Assembly (NCBI RefSeq): GCF_011405655.1
Contig: NZ_AP022829.1
Span: 62,001 to 126,000 of the forward strand
DNA length: 64,000 nucleotides
Origin: Adlercreutzia hattorii
Lineage (GTDB): Bacteria > Actinomycetota > Coriobacteriia > Coriobacteriales > Eggerthellaceae
Direction of reading: 5' to 3'
Positions within the stretch are counted from its first letter, which is position 1; each line of letters begins with the position of its first letter. Of the stretch, positions 1 to 64,000 are shown piece by piece. The position numbers and the translations under genes were made by a program. The notes under the pieces were generated by a model. That model ran no database searches and was not told where the DNA came from. It saw only the letters and a list, made by a program, of their open reading frames with translations.

Positions 1-269
1 TCGGTGCCTTTGGCCGTGAGCATCATGATGGGCATATTCTCCGTCGCCGTATTGCCGCGCAGGGCCTGCAGCAGCACGAGGCCGTCGTCTCCGGGCAGCA
101 TGATGTCCAGCAGCACCGCATCGGGCGGCTCGGCCGCACACCGCTCAACGAGACCGTCGCCGTCATGGAACGCACGCACTTCCATGCCCGCCTGATGCAG
201 CGCGTAAGCCGTCAGGTCGCGAATGTGCTCGTCGTCCTCCACGTAATAGATGAGCGGGGCTTTGCTCAT
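1..269 (-). CDS. PhoB/OmpR-type response regulator, C-terminus beyond window
   Basis: The visible 89 residues form a receiver domain: acidic pocket E11-D12-D13, phosphoacceptor D55 in the context LLDIMLPGDDG, and the conserved lysine in LTAKG at residue 87. The output domain lies left of position 1, so assignment to the OmpR/PhoB class is inferred. The gene follows the Na+/phosphate cotransporter on the same strand and pst genes are nearby, so a PhoB/PhoP role in phosphate sensing is likely. The ATG is preceded by an AAAGGAT ribosome site. A cognate kinase would be expected just outside the window. Confidence 0.85.
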   Translation of the reverse strand, partial: MSKAPLIYYVEDDEHIRDLTAYALHQAGMEVRAFHDGDGLVERCAAEPPDAVLLDIMLPGDDGLVLLQALRGNTATENMPIMMLTAKGT

Positions 270-455
270 GGGGATCCTTTCTGGAACAGGTGCGCGGCCA
301 TTGTAGCGCAACAGCCGCGTAGCGCGGAGGTGGGCGGTGAGACGTCAGAGAGCCGTGGGGCGAACCGAACAGCCCACACGGCCTCGGCGCAACCGGAAAC
401 CTACGCGAAAGCGACCGACGGCGCGGGGCGGTGTCATCGATCGCGAGGTGCGGGG

Positions 456-1499
456 TTAGGCGGCCGCCGCGTCGGGGGCCAGCGGCGTCTCCAGCGTGTC
501 CGCCAAAGGATCGCGGGGACGGCGCAGCTTCTCGGGGAGAATCGCCATAACGATCTTCACCATCACCGACACAAGCGGCAGCCACAGCACCGTCATGGTC
601 ACGTTGAACAGCGTGTGCGCGTTGGCAATCTGCCGGGCGATGACCTCCACTTCGGGGCCGGCCGGCGAGATGGCGGCCACCACCGCGGCGGCAGGGCCGA
701 TGAGCCACACGAACAGCAGGCAGCCCGACAGGTTGAAGATGCAGTGGGACAGGGCCACGCGCTTGGCGTCGCGGGACTGGCCGATGGCGGCGAGAAGCGC
801 CGTGATGGTGGTGCCCAAATTGTCGCCGAGCAGGATGGGAATGGCGCCCTCCAGGCCGATGATGCTGGCTCCATCGACGCCCGGCGTGGCGGCGAAGTTC
901 TGCAGCACGGCGATGGTGGCGCTGGAGCTTTGCACCACGAGCGTCATGAGGGTGCCCACCAGAACGCCGAGCACCGGCACGCCCGTCACCTGGGCAATCA
1001 TGTCGGTGAACACGGGGTTCTCGGCCAAGGGCTTCATGACAGCGCCCATGGTGTCGATGCCGAGGAACAAAAGCCCGAAGCCGAAGACGGCGGTGCCGAC
1101 GTACTTCATCTGCCCCTGCTTGGCAAGCTGCATGACGAGGAAGCCCACAAGCACGATACCGAGCACGTAATCGGACAGCTTGAAGGCGATGATCTGCGCC
1201 GTGATGGTGGTGCCGATATTCGCTCCCATGATGATGGGGATGGCCTGGCGCAGCCCCATGAGGCCGGCCGCCACGAAACCGATGGCCATGACCGTGGTGG
1301 CGCTGGAGCTTTGCAGCACCGCCGTGGCCAGCGCACCGGCCAGAACGCCGAAGAAGGGGTTCTTCGTCACGGCGGCCAGAATGGCGCGCATGCGCTCGCC
1401 AGCTGCCTCCTGCAAGTTGTTGCTCATGAGGTTCATGCCGTACAGGAACAGGGCCAAACCGCCGAACAGTCCCAGCCCGATTTGCAGCAATTCTTCCAC
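456..1499 (-). CDS. Na+/phosphate cotransporter family protein
   Basis: This 347-residue membrane protein belongs to the NptA/PNaS family, which takes up phosphate with sodium. It shows the two inverted family repeats: QSSSAT near residues 63 and 185, each followed by GANIGTT or GDNLGTT. The start is a GTG with a GAAGGAG site a few bases upstream; an in-frame ATG 156 bases upstream would add a non-hydrophobic, arginine-rich leader and has no good ribosome site. Many homologues end in a PhoU-like cytoplasmic domain; this one ends in a short polar tail. It lies upstream of the response regulator and downstream of Pho-box-like repeats, so phosphate-limited expression is likely. A near-identical copy of its first 90 or so bases recurs at 6922-7020. 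Confidence 0.9.
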   Translation of the reverse strand: MEELLQIGLGLFGGLALFLYGMNLMSNNLQEAAGERMRAILAAVTKNPFFGVLAGALATAVLQSSSATTVMAIGFVAAGLMGLRQAIPIIMGANIGTTITAQIIAFKLSDYVLGIVLVGFLVMQLAKQGQMKYVGTAVFGFGLLFLGIDTMGAVMKPLAENPVFTDMIAQVTGVPVLGVLVGTLMTLVVQSSSATIAVLQNFAATPGVDGASIIGLEGAIPILLGDNLGTTITALLAAIGQSRDAKRVALSHCIFNLSGCLLFVWLIGPAAAVVAAISPAGPEVEVIARQIANAHTLFNVTMTVLWLPLVSVMVKIVMAILPEKLRRPRDPLADTLETPLAPDAAAA

Positions 1500-1604
1500 C
1501 TCTGCGTCTCCTTCTCGCGGCCCGCTCCTCCGCGGGACAGACATGGCGGCGCACCTCGCGCACGCCGGTTTTCCGTAGGCTGCAGTATGGAGCCCCCATG
1601 AGCG

Positions 1605-1637
1605 CCCCGAGTAAGCCACACGTAAAGGGAAAGTAAA
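1605..1637 (-). promoter_or_regulatory. Pho-box-like triple 11-bp direct repeat
   Basis: Read on the minus strand, three 11-bp units follow each other without gaps: TTTACTTTCCC, TTTACGTGTGG and CTTACTCGGGG. Eleven-bp phasing of TTTAC-like half sites is the pattern of PhoB/PhoP binding sites. It lies about 105 bp upstream of the cotransporter GTG. A related set precedes the remnant at 6815 and another lies upstream of pstS. Assignment is by analogy. Confidence 0.6.
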
Positions 1638-1655
1638 ACTTTGCTGATGAAGCAC

Positions 1656-1689
1656 GAGCGGGGCACCGACCTTAATCGGCGCCCCGCTC
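1656..1689 (-). terminator. Strong hairpin downstream of the flavoprotein gene
   Basis: Arms GAGCGGGGC (1656-1664) and GCCCCGCTC (1681-1689) pair perfectly, with an inner CCGA/TCGG stem. It lies 70 bp past the flavoprotein stop. No clear U-run follows, so it may be a weak terminator or an insulating hairpin ahead of the Pho-type promoter. Confidence 0.5.
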
Positions 1690-1756
1690 GGGGGAGGGCT
1701 CGTCTACATCCGGCAGCCTTAAGCTTCCAAGGCTGATCGGTCAAGAGAGGGCTCGC

Positions 1757-3694
1757 CTAGCCTAGAACACCCTTTGCAATAACATCTCCGTACCCCAGAA
1801 CCTGGAGGCAGGGCTGACCACACACCTCCCCGACGGCAAAAAGACCCGCAATCGGCTGGCCACCGTCGTCGAGCACACGGAAGCGCTCGTCCACCGTAAG
1901 ACCGTCAACAGTGATAAGCACGGCCCACGTCCCTGGCGAAGCGTAGAAGGGGCCCTCAACGATGGGAGCTGTTTCCTCAAAATATGTCCGTCCGAATTCA
2001 TCCGGTACGCCAGCGACGCAGGCGGCGTTGTACTCCTCCACAGTCTTCTTTAGGGCACTGGCAGGAATATCGATCTGATCTGCGAGTTCGTCAAGCGTAT
2101 CTGCTCGATAGGCAAGCCCGTTCTCGAACAGCCCCTCAGCAGGCTCGCCATCGAAGTTCCTTCCATCGGGCATGATGTTGGAGTTCTGATCGCACGCGAT
2201 GATGTAGCACAACTGGTCGGGCTGATCCATAACGGCAAGAGCCAAGTCGGTGCGTTTCCCCGTCTCATTGACGAAGCGTTTCCCCTCCTTGTTCACCACG
2301 AGAGGGTTTCCCGTGTCGCCAATAATGTGGCCGACAATGTGGTACTGGGGATGAGCATAGGGGTTGAGCATCACCTCGCCGCAGCTGACAACAGCCGCAC
2401 CGACCTCCTCCGCCATATCAAGGCCGTCTCCCGAATGTCCAGCGGGAGCTACCGAGTGAATGCTCTCACCCTCATTGAATCCGTACTGGGGCTGAAGCCG
2501 GGCAAGCCATTTCGGGCTATCGGTATAGCCTCCCGTAGCCAGAACGACCGCCTTGCTCGCATGGATCTCGTAAGTGGTTCCGTCGTCGCATTGGCCCCTT
2601 ACACCCGTGACCTTGCCATTTTCCACCAGAAGCTCTTGCGCTGAAGTGCTGAAGAGGATATCGAGCGCTGGAAATCCTGCATTCTGGATATATGCCTCGA
2701 GAGCGTCAACGTAGCCTTCGCCTGCGGGCCTGCCCACAGGGTGAGTCGAACGGGGCCAGGAGAAACCCATGATGCCGAGAAGCAGCTTCTCGAGTTCCAC
2801 GCCATGCGCAGTCACCCATTCGCACGCGCGGCGCGCCGATTCAGCGTCCAACGTCGTCTCCGCAGCGAGAGGGTTGCCGAAACCGACGGCGCCGAGCACG
2901 GCGTAAAACTCGTCGCTGTCGAAGGTCTTGGTGTTTCCCTCCGCATACCACTGCTCGTACTGCTGCTCAACTTGTGAGACTCTTTCCTCGGACACACCCA
3001 AATCGCGAGCGCGCTCCATGACCTCGGCGAAAAGCCGTCTCATCGGCTCCGTTGTCTCCTGGCGATACTCAAGCGGCGCCTCGGGGTACTGAAGGCGGCC
3101 TCCCGAGACGAGCATACTGCCGCCTATGAACCCGCACTTTTCCATAACGAGCACCTCAGTGCCCGACTCTGCCAGAGCAATGGCCGACGTGAGGCCAGCC
3201 GCACCGGCGCCGATGATGGCCACCTCCGTCTCAATTACCTCGACGGCGTCCGATTTTTCGCGCCCCGGGACCTTCTCCAAATCGGAAACGCTGCCGCCAG
3301 CTTGCCCGACGCAGTCTCTGACCGCAGAGAGGATGGCCATGCTCGTCAGCGTCGCGCCCGTTACCGCATCCACATCGAGGGACTGAAGCTCGACGATGTC
3401 GGATGTTATGGCGGAAATCGCCGTATTGGCGATGCGCTCTGACTCGTAGTGGCCAAGCACCTCTACCGCCTCGATAGCATTCTCCCCAAACGTCACCTCA
3501 ACGGTCACAAGGCTCTGCTTTCCCTGAGCCTGTGCGGTATACGCCCCGGGGACGTAACTGCTCTTTGCGGACGAGGTGGCCGGCAGGGGGCTGCACCCCG
3601 TCACACCCAGGGCGAACATGGTCATTCCCGCTGCTGCACCCAGCTGAATAAACCTACGACGTCCGATCAGTCTTCCCCCATGTGCTTCTTGCAT
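1757..3694 (-). CDS. Tat-exported FMN/FAD reductase-like lipoprotein (fumarate/urocanate reductase superfamily)
   Basis: The 645-residue protein begins with a twin-arginine signal (RRRFIQLG, residues 12-19) and a lipobox ending at Cys34 (GVTGC). An FMN-binding domain follows (about 48-125) with the covalent-flavin motif DAVTGATLTS near 108. An FAD_binding_2 domain starts with IIGAGAAG near 160. Relatives reduce small organic electron acceptors at the outer membrane face, such as fumarate, urocanate or cinnamates; the substrate here is unknown. No heme CxxCH motif is present, so electrons probably arrive through the bound FMN. The ATG has a GGAGGAGC site. A LuxR-type regulator is encoded just upstream on the same strand, a common pairing in Eggerthellaceae. 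Confidence 0.85.
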   Translation of the reverse strand: MQEAHGGRLIGRRRFIQLGAAAGMTMFALGVTGCSPLPATSSAKSSYVPGAYTAQAQGKQSLVTVEVTFGENAIEAVEVLGHYESERIANTAISAITSDIVELQSLDVDAVTGATLTSMAILSAVRDCVGQAGGSVSDLEKVPGREKSDAVEVIETEVAIIGAGAAGLTSAIALAESGTEVLVMEKCGFIGGSMLVSGGRLQYPEAPLEYRQETTEPMRRLFAEVMERARDLGVSEERVSQVEQQYEQWYAEGNTKTFDSDEFYAVLGAVGFGNPLAAETTLDAESARRACEWVTAHGVELEKLLLGIMGFSWPRSTHPVGRPAGEGYVDALEAYIQNAGFPALDILFSTSAQELLVENGKVTGVRGQCDDGTTYEIHASKAVVLATGGYTDSPKWLARLQPQYGFNEGESIHSVAPAGHSGDGLDMAEEVGAAVVSCGEVMLNPYAHPQYHIVGHIIGDTGNPLVVNKEGKRFVNETGKRTDLALAVMDQPDQLCYIIACDQNSNIMPDGRNFDGEPAEGLFENGLAYRADTLDELADQIDIPASALKKTVEEYNAACVAGVPDEFGRTYFEETAPIVEGPFYASPGTWAVLITVDGLTVDERFRVLDDGGQPIAGLFAVGEVCGQPCLQVLGYGDVIAKGVLG

Positions 3695-3835
3695 GATGCT
3701 CCTCCGATCCTCGGGATGGGGCCGTCCTTTTCGGCCCCGCAGGATCATGCAACCATGACGGAAAGACGGAAGGAATCGGGTGTTTCATGCGAACTTTTCA
3801 CCCTCGGGCGTTTTACCCGATAAGCCGACCTGGCC

Positions 3836-5221
3836 TTATTCGCTCACAAGATCGAGGAGCTCTTGCCGAGAATGCACGCTGAGCTTCTGGTAGATATGGC
3901 TCACATGGGTCGACACCGTGCTTTTCGAGAGAACGAGATAATCGCAGATATACGGTTGAGAGCGGCCTGCGGCCAAAAGGAGGAGCACATCGAGCTCCCG
4001 AGCCGTCAGCCCATGCTGCTCGGAGATCGCCTTGCAGCGCGCGGACATATTCGGCGCTGCCGCCCCATCCTCGTTGCGCCAATCAGCAGCCACCCGAAGC
4101 GCCGGCCGCCCGACGACGACCATGGTCGTAGCAACCAGCAGACACACCAGCACAAGAGAGATGCTTTGAGGCATCGCTTCTTGCTGGGCGAGGTCTGCCA
4201 AAACGGCAACAGCGAGTATATTGCCAACTGTCGCCCCTCCGTGAGAAACCGCCAGCAGGACGGCGATCCTGGTGAGACTTGTTCCATAGTCGCGCCTCGC
4301 CATTCGAGAGGAATATAAGTAGGTCACGATCCAGATGGTAATGTCCAGAACGCTCGATATCGAACATACCGCCATTGCGGAAGCGGGGCTTTTCCAGAAA
4401 TTGAGAATCAGTGCCAGTGTGGCCAAAGGGCAAAGCCACCGAAACAAAGCGGCAAAATCGATCTTGAGCGAGAAGAGCACGAACACGACGATGCAGAGCA
4501 CGCCCGCCAAGGAGCCTATTATCTCGGGAAGGGAACGCTCTCCCGTCATTTCGAATTGCGAGAGAAGACCGTTCCAACTTACCACCAGGTAGAAGACGGC
4601 CAGAGGAACGGCTATGCGCGCCAGCTCCTTTACCATCGAATGCGGCCGCGATCCCTCTATGGCGACTGCCTTCTCGCATGCCTGTGCCACCGGCAGCCTC
4701 TGAAAGGAAAGGTAGAGGGTCGCCCCCGACGCCAATGGAGCCACAAGCATCGGAATGCCGTTGAGACTTGCCGGCAGCAGAGGGACAACAACGGCATAGG
4801 CGAGAACGACAAGCGAGGAAAGGGGCAGCGCAATCTCCGCCTCTTCGATTTTGGCTCGATTGAACACGTCGGCCCACAGAAGAAACATGATGGCCTGACC
4901 CATTCCCAGAGCAATTGCTCCCAGCAAAGCCACAGGATCGTCATTCGCCGTGACCCCTGTCGGCCATACAGAGAGCAGAAACCCTACGATGTTGAGAATG
5001 ATCGACGGAGCCAGCAGCCTTTTCAAACGATCTAGGCGCGGACCGCGGAACACGGCGCCGCACGCGAGAAGCACCAAGATGTTCGCCCCCATCCCCACAA
5101 ACCAGGCAACGTCGGTGCTGACCGGAAGACCGGCCATCCCATGGAAAAGGCCTGACCCCGCATACTGCGAGAGAATCTGCACATGAGTAAAGCCGATACC
5201 GAGAAGCCACCAAGGAGGCAT
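3836..5221 (-). CDS. LuxR-type regulator with polytopic membrane N-terminus
   Basis: About 380 N-terminal residues form roughly ten to twelve hydrophobic segments. The last 60 residues are a LuxR/GerE helix-turn-helix (GLTARELDVLLLLAAG, then STVSTHVSHIYQKL). Such proteins are abundant in Eggerthellaceae and usually sit beside a flavoprotein reductase gene, whose inducer they are thought to sense through the membrane part. An ATG at 5221 with AGAGGA six bases upstream is chosen; an in-frame GTG at 5236 with GGGGG is also possible. An inverted repeat GGGGCCG/CGGCCCC at 3718-3738 lies between this gene and the flavoprotein gene. Confidence 0.85.
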   Translation of the reverse strand: MPPWWLLGIGFTHVQILSQYAGSGLFHGMAGLPVSTDVAWFVGMGANILVLLACGAVFRGPRLDRLKRLLAPSIILNIVGFLLSVWPTGVTANDDPVALLGAIALGMGQAIMFLLWADVFNRAKIEEAEIALPLSSLVVLAYAVVVPLLPASLNGIPMLVAPLASGATLYLSFQRLPVAQACEKAVAIEGSRPHSMVKELARIAVPLAVFYLVVSWNGLLSQFEMTGERSLPEIIGSLAGVLCIVVFVLFSLKIDFAALFRWLCPLATLALILNFWKSPASAMAVCSISSVLDITIWIVTYLYSSRMARRDYGTSLTRIAVLLAVSHGGATVGNILAVAVLADLAQQEAMPQSISLVLVCLLVATTMVVVGRPALRVAADWRNEDGAAAPNMSARCKAISEQHGLTARELDVLLLLAAGRSQPYICDYLVLSKSTVSTHVSHIYQKLSVHSRQELLDLVSE

Positions 5222-5249
5222 TTTCAATCCTCTCACTATGGCAACCCCC

Positions 5250-6596
5250 TTATCCCAAGAACTCTGCGAGGTCTATTTTCTGCGGGCCTCGCTCTTTTTC
5301 GATAAACATAACGGCATACCAGGGAAGGTACAGCACTTTGCCTTCCTCGCGCACGTTTCCACGGCAAAAGACGATGGCGCTGTCGATGCCCCATTCTCGC
5401 ACGGCCATCACGTTGTCGAGGGCTTTGTGCTTCTCGTAATCCTTTCCCGATTTAGCCTCGATAGGAAGCGCCTTCGATCCCTTCTCGATGACGAAATCAA
5501 CTTCGCCGTACTTGGCCTTGTCGAAGTAGCGCAGATCGAAGCCGTGGGCCGTCAGCTCCTGGGCGATGGCGTTCTCCAGCATGCTGCCCCAGTTCACCGC
5601 AAGGTTCCCTTGCAGAAGGTCGAATCGTGCATCGCCCGACGTTTGCGCGGACAGAAGCCCCACGTCACAGAGAAAGAGTTTGAACAGATTGTGCTGGGTG
5701 TTCAGCGACAAAGGCAGCTCCGGCGCTTTAACGTTGTAGCAGGGCAGCCCCACGCCGGCGTCAGCAACCCACATGAAATCACTCGCATAGCGCTCCATGC
5801 GGGCGCTCTTCGCCAGATCACTGAGCTTGAAGCGCTTGTTCTTCTTGTCGAGTTCCTCGGGAATAGCATCGAAGATCATCTTGATGTGGGCCCTATCGTC
5901 CCCGTATTTGGCGATATCTTGCCGATACAGGTCGACGATATCCTGCTGCACAGCCAGCACGTGTGACAGATCGGAGGTCTCATTGAACCGTTCGACGGCC
6001 GCCGGCATGCCCCCGACGACCATATACAGGGAAAATGCCCGGAGTAGCCGCTCGTGAATAGCGGTCGGAATGGGCTCGCGATTCCGCATTCGTTCCCGCA
6101 CCAGCTCCAGCGTCTGATCGTTTTGGCCAATAGCGTCGAAGAACTCTCTCAACGTGAGCGGGTACATGCGCAGATGCTGCTCGTAGCCCACCGGGTACGA
6201 CGGCACCTCCTTATAGGAGACGCCCAGAAGCGAGCCCGATTCAATGTAGTCGAACCGACCATCCTCCACGAGGAATTTCATGGCGGTACGGGCGCGCGGG
6301 CATTCCTGGATTTCATCGAAGAAGACGAGCGTCTGACCGGGAACGAGCGGCACCTTCGTGAAGGCCGTGAGGTTCGCTACGAGCGTATCGGCATCGAGAT
6401 CGCCTTCGAAGATCTCCCTCGCCTTGGGCGTCTCGATGAAGTTGATCTCCAGGAAGACCTCGTACTCGTTTCGGCCGAACTCACGGATGAGATACGTTTT
6501 CCCCACCTGCCGCGCGCCGGTCACGAGGAGGGCGCGCCTGTCGGGCGCACTCTTCCATTTCAGGAAGTCGTCATAGGCTTTCCTTTGAAGGGCCAT
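5250..6596 (-). CDS. AAA+ ATPase with C-terminal PD-(D/E)XK-like (DUF4143) domain
   Basis: The 448-residue protein has Walker A GARQVGKT (27-34), Walker B LVFFDEIQ (about 90) and a sensor-like ESGSLLG. A winged-helix middle and a C-terminal domain follow, with ExDFVIE and PIEAKSG, the spaced acidic and E-x-K residues of the PD-(D/E)XK nuclease-like fold. The family is widespread in gut anaerobes and its biological role is unknown. The ATG has an AAAGGA site; in-frame codons further upstream lie within the repeat array. The gene stands alone between the LuxR gene and an untranslated repeat array (6615-6726) that contains its probable promoter. Confidence 0.85.
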   Translation of the reverse strand: MALQRKAYDDFLKWKSAPDRRALLVTGARQVGKTYLIREFGRNEYEVFLEINFIETPKAREIFEGDLDADTLVANLTAFTKVPLVPGQTLVFFDEIQECPRARTAMKFLVEDGRFDYIESGSLLGVSYKEVPSYPVGYEQHLRMYPLTLREFFDAIGQNDQTLELVRERMRNREPIPTAIHERLLRAFSLYMVVGGMPAAVERFNETSDLSHVLAVQQDIVDLYRQDIAKYGDDRAHIKMIFDAIPEELDKKNKRFKLSDLAKSARMERYASDFMWVADAGVGLPCYNVKAPELPLSLNTQHNLFKLFLCDVGLLSAQTSGDARFDLLQGNLAVNWGSMLENAIAQELTAHGFDLRYFDKAKYGEVDFVIEKGSKALPIEAKSGKDYEKHKALDNVMAVREWGIDSAIVFCRGNVREEGKVLYLPWYAVMFIEKERGPQKIDLAEFLG

Positions 6597-6614
6597 ACTG
6601 CTAATCCTTTCGTC

Positions 6615-6726
6615 TTGCGACGAGTTTTCGCTCATTATAACCTCTTCTTGCGACGAGTTTTTTGGTTTTAGTTACTGTTTTGCGACGAGTTTTCGCGTTT
6701 TCTGAACTTGATTTGCGACGTTTTTC
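6615..6726. repeat. Four-copy phased direct repeat at the ATPase promoter
   Basis: TTGCGACGAGTTTT starts at 6615, 6648 and 6680, with a degenerate fourth copy (TTGCGACGTTTTTC) at 6713. Spacings are 33, 32 and 33 bp, about three helical turns. On the minus strand a TATAAT (6639-6634) lies between copies 1 and 2. Copy 2 therefore covers the -35 region and copy 1 the start of the message. The layout suggests an operator array. Confidence 0.85.
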
Positions 6727-6755
6727 AACTCTGGGACATTTTCGGTAGTCTCCCT

Positions 6756-6787
6756 AAAACAAAAAGGGCGGTCCCGGAGGACCGCCC
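6756..6787 (-). terminator. Rho-independent terminator
   Basis: On the minus strand a 9-bp stem GGGCGGTCC/GGACCGCCC with a 4-base loop is followed by TTTTTGTTTT. It ends the transcript of the chimeric remnant at 6815-7020 and possibly of the pst operon reading through. Confidence 0.85.
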
Positions 6788-6814
6788 GTGGGGTGCGGGG
6801 AGGCGAGGGGTGCG

Positions 6815-7020
6815 CTACTCGGCTGCCGGCACGTCGTGCTTTACACGGTCGTGCTCTTCGGCGCGCTTGGCGTCGTTGAAGCGATCGAGCGTGCCTACCA
6901 GGTAGCCAGTGATGCGGCGGAGTTGTTGCTCATGAGGTTCATGCCGTACAGGAACAGGGCCAAACCGCCGAACAGTCCCAGCCCGATTTGCAGCAGTTCT
7001 TCCACCTATGCGTCTCCTTC
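6815..7020 (-). pseudogene. Chimeric remnant: cotransporter 5' end joined to nrdD 3' end
   Basis: Bases 6922-7020 match the start of the Na+/phosphate cotransporter gene (about 1413-1512), including its ribosome site, with two differences. Bases 6815-6921 match the last 105 or so bases of nrdD (16054-16160), also with two differences. The two parts meet at 6921/6922 with a single shared base. The GTG at 7005 would give 28 transporter residues, then eight out-of-frame residues and a stop at 6895. No function is expected. It lies between pstB and a terminator, where phoU is often found, and has its own Pho-like repeat upstream. Confidence 0.9.
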
Positions 7021-7121
7021 TTACAGCGGCTCGCCCCTTGCGAGCCGCGCTCATCGGCGGGTCGCACCCTTGCGGCCCGCGCTCGTCTCAGCCGGGAAGG
7101 AGTATGAAGCCTCATTGAGCA

Positions 7122-7154
7122 GCCGCCGTAAGAGCCACGTAAAATGAAAGTAAA
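7122..7154 (-). promoter_or_regulatory. Pho-box-like triple 11-bp direct repeat upstream of the remnant
   Basis: On the minus strand the units TTTACTTTCAT, TTTACGTGGCT and CTTACGGCGGC follow in 11-bp register, closely matching the set at 1605-1637. This indicates that the remnant once was a full, phosphate-controlled cotransporter copy. Confidence 0.6.
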
Positions 7155-7171
7155 ATCGCGCGGCGTTGCAA

Positions 7172-7999
7172 TTACCCGAAGCGCCCGGCGACGTAGTCGG
7201 CGGTACGAGGGTCGATGGGGGCAGAGAAGATGGTGTCGGTGTCGCCGGCTTCCACCACCTCGCCCAACAGGAAGAACGCCGTCTTGTCGGAAATGCGCAG
7301 GGCCTGCAGCATGTTGTGGGTCACCATGATCACCGTGTAGCGCTCCTTCAGCTGGCCGATGAGCTCCTCGATCTTCGCCGTGGAAATGGGATCGAGGGCG
7401 CTTGTGGACTCATCGAGCAGCAGCACCTCGGGCTGCACGGCCAGGGCACGAGCGATGCACAGGCGCTGCTGCTGGCCGCCGGACAGGCCGAGCGCGTTCT
7501 TCTTCAGGCGATCCTTCAGCTCGTCCCAGATGGCGGCCGCGCGCAGCGATTCCTCTACGATGACGTCCAGGTCGGCCTTGGCACGCACCCCATGGCTGCG
7601 GGGGCCGAAGGCGACGTTGTCGTAGATGCTCATTGGAAACGGGTTGGGCTGCTGGAACACCATACCCACGCGACGGCGCAGGTCGGTGGCATCCAGGGTG
7701 CGGTAGGCGTCGGCGCCATCGAGGAGCACCGAGCCTTCCACGCGGCAGCCTTCCACCAAATCGTTCATGCGGTTCAGCGTCTTCAGCAGCGTGGATTTGC
7801 CGCAACCGGAGGGGCCGATGAGCGCCGTCACCTGGTTCTCCGGGAAGGTGAGGTTAACATCGCGCAGACCTTGGAAATCGCCGTAGAACAGGTTCAGATG
7901 CTCGACGGCCATCTTCGCAGGAGCGGGTGCGGCTCCTGGAACCTCAGCCACCGCGGTAACGCTCATCTCATTCGCGAGTTCCTTCAAAAAGCTCGTCAT
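7172..7999 (-). CDS. pstB: Phosphate ABC transporter ATP-binding protein PstB
   Basis: This 275-residue cytoplasmic ATPase powers high-affinity phosphate import by PstSCA. It has Walker [10 protein letters not shown], signature LSGGQQQR, Walker B VLLLDEST and the PstB-typical [19 protein letters not shown] segment. Its ATG overlaps the pstA stop in ATGA, so the genes are translationally coupled. An internal ATG at residue 12 is an alternative start. No phoU follows; the next sequence is the chimeric remnant. Confidence 0.97.
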
Positions 8000-8994
8000 T
8001 TCTTGCTCACTTCCATTTTCTGTGCCACCACGCGCATGGCGGCGTTCAGCAGAAGAACGAGGATCAGCAGCACCACCGAGGTGGCGTAGGCCTCGTTCAC
8101 ATGCAGGCCCTCGCAGGCCAGGGTGTACATGTGCACGGCCAGGGTGCGGCAGGAGTCGAAGAGGGCGAAAATGCCCTGGCCGGCGAAGTCGGGGATTTGG
8201 GCCACGGTGCCGGCGGTGAACAACAGGGCCGCCACCTCGCCCACGCAGCGGCCGAGAGCCAAAATGACGCCGCCCAAAATGCCGGGCACCGCCGAGGGCA
8301 GCACGCAGCGGGCCACCGTGCGCAGCCGCCCGGCGCCGAGTCCGAAGCCGCCCTCGCGGTAGGAATCGGGCACCGCCATGAGTGCCTCCTCGGTGGTGCG
8401 CATGATGACCGGCAGCACCATGATGGCCAGGGTGCAGGCACCGGACAGAAGCGAGAGGCCCCAGCCGCAGGCCGTCACGAAGAACAGCATGCCGAACAAG
8501 CCGTAGATGATGGAGGGAATGCCCTGCAGCGTCTCGGCGGTCACGCGCACCAGGCGCACGAAGCGGCTGCCGCGGCGGGCGTACTCCACCAGATAGATAG
8601 CCGCACCAACGCCCACGGGCACCGCCAGCGCCAAAGCCAGCAGCGCCATGATGACCGTCGAGGCGAGCGCCGGCAGAAGTGACACGTTCTCGGAGGTGTA
8701 TTCCCATTGGAACAGGTCGGGAGAAAGCGCGGGCACGCCGCGCACCAGGATGTAGCCCACCACGAACAGCAGCACGGCGGCGGTTACCGCTGCGGCGGCA
8801 TAGGTGAGCCAGCGCAGCAAGGCCGACACCGCCCGCCGGTGCCGCGCCGTGCGGGCGATGCGCACCTCAAGGGCATCCTCTTCGGCGAACCAGGAGGGCG
8901 CAAGATCGACGGCGCCCAGGGCGCCCAGCACCGGCGAGCAGGCGACCGGCGAGAACCGCGGACGGCGGGGGCGCGGGTTGAAGGCGATGCTCAT
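7996..8994 (-). CDS. pstA: Phosphate ABC transporter permease PstA
   Basis: The 332-residue membrane protein has about six transmembrane segments and the binding-protein-dependent permease loop ([19 protein letters not shown], then [22 protein letters not shown]). With PstC it forms the phosphate channel. It overlaps both neighbours by four bases (ATGA). A polar, proline- and arginine-rich N-terminus of about 60 residues precedes the first membrane segment, longer than in many homologues. Confidence 0.96.
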
Positions 8995-9977
8995 CGCGCT
9001 TCACCTCTCTTCCGAATAACGCTGAGCAGCATCGTGGTCAGCAGGACGAACACGAACAGGACGACGCCGGTGGCGATAAGGGCCTCGCGATGCAAGTCGG
9101 CGGCATAGCCCATCTCCAGCACGATGTTGGCCGTCATGGTGCGCACGCCGGACAGCAGCGAGTCGGGGATGATGGGCATGTTCCCGGCCACCATGACCAC
9201 GGCCATGGTCTCGCCGATGGCGCGGCCCAGCCCCAGCACGATGGCGGCCATGATGCCGGAGGCGGCCGCCGGGGCCACCACCTTAAACACGGCGTGCTCG
9301 TGGTCGACGCCGAGGGCCAGGGCGCCCTCGTAGTAGCGGGCAGGTACGGCATCAAGAGCGCTTTGGGCCACGGTGATGATGGTGGGCAAGATCATAATCC
9401 CTAAGATAAGGCTGGCTGCCAGCACCGAGAGCCCCGTGCCCGGCCCGAGCAGACGCACGAAGGGCACGATGACGACCAGACCGAAGAAGCCGTAGACCAC
9501 CGACGGAATGCCGGCCAGCAGCTCCACGCCGCTGCGCAGGAAGGAGCCCACACGGCCCCGGGCGAACCGCGAGAGGTACACCGCCGTGAGCAGGCCGCCC
9601 GGCACGCCTACGACGATGGCGCCGGCCGTGACGTACAGGCTGCCCACAATCATGGGGAAGATGCCGAACAGGTCGTTGGCCGGGCGCCAGGTCATTCCGA
9701 AGAGGAATTCCGGCAGACCGATTTTCGCCATGGCCGGCACACCGTTGACCAGCAGGAACAGGCAGATCAGCGCCACGGCGGCGATGGAGAGGGCCGCCGC
9801 TGTGGCGAACAGGACCCGGGCGACGCCCTCGCGAAGGGCATGCGGGCGCTTGGGGGCGCGGACAGGTGCGGGGGTGCCGGAGGCCGCGCCGCCGGGGGCT
9901 CCGGCCGCAGGGGCGCCGGGGGCGCCGGGACCGCCAGCGGCACCCGCCGACAGCTCGCTCAACAGAGAGAACAACAT
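8991..9977 (-). CDS. pstC: Phosphate ABC transporter permease PstC
   Basis: The 328-residue protein carries the PstC hallmarks GIPSVVYGFFGLVVIVPF and GLGRAIGETMAVVMVAGNM, with about six membrane segments. The first 45 residues are a low-complexity Gly/Ala/Pro stretch that is cytoplasmic and unusual for the family. It is the second gene of the minus-strand pstSCAB operon, starting 19 bases after pstS. Confidence 0.96.
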   Translation of the reverse strand: MLFSLLSELSAGAAGGPGAPGAPAAGAPGGAASGTPAPVRAPKRPHALREGVARVLFATAAALSIAAVALICLFLLVNGVPAMAKIGLPEFLFGMTWRPANDLFGIFPMIVGSLYVTAGAIVVGVPGGLLTAVYLSRFARGRVGSFLRSGVELLAGIPSVVYGFFGLVVIVPFVRLLGPGTGLSVLAASLILGIMILPTIITVAQSALDAVPARYYEGALALGVDHEHAVFKVVAPAAASGIMAAIVLGLGRAIGETMAVVMVAGNMPIIPDSLLSGVRTMTANIVLEMGYAADLHREALIATGVVLFVFVLLTTMLLSVIRKRGEAR

Positions 9978-9996
9978 GGTCAGACTCGCTTGGGCG

Positions 9997-10968
9997 CTAA
10001 GCGACGTCGGCCCAGTTGGTGACCGCGCCGGTGTAGATGTCGCACACCTGCTGAGATGTCAGCTTGTCGACGCTCGACTGCGGGGCCACAATGACCGCGA
10101 TGCCGTCCAGGGCGATGGCCGTGCTTTGAACGCCCGCGCCCGTCTCGGAATCCTTCAGCTCACGGGAGGCCATGCCGATGTCGCAGGTGCCATCGACGGC
10201 CATGTTCACGCCCGTGGTGGAGTCGGACTGCTGCACCTCTACCGTCACCTGAGGGTTAGCCGCCTGGAAGGCCTCGGCCAGCTTCTCCATGACCGGCGTG
10301 ACCGACGAAGATCCAGCCACGACCACTTTCCCACTGGCGCCGTTGGAAGCGAAGGGGGCGGCCGCATCGTCGATGGCGATGTAGTTGTTGTCGCTCACCA
10401 CGGCCTGACCGTCGGCGCTCATGATGAACGCGAAGAAATCGGCGGCCGGGGCGGACAGATCCCCCTTGGTCACCACGTTGAAGGGCCGGGCGATGGCGTA
10501 GGAACCGTCCTTCACAGCCGCAGCCGAAGGCGCAACGCCGTCGATGGACACCGCCTTCACCGTATCGTCCAGCGAGCCAAGCGAGATGTAGCCGATGGCA
10601 TTGGGGTCGCCGGCCACCGACGTCATCATGACGGCCGTGGAGTTGGTGATGGCGGCCGTGGATGTGGTCATGTCCACCTTGTCGCCGTTGGCGTCTGCCT
10701 GCTCGATGCCGAGCAGCTCCACGAAGGCGCCGCGGGTGCCGGAGCCGTCCTCGCGGGAGTACACCGAGATGGGGCCGCTGGCAGATGCGCCGCTGTCGCC
10801 AGCGTCGGTGCCGCCCAAGCCGCCCGCCCCCGTCGCGCCGCCGGCCGAGCCGCCCGCGCAACCCGCAAGCGCCAGCGCCAGCGCGCCGCACAGGGCCGCT
10901 ACTCCAACAAGCGCCGCCATCCGCCGCAACCGCCGCGGCAAACGAGAAGATACCGAAGATGCTTTCAT
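9997..10968 (-). CDS. pstS: Phosphate-binding lipoprotein PstS with permuted domain order
   Basis: A signal peptide with lipobox LAGC is followed by a Gly/Ala linker, so the 323-residue protein is membrane-anchored outside the cell. The two halves of the usual PstS fold appear in swapped order. The segment with ISVYSREDGSGTRGAF, normally in the second half, comes first. The segment with GSSSVTPVMEKLAEAF, TGVNMAVDGTCDIGMASREL and IYTGAVTNWADV, normally first, comes last and ends the protein. Phosphate-contacting motifs from both halves are kept, so binding is expected. The ATG has an AAAGGA site; upstream lie a structured leader and Pho-like repeats. Confidence 0.93.
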   Translation of the reverse strand: MKASSVSSRLPRRLRRMAALVGVAALCGALALALAGCAGGSAGGATGAGGLGGTDAGDSGASASGPISVYSREDGSGTRGAFVELLGIEQADANGDKVDMTTSTAAITNSTAVMMTSVAGDPNAIGYISLGSLDDTVKAVSIDGVAPSAAAVKDGSYAIARPFNVVTKGDLSAPAADFFAFIMSADGQAVVSDNNYIAIDDAAAPFASNGASGKVVVAGSSSVTPVMEKLAEAFQAANPQVTVEVQQSDSTTGVNMAVDGTCDIGMASRELKDSETGAGVQSTAIALDGIAVIVAPQSSVDKLTSQQVCDIYTGAVTNWADVA

Positions 10969-10994
10969 GACGTCGTTCCTTTCACGTGCGCGGG

Positions 10995-11179
10995 CCGGTG
11001 CCGAACCTTCGCGCATCCACTCCCCGTAGGGGTGACCTCAGTCGCCCCTGGATTCCGACAAAACCGGCACCGGGGTTCGAATGGGCTACAGGTTCACAAA
11101 CCACCGCCCGCAAGGGCCATTCAACTCGCGGAAGCGACCCACAAGGGAACAGCCGCTTCCGTGCATCCATGATGGCCCT
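10995..11179 (-). promoter_or_regulatory. Structured leader upstream of pstS
   Basis: Two hairpin systems lie between the Pho-like repeats and pstS. CCGGTGCCG (10995-11003) pairs with CGGCACCGG (11065-11073). AGGGCCAT (11113-11120) pairs with ATGGCCCT (11172-11179) and encloses a GGAAGCG/CGCTTCC stem (11130-11160). Whether both are in the mRNA depends on the unmapped start site. Confidence 0.5.
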
Positions 11180-11244
11180 GTTCCGTAAAAGAACCGAGCA
11201 ACGCCCGTAAAGAGTCCTTGTCGGTTCCGAAAAGCTTTGGTAAA
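11179..11244 (-). promoter_or_regulatory. 11-bp-phased Pho-like half sites facing pstS
   Basis: On the minus strand, dividing the stretch into 11-mers gives TTTACCAAAGC, TTTTCGGAACC, an unmatched unit, TTTACGGGCGT, an unmatched unit and TTTACGGAACA. Four of six units begin TTTAC or TTTTC. They run towards pstS, about 210-275 bp from its start. Confidence 0.5.
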
Positions 11245-11280
11245 GCACCAACGTTAAGCTCGCCCCGCGCGGCCGAAGCG

Positions 11281-11401
11281 CTTACTTGACTGTCATTTGA
11301 CTGAGAAACCGTTTTTCACCGTATTTCCTGGTGCTTCAAGAAGTTTTACCAGATCACTAGTTTGCGGCTTTACTTGACTCTTACATGACTGTCATCTGAC
11401 T
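11281..11401 (+). promoter_or_regulatory. Five-unit Pho-like direct repeats on the opposite strand
   Basis: On the plus strand CTTACTTGACT-GTCATTTGACT occupies 11281-11302, and TTTACTTGACT-CTTACATGACT-GTCATCTGACT occupies 11369-11401. The units are contiguous 11-mers and contain CTGTCAT, the enterobacterial Pho-box core. They point away from pstS and no gene follows on the plus strand for 800 bp. Confidence 0.6.
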
Positions 11402-11480
11402 CAGACGCTGACCGAAACGGCAGTTCGCGTTAACCACGTCTAATGCAAGCTCGGCATCAACGCGCGGGAGGATCTGCGCA

Positions 11481-11491
11481 CCCCCCCCCCC
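11481..11491. repeat. Homopolymeric tract of eleven C
   Basis: Eleven consecutive cytosines lie in gene-free sequence between the pst regulatory region and the toxin-antitoxin pair. I see no reading frame or promoter that the tract would clearly control. Confidence 0.6.
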
Positions 11492-11608
11492 GGCATCACC
11501 TCGGTCTCTCTGCGGCGCCGGCCTTTCGGCTTCCCCATTCCCCCGCTGAGCTGCCGGAAACGATCCGGATAGAATCCTATGCCCACAACATTTCTTTTTC
11601 CGTCCAGC

Positions 11609-11638
11609 AAAGAAAGGTTATTACAGCAACCTTTCTTT
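11609..11638. terminator. A/T-rich 11-bp hairpin
   Basis: AAAGAAAGGTT (11609-11619) pairs with AACCTTTCTTT (11628-11638), followed on the plus strand by TTCC. It could terminate either strand. No gene adjoins it; the surrounding 11.4-11.9 kb shows no coding pattern I can support. Confidence 0.4.
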
Positions 11639-11889
11639 TCCAAGCTTCAAGCAAACTGGAAAACCCTTAAAAGCTTCAAGTGTCAAACCCATTCGGAAGC
11701 ACGGGGCAAGCGAGTCATCGGGGTCGCCCTGCCATACGGAGCGCACGGAACATCAGAAGTGTTCTGCCATGTGGATTGCGCAGTGCGACGCTTTCGGAAA
11801 ATCGCCGATGAGCCAGACCGCATGGGGCCCATTTTCGAAAATGCCAGCGAATCGCTCCTCCGCGGGGCCTCCGTTTTCGGAAAATCGCG

Positions 11890-12042
11890 AGTGAATGCCA
11901 GTTGAGGGTCGAAATGGTCGACTTCCGATTTCCCCAATCGGCCATTTCGGGGTCGAAGTGGCAGAAAAATGCCAGTTGAGGGCAGAAATGCGCACTAGGC
12001 GAAAAGCGGATCGACCATTTCGGGGTGGAAGTGGCATTCACT
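11890..12042. repeat. Palindromic repeat element, copy 1 (about 150 bp)
   Basis: The motif TGCCAGTTGAGGGNNGAAATG occurs twice forward (from about 11897 and 11970). A related inverted form, CATTTCGGGGTNGAAGTGGC, occurs from about 11943 and 12017. The outer ends GTGAATGCCA and TGGCATTCAC pair, making the whole stretch a large imperfect palindrome. A second copy lies at 15767-15940. Confidence 0.75.
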
Positions 12043-12176
12043 CACGATTTTTCGACAACGGGCGACGCGGATGCGGTCGGCGCGGGGAACAAAACGGGGC
12101 TTTCTCGCGTCATTTTTGCGGTTCGGAGAGAGTAGGCTTTTCTCGCCAGATGTCGCCTTTGAGGTTCATCGGGTTT

Positions 12177-12196
12177 TATAATACAATTTAGTATTA
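12177..12196 (+). promoter_or_regulatory. Promoter -10 with overlapping operator-like palindrome
   Basis: TATAAT (12177-12182) overlaps the inverted repeat TAATAC-aattta-GTATTA (12179-12196), 17 bp before the toxin ATG. This is a typical place for toxin-antitoxin autorepression. No good -35 is visible. Confidence 0.55.
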
Positions 12197-12212
12197 CATA
12201 AGGAAGACGCCT

Positions 12213-12467
12213 ATGGACGAGATACGCATCCACCCCCATGCCCTCAGGCACGGCTTGTCGAGGGAAGAAGTCACGTACGCTTGGCTCAACTTCGCTCGAA
12301 AGCGGCCAAGAGGCGACGATTGCTGGGTTGCAATCGGCTTTACCGGCGCTGGACGCGAGATCGAGATGGTTGGCATGGTCCTAGCTGACGGGGCAACGTT
12401 GGTCATCCATGCGCTCTCGCCGGCAACAAAACGAATGAAGCGCGAGCTCAGGCTGGAAAGGAAGTAA
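12213..12467 (+). CDS. Small toxin-like protein of a TA pair
   Basis: This basic 84-residue protein (IRIHPHALRHGLS near the N-terminus, VIHALSPATKR near the C-terminus) resembles actinobacterial RelE/BrnT-like toxin families. These begin with a histidine-containing HPHALxHGL segment and end with a VIHAM-type strand. It is followed after three bases by a ribbon-helix-helix antitoxin gene, the toxin-first order seen in BrnT-BrnA-type systems. The ATG has an AAGGAAG site. RNase activity is inference from this family resemblance. Confidence 0.65.
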   Translation: MDEIRIHPHALRHGLSREEVTYAWLNFARKRPRGDDCWVAIGFTGAGREIEMVGMVLADGATLVIHALSPATKRMKRELRLERK

Positions 12468-12470
12468 ACG

Positions 12471-12752
12471 ATGGAGTACACCCTCAGAAGCGGCAAGGTA
12501 GTCACCGACGAGCAGATAGAGGCCATGGCCGAGGCCATCGAGGCGGGCTCGCTGCCCGGGCAATGGTCGGGCGAGGTGGTGGTCGGCCGGCCGCGGCTGG
12601 CCGATGAGCCCCTGGACGTAATCAGCTTCAAAGTGCCTCACTCGGCTGCCCTCGCCATCAAGCGTGCGGCCGAGCAGGAGGGCGAGTCGCGCTCGGCCTT
12701 CTTGCGCAAGGCGGCGCTGGACAGAGCCGAAAGCGTCCTGGCCGCCAGCTAG
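12471..12752 (+). CDS. Ribbon-helix-helix antitoxin
   Basis: The 93-residue acidic protein has a CopG/RHH-like C-terminal segment (ISFKVPHSAALAIKRAAEQE, then ESRSAFLRKAALDRAE) able to bind DNA as a dimer. The N-terminal half would wrap the toxin. It starts three bases after the toxin stop with its own GGAAAGGAAG site inside the toxin's last codons. It probably autoregulates through the palindrome at the -10. Confidence 0.7.
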   Translation: MEYTLRSGKVVTDEQIEAMAEAIEAGSLPGQWSGEVVVGRPRLADEPLDVISFKVPHSAALAIKRAAEQEGESRSAFLRKAALDRAESVLAAS

Positions 12753-12887
12753 AGCTGGGGGGAGCACGCAGGCGGCGCCGACCGGATTGCCGCGATTGCC
12801 GCCGATCCAGTTCTGCTCGGCACGAACGACGCCTCCCCTATCTGCGAGGCGCGTTCCAACTAAAAGCACGCGGTTGAGCTCGCACAC
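12750..12887 (-). pseudogene. Fragment of a Fic-family protein
   Basis: The minus strand encodes VRAEQNWIGG followed shortly by a VPPP-like end (AACVLPP). This corresponds to the conserved RxSQNWIGGxxPGNAxFVPPP stretch that precedes the Fic core in Fic/DOC proteins. Nothing else of the protein remains and it overlaps the antitoxin stop. It is a relic of a lost toxin or AMP-transferase gene. Confidence 0.5.
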
Positions 12888-12937
12888 ATGCTCGTAACCT
12901 TTCTTTTTTAAGAGAGGCCAGAAGATAGTGCAGCTTC

Positions 12938-13537
12938 CTACCTTTTCTCCGAAAGGACGGCGAGCAGGGCGGCGGGGACTTCGGGAGCGAGGCAGTGCAG
13001 GAAGGTCTCTACGGGGTAGGCGAAACCCGTTTCGGCGCGGTAGGCCATAAGGGCCAGAAGGCCGCCCGTCGCATATTCGAAGACGATACGGGATGTCGGG
13101 TCATCGGTATTTGAGGAAAGGCTTACGCCCAGATCGGGCAGCACGTCTTCCAAAAGACGGCGCTTCACCCGCTTTTGCGCGAGCGCCGCATTGGGGCCGT
13201 TCAGCACCGCGCACAGCGTATCGATGCCCTGAGCGTTGCGTTGCACCAGATCGGGAATGTTTGGAGTGGCGGGACTAAGGGAGAAAGCACCCTGTCGGAT
13301 GAGCGAGAGCAGCGCCCGGGGAATCTCCACGGGCACCACCGCATCAAGGGCCGCCTCGGCCAACTGCTCGGTATCGGCAAAATAGTAGTAGAACGTGCTG
13401 CGATTGCACCCCACCTCCTTGATGAGGGACGTAACCGTCACGGCGCTCGCAGGCTCGCGGATCAGTCGATCGGCCATGGCGACAATCAAGCGTTCGCGCA
13501 CATCTTGGGTTGTTGCGTCTTTCCGAGGGCGTCCCAT
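12938..13537 (-). CDS. TetR-family repressor of the adjacent exporter
   Basis: The 199-residue protein starts MGRPRKDATTQDVRERL, typical of TetR/AcrR. Its helix-turn-helix is at residues 33-55 (VTVTSLIKEVGCNRSTFYYYF) and a divergent ligand-binding C-terminus follows. It is transcribed away from an ABC exporter pair, and a 12-bp inverted repeat lies between them. Local control of that exporter is likely. The preceding ATG (13540) is in frame but too close to matter. Confidence 0.85.
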   Translation of the reverse strand: MGRPRKDATTQDVRERLIVAMADRLIREPASAVTVTSLIKEVGCNRSTFYYYFADTEQLAEAALDAVVPVEIPRALLSLIRQGAFSLSPATPNIPDLVQRNAQGIDTLCAVLNGPNAALAQKRVKRRLLEDVLPDLGVSLSSNTDDPTSRIVFEYATGGLLALMAYRAETGFAYPVETFLHCLAPEVPAALLAVLSEKR

Positions 13538-13559
13538 CACGGCCTCCTTCTTGCGAGCG

Positions 13560-13615
13560 GTAATCCGACAGAGCGCCGCTCTTTACTGGTTTTTCCCGAC
13601 AGACTGTTGGATTAC
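13560..13615. promoter_or_regulatory. Inverted repeat between tetR and the ABC genes
   Basis: GTAATCCGACAG (13560-13571) and CTGTTGGATTAC (13604-13615) are complementary at 11 of 12 positions across 32 bases. The pair sits in the divergent promoter region, so it is a likely TetR operator. Confidence 0.55.
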
Positions 13616-13654
13616 TATCATAGCTGAAATCTCATGCGCGAAAGGAGTTCAGCA

Positions 13655-14473
13655 GTGAACGCATGCACCCCAGCCATCGCCATCGACCGCGTCCAATTCT
13701 GCTACGGGCGCCCCGGGCCGCGACGACGCGATACTCTCCTCGCGCTGAAAGACATCTCGCTTTCCGTGGCGGCGGGCGATATCCTCTGCCTTTTAGGGCC
13801 TTCGGGCTGCGGCAAGACGACGCTCGTGAACCTCATCATGGGCGTGGATGTACCCACCTCCGGCACCGTGCGCGTACTAGGCGAAGGGGCCCCCTTCCGC
13901 ACGGCGCGAGCACGCATCGGGTTTATGCCCCAGGACGACGCGCTCTACGAGGACGTGACCGCCGAGGAGAACCTGCGTTTCTTCGCGGCGCTCTACGGCG
14001 TGAAGGGCGAGCGCCTCACACGCCGCATGGACGAGCTTTTCGCCTTCGTGCGCCTGGACGAACATCGCAAGAAGCTCGTGCACGACTACTCCGGCGGCAT
14101 GAAGCGGCGTCTCTCGCTGGCGGTGGCCCTGGTTCACGAGCCTGCCGTACTCGTGCTGGACGAGCCCACCGTGGGGCTCGATCCGGAGCATCGCCGCTAC
14201 ATTTGGAATCATCTGGAAGCGCTGGCCGCCCAAGGGTGCGCCATCGTGGTGACCACTCATGTCATGGACGAAGCCGAGCGCTGCGCCCGCATTGCCATGA
14301 TTCGCGAGGGACGGCTGATCGCCGATGCCTCGCCGGCGGATATCCTGGCCCGCACGGGCACGAACACCTTGGAAGACGCCTTCCTGGCATTAGAAGAGTC
14401 GGAGTCGCCGGATACGGCAGCGGAGCCGAACGTCTCGCCGTCTCTTGGCGAAAAGGAGGCGTACCATGACTAG
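13655..14473 (+). CDS. ABC exporter ATP-binding subunit
   Basis: The 272-residue ATPase has Walker A GPSGCGKTT, Q-loop MPQDDALY, signature YSGGMKRR and Walker B VLVLDEPTVGLD, the pattern of daunorubicin/ABC-2 type exporters. A GTG start is chosen because AAAGGAG lies nine bases upstream. The end overlaps the permease start by eight bases. With the TetR repressor this forms a drug- or metabolite-export cassette of unknown substrate. Confidence 0.92.
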   Translation: MNACTPAIAIDRVQFCYGRPGPRRRDTLLALKDISLSVAAGDILCLLGPSGCGKTTLVNLIMGVDVPTSGTVRVLGEGAPFRTARARIGFMPQDDALYEDVTAEENLRFFAALYGVKGERLTRRMDELFAFVRLDEHRKKLVHDYSGGMKRRLSLAVALVHEPAVLVLDEPTVGLDPEHRRYIWNHLEALAAQGCAIVVTTHVMDEAERCARIAMIREGRLIADASPADILARTGTNTLEDAFLALEESESPDTAAEPNVSPSLGEKEAYHD

Positions 14474-15731
14474 CGTGTTCGCCATTGTTCGCCGCATCCT
14501 CACGCAGTTCGCACTGGATAAACGCACGCTGGCGCTGCTGTTTGTAGCACCTCTCGTGGTGTTGTGGTTGCTGTCGGTTATTCTCGGCGCCGACACGGTA
14601 GGCCCTAAAATCGCCACCGTGGACTTACCTGCTGAGTTTCAAACGCAGTTCGAGCAGACCGATGCGCGCATAACCGAGGCCAATGCCGACGAGGCAAGCG
14701 CGCTGCTCGCCGCCAACGACGTGGCAGCCGTGCTTTCCATGGAAGGCGAGCACATGCTGAAGGTAGAGCTGGAAGGCACCGATTCCACGAAGTCGGCGGC
14801 CGTGCTCGCCGCGTGCGCCGAAGCCTTGGGCGAGTTGCGCGGCAAGGCGGCTGAGGAAATGGAAGCAGCCGTTGCCGACAAACGAGCAGAAGTAGAAGAC
14901 ACCATTGAAGAGGCGAGCCAGCAACGCAAAGAGGCCCGAACGGCACTCACGGGCGTGATGGTCTCGATGCCTCCCGAAGCCCGCTCCAGCCTAGCCGAGG
15001 CGTTGGGAGGCCTCTTCGACGACGATGCGGCGCTTTCCGCCGAAGACTTCTCGATGAATGTGAGCAACTACCTGCCCATAGAGGACATGGAAACCGTTTA
15101 TCTCCACGGCAATGAGGACTGGCGGATGTTCGACTTCTACGGACCGGTGTTCATCGGCATCTTCCTGTTCGTGTTCACGTTCATTACCAGCGGCATGTCG
15201 CTTGTCACCGAGCGCATGGGCGGCACCATGACGCGATTTCTCGCCACGCCGGTGAATGCGGGGCAGATTCTCGGTGGCTACACGTTAGCCTTCGGGCTTC
15301 TGGCTTACCTGCAATCGGCCATTATCCTGTGGGTGGCGCTTACATTCATCGGCTTCCCCAACGAAGGCAATCTGGGACTCGTGGTATTCACCTGCGTCTC
15401 CATGGCTATGGTATCGGTAGCGCTCGGTCTTCTGGTATCGGGGCTGGCCGCTACGCCGTTCCAGGTTATCCAGCTCATTTTGCTGTTCGTCGTGCCGCAA
15501 ATTCTGCTGTGCGGGCTATTCGACCTTTCCGGCGCGCCCGACTGGCTCGCAGCCTTGAGCGCCTTCATGCCCGTGACCTATGGCGTGGATGCCCTGCGAG
15601 CCGTCATGCTGCGCGGCGCCGACCTTGCCGCCGTAGGGTTCGACCTTGCCGTGCTGTGGGGATTCCTCGCCCTGTTCTTCGCCCTAGCCGCCGCCAGCTT
15701 CCGCAAGAAACGTGTCCGAACAACATGCTGA
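14466..15731 (+). CDS. ABC-2 type exporter permease
   Basis: The 421-residue protein has one N-terminal membrane helix and a large external loop of about 180 residues with a coiled-coil-like Glu/Ala/Arg-rich stretch. Five C-terminal membrane helices carry the ABC-2 signature region (ITSGMSLVTERMGGTMTRFLATPV). The ATG lies within the end of the ATPase gene and has an AAAGGAGG site. It forms the channel for the preceding ATPase. Confidence 0.92.
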   Translation: MTSVFAIVRRILTQFALDKRTLALLFVAPLVVLWLLSVILGADTVGPKIATVDLPAEFQTQFEQTDARITEANADEASALLAANDVAAVLSMEGEHMLKVELEGTDSTKSAAVLAACAEALGELRGKAAEEMEAAVADKRAEVEDTIEEASQQRKEARTALTGVMVSMPPEARSSLAEALGGLFDDDAALSAEDFSMNVSNYLPIEDMETVYLHGNEDWRMFDFYGPVFIGIFLFVFTFITSGMSLVTERMGGTMTRFLATPVNAGQILGGYTLAFGLLAYLQSAIILWVALTFIGFPNEGNLGLVVFTCVSMAMVSVALGLLVSGLAATPFQVIQLILLFVVPQILLCGLFDLSGAPDWLAALSAFMPVTYGVDALRAVMLRGADLAAVGFDLAVLWGFLALFFALAAASFRKKRVRTTC

Positions 15732-15766
15732 AGATCCTTCCGTTGTGCCATCTTCGCAAATGCCAT

Positions 15767-15940
15767 TTTCCGATTTTCCCGAGACAATGCCAGTTGAGGG
15801 CAGAAATGGTCGACAGGCGCGGGACGCCTCTGCCATTGCGGGCCTGAAGTGGCAGAAAAATGCCAGTTGAGGGCAGAAATGCGCAGTGACCCCCAAACGG
15901 GTCGACCATTTCGGGGTGGAAGTGGCATTTACTATGCGAA
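15767..15940. repeat. Palindromic repeat element, copy 2
   Basis: It has the same forward/inverted/forward/inverted arrangement as at 11890-12042. The stretch from about 15848 to 15937 (TGGCAGAAAAATGCCAG through GGTGGAAGTGGCATT) is nearly identical to 11958-12037. It lies between the ABC permease stop and the nrdD terminator. Confidence 0.75.
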
Positions 15941-15975
15941 AAGACAAAAAGAGGGCCGTCGTTGGGACGGCCCTC
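15941..15975 (-). terminator. nrdD terminator
   Basis: On the minus strand the 10-bp stem GAGGGCCGTC/GACGGCCCTC with a 5-base loop is followed by TTTTTGTCTTTTC, 79 bases past the nrdD stop. Confidence 0.85.
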
Positions 15976-16053
15976 AGGGCGTTCGAATACTTAGAGGCTC
16001 GGGCGCTTGAGTGCTCGGGTGCTTGGGACGCGACGCTCTACTCGGACGGCGTT

Positions 16054-18387
16054 CTACTCGGCTGCCGGCACGTCGTGCTTTACGCGGTCGTGCTCTTCGG
16101 CGCGCTTGGCGTCGTTGAAGCGATCGAGCGTGCCTACCAGGTAGCCGGTGATGCGGCGGATGCGCTCGAAGGGCTGGTTGTGAGCGTCCTCGGTGCGACC
16201 GCACTTGGGGCAGACGTCCTCGATAATGCCGTTGTAGCCGCACACCGGGTCGCGGTCGACCGGGTGGTTCACCGAGCCGTAGCCCATGCCGCAGTCCTTC
16301 ATGTAGCGGATGACGCTTTCGAAGGCCTCCAGGTTGTCGGACGGGTCGCCGTCGAGCTCGATGTAGCTGATGTGGCCGCCGTTGGTGAGCGCGTGGTAGG
16401 GCGCTTCCAGGGCAATCTTGTCGAAGGCGGAGATGTCGAAGTACACCGGCACGTGGAAGCCGTTGGTGTAGTAGTCGCGATCGGTCACGCCGGGGATGAC
16501 GCCGTAGCGCTCGCGGTCGATGCGCACGAAGCGGCCGGACAGGCCCTCGGCCGGCGTGGCGATGAGCGTGTAGTTCATGCCGCGCTCCTTCGAGATGCGG
16601 TCGCAGTAGCTGCGCATGTGGCCCACGATCTCCAGGCCCAGGCGCTGGGCCTCGGCGGACTGGCCGTGATGCTGGCCGGTGAGGGCCACCAGGCACTCGG
16701 CCAGACCGATGAAGCCGGTGGTCAGCGTGCCGTGCTTGAGCACCTCGCGCTGCTCGTCGGTGGGCGAGAGCTTTTCGGAATCGATCCACACGCCCTGGCC
16801 CATGAGGAACGGCGCGTTGTACACGTGCTTGCGAGCCTGAATCTCGAAGCGCTCGTCCAGCTGACCGGTCACGAGCTGCAGCTTGGAGTCGAGCAGATCG
16901 AAGAACAGGTCGATGTCGCCCTTGGCGCGGATGGCCAGACGGGGCAGGTTGATGGACGTGAACGACAGGTTGCCGCGGCCGGGCGTCACCTCGCGATCGG
17001 GGTCGTACACGTTGCCCATGACGCGGGTGCGGCAGCCCATGTAGGCGATCTCGGTTTCCGGCGTGCCCTTGTAGTACTGGGCGTTGAACGGGGCATCCAG
17101 GAAGGAGAAGTTCGGGAACAGGCGCTTGGCCGAGCAGTGCATGGCCAGCTTGAACAGATCGTAGTTCGGATCCTCCGGATTGTAGTTCACGCCTTCCTTC
17201 ACGCGGAAGATCTGCACGGGGAAGATGGGCGTCTCGCCGGAGCCCAGGCCCTCTTCCGTGGCCAGCAGCATGTTCTTGATGACCATGCGGCCCTCGGGAG
17301 ACGTGTCCATGCCGTAGTTCACCGAGCTGAACGGCGTCTGCGCGCCGGCGCGGGAATGCATGGTGTTCAAGTTGTGCACCAGCGCCTCCATGGCCTGGAA
17401 GGTCTGACGGTCGGTGTCGCGGGAGGCATTCTTCTCGGCGTAGGCCACCACACGCTCGGCCGTAGCGGCATCCACGCCGCCCTCAACGAGCCCGGCCACC
17501 ACGGCGGCGCGGAACTCCGGGGCCATCTCGAGGCTGGCAACCGTGCCGGTCTCGCTTTCCACACGGGCAAGCAGGCTCTCGGCAAAGGTGCGGTCGTCGG
17601 CGATGTCGGTCAGCAGGTCGACGGCCTCGGCCACGTGCTTCTTGAACAGGCGGCGGTACGTCTTGCCCACACCCACGGCCAGGCCGTAATCGAAGTCGCA
17701 CACCGACTGACCGCCATGCTGATCGTTCTGGTTCGACTGGATGGCGATGCAGGCAAGCGCGGCGTAGCTGGAGATGTCGTTGGGCTCGCGCAGCACGCCG
17801 TGACCGGTGGAGAAGCCGCCCTTGAAGAGCTTCCGCAGCTCAATCTGGCAGCAGGTGGTGGTCAGGGTGTAGAAGTCCATGTCGTGAATGTGGATATCGC
17901 CCTCGCGGTGTGCCTTGGCGTAGCGCGGGTCGATGACGCACATCTCGTAGAACTGCTTGGCCGATTCGGAGCCGTACTTCAGCATGGTACCCATGGCGGT
18001 ATCGGCGTCGATGTTAGCGTTCTCACGCTTCATGTCGGAATCGGCGGCCTTGGAGAAGGTGATGTCCTTCAGCGTTTGGATGAGGCGGGAGTTCACGTCG
18101 CGCACGCGGCTGCGCTCGGCACGGTAGAGGATGTAGGCCTTGGCGGTCTGCACGAAGCCGGACTCGATGAGGGTCTCCTCCACCAAGTCCTGCACGCCTT
18201 CCACGGTGGGCGTGCCCTCGATGGCGCCGCTCTCAAGCTTCTCGACGACGGTGGCGGCGATCTTCTCGGCGGTGTCGCGCCCCTGCATGGCCGCACAGGC
18301 CTGGAACGATTTCTCCACCGCATCAGCGATCTTTTCCGGATGGAATTCCGCCGTGCGCCCGTCGCGCTTGATGATGGTCTTGACCAT
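16054..18387 (-). CDS. nrdD: Anaerobic (class III) ribonucleoside-triphosphate reductase
   Basis: The 777-residue enzyme makes deoxyribonucleotides without oxygen. An ATP-cone allosteric domain occupies about residues 1-95, a long catalytic barrel follows, and near the C-terminus there is a Cys motif (VCGYNG ... DVCPKCGR) that binds zinc. The glycyl-radical loop is RITGYL, about 35 residues from the end. Its activase NrdG is not encoded beside it. The ATG has a TAGGAAG site. A perfect NrdR-type palindrome lies 194 bp upstream. The last 105 bases are duplicated in the remnant at 6815. Confidence 0.96.
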   Translation of the reverse strand: MVKTIIKRDGRTAEFHPEKIADAVEKSFQACAAMQGRDTAEKIAATVVEKLESGAIEGTPTVEGVQDLVEETLIESGFVQTAKAYILYRAERSRVRDVNSRLIQTLKDITFSKAADSDMKRENANIDADTAMGTMLKYGSESAKQFYEMCVIDPRYAKAHREGDIHIHDMDFYTLTTTCCQIELRKLFKGGFSTGHGVLREPNDISSYAALACIAIQSNQNDQHGGQSVCDFDYGLAVGVGKTYRRLFKKHVAEAVDLLTDIADDRTFAESLLARVESETGTVASLEMAPEFRAAVVAGLVEGGVDAATAERVVAYAEKNASRDTDRQTFQAMEALVHNLNTMHSRAGAQTPFSSVNYGMDTSPEGRMVIKNMLLATEEGLGSGETPIFPVQIFRVKEGVNYNPEDPNYDLFKLAMHCSAKRLFPNFSFLDAPFNAQYYKGTPETEIAYMGCRTRVMGNVYDPDREVTPGRGNLSFTSINLPRLAIRAKGDIDLFFDLLDSKLQLVTGQLDERFEIQARKHVYNAPFLMGQGVWIDSEKLSPTDEQREVLKHGTLTTGFIGLAECLVALTGQHHGQSAEAQRLGLEIVGHMRSYCDRISKERGMNYTLIATPAEGLSGRFVRIDRERYGVIPGVTDRDYYTNGFHVPVYFDISAFDKIALEAPYHALTNGGHISYIELDGDPSDNLEAFESVIRYMKDCGMGYGSVNHPVDRDPVCGYNGIIEDVCPKCGRTEDAHNQPFERIRRITGYLVGTLDRFNDAKRAEEHDRVKHDVPAAE

Positions 18388-18580
18388 AACTTCCTACATC
18401 CTTTCTTCGACGCGGCTGTCGCGTCGTATTCGCACCGCTTCTCGCGGCCTTGCCAACCACAACATGCAGAAGCGCGGCAATGTTTTCCCTACCGCTGCCC
18501 TTCGCGATTACCAAGGGGGTAGACCCTCTTTTCGCTTTTGTTTTCCAACAGGCTTTCCACAGGTTATTCACCATCGGAAC

Positions 18581-18594
18581 CACAATATATTGTG
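18581..18594 (-). promoter_or_regulatory. NrdR box
   Basis: The palindrome CACAATATATTGTG matches the NrdR-box core (ACACWATATATWGTGT). NrdR represses ribonucleotide reductase genes. A degenerate second site (ATACATATAGTACT, 18615-18628) lies about three helical turns away, as in tandem NrdR boxes. The rest of 18388-18797 shows no gene. Confidence 0.7.
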
Positions 18595-18769
18595 TTTTGC
18601 AGTTCCAAGGGCGGATACATATAGTACTCGCGAAAGTGTTCGGGTGCAATCGAACAAGATGTGTTTTTCGTCACCAGAAAAGAACAGAATTAATTTCGAC
18701 GTGTGGTCGATGAGCCGCTTGAAAGTTGTCAACGATGTAGGCTCGCGCGAGAACCGACTACGGCTGAAA

Positions 18770-18813
18770 CGCGACTTATAGGCGGTTGGGGCGCGACTTA
18801 TGGGCAGTTGGGG
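18770..18813. repeat. Two tandem 22-bp repeats overlapping the ECF S gene end
   Basis: CGCGACTTATRGGCRGTTGG(GG) occurs twice in direct contact (18770-18791, 18792-18813), followed by CGCGAC. The second unit contains the stop codon of the ECF S-component gene. Confidence 0.7.
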
Positions 18814-19586
18814 CGCGACCGATCGAGTAAACCGTACTTCACGCGGACGCGGGCGAGTTGGTCGAGCAGGGGGTTCGCCACGACCAGCAGCGTGAGGGCT
18901 GTGGCCGCCCCATGAATGGCGTTCACCGGCAGGCCGGCGAGGTACACCACCGCGGCCAGCTCCGGCGTGGGGGCTGTGGAAAGATAGAAGAACGTGGACG
19001 TATCCAGAATGGGACCCACGAGCCCCACAATAAGCACGAACCCCACGGTTGCCAGCGCAATACGGCGCGGCCAGGAAAGGTTCGCTCGCGGGAACACGCG
19101 GACGTCGGCAAGCAGCCCTGCCACGAGCCCCGCCACTCCAAAGGCGAGCATCTGCCAGGGCGTCCAGGGCCCCTGGCCGAAGATGAAGTTGCTGGCAAGC
19201 GCCGCCACCGAACCCACGAGGAACCCGGTTTGGGGGCCGGCGGCGAGCCCTGCGATCATAATGACGGCGGCCATGGGCTTGAAATGCGGCACCCAGATGA
19301 ACGCCGCGCGGGCCGCCACGGCGAGCGCCGTCAGCACGGCCACCACGGCAATTTCGCGCGCCGTGGGACGTCGCCCTTCGAAGGAAACGAAGAAGGGCAC
19401 GATAGCGTACAGCACGATGAGCGTACCGGAGAGGTAGTAGCCGTTGCCGGGCACAGCCATACCCACGACTGCGGTCAGCGGCGCGAGCACCAACGCCGCA
19501 AGAATCGTCAGGATCGTCTTGACTCGGGCGCGACGACGCGCGAGAGAGAGCTCGGCAGGGCGCCCGTCTTCGATCAGCTTCGGCAC
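18798..19586 (-). CDS. ECF transporter substrate-binding (S) component
   Basis: The 262-residue, six-helix membrane protein has a FGQGPWTPWQM motif and GAxxGF segments seen in S components of the CbrT-like group. The chosen GTG start overlaps the ATPase stop by 13 bases and follows a GGTGGTGGGG site. Substrate is not evident. Cobalamin or a related cofactor is possible because CbrT-like proteins import it and a methionine-synthase-like gene heads the operon, but that is inference. Confidence 0.8.
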   Translation of the reverse strand: MPKLIEDGRPAELSLARRRARVKTILTILAALVLAPLTAVVGMAVPGNGYYLSGTLIVLYAIVPFFVSFEGRRPTAREIAVVAVLTALAVAARAAFIWVPHFKPMAAVIMIAGLAAGPQTGFLVGSVAALASNFIFGQGPWTPWQMLAFGVAGLVAGLLADVRVFPRANLSWPRRIALATVGFVLIVGLVGPILDTSTFFYLSTAPTPELAAVVYLAGLPVNAIHGAATALTLLVVANPLLDQLARVRVKYGLLDRSRPNCP

Positions 19587-21490
19587 AGCCCCACCACCTC
19601 TTCCACCGTAACGGCGTTTTCGAAGAGCCCACGGCTTATGCGATTGGCTGCCGTGGTGTAGAAGCTGTTCGACACGAAGAACTGCCGTGGTGGGTTGGTC
19701 GTCACCACGTCTCCATCGAAAAACAGGGCGCACCGATCGGCATAGCTGGCGCAGAATTCCACGTCATGGGACACCATGAGCACGGTCGTTCCCCGGCCGG
19801 TCAGGCTTCTCAGCAACGCAGCGAGCTTATCTTTGAAGAAAGCGTCGAGCCCCTTGGTCGGCTCATCGAGCAGCAGCAACCGCGGCTCGCAGAGCAGCAC
19901 CTTGGCCAACGCCGCCCGCTGCACCTCGCCACCGGACAAGTCGAAGGGATGGGCATCGAGCAGCGGCACAATGTCCGTCAGTGTCGCCACTTCCCCCACC
20001 GCGGCCACGCGCTGCTCCGCCGTGAGGCCGCGACCATCCAGCATCTCTTCCAAATCTCCCCGAACAGTCTTCTTCACCATAAGATTCAGCGGATCTTGCG
20101 GAAGCAGAGCCACTCCGCCGCGGAACAGCTCGGCCTTCTTCCACTCCTTCAGCCGTCGCCCGAGCACGGTGATCTTCCCGCGATAGGGCCGCGCAACGCC
20201 GCAGATAGCGCGCAGCATCGTCGACTTCCCCGTGCCGTTGCCGCCCACTACCGCGAACAACGACCCTCCTGGCACAGTCAACGTCGTTCCCCGCAGCACA
20301 TCGGCGCCATCGCGCTCGTAGCGAAACCAAACATCCCGCAGCTCCACCGCCACCCGCGCAGACGCCGAGTCGCAAGCCTCCCCCGCCGGAAGCGCCCACC
20401 GACGCGGCGGATGAACGGCTACCTCACGAGCCAACCAAGCCCGCCCCTCCCGCACCGTAAGAGGAACTTCAACCTGCAAAGCCACTCCCTCTTCAACTAT
20501 GGAAGAGTAGGGCCGCCGCAGTGGGGAGGGGGTCCGCGCGCAGTTCATTGAAGTGCATGCAGAAACGTCAGTGGCCCTCGAAGAGCCCTGCACTTCAATG
20601 CTGTCTGAGCACGGCGCCCCCCTCCCGACAGCGCGGGCCGGAGGAGCGCACGGCGCCCCCTCCCCACTGCGGCGGCCCGGCCGATCGCACGGCGCCCCTT
20701 CCACGTCGGCACAACCCGGTCGACCTTCCACACCCCAAGCGATCCGCGCCGCCGCCGGCAGCGCCAATGCCATGGGGCTGACCGCACAATGCAGCTGGCC
20801 CGCAACAGCCCGCGGCTCCCCGTCGGCGACGACGCGCCCCTCCTCCAGCACCACCACGCGGTCGGCCAGCCCATACACCTCTTCCAGCCGATGCTCGCTC
20901 ATAACCACCGTCGTCCCTAGCTCGCGATTGATCCGGTGTACCGTAGCCAGAAAGTCGCTGGCGGCAATGGGATCCAGCTGACTCGTAGGCTCGTCCAGCA
21001 CCAGTACATCGGGCCGGGCCGCCATGACCGACGCTAGGTTCAGCAGCTGCTTCTGGCCGCCCGAAAGCTCGCCCACGTTCTTATGGAACCAGTGCTGGAT
21101 GCCGAAGTAGCTGGCCATCTCCGCCACGCGCAAGCGCATGGTGCGCTCGTCGCAGCCGAGGCTTTCCAAGACGAAGGCCAGCTCGTGCCACACTTTGTCA
21201 GTCACGATCTGCGCATCGGGGTCTTGCATGACGAATCCGATGCGGGCCACTTGCTCGCGCTCGGGCACGTCGGCGAGAGGCACGCCATCGAACAGCACCT
21301 GTCCGCTTTGGTGCCCATGGGGAGCGAGCGCCGACTTGAACTGGCGCAAGAGCGTTGTCTTCCCGCAGCCGCTCTGACCGCATACCAGCACAAACTGGCC
21401 CGGCTCGATGGCCACAGAAACATCGCGAAGGGCATCGCGGGGCGCCTCCGGGTAGCGAAACGTCAGCTCTTCGAAAGCGAATAACGCCAC
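19574..21490 (-). CDS. Fused double ATPase of an ECF transporter (EcfA-EcfA')
   Basis: Two ABC ATPase domains lie in one 638-residue chain. Domain 1 has GQSGCGKTT near residue 35, ELSGGQKQ and VLVLDEPTSQLD. Domain 2 has GGNGTGKST near 430, DLSGGEVQ and LLLLDEPTKGLD. Together they energise the S and T components. They are joined by a long low-complexity linker with three GAPC motifs, encoded by a stretch of inverted repeats (20510-20678). The GTG start follows GGAGGGAGG and lies inside the end of ecfT. Confidence 0.9.
   Translation of the reverse strand: MALFAFEELTFRYPEAPRDALRDVSVAIEPGQFVLVCGQSGCGKTTLLRQFKSALAPHGHQSGQVLFDGVPLADVPEREQVARIGFVMQDPDAQIVTDKVWHELAFVLESLGCDERTMRLRVAEMASYFGIQHWFHKNVGELSGGQKQLLNLASVMAARPDVLVLDEPTSQLDPIAASDFLATVHRINRELGTTVVMSEHRLEEVYGLADRVVVLEEGRVVADGEPRAVAGQLHCAVSPMALALPAAARIAWGVEGRPGCADVEGAPCDRPGRRSGEGAPCAPPARAVGRGAPCSDSIEVQGSSRATDVSACTSMNCARTPSPLRRPYSSIVEEGVALQVEVPLTVREGRAWLAREVAVHPPRRWALPAGEACDSASARVAVELRDVWFRYERDGADVLRGTTLTVPGGSLFAVVGGNGTGKSTMLRAICGVARPYRGKITVLGRRLKEWKKAELFRGGVALLPQDPLNLMVKKTVRGDLEEMLDGRGLTAEQRVAAVGEVATLTDIVPLLDAHPFDLSGGEVQRAALAKVLLCEPRLLLLDEPTKGLDAFFKDKLAALLRSLTGRGTTVLMVSHDVEFCASYADRCALFFDGDVVTTNPPRQFFVSNSFYTTAANRISRGLFENAVTVEEVVGLCRS
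20510..20678. repeat. Nested inverted repeats inside the ECF ATPase linker
   Basis: A perfect 23-bp inverted repeat (arms 20510-20532 and 20656-20678, starting GGGCCGCCGCAGTGGGG) encloses a 12-bp one (CATTGAAGTGCA 20546-20557, TGCACTTCAATG 20589-20600). Together they form an in-frame, palindromic insertion of about 170 bp. Confidence 0.8.
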
Positions 21491-22380
21491 AACGCCCTCC
21501 CTCCGCAATTGATAACCGCAGGAATAGCCAGAAAAGCGCCATAGCAAACGGCCCCCATAAGCACGGCCGCTCCCGCAGAGGGCCACACGATCGTCGGAAA
21601 GTAGGTGATCGCGAACCCTCCCTGGGCGAACGCGGCCACTGCGCCAACCACCAGCGCGCCCATCGCCACGACCAGCACCGTATCGCGCGCCTCCCAGCGG
21701 AAGAGCGCGAAATGAGTGCGCCCCGACAGCCCGAAGCCACGAGCCGTCATGGAATCGGCGGCCACCACGGCACTTTCTAAAGCGTCGGCCGACAGCGACA
21801 AGAGGACACTGCCCCCGTCGCGCACGCGCGCCGCCACGGAGGCGCCTTCCGCCGGGCCTTTCCCAATGCAAGCCCGTGCCGTCATGAGGGCGTCGGCTTT
21901 GCGGCGGTAACTTGGCACGAGGCGCAGCACCATGGTGAGCACCAGCGACAGCGCCGGAATAGCGCGGCCGAACAGGTAAGTAAACTTGTCCGAAGTCATG
22001 ACCAGGTGAAAGGAGGCGAACCACAGCATCATGGCCACGAGCATAAGCCCCGTGGAGGCGCCCAAAGCCAGCGCTTCTAACGTGTAAGGACGGCCACCCC
22101 ACCAGCGGAGGAGCACCGTGGCGCCCTGCGTGTTGAACAGCGGCGCCGACAGCGTCACCACAAGCAGCACCGCCGTGAGTCCCGCGATGAAGCGCCAAGC
22201 CTCACGGCCACGAAACGTCAGATAACAGGCCGCCGCAAGAAGAACGGACATCACCTGACAAATGGGGTTCGCAAGCACCATGGAAAGCACGATAGCCCCC
22301 GCGAAGAAGCCGAATGTCACCGCGGGATGCAGAGACGCAAAGGCGCAACGGCCTTGGTATGGCAGGGTGCTCATGGGCAA
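21463..22380 (-). CDS. ECF transporter transmembrane (T) component
   Basis: The 305-residue protein has an EcfT/CbiQ pattern: several hydrophobic helices, a cytoplasmic coupling region (VLTMVLRLVPSYRRKADALMTARACIG) and SMTARGFGLSGR, an Ala-Arg-Gly coupling-helix motif. It connects the double ATPase to the S component. It overlaps the ATPase gene by 28 bases and starts 22 bases after the methyltransferase-like gene. Confidence 0.9.
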   Translation of the reverse strand: MPMSTLPYQGRCAFASLHPAVTFGFFAGAIVLSMVLANPICQVMSVLLAAACYLTFRGREAWRFIAGLTAVLLVVTLSAPLFNTQGATVLLRWWGGRPYTLEALALGASTGLMLVAMMLWFASFHLVMTSDKFTYLFGRAIPALSLVLTMVLRLVPSYRRKADALMTARACIGKGPAEGASVAARVRDGGSVLLSLSADALESAVVAADSMTARGFGLSGRTHFALFRWEARDTVLVVAMGALVVGAVAAFAQGGFAITYFPTIVWPSAGAAVLMGAVCYGAFLAIPAVINCGGRALWRYSLSKS

Positions 22381-22401
22381 CGCGGCTTCTCGGCGAGAAC
22401 G

Positions 22402-23310
22402 TTACAGGACCGGCGCCACATCGAGGCCCGCAACGGTGGCGGCCAGCACCCCGGTGTAAGCCGGGGTCGCCTGACCGGCGGCGCGCAGGAACTGGACGCC
22501 AGCCGCGCGCAGCTCAAGGGCCGCGGGCATCATGGTGTCGGGGCTGTAGTAGGGGTTCTCGGTCGTGGGGCCCTGTTGCTTGGCGTCGCGCTGGAACACC
22601 TGCAGCGTGGCCATGAGACATAAATCCGCTCCGCGCGCCTCCAGTGTCTCGCGGGCCGCATCGGCCAAACCGCGCGCCTGATCAGGGGTGGCCAGCGTGG
22701 AGAAGCCGGCCACCGCCGCGCCGTATTCCGCCATCACTTCCACGGCCTCGCGCCAGGTGCCCCGGCCGCTCGCCAAGCCGCCGTCACCCTGCACATCCAC
22801 CGAAGCAATGATGGGGGCATCAGTCACCTTGCGCAGGCCCATGAGCGCACACTTCAGATCATCGGCCGTCGTGAACCCGTTCAAAAAGAACGCATCAAAG
22901 GTGCGGCCATCGAAGAATTGCGCCGCACGAGCGTACTGGTCGCGATTTTCCACAAGCGACGCCTTGGAGTCGGGATCCAGCGGCAAACCGCAGGGGGCGA
23001 TTTCCACAAGCGTGTGCTGAGGCTTGAACTCCGCCATGACCGCAAGGGCCGCCTCGGCCAGCGCTTCGCCTTTGCCCTCGGCGCCAACGGCCACCAAGCG
23101 CGCCGGCGTGAAATCAGCCACGGGGGTGACCATACACTGCGGGCCGGCCACCGTTTCCATGCGGTAAGCTTCTTCGATGGTTTCCGGCTCCACCAAAAGC
23201 GCGAGCGCCTGATCGCACACCGACTCGATGCCGGCCCGACGCAGGGCCTCCTGAATCGGCGACGAAACGACGAGCATGTCCTTGCCAAAACGCAGCGCGA
23301 GATCGGCCAT
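22402..23310 (-). CDS. Homocysteine S-methyltransferase-like protein lacking the zinc motif
   Basis: The 302-residue protein aligns by pattern with the N-terminal homocysteine-binding barrel of MetH: RFGKD near the start, AGPQCMVTPVADFTPARL and later barrel strands such as IASVDVQGDGG. The family's DGAMGT start motif is replaced by VSSPIQE and the zinc-binding GGCC is absent, so ordinary methyl transfer to homocysteine is doubtful. It heads the ECF operon, which may hint at a role tied to the imported cofactor. The ATG has an AAAGGA site. Confidence 0.6.
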   Translation of the reverse strand: MADLALRFGKDMLVVSSPIQEALRRAGIESVCDQALALLVEPETIEEAYRMETVAGPQCMVTPVADFTPARLVAVGAEGKGEALAEAALAVMAEFKPQHTLVEIAPCGLPLDPDSKASLVENRDQYARAAQFFDGRTFDAFFLNGFTTADDLKCALMGLRKVTDAPIIASVDVQGDGGLASGRGTWREAVEVMAEYGAAVAGFSTLATPDQARGLADAARETLEARGADLCLMATLQVFQRDAKQQGPTTENPYYSPDTMMPAALELRAAGVQFLRAAGQATPAYTGVLAATVAGLDVAPVL

Positions 23311-23409
23311 GAGGAGTTCCTTTCCACGAATTTGCTGCCTTCCATGATACAAGATTGCTTGAGGGATAAACCTTTTTCGACATGAACCCCTTCCAAATGA
23401 TCTTTTGCG

Positions 23410-23502
23410 ACCGCCGTGCATCCTGCGTCCTAGAGGGTGGCAAAATCAAACAACCAGGGGGTGACATTCTTATTCGTCCATAACACCGCCGTGCATCCTG
23501 CG
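23410..23502. repeat. Two 18-bp direct repeats upstream of the ECF operon
   Basis: ACCGCCGTGCATCCTGCG occurs at 23410-23427 and 23485-23502 (75 bp apart), with a partial third copy (CGTGCATCCA) at 23511. They lie 100-190 bp upstream of the first operon gene. I could not fit a riboswitch here. Confidence 0.6.
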
Positions 23503-23739
23503 CATCGTTTCGTGCATCCAGAAGGCGCTTTCCGATGCCGAGGGCCCTGCATCAACGAAGGAAGATAAAAGGTTCGGAAAGGAGGGAGACAGGCAATCTG
23601 AAACTTTCTTATTGAATGTGAAGAAAATTCTCAGAGGGCGAACGGGCTTCTGACGCAGGTAAACGGGCTCTGACAAGGGGTTATATGCTACTCACCGCCG
23701 AAATGATGCCGTTCTTCGTGGAAAATGAAGCACATTATG

Positions 23740-23767
23740 GTGACCAAAACAAGTCTTGACCTATAAT
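23740..23767 (+). promoter_or_regulatory. Promoter of the candidate hairpin RNA
   Basis: A consensus -10 TATAAT (23762-23767) is preceded at 16 bp by GTGACC (23740-23745), matching four of six consensus -35 bases. Transcription would start near 23774, just before the first hairpin. Confidence 0.55.
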
Positions 23768-23773
23768 TCGTTT

Positions 23774-24008
23774 CAGCGATTTGGAAGTTCCCCTGCTTCC
23801 ATCGCTCTGCTTCAATCCCCTTGAAAGCAGAATGCGGCACTCGATGCCGCTACCCCCTCCTCCGAGGCGGCGAGGCACCCCTCCTTGCCGCCTCACTTCT
23901 TTTTTGGCGCTGCCCTTGAAACAAGCGCCGTGCTCGCGACGATGAGCAACCTGCCAACCCTGTTGGCACAAGCCGGTGGAACTGGATCGGAGTTCCGCCG
24001 GCTTTTTT
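23774..24008 (+). ncRNA. Candidate structured RNA with eight consecutive hairpins
   Basis: Eight stems follow one another in about 235 bases: AGCGAT..GGAAG/CTTCC..ATCGCT (23775-23806), TCTGCTT/AAGCAGA (23806-23831), GCGGCA/TGCCGC (23834-23850), GAGGCGGC/GCCGCCTC (23864-23894), GGCGCT/AGCGCC (23906-23929), TGCTC/GAGCA (23931-23948), TGCCAAC/GTTGGCA (23952-23968) and a 13-bp terminator stem (23971-24003) with a T-run. Unpaired parts are C-rich: TTCCCCTG, TCCCC, TACCCCCTCCTCC and ACCCCTCC. A promoter precedes it and no reading frame fits. It matches no RNA class I can recognise by eye. Confidence 0.6.
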
Positions 24009-24039
24009 GTAGGCATCAGTTTTCTGCGTCTGCTGAATT

Positions 24040-24271
24040 CTGGAAATAGTTGCGAGTTTCGAGCAGCCGAACCGGGCAAATCTCACAGTGACCGCCCAAA
24101 TCCGGAAGTAGATGAGAGTTTCGAGCATCATTTCGCACCGCACGCGCTGATTTTGTCCAAATCGCGCCCGAAACTCGCATCTATTTCCGAAGCTTCCCTC
24201 GTTATGCCCGAAACTCGCATCTATTTCCGAAATTCTCCTTCGCTATGCTCGAAACTCACATCTATTTCTAT
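24040..24271. repeat. Five-copy repeat, two inverted then three direct
   Basis: CGAAACTCGCATCTATTTCC starts at 24169, 24209 and 24250 (periods 40 and 41 bp). Two reverse-complement copies end at 24061 and 24123. The region 24009-24307 holds no gene. Confidence 0.8.
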
Positions 24272-24307
24272 CGAGAGGCAAAATCCGGCAAACATATCCT
24301 AAGCCGC

Positions 24308-24349
24308 AAACAAAATACGCCAGCTCTGCCACAAAGACATGAGCTGGCG
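24308..24349 (-). terminator. Terminator of the acidic-tail protein gene
   Basis: On the minus strand CGCCAGCTC/GAGCTGGCG forms a 9-bp stem followed by TATTTTGTTTG, 42 bases past the stop codon. Confidence 0.7.
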
Positions 24350-24390
24350 CTCGGTTCAAACCTATCGACTCAGGCAGAGCCGCGGTCAAA

Positions 24391-24987
24391 CTATTCCGTA
24401 GCATCCTCCGCATCAACCACGGCCACAGCCTCTTCAGCAGCCTCGGCGAGGTCGGCGGCCTCGGCAACTTCGGCAGCCTCTTCGGCGTCATCTTCGTCGC
24501 GGTAGCGCTCGTCGATCTCGTCGTCGGTGTAGGCGACCGGCTCTTTCAGGGCCGCCATGAAGTTCGGGGCCTCGCCGATGTAGGCGGCCTCGGATTCGAA
24601 GGTATAAGCGCCCTCGTCATCGACCTCATACAGGTAGGCGATGGCGTAACCCTCATCGGCACCCGGCACGCCGCCCTCAGCAATGAGCGCATCCTTCACG
24701 CCATCGTCGGTTTCAATGTAGCCGTCGTAGCAGAAGGCGTAGCAGTCGGCCCCGCGGGCGCCGCGCACGTTCTTCTCGGCCGCCTCGAAGCACTCCTCGG
24801 CGGAATCGCCCGGGTGCGACTCGATGAACAGATTGTCCTTCACGACGAGCGTGGTGAAGGGGATGACGTCCTCCCCGCCCTCGATCTTCTCTTTGGCCTC
24901 GTCCAGGGCGAAGACGAGCACGCGCTCCAGCTCGTCGGGAATCTCCGGCACCTCGGTACTCGCGTTCTCAATGTTGCGATCGGCCAC
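24391..24987 (-). CDS. Hypothetical protein with acidic alanine-rich tail
   Basis: The family is not recognised. The 198-residue, strongly acidic soluble protein has a folded-looking core (ELERVLVFALDEAKEKIEGG ... FCYDGYI ... AIAYLYEVDDEGAY). Its last 40 residues are almost only Ala, Glu, Asp and Val and are probably disordered. The GTG start is chosen for its AAAGGAGG site; the in-frame stretch upstream looks non-coding. It is transcribed alone with its own terminator. Confidence 0.7.
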   Translation of the reverse strand: MADRNIENASTEVPEIPDELERVLVFALDEAKEKIEGGEDVIPFTTLVVKDNLFIESHPGDSAEECFEAAEKNVRGARGADCYAFCYDGYIETDDGVKDALIAEGGVPGADEGYAIAYLYEVDDEGAYTFESEAAYIGEAPNFMAALKEPVAYTDDEIDERYRDEDDAEEAAEVAEAADLAEAAEEAVAVVDAEDATE

Positions 24988-25366
24988 GGAGGGCCTCCTT
25001 TCCTTCAGGTTCACAGGCGGCGCAACCTCCTGCGCGTCGGCCTGCATCACGGGGCGCCTTCTTCGGCGCTTCGTTGCTTGCCCGTAGTGTAAAGCAACGA
25101 CCTCGCAACTCAAGCCACAACACGGCGACAAACGGGCAGCGCGGGCAACCGCTTCGGTGAGGCTTCGCCCCTTGCCGCAGAGCAAGAACGAAGTTCGGCG
25201 GGGACAAACGGCGACCGGAGCGCGTCACTTTATCGTCAGACGCAGCACCCGTTTCAGCATAGCGACAATCCCCCGCTGTCCGTGGCGCAGAGAACTTGAT
25301 GTGGGAAACTTTTCTCATTACAAGCAAGGTCAGCAAACGGGCAGGGAAAGGCGCAAGCGGGCGCAT
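24988..25366. other. Gene-free divergent promoter region
   Basis: About 380 bases lie between the divergent acidic-tail gene and the first YhgE gene. I see G/C-rich partial hairpins but no RNA gene, tRNA or clear operator. Confidence 0.4.
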
Positions 25367-27961
25367 ATGCTGAAGCGGATGCGGACATATCTGGGAGTGA
25401 TCTTCGCCATTTTCGCGCGGGATGTGAAACGGGTGCTGCGCAACCCTGTCGCGCTCGTCATCGCCTTGGGCATGATCGTCATGCCGTCGGCTTACGCCTG
25501 GTACGTGGTAGCGGCCAACTGGGACCCCTACAGCAACACGGCCGATATGCTGGTGGCCGTGGCCAACGAGGATGCTGGGGCCGACAGCCCTGAGACGGGG
25601 CATTTGGACGTGGGCGCACAGGTGGTGGCCCAGTTGCACGACAACCACGAGATGGGCTGGGAATTCACCGACGCCGAGGCGGCCATAAACGGCGTCTACG
25701 AGGGACGCTACTGGGCGGCACTCGTCATCCCGAAGGATTTCAGCGAAGACTTCGCCAGCGTGTTCACCGGCGACTTCACCCAGCCGACCATCGACTACTA
25801 CGTGAACGAGAAGCCCTCCTCCATCGCGCCCAAGGTGACCGACGCGGCGGCCAACGCCGTTGAGGCGGCCGTCAACGAGAACTTCGTGAAGACGGTGTCG
25901 GAGAAGGTGGTGGAAACGACCCAGAAGGTGGGGGCCGAGGCGGAAGAGAAGGCCGACGCCGCCGAGGGCAGCCTCACCGCCGGCGTTCGCAGCGCCAAGG
26001 AGACCGTGGGCGAAACCCACGCGACCCTGGAAGGACTCGTCGGCACCGTGGACGACACGCGGACGTCCGTCGCTCGCGCCGACGATACTCTGGCGGGGCT
26101 TCAAGACGATGTGCCACATCTGCTGGAGGCCATCGGGCAATCGAAGGAACTGCTCGCGAAGGCGCGGAGCACCGTGAACGAGTACGGAACGGCGCTTTCC
26201 AAGAACGCCACCGACGGAGCGTTGCAATTGTCGAGCGCCGCTGCGCAGGCCCAGCGCGCCTTGGGCACTGTGAGCAGCGATGTCGCAGCGGCCGAAGCGG
26301 CCACCAATACGGCCCTCGCCACGGCCGAGGGGCTGCTGGCCGACAACAAGACGCTCGTGAGCGACCTCACCGCCCAGGCCGGAGCGGCCGGCGCTGATCC
26401 GGCCATCGCGCAAGCTCTCTCCGAAGCCCGGGCCGCCAACGAGCGGCTGACGACCACCACCGACGCCCTGCGCACGGCCTCAGACGACCTGGCTTCCACG
26501 GCCGACTCCCTGGAAACCGAGGCGAGCGCGCTGGATACGGCGGCGCAATCAGCCTCTGAAACTATTCGCGCCACCGCGGCCACCTTCCAGGACAGCGTGC
26601 TGCCAGACATCACGACCAGCCTGGATTCCCTGGTGGAAGCCTGCGGCACCTTGGAAGGGGCCCTGCGCGGGCTCACTCCCTCGCTCGCCGAGGCGCGGGC
26701 CATTTTGGGGCAGCTCGGCGACACGCTGACCTCTTCCGAGACCTCGCTTTCCACCACGTCCGATTCCCTGGGCACCATGGAGACGAACCTGGAGCAGTCG
26801 CTCACCGACCTGACCGCGCTGCAGAACTCCGCCACCGTGAAGGACTTGGCGGAATACCTGAAGGCCGACCCGGAGAAGATCGGCGCCTTCATGGCCGCGC
26901 CCGTGGCCCTGGACACGCAACTGGTGTATCCCGTGAAGAACTACGGCAGCGGTGTTGCCCCCTTCTTCACGAACCTGGCCCTGTGGGTGGCCGGCTTCAT
27001 CCTCATGGCCATGGTGAAGCTGCGCGTCGATCCGGAGGGGCTGCCGAAGTTCACCGCCGTGCAGGCCTACTTCGGACGCTGGCTGTTCTACGTGGTGTGC
27101 GGGCTGGCCATGGGGCTCGTCTGCTGCGTGGGCGATTTGGCCCTCGGGATTCAGTGCGAAAGTCCGGCGGCCTTCATCGGCGCGGGGCTGCTCACGGTGT
27201 TCGTGGACGTGAACCTCATGTTCGCGCTGGCCTACGCATTTAGGCACATCGGGAAGGCCATCGCGGTCATTCTGCTCATCGTGCAGATTCCCGGCTCCTC
27301 GGGCATGTTCCCCATCGAGATGATGCCGGACTTTTTCCAGGTCATTCACCCGCTTCTGCCCTTCACCTATTCCATCGACGCCATGCGCGAGGCCATCGGC
27401 GGCTTTTACGCGATGGATTACCTGCACGACATGTTGCTGCTGGGACTTTTGTTCGTGCCCCTGGGGTTCGCCATCGGGCTGGGCATCGGGCGCTGCGATT
27501 TCAATTTGAACCTCATGTTCGACGAGAAGCTGGGAGCAACCGACCTGCTTCTGGCCGAGCCGGTCACGGCCAGCGCCAAAGCCGCGGGGCAGACGCCCGC
27601 CCGATACCGCACGCGCACGCTCGTCCGCGCGCTGCTGAACATCGACGCCTTCCGCCAGGCTCTCATCGCCCGAGCCGAGCGTTTCCACCGCGCCTACCCG
27701 GTGCTGCGGCGCATCGGCTGGGTGGCGCTCGTCGCGCAGCCGCTTGTCACCTTCGCCATTATGGTGCTGGTGCATGCCGATGTGGACACGCGGGTCATGA
27801 TGCTCATGGCCATGGTGGTGGGGGTCATCGTGGTGGACACGTATCTCATCGTGATTTCATACCTGGACACCAACCTCGCGCACCAGCTTGCCCTGGCGAA
27901 CCTGAGCACCGAGGAACTGCAGAAGCGCGCCAGCGGGCAAATCGGTGGTGATTCGGCGTGA
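25367..27961 (+). CDS. YhgE/Pip-family membrane protein, first of a pair
   Basis: The 864-residue protein has one N-terminal helix (ALVIALGMIVMPSAYAWYVVAANWDPY, the YhgE/Pip signature) and an extracellular domain of over 500 residues rich in Ala/Thr/Ser/Glu heptad-like coiled coils. Five C-terminal ABC-2-like helices and an extra hydrophobic pair follow near the end. Relatives include phage-infection protein and the EsaA component of type VII secretion. The ATG at 25367 lacks a strong ribosome site; 25379 is an alternative. It overlaps the next gene by GTGA. Confidence 0.88.
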   Translation: MLKRMRTYLGVIFAIFARDVKRVLRNPVALVIALGMIVMPSAYAWYVVAANWDPYSNTADMLVAVANEDAGADSPETGHLDVGAQVVAQLHDNHEMGWEFTDAEAAINGVYEGRYWAALVIPKDFSEDFASVFTGDFTQPTIDYYVNEKPSSIAPKVTDAAANAVEAAVNENFVKTVSEKVVETTQKVGAEAEEKADAAEGSLTAGVRSAKETVGETHATLEGLVGTVDDTRTSVARADDTLAGLQDDVPHLLEAIGQSKELLAKARSTVNEYGTALSKNATDGALQLSSAAAQAQRALGTVSSDVAAAEAATNTALATAEGLLADNKTLVSDLTAQAGAAGADPAIAQALSEARAANERLTTTTDALRTASDDLASTADSLETEASALDTAAQSASETIRATAATFQDSVLPDITTSLDSLVEACGTLEGALRGLTPSLAEARAILGQLGDTLTSSETSLSTTSDSLGTMETNLEQSLTDLTALQNSATVKDLAEYLKADPEKIGAFMAAPVALDTQLVYPVKNYGSGVAPFFTNLALWVAGFILMAMVKLRVDPEGLPKFTAVQAYFGRWLFYVVCGLAMGLVCCVGDLALGIQCESPAAFIGAGLLTVFVDVNLMFALAYAFRHIGKAIAVILLIVQIPGSSGMFPIEMMPDFFQVIHPLLPFTYSIDAMREAIGGFYAMDYLHDMLLLGLLFVPLGFAIGLGIGRCDFNLNLMFDEKLGATDLLLAEPVTASAKAAGQTPARYRTRTLVRALLNIDAFRQALIARAERFHRAYPVLRRIGWVALVAQPLVTFAIMVLVHADVDTRVMMLMAMVVGVIVVDTYLIVISYLDTNLAHQLALANLSTEELQKRASGQIGGDSA

Positions 27962-30132
27962 GGGTGATTTGGGACATTTTCATCGGTGACGTGCGGAACC
28001 TGTTCCGGAACGTCATTGCCGCCATTGTGGTGATGGGGCTCGCGCTCGTGCCGCCCATGTACGCCTGGTTCACGACGCTCGGCTTCTGGGATCCCTACAG
28101 CAACACCGGCAACATCAAAGTGGCCGTGGCCTCGGAAGACGCCGGCTACACCTCCGACCTTATCCCGACGCCCATTAACGCCGGCGAGCAGATCATCGGC
28201 AAGCTGCGGGCCAACGACCAGTTCGCCTGGCAGTTCGTCAGCGCCGATGAGGCCGTGCACGGCGTGCGCTCGGGAGAGTATTACGCGGCGCTCGTCATCC
28301 CGAAGGAGTTCTCGCGCGACCTCATGACCGTGTTTACCGACGACATCACCGAACCGAGGATCATCTACTACGACAACGAGAAGGAGAACGCCATCGCCCA
28401 GCGTGTGACGGGCACCGGGGCGAGCACCCTGCAGGAGACCATCGACGAGACGTTCACGGAAACCGTGGCATCGGTGGCCCTGGGCACCACGAGCAGCCTC
28501 ACTTCGTTCATGAGCGGGGACGGCATCCTCACCTACGCGCAAACCCTGGGGTCGCGCCTTGGCGAGGCCGTGGGCGAAGTAGGAGCGGCGGCCGATCAGG
28601 CTCAGGCCTACGCCGATCTCATGAGCTCCACCACCTCACTCGTGGATGCGACGGCAAGCATTCTAAAGGAGGCAGGGAAGGCACCGGATGCCACGGCACC
28701 TCTGGTGAGCGAAGCGCGCAACGGGCTGACGAGCGCTCAAGACGGCCTTTCCGCCGCAAGCACCGCAGCCGAGAAGACGCTCGCAGCCGCCGACGCCAGC
28801 TACGATGCTGTGGCCCGCGCCGCTGATGAGGCCTTCGCCACCATGAAGGACGATCCGGCGGCGGCCCAGGGCGTGCTAGCCGCTTGCCGTTCGGACGTGC
28901 AGGGCCTTGCGCAGGCCTACCAGACCATGCGCGACGCCCTGGCCGGCGCCGATCCGTCAAGCCCCGCCATTGGCGCCCTTGACCGCATCATCGCCCAGCT
29001 GGATACCCTGGAGGCGAACCTCGACACCGCCGAGAACGCCATTGGCGCGGACGCGGCATCCATCGACGAGAAGCACGCCAAGGTGACCGACAGCATCAAC
29101 CAAGCGCGGGCAGCTCTGCGTGATTCGATGAGCACCTACAACGATCAGCTGAAGGGCGAGCTGGCCTCGCTGGCCGACAGCCTGCAGAAGGTGGGCACCG
29201 ACACCCAAACTCTGGCCGGCTCGCTGAAGGACACGGCGGAAAGCCTGGGCGACAGCACCGATTCTCTGGCCGCAAACCTCGCCACCGCCGAGGCGTCGCT
29301 GCGCAAGACCGCCGAAACGCTGCGCACGGCAGAAAGCCAGCTCGCCCAGGCCCGCGACGACCTGCGGCACGCCCTGGACACCGGCGACATCGACGAGGTG
29401 CGCCGCATCATCGGCGACAACCCGGCCGCCATCGCCCAGTTCCTCGCCGCGCCGACGCACCTGGAGCGTCACGCGGTGTACCCCATGGCCGACAACGGCA
29501 GCGCCATGAGCCCCTTCTATACCTCCCTTGCCCTGTGGATCGGCGCCATCTTCATGGTAGCCCTTATGAGCGTGTCCGTCTCCCCCGCGCGCCAGGCCGC
29601 CCTAACGCGGAAGTTCGGGCGCGCGCCGCGGACGGCTGAGTTGTACCTCGGACGCTACGGAGTGTTCTGCCTGATAGGCCTCGCCCAAGCGCTCATCGTG
29701 GGGCTCGGCAACGTGTTCTTCCTCGGCGTGGAATGCGAGCACTTCTGGCTGTATCTGGCGGCGTGCTGTTTGGCATCGGTGGTGTTCACGAACCTGGTGT
29801 ACACGCTGACGGTGTCCTTCGGCAACATCGGGAAGGCGCTGGCCATCATCGGGCTCGTGCTGCAGCTGGCCGGCGCCGGCGGCCTCATGCCGGTGCAGAT
29901 GCTGTCGGCCCCGCTGTTCCAGGAGATTTACCCGTGGCTGCCCTTCGCCCATTCCATGCCGGCGCTGGAAGGGGCCATGGCCGGCATCTACGGCGACCAG
30001 TACCTCGTGCAGATGGGCCTGCTCGCGGCCATCCTGGTGCCGAGCCTCATTCTCGGCCTCGTCCTGCGGCGCCCCGTCATCCGGCTGAACCGGTGGGTGC
30101 TCGCCAAGCTGGACGGGACGAAGTTCCTCTAG
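27958..30132 (+). CDS. YhgE/Pip-family membrane protein, second of a pair
   Basis: The 724-residue paralogue of the preceding protein shares the WDPYSNTGNIKVAVASEDAG region, a long coiled-coil exterior (with repeated DxLxxSLxxxxT patterns) and five C-terminal helices. It starts with GTG overlapping the previous stop, so the two are probably made in equal amounts and may act as a heterodimer in export or envelope function. No ATPase is encoded nearby. Confidence 0.88.
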   Translation: MRVIWDIFIGDVRNLFRNVIAAIVVMGLALVPPMYAWFTTLGFWDPYSNTGNIKVAVASEDAGYTSDLIPTPINAGEQIIGKLRANDQFAWQFVSADEAVHGVRSGEYYAALVIPKEFSRDLMTVFTDDITEPRIIYYDNEKENAIAQRVTGTGASTLQETIDETFTETVASVALGTTSSLTSFMSGDGILTYAQTLGSRLGEAVGEVGAAADQAQAYADLMSSTTSLVDATASILKEAGKAPDATAPLVSEARNGLTSAQDGLSAASTAAEKTLAAADASYDAVARAADEAFATMKDDPAAAQGVLAACRSDVQGLAQAYQTMRDALAGADPSSPAIGALDRIIAQLDTLEANLDTAENAIGADAASIDEKHAKVTDSINQARAALRDSMSTYNDQLKGELASLADSLQKVGTDTQTLAGSLKDTAESLGDSTDSLAANLATAEASLRKTAETLRTAESQLAQARDDLRHALDTGDIDEVRRIIGDNPAAIAQFLAAPTHLERHAVYPMADNGSAMSPFYTSLALWIGAIFMVALMSVSVSPARQAALTRKFGRAPRTAELYLGRYGVFCLIGLAQALIVGLGNVFFLGVECEHFWLYLAACCLASVVFTNLVYTLTVSFGNIGKALAIIGLVLQLAGAGGLMPVQMLSAPLFQEIYPWLPFAHSMPALEGAMAGIYGDQYLVQMGLLAAILVPSLILGLVLRRPVIRLNRWVLAKLDGTKFL

Positions 30133-30167
30133 CGCCTCGCCGCGTACAGGCACCTGTCGATGGTCTT

Positions 30168-30203
30168 AAGCTCGCCAAGCTAGATGAGACGAGCCTCGCC
30201 GCG
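30168..30203 (+). pseudogene. Short duplicated tail of the YhgE gene
   Basis: CTCGCCAAGCTAGATGAGAC and the following GCCTCGCCGCG resemble the last bases of the preceding gene (30099-30143), lacking the FL-stop stretch. It would encode LAKLDETSLAAL, matching LAKLDGTKFL. It is a relic of a third or duplicated copy. Confidence 0.45.
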
Positions 30204-30376
30204 CTTTCGTCAAATGGCCAAAAAATACGCGCTGACTGCTTTTCGGAGGGCTCTTTTTCTCCTTTCGCTTTCCTCCGCGCTCGCACGTTCGCTACAACGG
30301 GATTCTGACCTGGTAAAACTTGACACGCGGGAAGCGACGCCTTCAAAATCGCGGGCCAATACTGCAGCTGTCGCGG

Positions 30377-30560
30377 GTTTTTTGGCCAAAAAGCGTCAGG
30401 CACGCCCCTTTATATACAGTTCACGCATGGTTTTTGGCCAACAGCGGCTTAATCATGAGACGCTTGTGCAGTTTGCAGACGCTTGTGCAGTTTGCGCGCC
30501 GTTTTTGGCCAGTAACGACCTAGCGAGGGGCACCCGTGCAGTCTGCACACGGTTTTTGAC
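30377..30560. repeat. Private repeats: GTTTTTGGCCA and a 19-bp tandem
   Basis: GTTTTTGGCCA occurs from 30431 and 30501, with TTTTTTGGCCAAAAA at about 30379 and an inverted form (TGGCCAAAAAA) at about 30213. AGACGCTTGTGCAGTTTGC is repeated exactly in tandem at 30459-30477 and 30478-30496, with a partial third copy (GTGCAGTCTGCA, 30537). The 450-bp gap between yhgE and hydF holds no gene. Confidence 0.75.
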
Positions 30561-30584
30561 CGCTTTTCCTCTCGCGTAGCAGCT

Positions 30585-31889
30585 TCATTCCAGCGGGGCG
30601 AGGGCGCGGGGGAGGATGTTGTGGGCGCGGGCGATGGTCATGCCGTAGTTGGTGAAGGGGGCCTGCTGGGCGCGGGCGCGCTGGAGGCGCGAGGCCATGT
30701 CGCGGGCGTTCAAGGTGCAGCCGCCGCAGTGGACGATGGCGGCATAGGGGGAAAGATCGTCGGGGAAGTCGCGGCCGGAGGTGAAGGCGAACTGGGGCTC
30801 GGCACCGCTGATAGCGCAAATGAGCCGGGGCAGCTTCACCGTGCCGATGTCCTCGCAGGTACGGTGGTGGGTGCAGCCCTCGGCGATGAGCACCGTGTCG
30901 TCGTCGGTAAGGTTTTCCAAAGCGCGCACCGCTTCCAGCTGGGCGGCCAGGTCACCCTTGTAGCGAGCCATAAGGATGGAAAACGACGTAAGCGGCACAT
31001 CCGCCGGCAAAAGGGCGTCCACCTCGCCGAAGGCCTGGGAGTCGGTCACCACCAGGCGCGGCGGTCGGGCGAGGGCGGCCAGCAGGTCGGGCAGGCCTTC
31101 CACGCCGGTGGCGCAGGGGAAGGCGCCGGCGTCCAGCGCGTCGCGCATGACCTGTTGCTGGGGCAGAATGATGCGACCCTTGGGCGCGGCAGAATCCAGC
31201 GGGATGACGAGCACCACCACGTCACCGGGCGTAAGCAGGTCGCCCACGAGCCGCCGCTCCTCCACTGCACCAGTGGCCAGGGTGGCAAGCGCGCGCTTCA
31301 GGTCGCTCAGCCCCTCCCCCGTCAGCGCCGACACGCGCACGCGGGCGGCCCGTGCGGAAGCGCCATCGTTTTCGGCGGAGGCCGTGGCGTTGTGGTCAGC
31401 GCCTTCCGAGAGGGGCTCGCTATCCGAAGCGTCCGTCCCCGGGCGCGGCGAAGGCAGCGACGACTCCGCAGCGCCGGCTCGCCCGCTTTCCGCAAGCAAA
31501 TCGGCCTTATTCTCCGCAATCACATAGGGAATGCGGCGCGTTTGGAAGGCGGCGAGGAGTTTCTCGTCGAAAGGGGTGAGGCTGCGTGTGGCATCCACCA
31601 CGAGCACAGCCACGTCGGCTTCGTTCAGCGCGGCCTCGGCCCGCTGGACGCGCAGGTCGCCTACGTCGCCGGCGTCGTCGATACCTGGAGCGTCAACAAT
31701 GAGCACGGGACCGGCCGGCGCCAGTTCCATGGCTTTGCGCACCGGGTCGGTGGTGGTGCCGGCCACATCGGACACTACGGAGACGGTCTGGTTCGTCAGC
31801 GCGTTCACCAGGCTGGACTTGCCGGCGTTGCGCACGCCGAAAAAGACGATGTGGGCGCGCTCGCCGGAAGGGGTATCGTTCAGAGACAT
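30585..31889 (-). CDS. hydF: [FeFe]-hydrogenase maturation GTPase HydF
   Basis: This is the 434-residue scaffold on which the 2Fe subcluster is assembled before transfer to HydA. The GTPase domain has GVRNAGKSS near residue 18, DVAGTT and DAPG; a dimerisation domain follows. The cluster-binding C-terminus has the HydF motif HRTC ... HCGGC. A Ser/Glu/Ala-rich insertion of about 40 residues (around 150-190) sits in the GTPase domain. The ATG has GGAGGAG. It is the last gene of the hydrogenase operon. Confidence 0.95.
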   Translation of the reverse strand: MSLNDTPSGERAHIVFFGVRNAGKSSLVNALTNQTVSVVSDVAGTTTDPVRKAMELAPAGPVLIVDAPGIDDAGDVGDLRVQRAEAALNEADVAVLVVDATRSLTPFDEKLLAAFQTRRIPYVIAENKADLLAESGRAGAAESSLPSPRPGTDASDSEPLSEGADHNATASAENDGASARAARVRVSALTGEGLSDLKRALATLATGAVEERRLVGDLLTPGDVVVLVIPLDSAAPKGRIILPQQQVMRDALDAGAFPCATGVEGLPDLLAALARPPRLVVTDSQAFGEVDALLPADVPLTSFSILMARYKGDLAAQLEAVRALENLTDDDTVLIAEGCTHHRTCEDIGTVKLPRLICAISGAEPQFAFTSGRDFPDDLSPYAAIVHCGGCTLNARDMASRLQRARAQQAPFTNYGMTIARAHNILPRALAPLE

Positions 31890-31900
31890 GCGAACTCCTC

Positions 31901-33346
31901 CTAGAACCGGAAGTCGCGCTCGCTGGTGCGGACGCGGGCGAGGTAGTCGGCGGCCAGGGTGCGGCGGCGGTCGTCGGGAACGCGGGCGAGCTCGGTGTCG
32001 ATCATCTTCCACCCCTTCTCCGCCACGGCGGGGCTGGCGTAGTCGCACAGGTACTCCCCCAGCGTGAGCAGGGCGTTCGGCTGGCAGAAGTCCTGGATCT
32101 GGCCGCTCTTGCAGAACTCCATAAAGCGGTCGCCGGTGCGGCCGGCGCGGTAGCAGGCGGTGCAGAAGCTGGGGAGGTGGCCCTCGTCCATGAGCCAGCC
32201 GATGACCTCGTCCAAGGTGCGCGTATCGGACACATCGAACTGCTCGGTGTCGTGGGGGCGCGTCTCTTCCCCGTAGCCGCCCACGCTCGTGCGGCTGCCG
32301 CCGGAGATCTGCGAGACGCCCAGCTGAAGCGCCGCCGCGCGCACCGCCTGCGACTCGCGGGTGGAGATGATCATACCCGTATAGGGCACGGCGATGCGGA
32401 TGAGTGCGATGATCTTCTCGAACATCTCGTCGGGAATGCCGTTGTCGAAAGCGTCGGGGTCGATGTCGCTCGCCGGCTTCACCCGCGGCACCGAGATGGT
32501 GTGCGGGCCCACGCCGAACACCGCTTCCAAATGCTCCGCGTGCATGAGCAGGCCGGCGAACTCGTAGGCGTAGCCCTCCAAGCCGAACAGCACGCCGAGC
32601 CCCACGTCGTCGATGCCGGCGGCCATGGCGCGGTCGTGGGCCTCGGTGTGCCAGGCGTAGTCGGCCTTGGGGCCCGAGGGGTGCAGCTCCTCGTAGCGGG
32701 CGCGGTGGTAGGTCTCCTGGAACAGGATGTAGGTGCCGATCTCCGCGGCCTTCAGCTGGCGGTAGGCGTCCTCGGTCGTGGCGGCGATGTTCACATTCAC
32801 GCGGCGGATGGCCCCGTTTTTGTGCTTGGTGCCGTAGATGGTCTCAAGACTCTCCAGAATGTAGTCAAGCGGGTTGTGGATCGGATCTTCCCCCGCCTCG
32901 ATGGCCAGGCGCTTGTGGCCCATGTCCTGCAGGGCGACGACCTCGGCGCGGATCTCCTCCTGCGTGAGCTTGCGACGCGGGATGTCGCGGTTCTTCGCGT
33001 GGTAGGGGCAGTACAGGCACCCGTTCACGCAGTAGTTAGAAAGGTACAGCGGAGCAAACAGCACGATACGGTTGCCGTAGTAGGCCTGCTTGATGTCGCG
33101 GGCCAGCTGGCGGATCTCGGCGTTCACCTCCGGATCCTCGCAGGCCAGAAGCACCGAGGCCTCGCGATGGGTGAGCGTCGTGCCGTGGTCGTGGGCCGGC
33201 GTCAGGTTCGCCCGGGCCTTCTCCAGAATGGAACGAGCCAGGGCCGCATCGTTCTTGTGCGCCTCGGCGTAAGCCAGGGTGTCGAAGATTTCCTCGTGGT
33301 TGATGAACTCGTCGGCCCGGGGCGAGCGCACGTTGTAGCTGCTCAT
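31901..33346 (-). CDS. hydG: [FeFe]-hydrogenase maturase HydG (tyrosine lyase)
   Basis: This 481-residue radical SAM enzyme splits tyrosine to supply CO and cyanide ligands of the H-cluster. The SAM cluster motif is NYCVNGCLYCPYH (CxxxCxxC). The auxiliary-cluster cysteines lie at the C-terminus (FCTACYRAGRTGDRFMEFC). It overlaps hydE by four bases and hydF follows after 11 bases. Length and motifs are normal for HydG rather than ThiH. Confidence 0.96.
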   Translation of the reverse strand: MSSYNVRSPRADEFINHEEIFDTLAYAEAHKNDAALARSILEKARANLTPAHDHGTTLTHREASVLLACEDPEVNAEIRQLARDIKQAYYGNRIVLFAPLYLSNYCVNGCLYCPYHAKNRDIPRRKLTQEEIRAEVVALQDMGHKRLAIEAGEDPIHNPLDYILESLETIYGTKHKNGAIRRVNVNIAATTEDAYRQLKAAEIGTYILFQETYHRARYEELHPSGPKADYAWHTEAHDRAMAAGIDDVGLGVLFGLEGYAYEFAGLLMHAEHLEAVFGVGPHTISVPRVKPASDIDPDAFDNGIPDEMFEKIIALIRIAVPYTGMIISTRESQAVRAAALQLGVSQISGGSRTSVGGYGEETRPHDTEQFDVSDTRTLDEVIGWLMDEGHLPSFCTACYRAGRTGDRFMEFCKSGQIQDFCQPNALLTLGEYLCDYASPAVAEKGWKMIDTELARVPDDRRRTLAADYLARVRTSERDFRF

Positions 33347-34566
33347 GAGGGGTTCACTTTCGTTGAAGGGACAGGGGGGAAGGTCGAAGGAAAGGAAGCG
33401 GCGGAAGACGAACCAGGCGCGGTAGCGGCGGCGGCAGAAACCGGGCGCGACGCTGCTGCCAGTACCACAGCGCCCCGAGCGGGCGAGACAACCGATGCCG
33501 CAGCAGGACCTACAACCGAAGCCCAGGCTGCAGCGGGATCGCCGCGGTCTTCCACAAGGCGGCGCCCCAAGGGCTCAAGCCGCGCCGCCAGGTCGGCCCA
33601 TTTGCGGGCCGCATCGGCCGACGAGCGGGGCTTGCCGTCGTAGAGCGCATAATCGCCCTGGCGCTCGGGCGGCGACAAGTTCGGCATCACGACGTTGGCG
33701 CCAGCGAGGATGCCCTTCTCGCGGCTGCAGGGATCCAGCGCTTCCAGGGCCGTGGTAGCCGGCAGCAGCACCGTCGGATGCGCCAGACGCACGAGGGACA
33801 GCAGGTAGCAGGTAAGCTCCACCGTGCCGGGTGCCTCGGCGGCAAAGGGGGTGTCGCGATGGGGCACAAACGGCCCGATGCCGCACATTTCGGGGCGAAA
33901 CTCCTGGATGAACGCGAGGTCGGCCGCCAGGTGCTCCGTCGTCTGGAAGGGGGAGCCCACCATGAAGCCGTCGCCCACGGCGAACCCGGCCTCTCGCAAG
34001 TCGGACAGGCACGCCATGCGGCGCTGAAGCGTCATGGCCGCCGGGTGCAGCTGCCGGTAATGGGCGGCCGTGGCCGTCTCATGGCGCAGCAGGTAGCGGT
34101 CGGCCCCGGCGGCGCGCAGGTGCCGGTAGCTTTCCCGCGAGCGCTCCCCCACCGACAGCGTGACGGCGCAGCCCGGATAGGCCGCCTTCAACGCACCAAT
34201 AAGCTCGGCAAGCCACTCGTCGGTAACAGCCGGATCCTCCCCGCCCTGCAGCACGAAGGTGCGGAAGCCTGCCTGCCAGCCCGCATCGGCACAGGCCAGA
34301 ATTTGCTCGGGAGCCAGGCAGTAGCGCTCGCAGGCGCGGTTGCTGCGCCGGATGCCGCAGTAGTAGCAGTCGTTCTTGCAGACGTTCGTGAACTCGATGA
34401 GCCCGCGCGCGAACACCGCGTCTCCGTAGGCGGCCTCGCACGTCTCCCGAGCGCGACCAGCCAGCTCATCAGCCAGCGCCGAGGTCCGGGCATCGATAAG
34501 CGCCGCGTACTCGTCCAGGGAAAGAGTATGCTCGCGCACAAGCTTCGCGACCAATGTTGCTATCAA
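33343..34566 (-). CDS. hydE: [FeFe]-hydrogenase maturase HydE with C-terminal extension
   Basis: The radical SAM protein has NVCKNDCYYCG (CxxxCxxC) and the conserved FRTFVLQGGED region. It acts in assembly of the dithiolate bridge of the H-cluster. The start is taken as TTG at 34566, overlapping the hydA stop (TTGA) with AGGAG upstream; a GTG further inside is possible. The last 55 or so residues are a Pro/Ala/Ser/Val low-complexity tail not usual for HydE. Confidence 0.93.
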   Translation of the reverse strand: MIATLVAKLVREHTLSLDEYAALIDARTSALADELAGRARETCEAAYGDAVFARGLIEFTNVCKNDCYYCGIRRSNRACERYCLAPEQILACADAGWQAGFRTFVLQGGEDPAVTDEWLAELIGALKAAYPGCAVTLSVGERSRESYRHLRAAGADRYLLRHETATAAHYRQLHPAAMTLQRRMACLSDLREAGFAVGDGFMVGSPFQTTEHLAADLAFIQEFRPEMCGIGPFVPHRDTPFAAEAPGTVELTCYLLSLVRLAHPTVLLPATTALEALDPCSREKGILAGANVVMPNLSPPERQGDYALYDGKPRSSADAARKWADLAARLEPLGRRLVEDRGDPAAAWASVVGPAAASVVSPARGAVVLAAASRPVSAAAATAPGSSSAASFPSTFPPVPSTKVNPS

Positions 34567-36356
34567 ATCTGCCAGCTCTCCTGGTCGGTGTGCAGCCACT
34601 CGTGGGCCGTATGCGACAGCGGCTCGCCGATCCAATCGGCGTACAGCTTCGCGATGTCGGGGTTCTCGTGGGAGTAGCGCAGCTTGTCCGCGGCGTCGAG
34701 CCGGTTCAGCACGCCGGCCCGCGCCTGGGCCAGTTCGCTGTTGAACTGGATGGGCTGGCCGCCACCACCCACGCATCCGCCCGGGCATGCCATGATTTCT
34801 ACGAAGTCGAAGGCGGCCTCCCCGGATTCCAACGCGTCCAGCAGCTTCGACGTATTCTCCAGGCCGCTGGCCACAGCGATGCGCACGGTGGCGTCGCCGA
34901 TGGAAAGCTCGCGGGACATCCAGGGCGTCTCGGACGTTGCAGCCGTAGTGTCGCAGGCGCTGAAATCGGGGTTCTCGCCGGTGATGAGGTAGGCCGCCGA
35001 GCGTAGGGCCGCCTCCATGACGCCGCCGGTGCGTCCGAAAATGGTGGCCGCGCCGGTAGAAAGCCCCAGCGGGTTGTCGAAGGGCGCCTCGGAAAGCGCC
35101 GTGCAGTCGACGCCCACCAGGCGCAGCAGGCGGCCGAATTCGCGCACCGTGAGCACGGCGTCCACGTCGGGCGCGGCCTCGGCCGCCAGCTCGGGCGCGA
35201 CCGGCGCGTCGGGCACCAGGCCCGCATCGCTCGTGCCGGCCCCGTGGGTCGCGCCGACCACCGTGGAAAGCTCCGGCACGTCGCACTCGTACTTCTTCGC
35301 CACGCAGGGCATGATGGACACGACGAACAGACGGCGTCCCGCCTCGGCGGCCTCGGCGGCGAGCGTGTTCTTAACCACGGCACCCATCATCTGGTGCGGC
35401 GACTTGGCGCTGGAAAGCTGGGCCGTGAACTGCGGGTAGTGCTGCTTCACGAAGCGCACCCAGCCGGGACAGCAGCTCGTGAACATGGGGCGCGGCGCGT
35501 CGGAGCCGAGGAATTCCACGAACTCGCTGCCCTCTTCCATAATGGTGAGGTCGGCGGCGAAGTCGGTGTCGAAGACCTTGTCGAAGCCCACGGCGTGCAG
35601 GGCCGCGGCCAAGCGTCCCGGCGTCGCCTCCTCGCGGGAAAGCCCCAGGCCCTCGCCCCAGGCCGTGCGCACGGCCGGCGCCACCTGCACCACGGTTTCC
35701 ACCGCCGGATCCAGGATGGCCTCCATGATGAGGCTCACGTCGTCACGGGCCGTAAGCGCCCCGGTGGGGCAATGGGTGATGCACTGGCCGCACAGGGCGC
35801 ACCCGGCCTCGGCGATGGGCAGGCTGTCGCGCACGATGATCTTCGTGGAAGGGCCGACCCCCGTGAAGTCCCACACGGCGCAGTGCTGCACCTTCTCGCA
35901 GATGGCCACGCAGCGCATGCACTTGATGCACTTGCTGCTGTCGCGCTGCAGCGGGAAATCGGCGTCCCAAGGCGCCGGCTCGGGCAGCAGGCCCGGGGCG
36001 TCTGCCAGGTTGAAGGTGCTCGCAAGGTCGCGCAGGGCGCAGGTGTCCTGGCGCACGCAGGTGGCGCAGAGCGCGCGGTGATCGTCCATGATGGCCTGCA
36101 GATTCGCCCGCCGGGCCGCTGCTACCTGCGGCGTGTCGGTGCGCACCACCATGCCCTCGCGCACGGCGGTGTTGCAGGAGGCCGCAAGCCCCTCGCCTTC
36201 CACGTCCACCAAACACACGCGGCACGAGCCGATGCAGTTCAAGTCCTTCAGGTAGCACAGCGTGGGGATGGTCACACCAGCCGCCGTGGCCGCGTCCAGC
36301 ACGCTCGTGCCCTCGGGGGCTTCCACCGCCTGACCGTTTATCGTGATAGTTACCAT
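34563..36356 (-). CDS. hydA: [FeFe]-hydrogenase catalytic subunit
   Basis: The 597-residue protein has an N-terminal [2Fe-2S] domain (C34, C41/45, C48, C61), a His-Cys4 cluster region, a two-[4Fe-4S] ferredoxin domain (CIKCMRCVAIC ... CALCGQCITHC) and the H-cluster domain. The three H-cluster signatures are TSCCPGW, MPCVAKKYE and MACPGGCVGGGGQP. The ATG overlaps the flavoprotein stop. No signal peptide is present, so it acts in the cytoplasm with the GltD-like partner. Confidence 0.96.
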   Translation of the reverse strand: MVTITINGQAVEAPEGTSVLDAATAAGVTIPTLCYLKDLNCIGSCRVCLVDVEGEGLAASCNTAVREGMVVRTDTPQVAAARRANLQAIMDDHRALCATCVRQDTCALRDLASTFNLADAPGLLPEPAPWDADFPLQRDSSKCIKCMRCVAICEKVQHCAVWDFTGVGPSTKIIVRDSLPIAEAGCALCGQCITHCPTGALTARDDVSLIMEAILDPAVETVVQVAPAVRTAWGEGLGLSREEATPGRLAAALHAVGFDKVFDTDFAADLTIMEEGSEFVEFLGSDAPRPMFTSCCPGWVRFVKQHYPQFTAQLSSAKSPHQMMGAVVKNTLAAEAAEAGRRLFVVSIMPCVAKKYECDVPELSTVVGATHGAGTSDAGLVPDAPVAPELAAEAAPDVDAVLTVREFGRLLRLVGVDCTALSEAPFDNPLGLSTGAATIFGRTGGVMEAALRSAAYLITGENPDFSACDTTAATSETPWMSRELSIGDATVRIAVASGLENTSKLLDALESGEAAFDFVEIMACPGGCVGGGGQPIQFNSELAQARAGVLNRLDAADKLRYSHENPDIAKLYADWIGEPLSHTAHEWLHTDQESWQI

Positions 36357-38188
36357 GCTTCCAGCCCCCTTCCGGTTAGCGCGCCTATGCCGTACACGTC
36401 GCAGCGCAGGCACCGGCCACACTCTTGCGCGGCTTCCTCGGCGCTCACCGGTTCTTCCACGTACTTGAAATCGCACTTGCGCTCCCGTGCCGGGCGCTCG
36501 GCCACCTGCACGCGCCCGTAGGCGGTGCGGTCGTTGGGGTGCGCCGGTGGCACCGCGGCGCCGCAGTCCAGCTTATGATGGAAACCCAGCAGCTCGTCGA
36601 TGTTGGCCGCCGCCGTCTTGCCCGCGGCGATGGCCATAATGACGGTCTTGGGGCCCCACTGGCAGTCGCCGCCTACGAAGACGGTATCGAAACCGGGCGC
36701 TTGCAGGCACGCGTCGGCGCACAGGTAGGTGCGATCGTGCTGCATGCCGAACTCTTCGAAGGGGGCGCACTCGATGGCCTGCCCCACGGCGATGATGACA
36801 AGGTCGGCGGCCAGACGCACCTCAGGCTTGTCGGCCGGCACTGGGGCCGGGCGGCCGCCGCGCACCGCGCCGATGCGCTGGGGCTGGCAGATGAGCGCCG
36901 TCGCGCAGCCCTCCGCGTTCGCTTCAATGCTGGCCGGCGCCTGAAGGCAGCGCATTTCCACGCCCTCCATCATGGCCGCCTCCACCTCGGAGGGCAGCGC
37001 GGTCATGTCCTCCAGGCGGCGTCGATAGGCCACGGTGACCGAGGCGGCACCGGCGCGCACGGCGGTGCGAGCGCAGTCCATGGCCACATTGCCGCCGCCA
37101 ATGACCACCACATTCTTGCCCGTGAAGTCGGGATACTGCTCGTCGCCGATGGCCTCCAGCACGTCCACGGCGCTCATAACGCCGGCCGCATCGGCCCCTT
37201 CAATGGAAAGGGTCTTGCCGCCCTGGGCGCCCACGGCCACGTACACGGCGTCGAACTCGTCCACCAGCGTGCGCATCTCGTCCGTCTGAACGTCGCAGCC
37301 CGTACGCACCTCGATGTCGCCGGCACCCAGCACGGCGCGGATATCCTCGTCGAGTCGCTCGCGAGGCAGCCGATAAGCGGGAATGCCGTAGCGCATCATG
37401 CCGCCCAGGCGACTGCGACGTTCGAATACCGTCACCGCATGACCCATGAGCCCCAGGAAGTAGGCGCAGGTGAGCCCCGAGGGGCCGGCACCCACCACCG
37501 CGATGCGCTTGCCCGTGGGGGCCAGCGGCGCGGGGGTTTCCACGGAATCCGCGGGGACGGTGTCTACAATGTACTTCTTGATGCCGCGAATGTTCACCGG
37601 TGCGTCCACCATGGTGCGGCGGCAGCGCTCCTCGCAGGGATGCTCGCACACGAGCGCACAGGCCGTAGGGAAGGGATTGTCCTTGCGGATCATCTTCACC
37701 GCTTCGGCGACGCGGCCCTCCTCGGCCAGCGCGATGTAGGCCGGCACGTTCACATGGGCCGGACACCGCGTGACGCAGGGCACCGTCTGGCGCGTGCCGG
37801 GAGCGCAGGTGCCCGCATCCACGTGGCTGGCGAACTCCTCGGCGAAGGCGTCGAGCCCCGCCAACACCATCGCCCCCGCCTGCCAGCCCACGGCGCAATC
37901 GGCGGTGTCGCGCAGCAGCGTGGCCGCATCTCGGATCTCATCCACCGTCGCCGCCGTGGCGCGGAAGGCGGCCACATCGCCCAGCAGCGCCTCAATTTTC
38001 GGCATGCCCTGGGCGCACGGCGTGCACTTGCCGCAGGTCTGCGCGGCGCTCGCTTGCAACTGTCCCAGCACCATCCCCACCGGACACTGGCCCGGCGGCA
38101 TGGCTTCCACGCGTCGGGCGAAGGCCTCGACGAACTCCCCCGTCCGCGCATCGGCCCGCGCCGCCACCTCAACGGTCAAACGCCCCAT
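36350..38188 (-). CDS. NAD(P)H-dependent flavoprotein partner of the hydrogenase (NuoF tail + GltD-like)
   Basis: The 612-residue protein starts with a NuoF-type C-terminal cluster domain (CGKCTPCAQG near residue 53). A Fer4_20 cluster domain follows (CVTRCPAHVNVPAYIALA, then CALVCEHPCEERCRR), and then a GltD/pyridine-nucleotide-disulfide-type FAD and NAD(P) domain (VVGAGPSGL and VIGGGNVAMDCART). It lacks the NuoF FMN/NADH domain. It should pass electrons between NAD(P)H and HydA, perhaps with bifurcation. It is the first gene of the operon and has a GGAAAGAGAG site. Confidence 0.88.
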   Translation of the reverse strand: MGRLTVEVAARADARTGEFVEAFARRVEAMPPGQCPVGMVLGQLQASAAQTCGKCTPCAQGMPKIEALLGDVAAFRATAATVDEIRDAATLLRDTADCAVGWQAGAMVLAGLDAFAEEFASHVDAGTCAPGTRQTVPCVTRCPAHVNVPAYIALAEEGRVAEAVKMIRKDNPFPTACALVCEHPCEERCRRTMVDAPVNIRGIKKYIVDTVPADSVETPAPLAPTGKRIAVVGAGPSGLTCAYFLGLMGHAVTVFERRSRLGGMMRYGIPAYRLPRERLDEDIRAVLGAGDIEVRTGCDVQTDEMRTLVDEFDAVYVAVGAQGGKTLSIEGADAAGVMSAVDVLEAIGDEQYPDFTGKNVVVIGGGNVAMDCARTAVRAGAASVTVAYRRRLEDMTALPSEVEAAMMEGVEMRCLQAPASIEANAEGCATALICQPQRIGAVRGGRPAPVPADKPEVRLAADLVIIAVGQAIECAPFEEFGMQHDRTYLCADACLQAPGFDTVFVGGDCQWGPKTVIMAIAAGKTAAANIDELLGFHHKLDCGAAVPPAHPNDRTAYGRVQVAERPARERKCDFKYVEEPVSAEEAAQECGRCLRCDVYGIGALTGRGLEAW

Positions 38189-38316
38189 AGCTCTCTCTTT
38201 CCTGTATTGACGCTAACCGATACACCATAACGCGTCTAGTATTTCCGATTGGTAACAAGCCCATGGGAAAAAGCACTACGGCGCAGAATTAACTCTAAAC
38301 CACCTGAGAATACCTT

Positions 38317-39627
38317 CTAGAGCTCTGCCACGGTGCCGAGTCCGCGCCTCGCGGCGGCGTCCAGGGCGATCTTGGCACAGGCAATGTCAAGCAGCGCGGT
38401 GCCCGCCGAGTCGAAGACCGTGACGTCCTCGGCGCTCGTGCGGCCCGGCACCTTCCCCACCAGCACGTCTCCCAGCTCGCCGAGCACATGATCCAGGCCG
38501 AAGGCGCCCTCAGCCAGTCCGCGCTCGATCTCGCCGTTGCTCGCGCAGTTGGCCGTATCGTCGGAGTAGCCGTAGCCCACGCGAAAGCTCTTCGGCTCCT
38601 CGAAGCAGTCGCCCGGCGTGACGAAGGCACCGTTGAACTTCACCATATCGGTGCAGAAATCGTAGGAGGGGATGTCGTAGTCGTAGTAGACGAGCGCCGT
38701 CGTGCCGGCCTCGGGCGGAACGACGGACAGGTGCGGCTCCGATTCCACCCATTCCAAAAGCGTAGCCAAATTCTCGCGCACGATGCGGCGGCTGCGGTCG
38801 AGGATGGCGTCGGCATGGGCCAGCGCGTAGGCGCCCACGGCCTCGTCGAACAAGCCGCAGGAGATGAGGTTGTAGTCGCGATGGGACAGAAGGTCTCGGC
38901 GCAGTTGTTCGTCCTTGGTAATGCACCAGCCCAGACGGATGCCCGCCAGCGACCACACCTTGCTCATGGAACTGGTGACGACGCCCTTGTCGTAAAGGTC
39001 GACGACCGACTCGGCGTACTCGTCGGCCTGGTTCAGGTGGCGGTACACCTCGTCGCAGTGCAGCCACGCGTCGTTCTTGCGCGCCACCTCCACGATGGCC
39101 CGCAGCGTCTCGCCGTCGATCAGGGCGCCCGTGGGATTGTCGGGATTGTTGATGCAGATGACCTTCGTCTCCGGCGTGCACAGGGCGTCCAGGGCCTCCA
39201 CGTCCACGTGGTAGCCGTTCTCCTTTTCCAGATGCAGCACGTCCACCGCAGCGCCGCACATCTCGGGGATGGAGTAGAGCTGCTGGTAGGTGGGCATGAC
39301 CGACACCACGTGGTCGCCCGGGTTCACCAGCGTCGAGAGCACGAGTGCGTTGGCGCCGGCGGCCCCGTGGGTGGGGATGATGTGCTCGGGCGCCACGGTG
39401 CGGTAGAGCTTGGCGATGCCGGAAAGCAGGTCGGGGCGACCCTCGATGTCGCCGTAGGTGAGGCGGCGCGCCGCGAAGGCGTCCAGAAACGCCTGCTTGT
39501 CGCCGCCGGTCAGCTCGAAGAGCTGGTCGAGGGACAGCGAGTACACGCACGTCTCGGCGACGTTGTAGGTGCACTTCGTCTCCCAGAGGTTCATCCACTG
39601 CTCGACTTCGAAATCCTTGATTTCCAT
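38317..39627 (-). CDS. PLP aminotransferase fused to an ornithine cyclodeaminase tail
   Basis: Residues 1 to about 355 form a class I/II aminotransferase with NNPDNPTGA, CDEVYRHL and the PLP lysine in SSMSKVWSLAGIRLGW. After SFRVGYGYSDDT the sequence changes to that of the C-terminus of ornithine cyclodeaminase/mu-crystallin proteins: EIERGLAEG, ELGDVLVGKVPGRTS, VTVFDSAGTALLD. About 80 residues come from that family. The normal aminotransferase end, roughly 20-25 residues, is missing. The gene is open throughout with a good AAGGAG start, so a chimeric protein may be made; activity is uncertain. Confidence 0.85.
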   Translation of the reverse strand: MEIKDFEVEQWMNLWETKCTYNVAETCVYSLSLDQLFELTGGDKQAFLDAFAARRLTYGDIEGRPDLLSGIAKLYRTVAPEHIIPTHGAAGANALVLSTLVNPGDHVVSVMPTYQQLYSIPEMCGAAVDVLHLEKENGYHVDVEALDALCTPETKVICINNPDNPTGALIDGETLRAIVEVARKNDAWLHCDEVYRHLNQADEYAESVVDLYDKGVVTSSMSKVWSLAGIRLGWCITKDEQLRRDLLSHRDYNLISCGLFDEAVGAYALAHADAILDRSRRIVRENLATLLEWVESEPHLSVVPPEAGTTALVYYDYDIPSYDFCTDMVKFNGAFVTPGDCFEEPKSFRVGYGYSDDTANCASNGEIERGLAEGAFGLDHVLGELGDVLVGKVPGRTSAEDVTVFDSAGTALLDIACAKIALDAAARRGLGTVAEL

Positions 39628-39736
39628 GGGGGTTCTCCTTCTCGCTGATCCACGGTCTCCGCTAGGAACGTGAGTCCAGCATAAAAGGCGAACCCGAAGC
39701 AGGATGTGGAGGCGGCCACAGGCTCTCAGGCGGCCC

Positions 39737-39754
39737 GTTGTGGGCGCCCACAAC
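39737..39754. repeat. Perfect 18-bp palindrome
   Basis: GTTGTGGGCGCCCACAAC lies 110 bp upstream of the aminotransferase ATG and 70 bp past the PucR remnant stop. It could be an operator, or a hairpin ending the PucR transcript. Confidence 0.5.
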
Positions 39755-39826
39755 GAGGCTTGCGGCCGCCCACGGCGCAAACGAGCCGCGCCCTGTCGCA
39801 CGCAGCGCTCTGCGAAAGCGAGGTGC

Positions 39827-40432
39827 CTAGAGGAAGATCATCGACAGGTAGGCGAACAGCTGCTTGTCCGTGGCGTCTTCCATCGCCAGCACCGCGCGAG
39901 CACGGTTGACGCGGTTGCGCACCGAATTGGGGTGCTGGCAGAGGCGCTCAGCCGCCGCGTTCGCGTCACCGCCGCAAGCCACGTAGACCCGCAGGCTCTC
40001 GACGAGATTGGAGCCTGCTTCAGCATCGGAGGCAGCGAGTCGATCAAGGCCCGCTGCGCAGGCGCGCTCGAGCAGCCAGCCGTTTTGTCGGGCAACACGG
40101 AAGGCATCTGGGCCCAGCATGTCCCACGAAACAGCAGAGTGGCCCATCCTTTTTGCCGCCTCGCCGCATCCGAGAGCCTCGACGATGGCCCCATCGGCCC
40201 AATCGGTGCCGAACACCTCGGAGAGCCCAGCCGCGCAATGCCCTCCAAAGCCGGCGATAAGCACCTCGATATCGCCTGCTTCCAGAGACTCGAAATCATC
40301 GGCGACAAGAAGGGCCAAAAGACGCTGCGCCGACGGCTCGCAGCAACGACGCGCTCTGACCGCCAGCTGAGAAATCCGAGACTCTTTCGGAGCCCCAACA
40401 GGGCGGAGAAAGGCTTTTGGACAACCTTCTCG
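39827..40432 (-). pseudogene. N-terminally truncated PucR-type regulator
   Basis: An open frame of about 200 codons runs directly from the ATPase stop at 40433 and has no ATG. It encodes SRISQLAVRARR, an AAA-like spacer and the PucR C-terminal helix-turn-helix (LRVYVACGGDANAAAERL, then HPNSVRNRVNRAR). The N-terminal sensing half is absent. A TTG at 40318 could start a 163-residue fragment. The gene was probably cut when the upstream ATPase gene arrived, and it may once have regulated the divergently placed or downstream aminotransferase. Confidence 0.7.
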
Positions 40433-41713
40433 CTACGGGGCCAGGCAGGTTATCGGGACGACGTAGACGCCGTCCGGTCGGCAATAGGCCGCTTGCTGGC
40501 CCGTGAGCACCATAAGGAACGAGGGAGCTCCCTCTTTGGAATCGTCAACACGCGAGGCGAGCTTCAACAAGTGGGCCGCGCCCTCTTCAACCTGCTTCTC
40601 GCCGAGCTTCACCTCGACGGCCCCCCAGCGACCATCGTCCAAGACGACGACGGCGTCGGCCTCGAGACCCGTCTTATCGCGATAGTGGTAGACGGTTCCC
40701 CGCAGCTTGGCCGCATACACGCGCAGATCACGCACGCACAGCGATTCGAAAAACAGCCCGAAGGTACTAAAGTCCAGCAAGAGCTTCCGCGGAGACACGC
40801 CCAACAGGGCCGCCCCGATGCTCGGATCGCAGAAGTGCCGCGTCGAGCTGGTGCGCACGGCGGTCTTGGAGCGCAACGCCGGATTCCACGCCGGCAAGTC
40901 CTCGGTAACGTAGGTGCGCCGGAGCGCGTCGAGGTAATCGGCGACCGTGTTCTCCGAAGGCGGCTCTCCTCCCATATCCGCCGCGATGGTCGCCTGGCTC
41001 GCCTCGGTGGATATGTTGCGCGCATAGGAGCGCAGAATGGCCCGCAGCCACGTCGAGTTGCGCTTCTTGTCGTCCATCTCGTCGATGTCCGAGTCGAGCA
41101 GCTCGGCAACGTAATCCTTAGCCTGGTCGAGGGCGATCTCCGGATCGCTTTCCAGCACGGCCTCCGGCCAACCGCCACGGCAGAGCGCAAAGGCGATGTC
41201 CTCGATGGAGCGATCAGATATGGCGCCCACCTCGGCGGCACCATCGAAGAGCCCCGCTAGCGAGACCGCGCCCGTAGACTCGCGGGATTCGAAGAGCGAC
41301 ATGGGGCGCATATGCATACGGGATATCCGTCCCACGCCGGAATGCTTCGGTCTCTTCTTGGGCGTAGCCGAACCGGTGAGGATGAACCGGCCCTTGCCCT
41401 TCCCCTGGTCGACCGCGAAACGGACGGCATCCCACAGCTGCGGCGCCATCTGCCATTCGTCGATGAGGTGCGGCTCGGCGCCTTCCAAGAGCACCGACGG
41501 GCGCACTTCGGCCAAAGCGACCAGAGAGGGACCCTCGTCGGGATCTTGGAGGTACACAGCACTTTGCGCCTGCTGCTTGGCCGTCTCGGTCTTGCCGCAC
41601 CATTTCGCGCCGACGATCTGAACGGCGCCGGAAGCCCGAAGCGCCCGCTGAAGCACAGCGTCGGCCACGCGCGGCCAATAGCCCTCCTGTCGCTCTTCGT
41701 CCTTCTCCACCAT
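40433..41713 (-). CDS. AAA+ ATPase with PD-(D/E)XK-like C-terminus
   Basis: The 426-residue protein has Walker A GAKWCGKTETA (about 35-45), Walker B HLIDEWQ and an RFILTGSATP sensor segment. A DUF4143-like tail carries GLEADAVVVLDDGRWGAVEVK (spaced D and E-x-K). It is a distant relative of the ATPases at 5250 and 42103. The ATG lies 62 bp from a three-copy repeat array whose first copy covers the -35 region of a TATAGT promoter. It abuts a truncated PucR gene, suggesting recent insertion. Confidence 0.85.
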   Translation of the reverse strand: MVEKDEERQEGYWPRVADAVLQRALRASGAVQIVGAKWCGKTETAKQQAQSAVYLQDPDEGPSLVALAEVRPSVLLEGAEPHLIDEWQMAPQLWDAVRFAVDQGKGKGRFILTGSATPKKRPKHSGVGRISRMHMRPMSLFESRESTGAVSLAGLFDGAAEVGAISDRSIEDIAFALCRGGWPEAVLESDPEIALDQAKDYVAELLDSDIDEMDDKKRNSTWLRAILRSYARNISTEASQATIAADMGGEPPSENTVADYLDALRRTYVTEDLPAWNPALRSKTAVRTSSTRHFCDPSIGAALLGVSPRKLLLDFSTFGLFFESLCVRDLRVYAAKLRGTVYHYRDKTGLEADAVVVLDDGRWGAVEVKLGEKQVEEGAAHLLKLASRVDDSKEGAPSFLMVLTGQQAAYCRPDGVYVVPITCLAP

Positions 41714-41775
41714 GGCGCGCCCCTTCCATCAATGATCGATCGGTGCGCCTACTATACCACGTCAGCGAGGTGATT

Positions 41776-41836
41776 GCGGAAGTTGGATCGTTTTCATTAC
41801 GGAAGTTGGATCATTTTTGTTGAGGAAGTTGGACTT
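41776..41836. repeat. Three-copy 23-bp-period repeat at the ATPase promoter
   Basis: GGAAGTTGGATC-type units start at about 41778, 41801 and 41824 (two exact, third ending GGAC), with 23-bp spacing. The minus-strand -10 TATAGT lies at 41756-41751, so the first unit covers its -35. Confidence 0.8.
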
Positions 41837-41935
41837 TTGGGAGACATTTGTCGCACCGAGGACGTATCCCTTCTCCAGGTGGTAATTACCCACGTCGAGG
41901 ATCTTGCCGAGCGCCTTGTGCCGTGCGAGGGAACA
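41831..41935 (-). pseudogene. Relic of a DUF4143 ATPase C-terminus
   Basis: The minus strand encodes HKALGKILDVGNYHLEKG followed by YVLGATNV. This aligns with HKALDNVMAVREWGIDSA and IVFCRGNV in the ATPase at 5250. An in-frame stop lies shortly upstream. No other part survives. The remainder to 42102 shows nothing coding. Confidence 0.5.
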
Positions 41936-42102
41936 ACAACGTCAACTCTGGCCGCAACGCCGCCAACGCTGCTGCGGTTTACCTAGCCGCATAGCGCGAG
42001 AACAAGGATAGTCACCAAAACCGCCGGCTACTCTCGTCTAGTCGCTCTTCCCCATACAGGCCGCCACGTATCTCCCTCCCCTGCGTGGCAGCCTGAGCGT
42101 TG

Positions 42103-43476
42103 TCATTGTCCTGCGATCTCCTTGTGGAAATAGGCACCGAACGCGTACAGTGGCACGTTCTTAATCACTCCATCACGTGAGAAAGGGGCCAACGAAGTGC
42201 GCAAGGCCAGTACTGGGAGATGCTTTTTGACGAAAGCGGCAAGGCTTTTCGCCCTCAGATTGGTTCCAGCCTTCACCTCAATGGGCACGGGCTGCGGCAC
42301 TCGCTCGTTTCCATCTACGATGAAATCGATTTCGGTGCGCGTCGACTGGTTCATGAAATAGTGCAGCTTGTTGCCCGTATCCACTTTGTTGCCCGCCTGG
42401 CCGCTCGCAAGCAGTTCTTGGGCAACGAGCTGCTCTGCAAGCGCCCCCTTGAATGAACTGAACAACGCCTCGCTATCGAGAATAGTTCGGGCACTCAAGT
42501 TGCACATTGCGCCAAGTAGACCCACATCGAGCACATAGACCTTGAACACTCCCTCGTCTTCATGAGACGCAAGAGGCGACTCGGGCACGCTCACACAACT
42601 CGAGGGACACACAAGCGAGGTGTCGGTCAGCCATTGCAGAGCATCTTCGTACTCCCGGGCTCTCGCCGACTCCCGTATCTTGGAAAACATAAACTTACGG
42701 TTTTCTTTGGCCAAGTTTGTCGGCACCGCCCGCCAGACACGACGAATCCGTTCTGCTAGCGCATCGTCGGCATACTTTGAGAAATCGGCGTTGTAGGAGC
42801 GCAAGAGCTCGCTGTGCACACGGCGCGCCTCCGCTGGATCCGACGTTTCTGCGAAGGAAAGCACCGCCTCCGGCATTCCCCCTACGAATAGATATTGTTT
42901 CAGCAGCTCGATCAACCGGTCGTGGAACGGGGCCATGGCATCCCAGTCAAGATCAGACACCAATTCAGCCAACAATTCCTCACCAACACCGTCTAAAAAC
43001 TCCCGGAAACTGAGAGGGTAGAGATCGAGAAAGCTCACTTTCCCCACAGGGAATGAAGCCCGCGCCTGCGGCTTATTTTCCGTTCGCTTCCCCCGCCGCA
43101 ACGCAAGTCCGAGCGCCGATCCGCCCGCAACAACGGGAATATGGGGAGTTTGCTCGTTGAAGTACTTGAGCGATTGAATGGCGCGAGGGGATTCTTGTAT
43201 CTCATCAAGAATGAGCAGAGTATGCTTGTCGATGCGGACGCCTGCTTCAGCTTGGAGTATGGGAAGGAGCCTGTTCGGCGACAACGATCCTTCGAAAGCG
43301 GCGATGAGCTGGGGATTGTCATCGAAGGTGATGTACGCCGTTTCCCTGAAGTACGCTCGCCCAAACTCCTTCATAAGCCACGTTTTCCCCACCTGCCGGG
43401 CTCCGCTCACGATGAGCGGCTTTCGTCGAGGAGATTCTTTCCAGCGCTTCATATCTTCGATGGCCTGGCGCTTCAT
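42103..43476 (-). CDS. AAA+ ATPase with PD-(D/E)XK-like (DUF4143) domain
   Basis: The 457-residue protein has Walker A GARQVGKTW (25-33), Walker B LLILDEIQ (about 90) and sensor VVAGGSALG. The C-terminal RTEIDFIVDG and VPIEVKAG are PD-(D/E)XK-type residues. It closely parallels the ATPase at 5250 but has a different sequence throughout. A GAAAGGA site precedes the ATG. Three 33-bp-spaced repeats lie just upstream. Confidence 0.87.
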   Translation of the reverse strand: MKRQAIEDMKRWKESPRRKPLIVSGARQVGKTWLMKEFGRAYFRETAYITFDDNPQLIAAFEGSLSPNRLLPILQAEAGVRIDKHTLLILDEIQESPRAIQSLKYFNEQTPHIPVVAGGSALGLALRRGKRTENKPQARASFPVGKVSFLDLYPLSFREFLDGVGEELLAELVSDLDWDAMAPFHDRLIELLKQYLFVGGMPEAVLSFAETSDPAEARRVHSELLRSYNADFSKYADDALAERIRRVWRAVPTNLAKENRKFMFSKIRESARAREYEDALQWLTDTSLVCPSSCVSVPESPLASHEDEGVFKVYVLDVGLLGAMCNLSARTILDSEALFSSFKGALAEQLVAQELLASGQAGNKVDTGNKLHYFMNQSTRTEIDFIVDGNERVPQPVPIEVKAGTNLRAKSLAAFVKKHLPVLALRTSLAPFSRDGVIKNVPLYAFGAYFHKEIAGQ

Positions 43477-43496
43477 GGCATCCTTTCAGGGTGATT

Positions 43497-43578
43497 CACG
43501 TTTTTGCATAGGTTATTTTTGCAAATCACCACGTTTTTGCATAGGAGAATTTTGGGATTCACCACGTTTTTATATAGG
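43497..43578. repeat. Three-copy 33-bp-period repeat upstream of the ATPase
   Basis: CACGTTTTTGCATAGG occurs at 43497 and 43530, and CACGTTTTTATATAGG at 43563. The spacing is exactly 33 bp each time. The first copy ends the 5' leader, about 20 bp before the ATPase start. Confidence 0.88.
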
Positions 43579-43630
43579 TAACGGTATCCCGACATCAGCA
43601 GCTGAAAAGTCAACCTCATTCCGAATCGAG

Positions 43631-43710
43631 AAACTTAGTGAAACTTAGAACTCCTTAGAAGAACTTAGTTAAACTTAGTGAAACTTAGAACTCCTTAGTA
43701 AAACTTAGAA
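43631..43710. repeat. Eight-unit 10-bp repeat ahead of the P-loop-less ATPase
   Basis: A 40-bp block (43631-43670) is repeated at 43671-43710 with three mismatches. Within it AAACTTAGNN-like 10-mers recur (eight units, some CTCCTTAG). The array ends at the GGAGG ribosome site of the next gene. One unit equals one helical turn. Confidence 0.85.
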
Positions 43711-43719
43711 GGAGGCATT

Positions 43720-44449
43720 GTGGGCATCGAGGAGAATCCTTTCACCCCAAGGAGTCGGCGTGCTCTTCACCGTCGACGAAGTCGATCCGACGCTCGACGA
43801 AATGGTTCAGCTCGCCGCCTTCTACCAGCACTTTGTTCGGGAGGGGCGCAAGGTAGCGCTCCTCATGGCAGGACTGCCGCACAACATCTCATCTTTGCTC
43901 AACAACAAGACCGTGTCGTTTCTCCGGCGCTCGAACCGCAGGGCGCTTGACCGCATTCCCGACGGCGAGGTTTCCGCAGCGCTCGTGCGCACGGCCCAAG
44001 CAGGCAACCGCAACGTTGACGCAGCGGCGCTGACTGCAGCGACGGAGTCCATCGGCGGCTTTCCTTTCATGCTCCAGCTTGTCGGGTACTACGCCTGGGA
44101 CGAAAATCCCCGGGCTAGCACACTCGATTCGGCCGACTTCGCGCGCGGTATCGCCATCGCACAGCAGGAAATGACCTACCGTATTTTGGACGCCACCTTC
44201 GCCGAGCTCTCCCCCGGCGACCTTCGTTTCGCCGCAGCTATGCTGGAAGATGAAGGGGACAGCCGCATCGCCGATCTCGTCGAGCGGCTGGGGCGTTCCT
44301 CTTCCGTCGTGGCGCAGTACCGCAAGCGGCTTATCGACGCCGGCATCATTGGCAAACGCGCACGCGGCCTCGTGGGGTTCGACCTCCCTTACTTCCGCGA
44401 CTACTTGCAGGAGAAGCTCGACAACGGAGAACTGCTGCTCGAGAATTAG
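43720..44449 (+). pseudogene. ATPase gene with internal deletion removing the P-loop
   Basis: A GTG at 43720 after GGAGG starts GIEENPFTP, the usual N-terminus of a family of AAA+ ATPases. After nine residues the frame changes, and the sequence resumes at the Walker B region, GVLFTVDEVD. The roughly 100 residues with Walker A are gone. The rest (about 230 codons, LLMAGLPHNISSLL sensor, winged-helix end) is intact in the other frame and could be read from a TTG at 43718. An active ATPase is not expected. Confidence 0.8.
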
Positions 44450-44467
44450 GCTTCCGAACCCCGCCCC

Positions 44468-45640
44468 CTACAGCGCCAGTTTGTAGATGGCCTCGGCGTC
44501 TTCCAGGGTGAGCTTCTTGAAGGTGCCGAAGGGGACGCCCTTGTTCTGGGCCAGCGTCGGCAGCATCTTCGGGATGTCGGCTTCTTCCACATCCAGCTCG
44601 GCGAGGGTGGTGGGCATGCCGAGGCTCGCGAAGAAGGCGCGCGTCTCGTCGATGGCCGAAAGCGCGTCCGCTTCCACGTCGCCGGTGGGGGTCAGGCCGA
44701 ACACCGCCTGGCCGTAGAAGGCGAAGCGCGCCGGGTTCTCGGTGTAGACGTATTCCATCCAGGCGGGGAACATGACGGCGAGGCCGGCGCCATGAGTGAT
44801 GGCCGGATTCAGCGCCGACAGCTCGTGCTCCAAACCGTGGGTGGCCCAGTCCTCATGGCGGCCCACCCCGGCGAGTCCCTGATGGCAGAGCATGCCGGCC
44901 CACATGATGTTGGCGCGGGCGTCGTAGTTGTCGGGGTCGGCCAACACGCGCGGCGCCTCGGCGCGGATGGTGTTCATGAGCGACAGGTTCAGATTGTCGG
45001 TCACAGGCACCGCGCCCACGTCGTCGAAGAAGCGCTCCAGCAGGTGGCAGAACATGTCGGTAAGGCCAGCGGCTGTCTGGAAGGGCGGCAGGGTGAAGGT
45101 GAGCTCGGGGTTCATGAAGGCGAACTTCGGGCGGTGAGCGTTGTTGGCGTACCCGGTCTTGCGGCCCAGCTCGTCGTTGGAGATGACCGTGTTCTTCGAG
45201 GCCTCGCTGCCGGCGGCGGGGATGGTGAGCACCACGGCGATAGGCAGCACATCGTGATCGGTGGCCTTGGTTTCGAAGAGCTCCCACACATCGCTCTCCA
45301 CGCAAGCGCCGTTGGCGATGGCCTTTGCGGAGTCGATAACCGAGCCGCCACCCACAGCGAGAATCCAGTCGACGCCTGCCTCCTTGCAGAGGGCCACGCC
45401 CTCGCGCACCAGGGTGATCTCGGGGTTCGGGCGCACGCCGCCCAGCTCCAAATGCTCGATGCCCGCAGCATCCAGCGAGGCGCCCACGCGGTCGATGAGC
45501 CCGGAGGCCACGGCGCTCCCGCCGCCGAAGTGCACGAGCACCCGCTTGGCCCCGGCCGCCGCCAGCTTCTCGCCCACCTGCTCTTCAGCTCCGCGTCCGA
45601 AGACGAAATGCGTGGGGGAAACGAATTCGAAGTTTTCCAT
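44468..45640 (-). CDS. Iron-containing alcohol dehydrogenase
   Basis: The 390-residue NAD(P)-dependent group III dehydrogenase has the coenzyme loop VGGGSVIDSAKAIA near residue 95. Metal-ligand histidines lie in FCHLLERFF, HGLEHELSA and the preceding D-containing segment, with ITHGAGLAVMFPAWM. It resembles butanol dehydrogenase-type (BdhA/YqhD) enzymes that reduce aldehydes in fermentation. The ATG has an AAAGGA site. It converges with the ATPase pseudogene, 18 bp away. Confidence 0.92.
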   Translation of the reverse strand: MENFEFVSPTHFVFGRGAEEQVGEKLAAAGAKRVLVHFGGGSAVASGLIDRVGASLDAAGIEHLELGGVRPNPEITLVREGVALCKEAGVDWILAVGGGSVIDSAKAIANGACVESDVWELFETKATDHDVLPIAVVLTIPAAGSEASKNTVISNDELGRKTGYANNAHRPKFAFMNPELTFTLPPFQTAAGLTDMFCHLLERFFDDVGAVPVTDNLNLSLMNTIRAEAPRVLADPDNYDARANIMWAGMLCHQGLAGVGRHEDWATHGLEHELSALNPAITHGAGLAVMFPAWMEYVYTENPARFAFYGQAVFGLTPTGDVEADALSAIDETRAFFASLGMPTTLAELDVEEADIPKMLPTLAQNKGVPFGTFKKLTLEDAEAIYKLAL

Positions 45641-45851
45641 GGGAGTCCTTTCTGCTTTTCGACCGGGCGACACCTTATCGCCATCGCCGCACCATCGCCG
45701 TCGGGCGCGTTCTCTAATCATGCTCTGTGTCGATGCTAGGGCATCGCCGACAAACAGGCAACTGTCAGGCCACGGAAAATGTCTCGCAATCTTCGCAAAC
45801 AGGGCAGCTTGTCACAGGATCGCACCCGGGCCATCGCATTGGTCAGGGAGG

Positions 45852-46352
45852 CTAATCCCCGTGGGCGCGGGTTATGAGGTCGGCCATTTCGGTAGCGGTT
45901 TTGGTGGCTATGTTGGCCTGGGCAGCCAGGCGCTTGTCATGGGTCACCAGATAGTTTGCCTTGCTCAGCTCGCAGCAAGCAAGCACCGAAGCGTCTTCGT
46001 AATCCGAGGTGATATCGCGATAGTGGCGAGCTAGCCACGCCGTACGATCGTCCATGGGAACCGATATCGCAAGATCGGTCATGTGGTCGACGCACCCCCA
46101 CGCGAAGTTGTTTATAGCACGGGCCGTGCACTCGTCGACAGTGCCACCGTTCTCACATACTTGCTGCTTCAAAAACTTCCCAATGGTGTAAAAAACTTCA
46201 TTGACAGCATCCGCTGGCGTTCCCAAATTGGCGTTGTATTTCTCCGCAACGCGAATAAGGCGAGTAGCTTCTTCATGAAGGGGCCGCTCGTGAAGATAGA
46301 AGTCGAGCCAAATGTTTTTGTCTACAACAATAGCATTCTCCGCAACCGTCAC
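45852..46352 (-). CDS. PIN-domain toxin
   Basis: The 166-residue protein starts with AIVVDKNIWLDFYL (catalytic D10) and has later acidic residues in DYEDASVLACCE and VTHDKRL, the PIN/VapC RNase layout. Its ATG overlaps the antitoxin stop in ATGA. RNA cleavage is expected from the family; the target is unknown. Confidence 0.8.
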   Translation of the reverse strand: MTVAENAIVVDKNIWLDFYLHERPLHEEATRLIRVAEKYNANLGTPADAVNEVFYTIGKFLKQQVCENGGTVDECTARAINNFAWGCVDHMTDLAISVPMDDRTAWLARHYRDITSDYEDASVLACCELSKANYLVTHDKRLAAQANIATKTATEMADLITRAHGD

Positions 46353-46720
46353 CAGAGTCCCCTTTCAGCCAGTCTTTCGGTCTTCGCCTCGTAGAAAAGA
46401 TTGCCCCAATATTCATCCGAGAACTCCTGAGGCGAGGCAGCTGGCGGAATACCCAGGACCTCGCGTTGCGCCTGAAGCGATGCCAGGAAGTCCGTGACCG
46501 CTTGGGCGCGTTTCTCGCCCTCGCTCATGGTGTCGGTCTCCTCCGTCTCGGGGCCGATAACCGCCTGCAAGGCTGCCTCGGACTCGTCGTCGTAGCGCGC
46601 CGCCACCTCGTAAAAGCGCCGCAGGGCCTCCGATGGCGTGCAGCCGAACCGAGCAAAGCGCTCATCCCCGCGCCGCTTCAGCTCGGCATCGATACGAAAG
46701 TTCATCTGCATGTTCGGCAT
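46349..46720 (-). CDS. RelB/DinJ-type antitoxin
   Basis: The 123-residue protein begins MQMNFRIDAELKRRGDERFARFGCTPSEALRRF, a RelB/DinJ ribbon-helix-helix. A long acidic toxin-binding C-terminus follows. It pairs with the PIN toxin, a combination less common than RelB-RelE. A 9-bp inverted repeat 38 bp upstream is a likely operator. The ATG follows AAAGGGG. Confidence 0.82.
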   Translation of the reverse strand: MPNMQMNFRIDAELKRRGDERFARFGCTPSEALRRFYEVAARYDDESEAALQAVIGPETEETDTMSEGEKRAQAVTDFLASLQAQREVLGIPPAASPQEFSDEYWGNLFYEAKTERLAERGLW

Positions 46721-46757
46721 AGCAACCCCTTTCAGAATTGCTAGCAGTATATCATAA

Positions 46758-46789
46758 CTCTCGACCTTCTATCCATAGTAGGTCGAGAG
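46758..46789. promoter_or_regulatory. Operator-like inverted repeat
   Basis: CTCTCGACC (46758-46766) and GGTCGAGAG (46781-46789) are perfectly complementary. The repeat is positioned upstream of the antitoxin gene for autoregulation. Confidence 0.5.
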
Positions 46790-46883
46790 TCCCCGACAAA
46801 CCTTCCCTCCGCAGCTCCCGGTTTTTATTTGCTTCGCTGGGCCTGAGACGTGAAAACATGGGGGTCGGCGAGGCTGTGCTAAC

Positions 46884-47039
46884 ATGGAAGAAGCTGGGGT
46901 ACTGTGCGCCTTCACCATCGAGAACCGCCGCGTTGAGGTGGGCGACCCTGTAGAGGCCCTTCCCCGCGTGCGCATCGCCGGCGAATACACCCAGGAAGGC
47001 TTCGAATACCTCGTAGAACCCAACGGCGGCGAGCAGTAA
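46884..47039 (+). CDS. Small 51-residue hypothetical protein
   Basis: An ATG-to-TAA frame encodes MEEAGVLCAFTIENRR followed by VEVGDPVEALPRVRIAGEYT and FEYLVEPNGGEQ. Composition and codon choice look like a real protein, with third positions mostly G/C. I recognise no family. No strong ribosome site is visible (GAGG well upstream). It sits alone between the toxin module and the convergent serine acetyltransferase gene. Confidence 0.5.
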   Translation: MEEAGVLCAFTIENRRVEVGDPVEALPRVRIAGEYTQEGFEYLVEPNGGEQ

Positions 47040-47140
47040 AGGCGAGACTAGCGAAGAGGCTTCTGGGCGACGCCCGCCGTTTCCACAAGCGCTCTGTCAA
47101 GATCGCCAGTTTGGTATCCTCCGACGCTGCTTGCTGTCGA

Positions 47141-48082
47141 TTAGTCCCTCTCGCCGGGCTGGCGGACGCGGATCTCCTGCTCTTTCACAGAGACGCGGGA
47201 ATGGGGCGGCACCGAGAAGGTCACGAAGGTGGAGCCCGCGATAACCGAGCCCTCGCCGATGGCCGTCTCGCCGCCCAGCACACTGGCGTTGGAGTAGATG
47301 GTGACGTTGTCCTCGATGGTGGGGTGGCGCTTCACGCCGGCCAGGCGCTGGCCGCCGCGGGTGGAGAGCGCGCCCAGCGTAACGCCCTGGTACAGCTTCA
47401 CGTGGTCACCGATAGTGGTAGTCTCACCGATGACAACGCCAGTACCGTGGTCGATGAAGAAGTACTCGCCGATATGAGCGCCAGCACCGATATCGATGCC
47501 CGTGGAAGAGTGGGCGATTTCGGTCATCACGCGCGGGATGATGGGCACACCCAAATCGTAGAGCACATGCGCAATGCGATACACGTAGATGGCGTACAAG
47601 CCCGGGTACGTGAAGATGACCTCCTCCTTCGAGCCCGCCGCCGGGTCGCCGTCGTAGAGCGCCTGCACGTCGGTGAGCAGCGTGCGCTGAATTTCGGGCA
47701 GAGCGTCGAAGAACTTCGTGCAGATTTCAGCCGTCTGCTCGCACACGGAGTCACTCGTGCAACCGCCGCACAAATGATTGCCGCTGCCGACGAGGTCGTC
47801 GCGATCGTCGGAGGTATAGGTGAGCGCCAAGATAAGTTGCTGGCGCAGCACCGACTCGATGTCGATGAGCGTCTGGCCGATGAAGTAGCTGGGGCTCGTA
47901 GAGGGCGACAACATCTCCGGTCCGAAATAGCCGGGGAACAGTACGCGGCGCAACTCGGTGATGAGCCCCTTAATAGCCGCGCGGCTGGGGAAGCGGCGGC
48001 CGGGCTTGGTGAAGAAGATCTCGTCCGCCTCGTAGTTCTTCTCGATGGCCGCGACGATGCGCTCTAGGTTGTCTCCGAACAT
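47141..48082 (-). CDS. cysE: Serine O-acetyltransferase
   Basis: The 313-residue enzyme makes O-acetylserine for cysteine synthesis. The C-terminal left-handed beta-helix has hexapeptide repeats (IDIGAGAHIGEYFFIDHGTGVVIGETTTIGD). The catalytic H-D of family members is seen in FIDHGTG and in MTEIAHSSTGID. A long N-terminal helical domain places it with the EpsC type. The CGGC segment in the N-terminal half is unusual. The ATG has GAAAGGAAGG. Confidence 0.92.
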   Translation of the reverse strand: MFGDNLERIVAAIEKNYEADEIFFTKPGRRFPSRAAIKGLITELRRVLFPGYFGPEMLSPSTSPSYFIGQTLIDIESVLRQQLILALTYTSDDRDDLVGSGNHLCGGCTSDSVCEQTAEICTKFFDALPEIQRTLLTDVQALYDGDPAAGSKEEVIFTYPGLYAIYVYRIAHVLYDLGVPIIPRVMTEIAHSSTGIDIGAGAHIGEYFFIDHGTGVVIGETTTIGDHVKLYQGVTLGALSTRGGQRLAGVKRHPTIEDNVTIYSNASVLGGETAIGEGSVIAGSTFVTFSVPPHSRVSVKEQEIRVRQPGERD

Positions 48083-48399
48083 GGGCCTTCCTTTCCGTGC
48101 GAAAGCGCCGACACAACCGCTGCCCAAAAAGCAGCGGCAAGGTCGTCGCCTAAGGGGGTTCGCGCCTCAGGGATGCGAACGTCTCGGGTGTTTTCGATAG
48201 GATAGCAGATCGGAGACGCTTGACCGCCCACGGCCCGTGCCGTCGCACAAAACAGTTACTATCGAGGTAAAGATACCGGATGCCCCTCACCAGCGCACCG
48301 CCGCTTGCCCGCACCGTCGCAAGCAAGCGCACAATCGCACCCCGCGCACCTGGCGTCTTCCCATACGCACGGAAGCCGACCCTGCGGCTTCCCACACGC
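48083..48399. other. Gene-free stretch upstream of cysE
   Basis: The 317 bases hold the cysE promoter region, a small hairpin (GAAGCCG/CGGCTTC near 48372-48391) and GCGCAC-rich sequence. I see no RNA gene and no operator I could name. Confidence 0.4.
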
Positions 48400-48434
48400 A
48401 AGCAGCCCCGTTGCCCTCGCTCGCCGGGGCTGCT
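48400..48434 (-). terminator. Hairpin terminator after the MFS-CBS gene
   Basis: AAGCAGCCCCG (48400-48410) pairs with CGGGGCTGCTT (48424-48434), directly after the stop codon at 48440. No U-run follows. Confidence 0.6.
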
Positions 48435-48439
48435 TGAAT

Positions 48440-50401
48440 TTAACACTCCTCGCAGGCCTCTTCCACGCACTCGTGCTGGCCGGAGGGGCCCTCACCGCAG
48501 TAGACGGCGCGCTCCGGATGGTCGGCCAGGTAAGCGGCCATGGAGTACTGGGTGATGTCGCTGCGGTTGATGATGCCCACGATGTGGCCACTCTCCAGCA
48601 CCGGCACCTTCTTCAGGTGGTTCTCGGACAGAACACGGCACACATCGGTCAGGTTCGCGTGCACGCTCACGCAGATGGGGCTGGCGGCGCCAATTTCGCT
48701 GGCGCGCATCTGCATGACCTTCGCCAGCTTCTCGTCGTAGCCCTCGTCGTCGTTCACGGTGCTGTTGATGAGCACGATGGGATCGGTGAACGAGTTGCTG
48801 CGCGGACTCAGCCGCTTCAGGATGTCGCCATCGGAAATGAAGCCCACCGGCTCGCCCGACTCGTCCACGATGGGCGCCGCCGAGATGTTCTTCTCCACGA
48901 ACAGGCGCATGGCCTCTTCCACCGTAGCCTCCCGGCTCAGCGAGTACACGTCGGTCTTCATGATGGACGTGAGCAGCGACTTGCGGGTGCCCTCCTCGTC
49001 CACCGCGGCCTCCTCGCCGGGCTTGTCCTTCACAAGGGCGATAGTCATGACCAGGCCGACGAGGCAGAGCACCGTGCACACGAGGAAGGCGGCGTTGATG
49101 CCGAACATGGTGCCCTGGGCCGCGCCGAGCTCCGGCGAGGCGATGTTCTGCACCTGGGTGGACACCGCGATGATGATAGCGGTGCCGAGCGAGCCCGCCA
49201 CCTGGCGCAGCGTGTTGTTCACGGAGGTGCCGTGGTTCATGACCTTGTTGTCCAGGGCGTTCATGCCCCAGGTGGTGATTGGCATGTTCACCAGCGACAT
49301 CGAGAACATGCGCACCGTGTACACGATGGTGATGTAAATGATGCTGGACGTGAGGTTCAGAATGGCGAAGGCGAAGGTGGTGAGCGTCAGCAAACTCATG
49401 CCCACGATGGCCATGCGGCGTGGGCCGTGGCGGTCGAACCACTTGCCGGCAATCGGGTTCATGATGCCCATGAGGATGGCGCCGGGCATAAGCACGAGGC
49501 CCGACACCGTGGCCGACAGCCCGTGAAGCGACTGCACGTAAATGGGCATGAGGATGCCGGCGGCCAGAAGCGCACCCTGCACGAGCATGCCGATGATGGT
49601 GCCCACGAGAAACCGGCGGTTCTTCAGCACGTCGACGCGCAGCATCGGACGCGGCAGGCGAGTCTGGCGAATGAAGAACCATACAACGCCGACGATGCCG
49701 AGCGCGGTGGTGAGCAGCGGCACCAACGTGAAGCCGGCCGAGCCCAGGGCCGAGAAACCGTAGAGCATAAGCCCGAAGCCCAAGGTGGAAAGGGCCAGCG
49801 ACAGCGGATCGAGCACCGAGTCGCCCTTGTTCGCCGGCGCCTTGTTGTCCATCAGGAACAGCGACGGGACGATGATGACGATGGACAGGGCGAAGATGAG
49901 GTAGAACAGGATGTGCCAGTCGGCTTGGTCGATGACGAAGCCCGCCACGGTGGGGCCGATGGCCGGTGCGAAAGCGATGACCAGGCCGAAGATGCCCATG
50001 GCCGAGCCGCGGCGATCAACCGGGAACACCAGCATGAGCACGGTCATGGTCACCGGCATGAGGATGCCGGCGCCGGCGGCCTGCACGAGACGGCCTCCCA
50101 GAAGCACCGGGAAGTTGAGGCCCACGGCCGCCAACAGCGTGCCCACGGCAAACAAGCTCATCGAGAACACGAACAGCTTCCGCGTGGAGAACCGATCCTG
50201 CAGAAACGCCGTGATGGGGATCATGATGGCGTTCACCAGCGTGAACCCGGTGGTCAGCCATTGGGCCGTGGACTGATCGACATTCATCTCGGTCATGATG
50301 GACGGCAGTGCCGGCGTCACCAGCGTCTGGTTCAGCACCGTCACAAAGGCGCCCAGCACGAGCACTACCAGCATCATCCATTGTTTGCGCGTTAGCTTCA
50401 T
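48440..50401 (-). CDS. MFS drug-type exporter fused to a CBS pair
   Basis: The first 470 or so residues form a 14-helix DHA2/EmrB-type transporter (GGRLVQAAGAGILMPVTMT is motif C-like; TGFTLVNAIMIP near the N-terminus). A linker leads to two CBS domains (MKTDVYSLSREATVEEAMRLF, then SPICVSVHANLTDVCRVL). The last residues, CGEGPSGQHECVEEACEEC, form a Cys/Glu-rich tail. CBS pairs usually bind adenine nucleotides and gate a partner, so transport may be energy-sensed. The ATG is at 50401. Confidence 0.9.
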   Translation of the reverse strand: MKLTRKQWMMLVVLVLGAFVTVLNQTLVTPALPSIMTEMNVDQSTAQWLTTGFTLVNAIMIPITAFLQDRFSTRKLFVFSMSLFAVGTLLAAVGLNFPVLLGGRLVQAAGAGILMPVTMTVLMLVFPVDRRGSAMGIFGLVIAFAPAIGPTVAGFVIDQADWHILFYLIFALSIVIIVPSLFLMDNKAPANKGDSVLDPLSLALSTLGFGLMLYGFSALGSAGFTLVPLLTTALGIVGVVWFFIRQTRLPRPMLRVDVLKNRRFLVGTIIGMLVQGALLAAGILMPIYVQSLHGLSATVSGLVLMPGAILMGIMNPIAGKWFDRHGPRRMAIVGMSLLTLTTFAFAILNLTSSIIYITIVYTVRMFSMSLVNMPITTWGMNALDNKVMNHGTSVNNTLRQVAGSLGTAIIIAVSTQVQNIASPELGAAQGTMFGINAAFLVCTVLCLVGLVMTIALVKDKPGEEAAVDEEGTRKSLLTSIMKTDVYSLSREATVEEAMRLFVEKNISAAPIVDESGEPVGFISDGDILKRLSPRSNSFTDPIVLINSTVNDDEGYDEKLAKVMQMRASEIGAASPICVSVHANLTDVCRVLSENHLKKVPVLESGHIVGIINRSDITQYSMAAYLADHPERAVYCGEGPSGQHECVEEACEEC

Positions 50402-50587
50402 ACACAACACCTCACTCGCTTCTCGCCCCGCTCTCGCTTGTTTTTCCTAGTATGAGCGTCGCCGGCATCTTCTGCGGTATCAGTTCGGCGACTGTTTGGG
50501 AAAATCATCTATGGATTCGCTCATGTTATCTCCCGCACCTCTATAATGCGGAACAGAGTTTTTGCCCTGAAAGGATGATTGATCGGT

Positions 50588-51898
50588 ATGCAAACCGCTA
50601 TATGCCTGTTGCTCGTGGTGTTCTTCTTGCTGATGAACGCGTTCTTCGTCATCGCGGAATTCGCGCTGGTGCGCGTGCGCAAGAGCCAGATTGACATGGC
50701 CGTCGCCGAGAAGCGCCGCGGCGCCGAGGCCGCCCGCGACGTAACCACGCACATCAACGCCTACCTGTCGGCCTGCCAGCTCGGCATCACGCTGGCATCG
50801 CTGGCCATCGGTTGGTTGGGCGAGCCGGCCGTCTCCGCCGTTCTGGAAGCACCGCTTCTGGCCTGGGGCTTCCCCGAGGCGACGGTGTACCCCATCTGCG
50901 TGGCCGTGGGCTTTTTCATCGTGACCACCCTGCACGTAGTGGTCGGCGAGCTCATCCCGAAATCCTTCGCCATCTTCGCCACCGAGAAGTACGCCCTGCA
51001 CACCGCCGGTCCCTTGCGCGTGTTCTACCGCGTCACCTACCCAATCATGGTCATCTTCAACGGCATTACCAACGGCGTCATGCGGCTGTTCGGGCATGAC
51101 CCGGCCGACGAGCACGAGGTGTACACCGGCGAGGAGATCAAGCTGCTCATTGACGAGTCCACGGAAAGCGGCCTCATCGATCCGGAGCAGAACGAGTTCG
51201 TCGACAACATCTTCGATCTGGGCGACAAAGACGCCGAGGGCATCATGACCCCGCGCACCGACGTCATCTGTCTGGATTTGGAAGACACGCTGGAAGAGAA
51301 CTGGGACATCGTGCGCCAGTATAAGTACACGCGCTACCCGGTGTGCGACGGCTCGAAGGACCGCATCGTCGGCTTCGTGCACACCAAGGACCTCGTGGAC
51401 GTGCCCAAGGACGCGCCCATGAGCGATTGGAAGATTCGCGAGCTGCCGCCCGTGCCCGAGGGCGCGCCCATCGCGAAGCTGCTGCAGGCCATGCAGGAGG
51501 GTCGCACCGAGATGTGCGTTGTGGTGGATGAGCACGGCGGCACAGCGGGCATCGTCACCATGAGCGACATCATGGAGCAGATCGTCGGCCGCATCGACGA
51601 CGAGTACGTGCACGACACCGACGATGACATTGAGGAACTGCCCGACGGTACTTACCAGATCAACGGCACCCTCGCCATTGATGACCTGGTGGAACTGCTC
51701 GGCTTCGAGCCCGAAGAAGCCAACGACGTGGAAACCGCCGGCGGCCTGTTGCTGTCGCTGTTCGACCGCATTCCCAAGGAGGGCGACGTGGCGGTGCTGG
51801 AAGAGCGCGGCACGAAGGTGACGTTCACCGTGCTCGCCATGGACCGCCTCCGCATCGACCGCATCTGCATGGCCATCGACCGCCCCGACGAGGAATAA
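50588..51898 (+). CDS. CNNM/CorC-HlyC membrane protein with CBS domains
   Basis: The 436-residue protein has a CNNM (DUF21) membrane domain (NAFFVIAEFALVRVRKSQID, GWLGEP, VVVGELIPKS), two CBS domains (MTPRTDVICLDLEDT onward, then MCVVVDEHGGTAGIVTMSDIMEQIVG) and a CorC_HlyC tail. Relatives export Mg2+ or other divalent ions. An in-frame TTG at 50579, closer to AAAGGA, may be the true start. It is divergent from the MFS-CBS gene. Confidence 0.92.
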   Translation: MQTAICLLLVVFFLLMNAFFVIAEFALVRVRKSQIDMAVAEKRRGAEAARDVTTHINAYLSACQLGITLASLAIGWLGEPAVSAVLEAPLLAWGFPEATVYPICVAVGFFIVTTLHVVVGELIPKSFAIFATEKYALHTAGPLRVFYRVTYPIMVIFNGITNGVMRLFGHDPADEHEVYTGEEIKLLIDESTESGLIDPEQNEFVDNIFDLGDKDAEGIMTPRTDVICLDLEDTLEENWDIVRQYKYTRYPVCDGSKDRIVGFVHTKDLVDVPKDAPMSDWKIRELPPVPEGAPIAKLLQAMQEGRTEMCVVVDEHGGTAGIVTMSDIMEQIVGRIDDEYVHDTDDDIEELPDGTYQINGTLAIDDLVELLGFEPEEANDVETAGGLLLSLFDRIPKEGDVAVLEERGTKVTFTVLAMDRLRIDRICMAIDRPDEE

Positions 51899-51899
51899 C

Positions 51900-51944
51900 G
51901 GGCGGCCCCGAGAGCTTCGTATCCGGGCGGTCTTCGGGCCGCCC
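51900..51944 (+). terminator. G/C hairpin after the CorC gene
   Basis: GGGCGGCCC (51900-51908) can pair with GGGCCGCCC (51936-51944). A shorter alternative stem, GGGCGG/CCGCCC, lies inside. No long U-run is seen. Confidence 0.5.
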
Positions 51945-51967
51945 TTCGATCGAGCGACGGCCTCATG

Positions 51968-51973
51968 TATAAT
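51968..51973 (+). promoter_or_regulatory. -10 element of the LuxR-type gene
   Basis: TATAAT preceded by ATG forms an extended -10-like site 42 bp before the TTG start. No -35 is convincing. Confidence 0.45.
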
Positions 51974-52015
51974 GTCCCCATATGATCGAGGGCCACAACA
52001 AGAAGGGACATACCG

Positions 52016-53374
52016 TTGCAGCGCAATCATGGGCGGTGGCTCGGCAGAAATCTCCTGATAGCTGTGGCGGGTATCTCCGCCCTTCTGGCGGCCCAGTCAT
52101 TTGAGGCGCCCTGCGAGATTTCCTGGCATCTTCCCCTGGGACAAGGCAGCGTGCCGGCGACCATTGTAGACGTAGCCGTCGCCTCCCTCGTTTCTTGCGC
52201 TTTGATCATCGCGGGCAACCGAGGGAGACGCGCGCTTGCGAGTGTTCCCCTCGCCATAGCAAGCGCCTCGTGCTGCCTAATGGGCCTGGCCGTGCAAGGC
52301 ACGGGAGAGCCCCTCTCCATTTTTGGACTCATCCTCATGTCTGCCGGGGGAACCGTTCTTCTCTTCTGCTGGCTGGCGGCAGTCTGCGCCCAGCGCGATA
52401 TCGGCATTGTCGAGCTGATGATAGAGATCGAGGTGCTCGCATCGGCGGCGGCGATTCTCCCCTCGCTTCTGTCTGCGTCATGGTGCCAAGCCCTCGCCGG
52501 CATGAGCGTGGCAGCCTCTGCGGTGGCACTTTGCCTCATCCAGCGCCCCGCGCCTTCCGCATCGGAGACCGAGCGGTCTTTTACCCTCGAGCCGTCTTCG
52601 CTGGCGAAAATCCTCTGCAGCTTCTTTGTTATCGGACTGGTGGTGGGATCCTTACAGTACTCGGTCTTCCTGCAGCAGGCAGAAGGCGAGATGTTCCCCG
52701 TCATCATTACCGCCATATCGCTCGCACTCGTGCTCTGGCTCTTTAACCGCGGCCGGGACTTCAACCTGTCGGTGTGGACGAAAGTGGTTGCAACCCTTTC
52801 GCTGGTCGCTCTTATCTTAGTGCTGTTCTCATCGACTCTCACCTACCTTGCCTACGTGTTGGCCGGCATCGCATACTCTCTTTTGGAATGCGGCGCCCTC
52901 TACATGGGATTACTCCTGGGGAGGCTGTATCCTGGTACTCGTGTGAGAATCTTAGCCACTGCCTGGTGTGTGGGGACTTTAGGATCCCTCCCCCTGCTAG
53001 CTTCCGTTTTTTTCGGACTCCACATCGCAAGCAGGGTCGCCATGCTCTTCATGGCCCTTCTGCTCGTCGTGGCATCCATTTGGATTCTGGAGGATCGAGC
53101 CGTGTCGCTGCTGTTGTCCGCAAGCGGCGGCGCGAAGCTCACCTCGCTCTCGGGTCGTCCCCTTGAATCATTCGGCGACAGCATGGGCCTGACTGCTCGC
53201 GAACGCGATGTGTTCAATCTCTATATCGTCGGACGAAGCGCCCCCTACATTGCAGAGAAGCTCGTAATCAGCGAGAGCACGGTGAAATCTCACCTGCAGC
53301 ACATCTACACCAAATGCGACGTCCATTCGCGCCAGGAGCTTATCTCTCTCGTTGAAGCTGTTCGAGAAAATTAG
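52016..53374 (+). CDS. LuxR-type regulator with polytopic membrane N-terminus
   Basis: The 452-residue protein has ten to twelve hydrophobic segments, then a LuxR/GerE domain (MGLTARERDVFNLYIVGRSA, STVKSHLQHIYTKCDVHSRQEL). It starts with TTG at 52016, eight bases after AAGGGA. It lies directly upstream of a flavoprotein gene on the same strand, as in the pair at 1757-5221, and probably activates it through the TTCATACGTTTC repeats in between. Confidence 0.87.
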   Translation: MQRNHGRWLGRNLLIAVAGISALLAAQSFEAPCEISWHLPLGQGSVPATIVDVAVASLVSCALIIAGNRGRRALASVPLAIASASCCLMGLAVQGTGEPLSIFGLILMSAGGTVLLFCWLAAVCAQRDIGIVELMIEIEVLASAAAILPSLLSASWCQALAGMSVAASAVALCLIQRPAPSASETERSFTLEPSSLAKILCSFFVIGLVVGSLQYSVFLQQAEGEMFPVIITAISLALVLWLFNRGRDFNLSVWTKVVATLSLVALILVLFSSTLTYLAYVLAGIAYSLLECGALYMGLLLGRLYPGTRVRILATAWCVGTLGSLPLLASVFFGLHIASRVAMLFMALLLVVASIWILEDRAVSLLLSASGGAKLTSLSGRPLESFGDSMGLTARERDVFNLYIVGRSAPYIAEKLVISESTVKSHLQHIYTKCDVHSRQELISLVEAVREN

Positions 53375-53396
53375 AGTTCTCCCTGTTCAAAAGATA

Positions 53397-53443
53397 TTCA
53401 TACGTTTCGTAGGAGAAGAGTTTTCCCTTATTTCATACGTTTC
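53397..53443 (+). promoter_or_regulatory. Direct repeat upstream of the flavoprotein gene
   Basis: TTCATACGTTTC occurs at 53397-53408 and 53432-53443, 35 bp apart, 70-120 bp before the flavoprotein ATG. A related TTCATGCG lies upstream of the other flavoprotein (3783). It is a candidate binding site of the LuxR-type regulator. Confidence 0.5.
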
Positions 53444-53515
53444 TCCTGTTTCGCCGCCTCCGAAAATGCGGTGATATGGACACTATCTTGCCGTACAACG
53501 GAAGAGGAGGAAATT

Positions 53516-55222
53516 ATGGCAATGGAGGAAAAGAGCGCGGGGGCAATGACCCGGCGCGGGTTTCTAACGGCCCTGGGCCTGGCGGGCGCTTCAGCGGCCG
53601 GCGCGGGCCTTGTTGGCTGCGCGCCAAAACAGCCAACCGAGGCAGCTGGCGACGACCAGACCGCCCTCGCTGACACTGGCACCCTGGTGGAAACCGACAT
53701 CCCCGAGGAAAAAATCCTCGAGACCGTCGATTGCGACGTGTGCGTGGTCGGCCTGGGCGTGGCGGGTGTGGGAGCCCTGCGTTCTGCTGCTGAAGGAGGA
53801 CTCAAGGTAGTCGGCGTCGAGAAGGGCAGCAAGCCCAGTGCTCGCTCGAACATGTTCGCCGCCTTCGGCACCGAGAAGACGCGCTCCATCGGAATCGAGG
53901 ACATCAGCCCCACCGAGGTGGCCAACGAGCTCATGACGCAAATGTCGCATCGCGCAGACTATCGCATAACCACGAAGTGGCTGAAGAACTGCGGAGAGGC
54001 TTTCGAGTGGTACACCTCCGCATATGACGGCCTATTGTGGCTCGGCATGGAAGACGAGCTTCCCGAAGATCCTAGCCAGTTGTTCGTCTGCGCCGATACG
54101 CTCACGAGCGGCATCTACCGTTTCGGAATCGACCACGAGCGCCTCTTCGCCGGATGCTGCTGCATCAGCGGCGGCGACGAGACCCATACGCCCGTTTTGC
54201 AGGCTAATGTGGATGCGGCTTTGGCCACGGGCAACGCGCAAGTGCAGTTCTACTCTCCGGCTGTGAAGCTCGAGGCGACCGACGGGCAGGTAACTGCCGT
54301 GATCTGCCGCAATGATGAGGGCGAGGGCTACACGCGCTATCGTGTCTCCAAGGGCGTGGTGCTCGCCACGGGCGGCTATTCGCACAACGAGAAAATGCTG
54401 GGGCAGTATGCTCCGTGGATTCTGAAGAACCAGGACAAATTCCTGTTCTCATACGAGGTGACGGATCACGACGGCAACCCCGCCGATACCGGCGACGGCC
54501 AGCAGATGGGCATGGACGTCGGCGGCCACCTGGACGTGGGGCCCCATGCGGTAATGGCTCACATCCTTCAGTTCGGCCAGGAGTTCTTCCTGCAAGTCAA
54601 CGAGCATGGCGAGCGTTTCACCAACGAGGATCTCAGCATGACCAATATCGCCAAGGTCATGCAGAACCAACCGGGCAGCAAGGTTTTCCAAATCATAGAC
54701 AGCCACTGGCCCGAGCAATACCCGATGCTTGAGATGGTCATGCAGAACATCCGCAGCTACGGCGACGGCGAGGGTTTTTCTGCCCAAGCCGACACGCTTG
54801 AAGAGCTCGCCTCCCAACTGGAGCTCAGCGCGGATGCCACCCAGAACCTGTCCGCCGCGGTCGCTCGCTACAATGAGCTGTGCGAGAAGGGCGTCGACGA
54901 GGACTTCGGCAAAGCTGCGGAGAAGATGTTCCCTGTGGTGGACCCGCCGTTCTATGCAATCACCTACGATATGCTCAAGCACACTTCAGTGGAAGACGTA
55001 AGCTGCATGCGCCTGCTCGTAACCATGGGCGGCCTTGTGACCGACGACAACGCGCGCGTGCTGGACGATGACTCGAACCCCATCCCCGGTCTGTTTGCCG
55101 TCGGCAACGTGCAAGGCGGCCGTTTTGTGGAAGACTACCCCTTCACCTTGTCTGGGGCCAGCCACGCCGCCGCTCTCACCTATGGGTACCTGACAGGCAA
55201 GTATCTCGCTGAACAGGCGTAA
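53516..55222 (+). CDS. Tat-exported FAD-dependent reductase-like lipoprotein
   Basis: The 568-residue protein has a twin-arginine signal TRRGFLTALG and lipobox LVGC, then an FAD_binding_2 domain with VVGLGVAGVGALRSA near residue 82, GVVLATGGYSHN and GLFAVGNVQGGRF. Unlike the protein at 1757 it has no FMN-binding domain, so it needs a separate electron donor. Substrate unknown; relatives act on fumarate-like and aromatic acceptors or steroids. The ATG has GAGGAGG. The preceding gene is its probable regulator. Confidence 0.88.
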   Translation: MAMEEKSAGAMTRRGFLTALGLAGASAAGAGLVGCAPKQPTEAAGDDQTALADTGTLVETDIPEEKILETVDCDVCVVGLGVAGVGALRSAAEGGLKVVGVEKGSKPSARSNMFAAFGTEKTRSIGIEDISPTEVANELMTQMSHRADYRITTKWLKNCGEAFEWYTSAYDGLLWLGMEDELPEDPSQLFVCADTLTSGIYRFGIDHERLFAGCCCISGGDETHTPVLQANVDAALATGNAQVQFYSPAVKLEATDGQVTAVICRNDEGEGYTRYRVSKGVVLATGGYSHNEKMLGQYAPWILKNQDKFLFSYEVTDHDGNPADTGDGQQMGMDVGGHLDVGPHAVMAHILQFGQEFFLQVNEHGERFTNEDLSMTNIAKVMQNQPGSKVFQIIDSHWPEQYPMLEMVMQNIRSYGDGEGFSAQADTLEELASQLELSADATQNLSAAVARYNELCEKGVDEDFGKAAEKMFPVVDPPFYAITYDMLKHTSVEDVSCMRLLVTMGGLVTDDNARVLDDDSNPIPGLFAVGNVQGGRFVEDYPFTLSGASHAAALTYGYLTGKYLAEQA

Positions 55223-55295
55223 GTTCCGCACATCCGAATCTGGCGCACCTGCCTCCCTCCCCGATGCGCCGAATGGGGGCACTCCTGCCCCATAA

Positions 55296-55337
55296 GACGG
55301 AGAACCCTACAGCCCCAAGGGCAAAGGGTTCTCCGTC
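55296..55337. terminator. 13-bp hairpin between convergent genes
   Basis: GACGGAGAACCCT (55296-55308) pairs perfectly with AGGGTTCTCCGTC (55325-55337). It may end both the flavoprotein and the amidohydrolase transcripts. Confidence 0.65.
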
Positions 55338-55397
55338 TGTCGTTCAGCGAGATATACGAGAGGTCCAAGACGACCCCTTGCGGTACCTGGGAGCCTT

Positions 55398-56189
55398 CTA
55401 GATTTCCTGGCCGATAAAGCGCTCGGCGTTGTGCCAGGTGATGGCTTCGAACTCTTCCTGGGTGAAAGGCATGGCGGCCAGCATGTTGTACTCGGTCACG
55501 GGGCTCCACATGGGGAAGTCGCTGCCGAACATCACGCGCTCGACGCCGTAGGCGCGCACCAGCTCCACGGTGCGGCGCGGGCCCAGAAACTCTAGGGCGC
55601 TGGACGTGTCCACGTAGCAGTTCTCGTCTTCCAAATACTCGAGGGCGTAATCGAACACCGACCAGCCGCCGAAGTGGGCCGCGTCCACCACCAGGTTCGG
55701 GAACGTGTGCAGGATGCGCTTCAGACGGCGCGGATGCGAGAAGTCGTAACGATAGTCGCCGGTGTGGATGACGATGGGCAGCCGGCCCTCGATGACCTCG
55801 TACAGGTGCATGAGCCGAGGGTCGTCCATGTTCACCTTCTGGGTGTCGGGATGGATCTTCACGCCCTTCAGTCCCAGATCAATGGCGCGGTTGATCTCAC
55901 CTTCCACGTCTTCGAAATCTTGGTGCATAGTAGCGAAGCCAACGAAGTTGTCGTGGGCGCGGCACTGCTCGGCGATGAAGTCGTTGATGATCGGCACCTG
56001 CCCGGGCGTCGTGGCCACGGAATGCACCAGGTGATGGGTGATGGGCGAGCCTTCGCACGCCGCGAGCATCGAGGACGCCGAAGCATTCTTTGCGTTCATG
56101 TCGACGCCGTAGAAATCGCCCACGGCCGAGGAAGCCTTGCAGGCGATCTTGTCGGGATAAATGTGGGAATGGGCATCAATGACGGGCAT
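55398..56189 (-). CDS. Amidohydrolase (TIM-barrel metal hydrolase/decarboxylase type)
   Basis: The 263-residue protein of the Amidohydro_2 family has a metal-binding DAHSH near the N-terminus, GVKIHPD, VIHTGD, DAAHFGG and FGSDFP near the C-terminus. Together these form the full active-site set. The family includes 5-carboxyvanillate and aminocarboxymuconate decarboxylases; the substrate cannot be told. The ATG has AAAGGAACC. Confidence 0.85.
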   Translation of the reverse strand: MPVIDAHSHIYPDKIACKASSAVGDFYGVDMNAKNASASSMLAACEGSPITHHLVHSVATTPGQVPIINDFIAEQCRAHDNFVGFATMHQDFEDVEGEINRAIDLGLKGVKIHPDTQKVNMDDPRLMHLYEVIEGRLPIVIHTGDYRYDFSHPRRLKRILHTFPNLVVDAAHFGGWSVFDYALEYLEDENCYVDTSSALEFLGPRRTVELVRAYGVERVMFGSDFPMWSPVTEYNMLAAMPFTQEEFEAITWHNAERFIGQEI

Positions 56190-56383
56190 AGCGGTTCCTT
56201 TTGACAAGCACGCTTTTTGCCTATTGTACGCAGTTCCTCCGTGAGATAAACGGACAATGGAGGCTCACTGGGGAATCCGAAGGTTTAACGGTTAGCCATC
56301 CTCGACGATGAGGTGCGTCTTGGATCATCCCTCGCAAGATCCGCCGAACCGTTGCGGCGAAAGCCTCCACACGAAAAAACCTC

Positions 56384-56412
56384 TTGAGACCGCAGCGCAG
56401 CTGCGCTATACT
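56384..56412 (+). promoter_or_regulatory. Promoter of the tRNA-Ser pair
   Basis: TTGAGA (56384-56389) and TATACT (56407-56412) are separated by exactly 17 bp, 38 bp before the first tRNA. Confidence 0.75.
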
Positions 56413-56449
56413 TCTAAGACGCTTCACGTTCGTGAGGCAGACGCTATGC

Positions 56450-56541
56450 GGAGAGATGTCCGAGCTGGTCGAAGGAGCACGATTGGAAATCGTGTATGCC
56501 CCAAAAGGGTATCTGGGGTTCGAATCCCCATCTCTCCGCCA
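56450..56541 (+). tRNA. tRNA-Ser (anticodon GGA)
   Basis: The acceptor stem GGAGAGA/TCTCTCC, anticodon loop around ATTGGAAAT, a long serine-type variable arm (TATGCCCCAAAAGGGTA), T-loop GGTTCGAATCC and encoded CCA are all present. It reads UCC/UCU codons. Confidence 0.95.
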
Positions 56542-56611
56542 GACTTATCCCGCGAGCCTCTTCCAGGCTCGCTTTGATATGGCGCCCCTTTAGGCGGCGC
56601 ATCGCCCCTGC

Positions 56612-56704
56612 GGAGGGGTGGCAGAGTGGTTGAATGCGGCGGTCTCGAAAACCGTTTCACCGGTGCTCCCGGTGACGAGGGTTCGAATCCCTCCTCCTCC
56701 GCCA
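56612..56704 (+). tRNA. tRNA-Ser (anticodon CGA)
   Basis: The acceptor stem GGAGGGG/CTCCTCC, anticodon CGA in GTCTCGAAAAC, long variable arm (TTCACCGGTGCTCCCGGTGA), T-loop GGTTCGAATCC and encoded CCA are seen. It reads UCG. It follows the first tRNA by 70 bases and is probably co-transcribed. Confidence 0.95.
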
Positions 56705-56783
56705 TTTTCGGTTCCGATATACTCCCGTATCCAGGCCCCTTTCTCTCTGTTTACGCTGGCGCTGGTGTCGTCGCTAACGCAAT

Positions 56784-57042
56784 CCGTAGCACGGAGCCCC
56801 TTTTTGCCGCAGCGCTGCCGCCAATACGACATTATTCCGCCTTGTGCTACGGAGTTTGCTTCTGCTAACTTTGACAACTTTCGAGTTTCCCCAGTTCAGC
56901 TGTTTGTGACTATTTGTTAACTCTAGATTACACCGTAGCACGACCGCCCTTTCTGTCGCTCACGTTGAATCCAGCTGCCAAAATGGCGCCCCGTGCTACA
57001 GGGGGGCCGAACCCAGCTGCCAAAATGGCGCCCCGTGCTACG
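56784..57042. repeat. Private repeats with CCGTAGCAC/GTGCTACGG core
   Basis: The 9-bp core occurs five times in mixed orientation (about 56784, 56844, 56933, 56992, 57032). The last two belong to a direct repeat of about 32 bp (CCAGCTGCCAAAATGGCGCC onward) starting at 56971 and 57013. No gene lies between the tRNA pair and the ABC ATPase gene. Confidence 0.75.
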
Positions 57043-57147
57043 GTTTGGAGGAAAACGCAAGGGGGAACCTCAACCATAGGATGCGCCGTACACAATTCAT
57101 TGAAGCTCTTCGAAGGAAAATGCGGCGCAGCGCTGGTAGTCCACGAC

Positions 57148-57939
57148 CTAGCAGTCCACGAGGCTGTAACGATCGCGAGTGCGCACCACTTCCAAGGGGA
57201 CGCCGAACAGGCCGCTCATGGTCTCACTGGTGAGCAGCGCCTCCTTAGGGCCGTCAGCCACGATACGACCGTCGCGCACGAGCAGCAGCCGCTGAATTTC
57301 CGGGGCAATGTCCTCGGGATAATGGGTAACCAGCAGCACCGGGCGGCCGGCGCGGGCGAGAGCGCTCATCGTTTGCCGAACATAGTACATTCCTTCGGGG
57401 TCGAGTCCCGTGCAGGGTTCGTCGAAGATGAGGACGTCCGGGTCGTGCACGAGCGCCCGGGCGATGAGCACGCGCCGCGCCTGGCCCGTGGATAGCGTGA
57501 GAATATCCCGCTCGGCCAAGTCGCCGATGCCCAGCTCGTTCATGATTGCCCGGGCGCGGGCGCGCTGGCCGTCGGTTACCGTGCAACGCTGGGGTATCCC
57601 CAGCGAGCCGAACAGGCCGCCGGCCACGATATCCTGGGCCGGCACATGCACGCGAATCTGATCCTGCATGGTGGAGGACACCACGCCCAGCGCTCGCTTG
57701 ATGTCGGCCAAGGTGACGCGCGCATCGCCCCGAAAAAGCACGGGTGCCTCGTCGCGGTGCAGCGGGTGTACCTCGCGGGTGATGAGGCCGATGAAGGTCG
57801 ACTTCCCCGAGCCGTTGGGCCCCAGCAGTGCCACCGATTCTCCCTCGGCAAGGGAGAACTCATCCACCGCGAGAATCTCGCGGCCCGCGCAGCGCACATG
57901 GGCGTCGCGGATACGCAGCAGCGGCGACAGGTCCGTCAT
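57148..57939 (-). CDS. Orphan ABC ATPase
   Basis: The 263-residue ATPase has Walker A GPNGSGKST, Walker B VLIFDEPCTGLD, H-loop VTHYPED and an altered signature, LSTGQARR. It has no adjacent permease or binding protein, so it resembles stand-alone YlmA/ModF-type ATPases of uncertain function. The ATG has AGGAGG. It lies downstream of the PpiC-type foldase gene beyond a terminator. Confidence 0.85.
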   Translation of the reverse strand: MTDLSPLLRIRDAHVRCAGREILAVDEFSLAEGESVALLGPNGSGKSTFIGLITREVHPLHRDEAPVLFRGDARVTLADIKRALGVVSSTMQDQIRVHVPAQDIVAGGLFGSLGIPQRCTVTDGQRARARAIMNELGIGDLAERDILTLSTGQARRVLIARALVHDPDVLIFDEPCTGLDPEGMYYVRQTMSALARAGRPVLLVTHYPEDIAPEIQRLLLVRDGRIVADGPKEALLTSETMSGLFGVPLEVVRTRDRYSLVDC

Positions 57940-57960
57940 GGCTTTCTCCTCCTACAAGAA

Positions 57961-57986
57961 AGCGCCCGCACGGGTGCGCGGGCGCT
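57961..57986 (-). terminator. Terminator of the foldase gene
   Basis: AGCGCCCGC (57961-57969) and GCGGGCGCT (57978-57986) form a 9-bp stem. On the minus strand TTCTTGT follows, 52 bases past the stop. Confidence 0.7.
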
Positions 57987-58037
57987 TCGTTCTTCTCTCA
58001 TTCGCAAGGACGTCCTCGCTGCGGCGGGAGCGTCGCC

Positions 58038-59405
58038 TTATTCGGCAGCTCCCTCAGCCGGCTGGGCACCATCGGCGGCACCCTCGGTCGGCTGCTCGGC
58101 GGCGGCGTCATCGCCAGCAGGTGCGGCGCCCTCAGCGTCAGCAGCGGCCTCGTCAGCGGCGGCTGCGGCGGCGACCTCGGCACCTTCAGCGCCCTCGTCG
58201 ACGCCCTCGGCCACCGGCGCCCCGGCGCCCTCGCCTTCCGCAGTGCCCTCGGCAGGGGCTTCGCCCTCGCCGTCCGCGGCGCCCTCGTCCAGCGTGATGG
58301 GATTGCCATCGGCATCGACGGCCGTCACACCCGTGCCATCCGTGGAGGTCTCCGTCTTGGAGTAGTTCGCCATATCGACGTAGTAGGGCAGCCCCTCGGG
58401 CATGTCGTTGATCTGAATGTCAGCAGCGTTGCGCTGCTCCTCGAGCCACGTGTAATAAGCATTGGACTGGTTGGAAGACTGCAGCATGGTACGGATAGAG
58501 TCCTGGAACTCCGTCGGCAGCTGATCGAGGCTCGTCAGCTCTTCCGGCGCCTCGAACACATCGGTGCACTGGATGATGTGGATGCCGTAGGTGCTGGTCA
58601 CGAGCCCGCTCACGTCGCCCTTGTTCAGGTCGGCCAGGGCCGTGGTGTACTCGGTCACGAGGTTGGACAGGCGGTCCCAACCCACGTTGCCGCCCTCGGC
58701 GGCGGAAGCGGTGTCCTTGGAATAGGACTCGGCAGCCGTGGCGAAGTCGAGCTCGCCGGCGTTGATCTTGTCGAGCACTTCCTGGGCCTGAGCCTCGTCG
58801 GAGGCCTCGAACAGGATGTGCGAGGACTTCTTCGCGCCGTCGTAGGAGCTCACGTAGGTTTTCGCGCTCTCGAGCACTTCCTCGTCCGTGGGCTCGGCAG
58901 CGCCTTCGCCCACCTTCTCCTGCAGCTGCTGGGACACCAGAGACAGCGCGATGTTGTCGCGATACTCGTCCTCGGTCATGCCCACGGCCTCGAGGGCCTC
59001 GGCCCAGGCACTATCAGAATCATAGTGGCCACGCATGGTTTCCACATACTGATCGATCTCGGTGGGATCGGCGGTAATGCCCTCGGCCTCGCCGCCCTGC
59101 TTCACCAGCTCCTGGTCGACGAAGGAGTTGACGATCTCCTCGCGCACCGACTCAGGCGTGTAATCGTTGTCGGCGAGCCACTGGCCCCAAGCGTCCTCTT
59201 CGGTGAGGCTCATCTGGGCGCGGATGTCCTGGATGGCCTGCGTGACCTTGTCTTCGGGAATCTCCACCCCGTTGACCGTGGCCGCGACACCGCCCGTGTA
59301 GGTGGGCGTATCGCTGGTCTGCTCGGAGCACCCGACGATACCCAGGGCGCACACAGCCGCCAAACCAACGGAAGCAAGCGATTTCGCAAAAGACAGCTTC
59401 TTCAT
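58038..59405 (-). CDS. PpiC/SurA-type peptidyl-prolyl isomerase lipoprotein
   Basis: The 455-residue protein has a lipoprotein signal ending LGIVGC, a SurA_N-like helical domain with VNGVEIPEDKV, and a parvulin domain with KKSSHILFEA, FATAAESYSKD, GGNVGWD and YGIHIIQ. A final tail of about 100 residues consists almost only of Ala, Glu, Gly, Asp and Pro. It probably folds exported proteins, like PrsA. The ATG at 59405 follows AGGAAGG. Confidence 0.9.
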   Translation of the reverse strand: MKKLSFAKSLASVGLAAVCALGIVGCSEQTSDTPTYTGGVAATVNGVEIPEDKVTQAIQDIRAQMSLTEEDAWGQWLADNDYTPESVREEIVNSFVDQELVKQGGEAEGITADPTEIDQYVETMRGHYDSDSAWAEALEAVGMTEDEYRDNIALSLVSQQLQEKVGEGAAEPTDEEVLESAKTYVSSYDGAKKSSHILFEASDEAQAQEVLDKINAGELDFATAAESYSKDTASAAEGGNVGWDRLSNLVTEYTTALADLNKGDVSGLVTSTYGIHIIQCTDVFEAPEELTSLDQLPTEFQDSIRTMLQSSNQSNAYYTWLEEQRNAADIQINDMPEGLPYYVDMANYSKTETSTDGTGVTAVDADGNPITLDEGAADGEGEAPAEGTAEGEGAGAPVAEGVDEGAEGAEVAAAAAADEAAADAEGAAPAGDDAAAEQPTEGAADGAQPAEGAAE

Positions 59406-59426
59406 AAGCACCTTCCTCATAGGCAA

Positions 59427-59475
59427 CGGGGACTGCCGAACTTCAATTCCTGATGGCGTTTTGAGACAGTCCCCG
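59427..59475 (-). promoter_or_regulatory. Inverted repeat in the foldase leader
   Basis: CGGGGACTG (59427-59435) pairs with CAGTCCCCG (59467-59475), 22 bases upstream of the ATG. Further upstream TTTGCCCACTT is repeated at 59532 and 59576. Confidence 0.4.
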
Positions 59476-59622
59476 ATAATTTCAAAAGGCATTTTCCCAC
59501 GCATGACGGCACGGTAACAACCGTCGCACAATTTGCCCACTTTTGATTCACGGTACGTCAATGACTGAAAGTGCGTTTGCCCACTTCAAAGCTTATGAAT
59601 TGGGTCATGTTAGAGAATATGT

Positions 59623-61437
<1,815 letters not shown>

Positions 61438-61585
61438 GAATCTTCTTTCGGTTCGTTTTTGGGCGCAGAAATTATAGCGCTTTGCGGGGGCAATAACGGG
61501 GAATGGCCGCAGACGGCACCGGGACGACAAACGGGCGCGGCAGAAGGGGTACGATGCGCACGGCCGGACGAGACGGCGGGAGCAA

Positions 61586-62209
61586 CTACTCCTCGAGGAG
61601 CGCCTCGTACTCCTTGCGTTCCTCGGTGAGCTTCGCCAAGTGCTCGTTCAACGTGTTGAGATTGCGCTGGGCACCGAGAAACTGGATGATGCCCCACACG
61701 GTGGCGGTGCCGGCGACGGCGGCGATCATGCCGAGGATGCCGAAAGGCCGCCGGATGGTGAGCAGCGTGGCCACCGCGCCAATGGCCGCCATGGCCAGGC
61801 CGTTGCGGCGCTCGTCGGAGACGGTGTCGCGCTGGGCCACCAGCTGGGCGCGGGCGGCGGCGATGCCAGCAAGGCGCGCCTTAATCTCGGCCTCGGTGAG
61901 GTATTCCACTTCCACACCGTCTTCGACTTCGGTCCAGGCACGCGCGGCGCCGGATGAGGAGGATGCGCCGGACGAGCTGCCGGATCGCGCACCGCGGCCG
62001 CTACGGCCGCCGCCGGCGCCCGAAGACAGCAGGTCGTAAGCCTCTTGCAGGCGTTTGAACTGCTCGGTGGCGCGGCTTTGCAGCTTCTCGTTGCCCGCGA
62101 ACTTGTCCGGGTGCAGAATCTGCACCGTTTCGCGGTAGGCGATTTTGATGTCGTCGGCCGTGGCGTCGTCTTCCAGGCCGAGTATATGCAGGGCTTCAGT
62201 TCTGTTCAT
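61586..62209 (-). CDS. DnaJ-domain membrane protein
   Basis: The 207-residue protein starts with a J domain (ALHILGLEDDATADDIKIAYR, HPDKF with the HPD motif). A Gly/Ser linker, a helical part and two hydrophobic segments follow (about 145-185), then a charged coiled-coil end. It should recruit DnaK to the membrane. The ATG has only a weak ribosome site; a TTG two codons upstream is possible. Confidence 0.85.
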   Translation of the reverse strand: MNRTEALHILGLEDDATADDIKIAYRETVQILHPDKFAGNEKLQSRATEQFKRLQEAYDLLSSGAGGGRSGRGARSGSSSGASSSSGAARAWTEVEDGVEVEYLTEAEIKARLAGIAAARAQLVAQRDTVSDERRNGLAMAAIGAVATLLTIRRPFGILGMIAAVAGTATVWGIIQFLGAQRNLNTLNEHLAKLTEERKEYEALLEE

Positions 62210-62218
62210 GGGCAAAGC

Positions 62219-62905
62219 CTAACATGATTTTACGGCCCATGCCAGCAGAACCGTTGTGATCACCAAAGGTACGAGATCGGCCGGATTGCCCGTGAGGTAG
62301 GTAGAGGGCAGCACGCCGCCTGTCAGCAAAAGGGGGCCCCAGAACAGCAGATCGAAAAGGCCGTGAACGATTACGGGTGCCATCAGGGAAAGCGCCCGCT
62401 GCGGGAAAGGACGCGAGCCGTAGGGACTACGAACGACGAGCAGCGCCATGACAGCCCCGAACAACGTCGACTGCGTCACCTTGAGAAAGCCCTGGATCGC
62501 AGCAACACCAATGTCGGCTCCTGGCGCCATCAGCGATCCTTCAGGGAACAGGTGGGCCAATCCGAATATGAGGGAACTCGCCATTACCGCGAAACCGGCG
62601 GGATCAACGACTGCGCGTAAGCCGGCGAACCGATGACGATGAGCGCGCGGCGCTCTTCTTGGGTATGCTTCATTCCGGCGACGCACCCAAGACAGGCATG
62701 CCCACAACAACACGCCGCGGAAAAGCACCTCTTCCACCACCGCCGCCTCCCAAGCCTCGGCAAGCAATGCGTCACAGCGCGCCAGCTGCACTGCTTGCGA
62801 ACCCCCGTCGGCCCACCACTGACCGAGGCCGCCCACGACGCCGGCGAGCAGCACCAAGACGAGCACAGGCCCAAAGCCACACGGTATGATTTTGGTATTT
62901 CCCAT
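62219..62905 (-). CDS. CPBP-family intramembrane metalloprotease
   Basis: The 228-residue multi-helix protein has the three family motifs: VVEEVLFRG (EExxxR), FGLAH and IVHGLFDLLFW (HxxxD-like). CPBP (Abi/CAAX) proteases cleave within membranes and often act in bacteriocin immunity or surface protein processing. It is encoded upstream of the DnaJ-domain gene with a 9-base gap, so the two may be co-transcribed. Confidence 0.85.
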   Translation of the reverse strand: MGNTKIIPCGFGPVLVLVLLAGVVGGLGQWWADGGSQAVQLARCDALLAEAWEAAVVEEVLFRGVLLWACLSWVRRRNEAYPRRAPRAHRHRFAGLRAVVDPAGFAVMASSLIFGLAHLFPEGSLMAPGADIGVAAIQGFLKVTQSTLFGAVMALLVVRSPYGSRPFPQRALSLMAPVIVHGLFDLLFWGPLLLTGGVLPSTYLTGNPADLVPLVITTVLLAWAVKSC

Positions 62906-62978
62906 GGCGCATCATTATAATAGGTGCGCCTCTTTGACTGCGCCGGCACCTTTCAGCCGGCCTCGCGAAAGGATCCCC

Positions 62979-63686
62979 ATGAAGCCTATGCCCCCCGTTA
63001 CCGCCTTTGCGTTGAAGGTGGCAGCTATCGTGGGCATGACGTGCAACCATATTGCCAACGTGTTCGGCAGCGAGCTGCCAGGGGGCGCCATGGTCGCTTT
63101 GTATTCTTTGGGCGGCCTCACCTTCCCCATTATGGCGTATCTGCTGTGCGAGGGGTATCGACACACCTCCAGCGTGCGACGCTATGCAGAGCGACTCGCC
63201 GTGTTCGCAGTTGTCTCGCAAATTCCCTATTCGCTGCTGTTCGGAGCGACAGGCAACGTGCTCATCACCCTGCTTATCGGGCTCGGGATGCTGTGGCTTG
63301 TCGACCACCAGCGGCAGAACCTTGTCCTATGCGCGCTGGGCCTCCTTGGAGGGCTGGCCGTCAGTTCCTTTTGCGACTGGGGCATTATCGGCCCGCTTAT
63401 GATTCTGCTTTTCTGGCATTTTCACGATCGGCCGCGCGGGGTAGCGCTCGCAATGCTCGTACCTTTTTTGAGCCTAGGGCTGCCGGCTCTTTCACGGGCA
63501 GTCAGCGATCCTGCGCTGCTAAGCCTAGGCGTACTCGGCTATTACACCGTTGGGTTCGGATTGGCAACAGCGCTCATGCTGAACTACAACGGCCAGCGAG
63601 GCCGACCGTTGAAATGGTTCTTCTATGGGTACTACCCTGGGCATCTTCTAGCACTGTGGGCGCTGGCGCAAGCGCTTGCTCTCTAG
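62979..63686 (+). CDS. TraX-family membrane protein
   Basis: The 235-residue protein has eight or so hydrophobic helices with the TraX patterns LKVAAIVGMTCNHIANVF, GGLTFPIMAYLLCEGYRHT and FYGYYPGHLLALW. Chromosomal TraX homologues are probable acyltransferase-like membrane proteins of unknown substrate. The ATG has GAAAGGAT. It is divergent from the CPBP protease. Confidence 0.87.
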   Translation: MKPMPPVTAFALKVAAIVGMTCNHIANVFGSELPGGAMVALYSLGGLTFPIMAYLLCEGYRHTSSVRRYAERLAVFAVVSQIPYSLLFGATGNVLITLLIGLGMLWLVDHQRQNLVLCALGLLGGLAVSSFCDWGIIGPLMILLFWHFHDRPRGVALAMLVPFLSLGLPALSRAVSDPALLSLGVLGYYTVGFGLATALMLNYNGQRGRPLKWFFYGYYPGHLLALWALAQALAL

Positions 63687-63746
63687 CTGAAACGCCAAAC
63701 CCTGAGGGCGCGGCGGTCCTTTAGAAGCGCTCCCTTTAAAGCAAGG

Positions 63747-64000
63747 CTAAAGCGCTTGATGCCCGGCATTCGGAACGGCGACGGCATCAGCCTCGACAGC
63801 ACTATTGCCCAGCACCTGGCCCTCGAAAGACGCCAGCCGCTGCGCCATCACGAGACGTCGGCGCACGGCGATAACGCCCCACAGCGCCGTTCCAATAGCC
63901 CCCAGACCCGCGACCCAAGGAGCCGGATCAACCGGAGCGTCGAAGGCCCCCATGGGAACCTCCTCTTCGGCAATGGCTTCGGCGCCGCCTACCCGAGCGA
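63747..64000 (-). CDS. C-terminus of a surface-anchored protein (partial)
   Basis: The frame enters from the window edge and ends with AEAIAEEEVPMGAFDAP, a 20-residue hydrophobic helix (WVAGLGAIGTALWGVIAV), RRR and a hydrophilic tail of about 35 residues. The acidic VPMG region before a helix and arginines resembles ends of collagen-binding/SpaA-type surface proteins, but there is no LPxTG. The bulk of the gene lies outside. Confidence 0.55.
   Translation of the reverse strand, partial: ARVGGAEAIAEEEVPMGAFDAPVDPAPWVAGLGAIGTALWGVIAVRRRLVMAQRLASFEGQVLGNSAVEADAVAVPNAGHQAL

Follow-up and report, generated by a model that had tools for sequence, protein, structure and literature searches.

The window analysed here, a stretch of 64,000 nucleotides from Adlercreutzia hattorii, holds four ATPase loci, and all four are preceded by direct repeats, as the initial annotation had proposed. 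The gene at 5250..6635 (minus strand) encodes a clade-B protein (P-loop GARQVGKT) composed of AAA_14, winged-helix and PD-(D/E)XK domains and identified as PDC-S01; its start is likely 6596, since a start at 6635 would fall within the array. This 33-bp array (6613..6729, minus strand) shows the unit AAAACTCGTCGCAA at 6615-6628, 6648-6661 and 6680-6693, with a fourth, degenerate copy near 6713-6725, and the -10 element TATAAT lies inside it at 6634-6639. The gene at 40433..41713 (minus strand) belongs to clade A (GAKWCGKT) and encodes AAA_14, a winged helix (residues ~220-300) and PD-(D/E)XK (308-426), again with a PDC-S01 match; about three copies of a 23-bp unit with the core GATCCAACTTCC occupy 41773..41840 (minus strand), and the -10 element TATAGT is found at 41751-41756. 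The position of a repeat copy on the -35, claimed for two loci, is correct for these two. A second clade-B gene of the PDC-S01 type (42103..43476, minus strand; AAA_14, winged helix 238-315, PD-(D/E)XK 338-457) follows a 33-bp array at 43497..43579 (minus strand), with the unit CCTATGCAAAAACGTG at 43497-43512, 43530-43545 and 43563-43578, the third copy being degenerate. Upstream self-similarity at these three DUF4143 loci reached 16.8, 24.8 and 31.4, against maxima of 12.8, 12.4 and 10.0 in 100 dinucleotide shuffles.

The fourth locus differs in family. On the plus strand, an array of 10/20/40-bp period (43631..43710, about eight copies of AAACTTAGA/AACTTAG) precedes the P-loop-less remnant of a second ATPase family, NPFTP (43720..44449). 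Its relatives have the P-loop GARGTGKT and a winged helix but no nuclease, and are AAA_22/ATPase_2-like. From NPFTP onwards until shortly before Walker B the gene is deleted, and its frame changes, so that the array survives beside a dead ATPase; the missing P-loop noticed at the outset thus reflects a 5' part that is deleted and out of frame. Note that a probable toxin-antitoxin pair lies further along the window (45852-46720), with a PIN-like gene (45852-46352) and an overlapping RelB/DinJ-like gene (46349-46720), recognised by sequence only.

The three intact proteins match the PADLOC profile PDC-S01 over nearly their full length (E-values 1e-170, 2.5e-65 and 4e-155), as do proteins of clades C and D, and both AAA_14 and DUF4143 exceed the Pfam gathering score in the window proteins. 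All three retain Walker A, Walker B and the E..D..ExK residues, in agreement with the nuclease-like E-x-K domain first read from them; these nuclease residues are invariant or at least 90% conserved among 60 clade-B and 30 clade-A proteins. AlphaFold models (mean pLDDT 93.3 and 90.8) display an AAA domain, a lid, a winged helix and a PD-(D/E)XK domain, and among solved structures both models match SSO1545 and PABY2304 best, with Orc1/Cdc6, clamp loaders, MalT, Avs3 and plant NLRs ranking next. In its published description, PDC-S01 is an ATPase fused to PD-(D/E)XK and the fourth most common defence system across prokaryotes, though unvalidated (PMC12988326). The defence role of the array-bearing proteins is only suspected: it is inferred, without any experiment on anti-phage activity.

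At the genome scale, A. hattorii carries 15 DUF4143/AAA_14 genes, all chromosomal on one 2.9-Mb contig, of which 12 have an upstream direct-repeat array whose unit sequence is different at every locus. These 12 genes have either a KWCGKT/KGCGKT or a GARQ[VI]GK[TS] P-loop, and the best period splits exactly by P-loop type (22, 23 or 46 bp in six genes, 32 or 33 bp in the other six); even the low-scoring arrays keep these periods, with 32 at locus L003 and 23 at L011. Of the three genes left, L015 (GVRRCGKS) has a 40-bp period, and only weak scores were obtained for L001 and L009. It should be noticed that the array score permits no gaps and that clades are merely approximated by the P-loop type. 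In a control sample of 464 kb, made of the window and 20 sampled stretches of the same genome, a score of at least 15 was reached by 8 of 283 called genes, three of which are the DUF4143 loci of the window; this leaves 5/280 other genes, against 10/15 DUF4143 genes. The initial reading would have failed if homologues had carried arrays no more often than other genes, and the reverse was observed: at 80 named loci from other organisms, 56/79 clade-B genes but only 5/156 neighbours showed an array (score of at least 12, period 31-34). Judged by position and strand, all five positive neighbours look like divergent genes with the same intergenic region as the ATPase. Neighbouring genes are without arrays unless they share an intergenic region with the ATPase.

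The array period goes with the protein clade, with 22-23 or 46 bp for the KWCGKT clade (A), 31-33 bp for GARQVGKT (B) and about 40 bp for GVRRCGKS. Indeed, in a protein tree of 100 genes of the same bacterial family, clade A was monophyletic (support 100) and had 28/31 genes at 22-23/46 bp, while clade B had 42/50 at 31-33 bp, clade D 4/5 at 39-40 bp and the GPRQSGK genes 5/5 at 23/46 bp. Once the period rule had been stated, 90 more genes of clade A were collected, almost exclusively from the order, and 85 of them gave a best period of 22, 23, 45 or 46. Clade B kept a best period of 31-34 in 68/79 genes (score of at least 8) from records named as Bacteroidota, Bacillota, Spirochaetota, Verrucomicrobiota, Chlamydiae, Cyanobacteria, Chlorobiota, Lentisphaeria, Elusimicrobia and one archaeon. 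Within the class of this archaeon, significant 32-33-bp arrays were found at five GIRQCGKT/GIRQVGKT genes, one GVRQVGKT gene and one GVRQCGKT gene, a second GVRQCGKT gene having no significant array, and the archaeal 33-bp arrays carry the same constant half AAAAATGTGTA. In the final tally, for which clades were assigned by an imperfect P-loop rule, 91/93 well-scoring clade-A arrays had a period of 22-24/44-47 and 100/105 clade-B/E arrays one of 31-34. The fixed period of the initial annotation thus holds, in a clade-specific form, but its term "helically phased" is a loose one, since 33 and 20 bp come close to an integral number of turns, unlike 23 and 15 bp.

Arrays also accompany these genes on plasmids, at 33 bp in Segatella copri DSM 18205 and Collinsella aerofaciens and, for clade A, at 23 bp in 5/5 plasmids (Bacteroides ovatus, Prosthecochloris aestuarii DSM 271, C. 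aerofaciens ATCC 25986, Lentilactobacillus hilgardii and Actinomyces oris); in the same check of named plasmids, the B. thetaiotaomicron copy had no array. Only seven clade-A loci were met in IMG/VR and eight clade-B relatives in phage records, which indicates that the genes of both clades are mainly those of hosts and plasmids. In addition, arrays were mostly absent from clade E, from GPRQVGK genes and from archaeal GPRQSGK genes; the lack in clade E and in the archaeal genes implies that the fold can do without an array.

Within these fixed periods, the units have a clade-specific form. When both strands were modelled, the clade-B site approximated YACAYTTTTT, six variable positions and GRNTTTTTG, i.e., a constant shell, with an EM score of 1204 against 649 (sd 16) in shuffled units and with confident sites in either orientation (39:10); the clade-A unit approximated YGAAAAT..NCAAA (721 against 418, sd 13). 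Orthologues with 73-93% identity in different genomes retain the unit within unrelated flanking sequence, and the similarity of units increases with protein identity. As an example of their privacy, the units of loci L013 and L006 were confined to their own promoter when the 2.9-Mb genome was searched, near-matches elsewhere being few and at chance level. Similarly, 47 clade-B loci typically had 2-4 upstream copies, with only three hits elsewhere in 250 kb, two of them prolonging a single array. Every array belongs to one gene, and the arrays form no genome-wide mark. A regulon or a genome-wide mark was accordingly rejected for the L013 and L006 units, and the suggestion that the arrays serve for marking and discriminating DNA is, in its genome-wide form, unsupported.

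Other repeats of the genome deserve separate mention. The motif CGAAACTCNCATCTATTTC forms six dispersed clusters, at 24042-24267 of the window and at 205063-205191, 620942-621097, 1041635-1041790, 1590816-1591002 and 2124982-2125060 of the contig, with copies on both strands in most clusters and a spacing of ~31/41 bp (a reversed control pattern gave 0 matches); as it recurs at six places and never ahead of DUF4143 genes, the cluster at 24042-24267 was rejected as an ATPase array. A 22-bp repeat, GCGACTTATRGGCRGTTGGGGC, borders an ECF-type transporter gene at its 3' end (window 18761-18819) and is possibly the leftover of a lost clade-A module. Intergenic repeats with 42-bp spacing and the sequences CCAGCTGCCAAAATGG / CCAGTTGGGGGCAGAAATGG were noticed at window 56967-57041 and at L033:18516-18581. 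Finally, the stretch L033:3186-3220 contains three 12-bp repeats TTATACCGACAT that resemble an RptR site, ahead of an HsdM-like gene (type I restriction-modification).

If each protein recognises its own array, unit and DNA-binding domain should vary together, and in clade A they do. Among 94 non-redundant clade-A proteins, unit similarity correlated with winged-helix identity after correction for identity elsewhere (partial correlation 0.252, 0/300 permutations), and no such correlation was seen in this clade for the AAA domain (-0.002), the lid (-0.067) or the nuclease (-0.054). The signal peaks on the recognition helix, at residues 252-266 of the protein encoded at 40433-41713, with the best windows spanning residues 249-266 and the best columns at 260 and 256; both residues are on one face of the predicted helix (254-266), and the units look clearly different in clade-A proteins with another pair at 256/260 (R/F, R/L or K/H). 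No clean pair emerged in clade A from base-by-residue mutual information. In clade B the covariation was weak (partial r 0.07-0.09; 0.092 with 4/300 permutations), whether entire units or just their core were compared; its recognition helix is nearly constant, in line with the constant shell of its unit, and clade B backs the recognition model only mildly. Note that the permutations leave some shared ancestry, and that the recognition-helix signal relies on pairs sharing ancestry. Altogether, homologue enrichment and clade-A covariation support the early proposal that each protein recognises its own array, in the absence of binding data.

The arrays sit at the gene's own promoter, with a median end 46 bp upstream of the start codon (IQR 33-60). 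In Bacteroidota, a -7 box (TAnnTTTG) was close to the array in 13/27 loci against 5.8% of shuffles, and the last repeat ends at or near this box, often helping to form it. In clade A, strong -10 boxes were modestly enriched (64/94 against 49 in shuffles), and no fixed distance from array to -10 was found. At the 5250 locus, one unit copy (6615-6628) even lies downstream of the -10. Since copies cover -35, -10 or -7 elements and arrays occur on either strand, we infer that occlusion and autorepression are favoured over a MalT/IniR-like activation. Between the two functions first envisaged, autoregulation is preferred, both the binding and its effect on transcription remaining inferred.

Our main reading, to which we assign a probability of about 0.72 without binding or expression data, is that the proteins bind, each through its winged helix, the array private to them and thereby autoregulate, likely repress, the suspected defence nuclease. 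What computation shows is the existence of the arrays, their clade-fixed periods, the privacy of the two units searched, the conservation of units and the clade-A covariation with the recognition helix; physical binding, repression instead of activation, cooperative oligomerisation and a part in defence are inferences. The gene would then be a single-protein module, joining an AAA+ ATPase of the SSO1545 type to a DNA-binding winged helix and a PD-(D/E)XK nuclease, in which the winged helix would bind 2-6 private direct repeats over and just upstream of its own promoter. Packing of neighbouring protomers, i.e., an inferred cooperative oligomerisation, would set the spacing between bound copies, which would for that reason be fixed within a clade (~23, 33 or 40 bp), and the base sequence of each copy would be free to change along with the winged helix. 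Such private addresses may prevent cross-talk among the 10-30 paralogues of a genome. Bound copies would cover the -35 and -10/-7 region and keep a potentially dangerous ATPase-nuclease scarce, until an altered ATP or DNA occupancy, e.g., upon phage infection, would release it.

Several other readings of the same arrays have to be weighed. An unlikely but still tenable one is that the protein binds its array as an activator, an ATP-bound oligomer on the upstream repeats recruiting RNA polymerase: MalT and other STAND proteins are among the fold neighbours, the SSO1545-like IniR activates iniBAC (PMC5760070), and the arrays reach upstream of the promoter. However, their last copies overlap the -10/-7 and are sometimes downstream of it (window 6615-6628), and they occur in either orientation, which speaks against it. 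That another factor reads the array, the proteins inheriting it by linkage only, cannot be excluded from the sequence alone, and no result favours it; we hold it to be improbable, since the units vary together with the winged helix of the protein they precede, and with none of its remaining domains, and such a factor would have had to diversify in parallel in each genome and each phylum.

A mobile element, with the repeats as transposition or integration ends, could be suspected from the patchy distribution of these genes (0-29 copies per genome in one bacterial family) and from their carriage by plasmids. It is very improbable, as the repeats occur on the 5' side only, without the 3' copies that terminal repeats would require, and the protein has no transposase or integrase; a search for an empty site in two congeners bears on neither side, the flanks being non-adjacent there. 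We give hardly any credit to the idea that array and protein are an iteron-like site, for replication or partition, and the initiator acting on it, even if direct repeats of fixed spacing with a winged helix resemble plasmid iterons and the fold is ORC/Cdc6-like, because a genome can hold 15-29 copies, at odds with one initiator per replicon, the nuclease active site is conserved and the arrays are located at promoters. Autoregulation by the encoded protein, most likely repression, remains the reading that we retain.

The array principle may extend beyond DUF4143, as lightly tested data suggest for at least two other ATPase families. Within the same bacterial family, arrays of their own also precede the NPFTP relatives, most of them at a period of 18-20 bp, and among DUF234/ATPase_2 genes of another class (L423-L448), exact 15-bp upstream repeats were found at L440, L442, L443, L445 and L446; the latter family resembles PDC-S27 and suggests the same principle with another period. 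We put forward, as a speculation that is more doubtful than probable, that the DUF4143 clades (23, 33 and 40 bp), NPFTP (19-20 bp) and DUF234 (15 bp) are general sensors forming an ATP-dependent filament on their own promoter, that the ATPase-nuclease is both derepressed and activated once occupancy is lost in a phage takeover (through degradation of DNA, replication or a change of polymerase), and that the need for orthogonal addresses among paralogues drives a protein-DNA recognition code.

Nothing was found on what PDC-S01 proteins bind, despite their reported abundance, and our literature search, which did not extend to subscription journals and preprints, found DUF4143 named in one paper only and returned no work linking DUF4143/PDC-S01 proteins to arrays. 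In this context, the arrays predict precisely which DNA is bound by a large fraction of these proteins, of which there are tens of thousands, so that binding and regulation become open to direct test. They amount, moreover, to hundreds of winged-helix/operator pairs that are orthogonal by nature and in which the clade-fixed spacing reports the oligomer geometry. They also give a concrete handle on the control of common, uncharacterised proteins suspected to act against viruses in bacteria and archaea.

PDC-S01, which is the identity of the DUF4143 proteins of the window, has a description whose accessible part mentions no upstream array, promoter control or DNA-recognition rule. The archaeal AAA+ ATPases SSO1545 and PABY2304 are the closest solved structures, and the available portion of their descriptions contains no array or DNA target. 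In plasmid iterons with Rep, and in ParR/parC, an autoregulated promoter likewise carries direct repeats with a constant period; PDC-S01 differs from them in having no replicon or partition function, in its multiple chromosomal copies and in the presence of a nuclease. MalT and IniR are similar as ATPase-driven promoter regulators of related fold, but they activate other genes, have no nuclease and use one site type (PMC5760070 and general background). A close precedent is RptR, the autorepressor of type I RM defence islands, which acts through three direct repeats over the -10 (PMC12255303) and resembles the defence-linked autorepression via direct repeats that is inferred for the present system. 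RptR is a separate 9-kDa homodimer that reads one conserved palindrome, TAGCTA, whereas in PDC-S01 the effector itself carries the DNA-binding domain and each gene has its private site.
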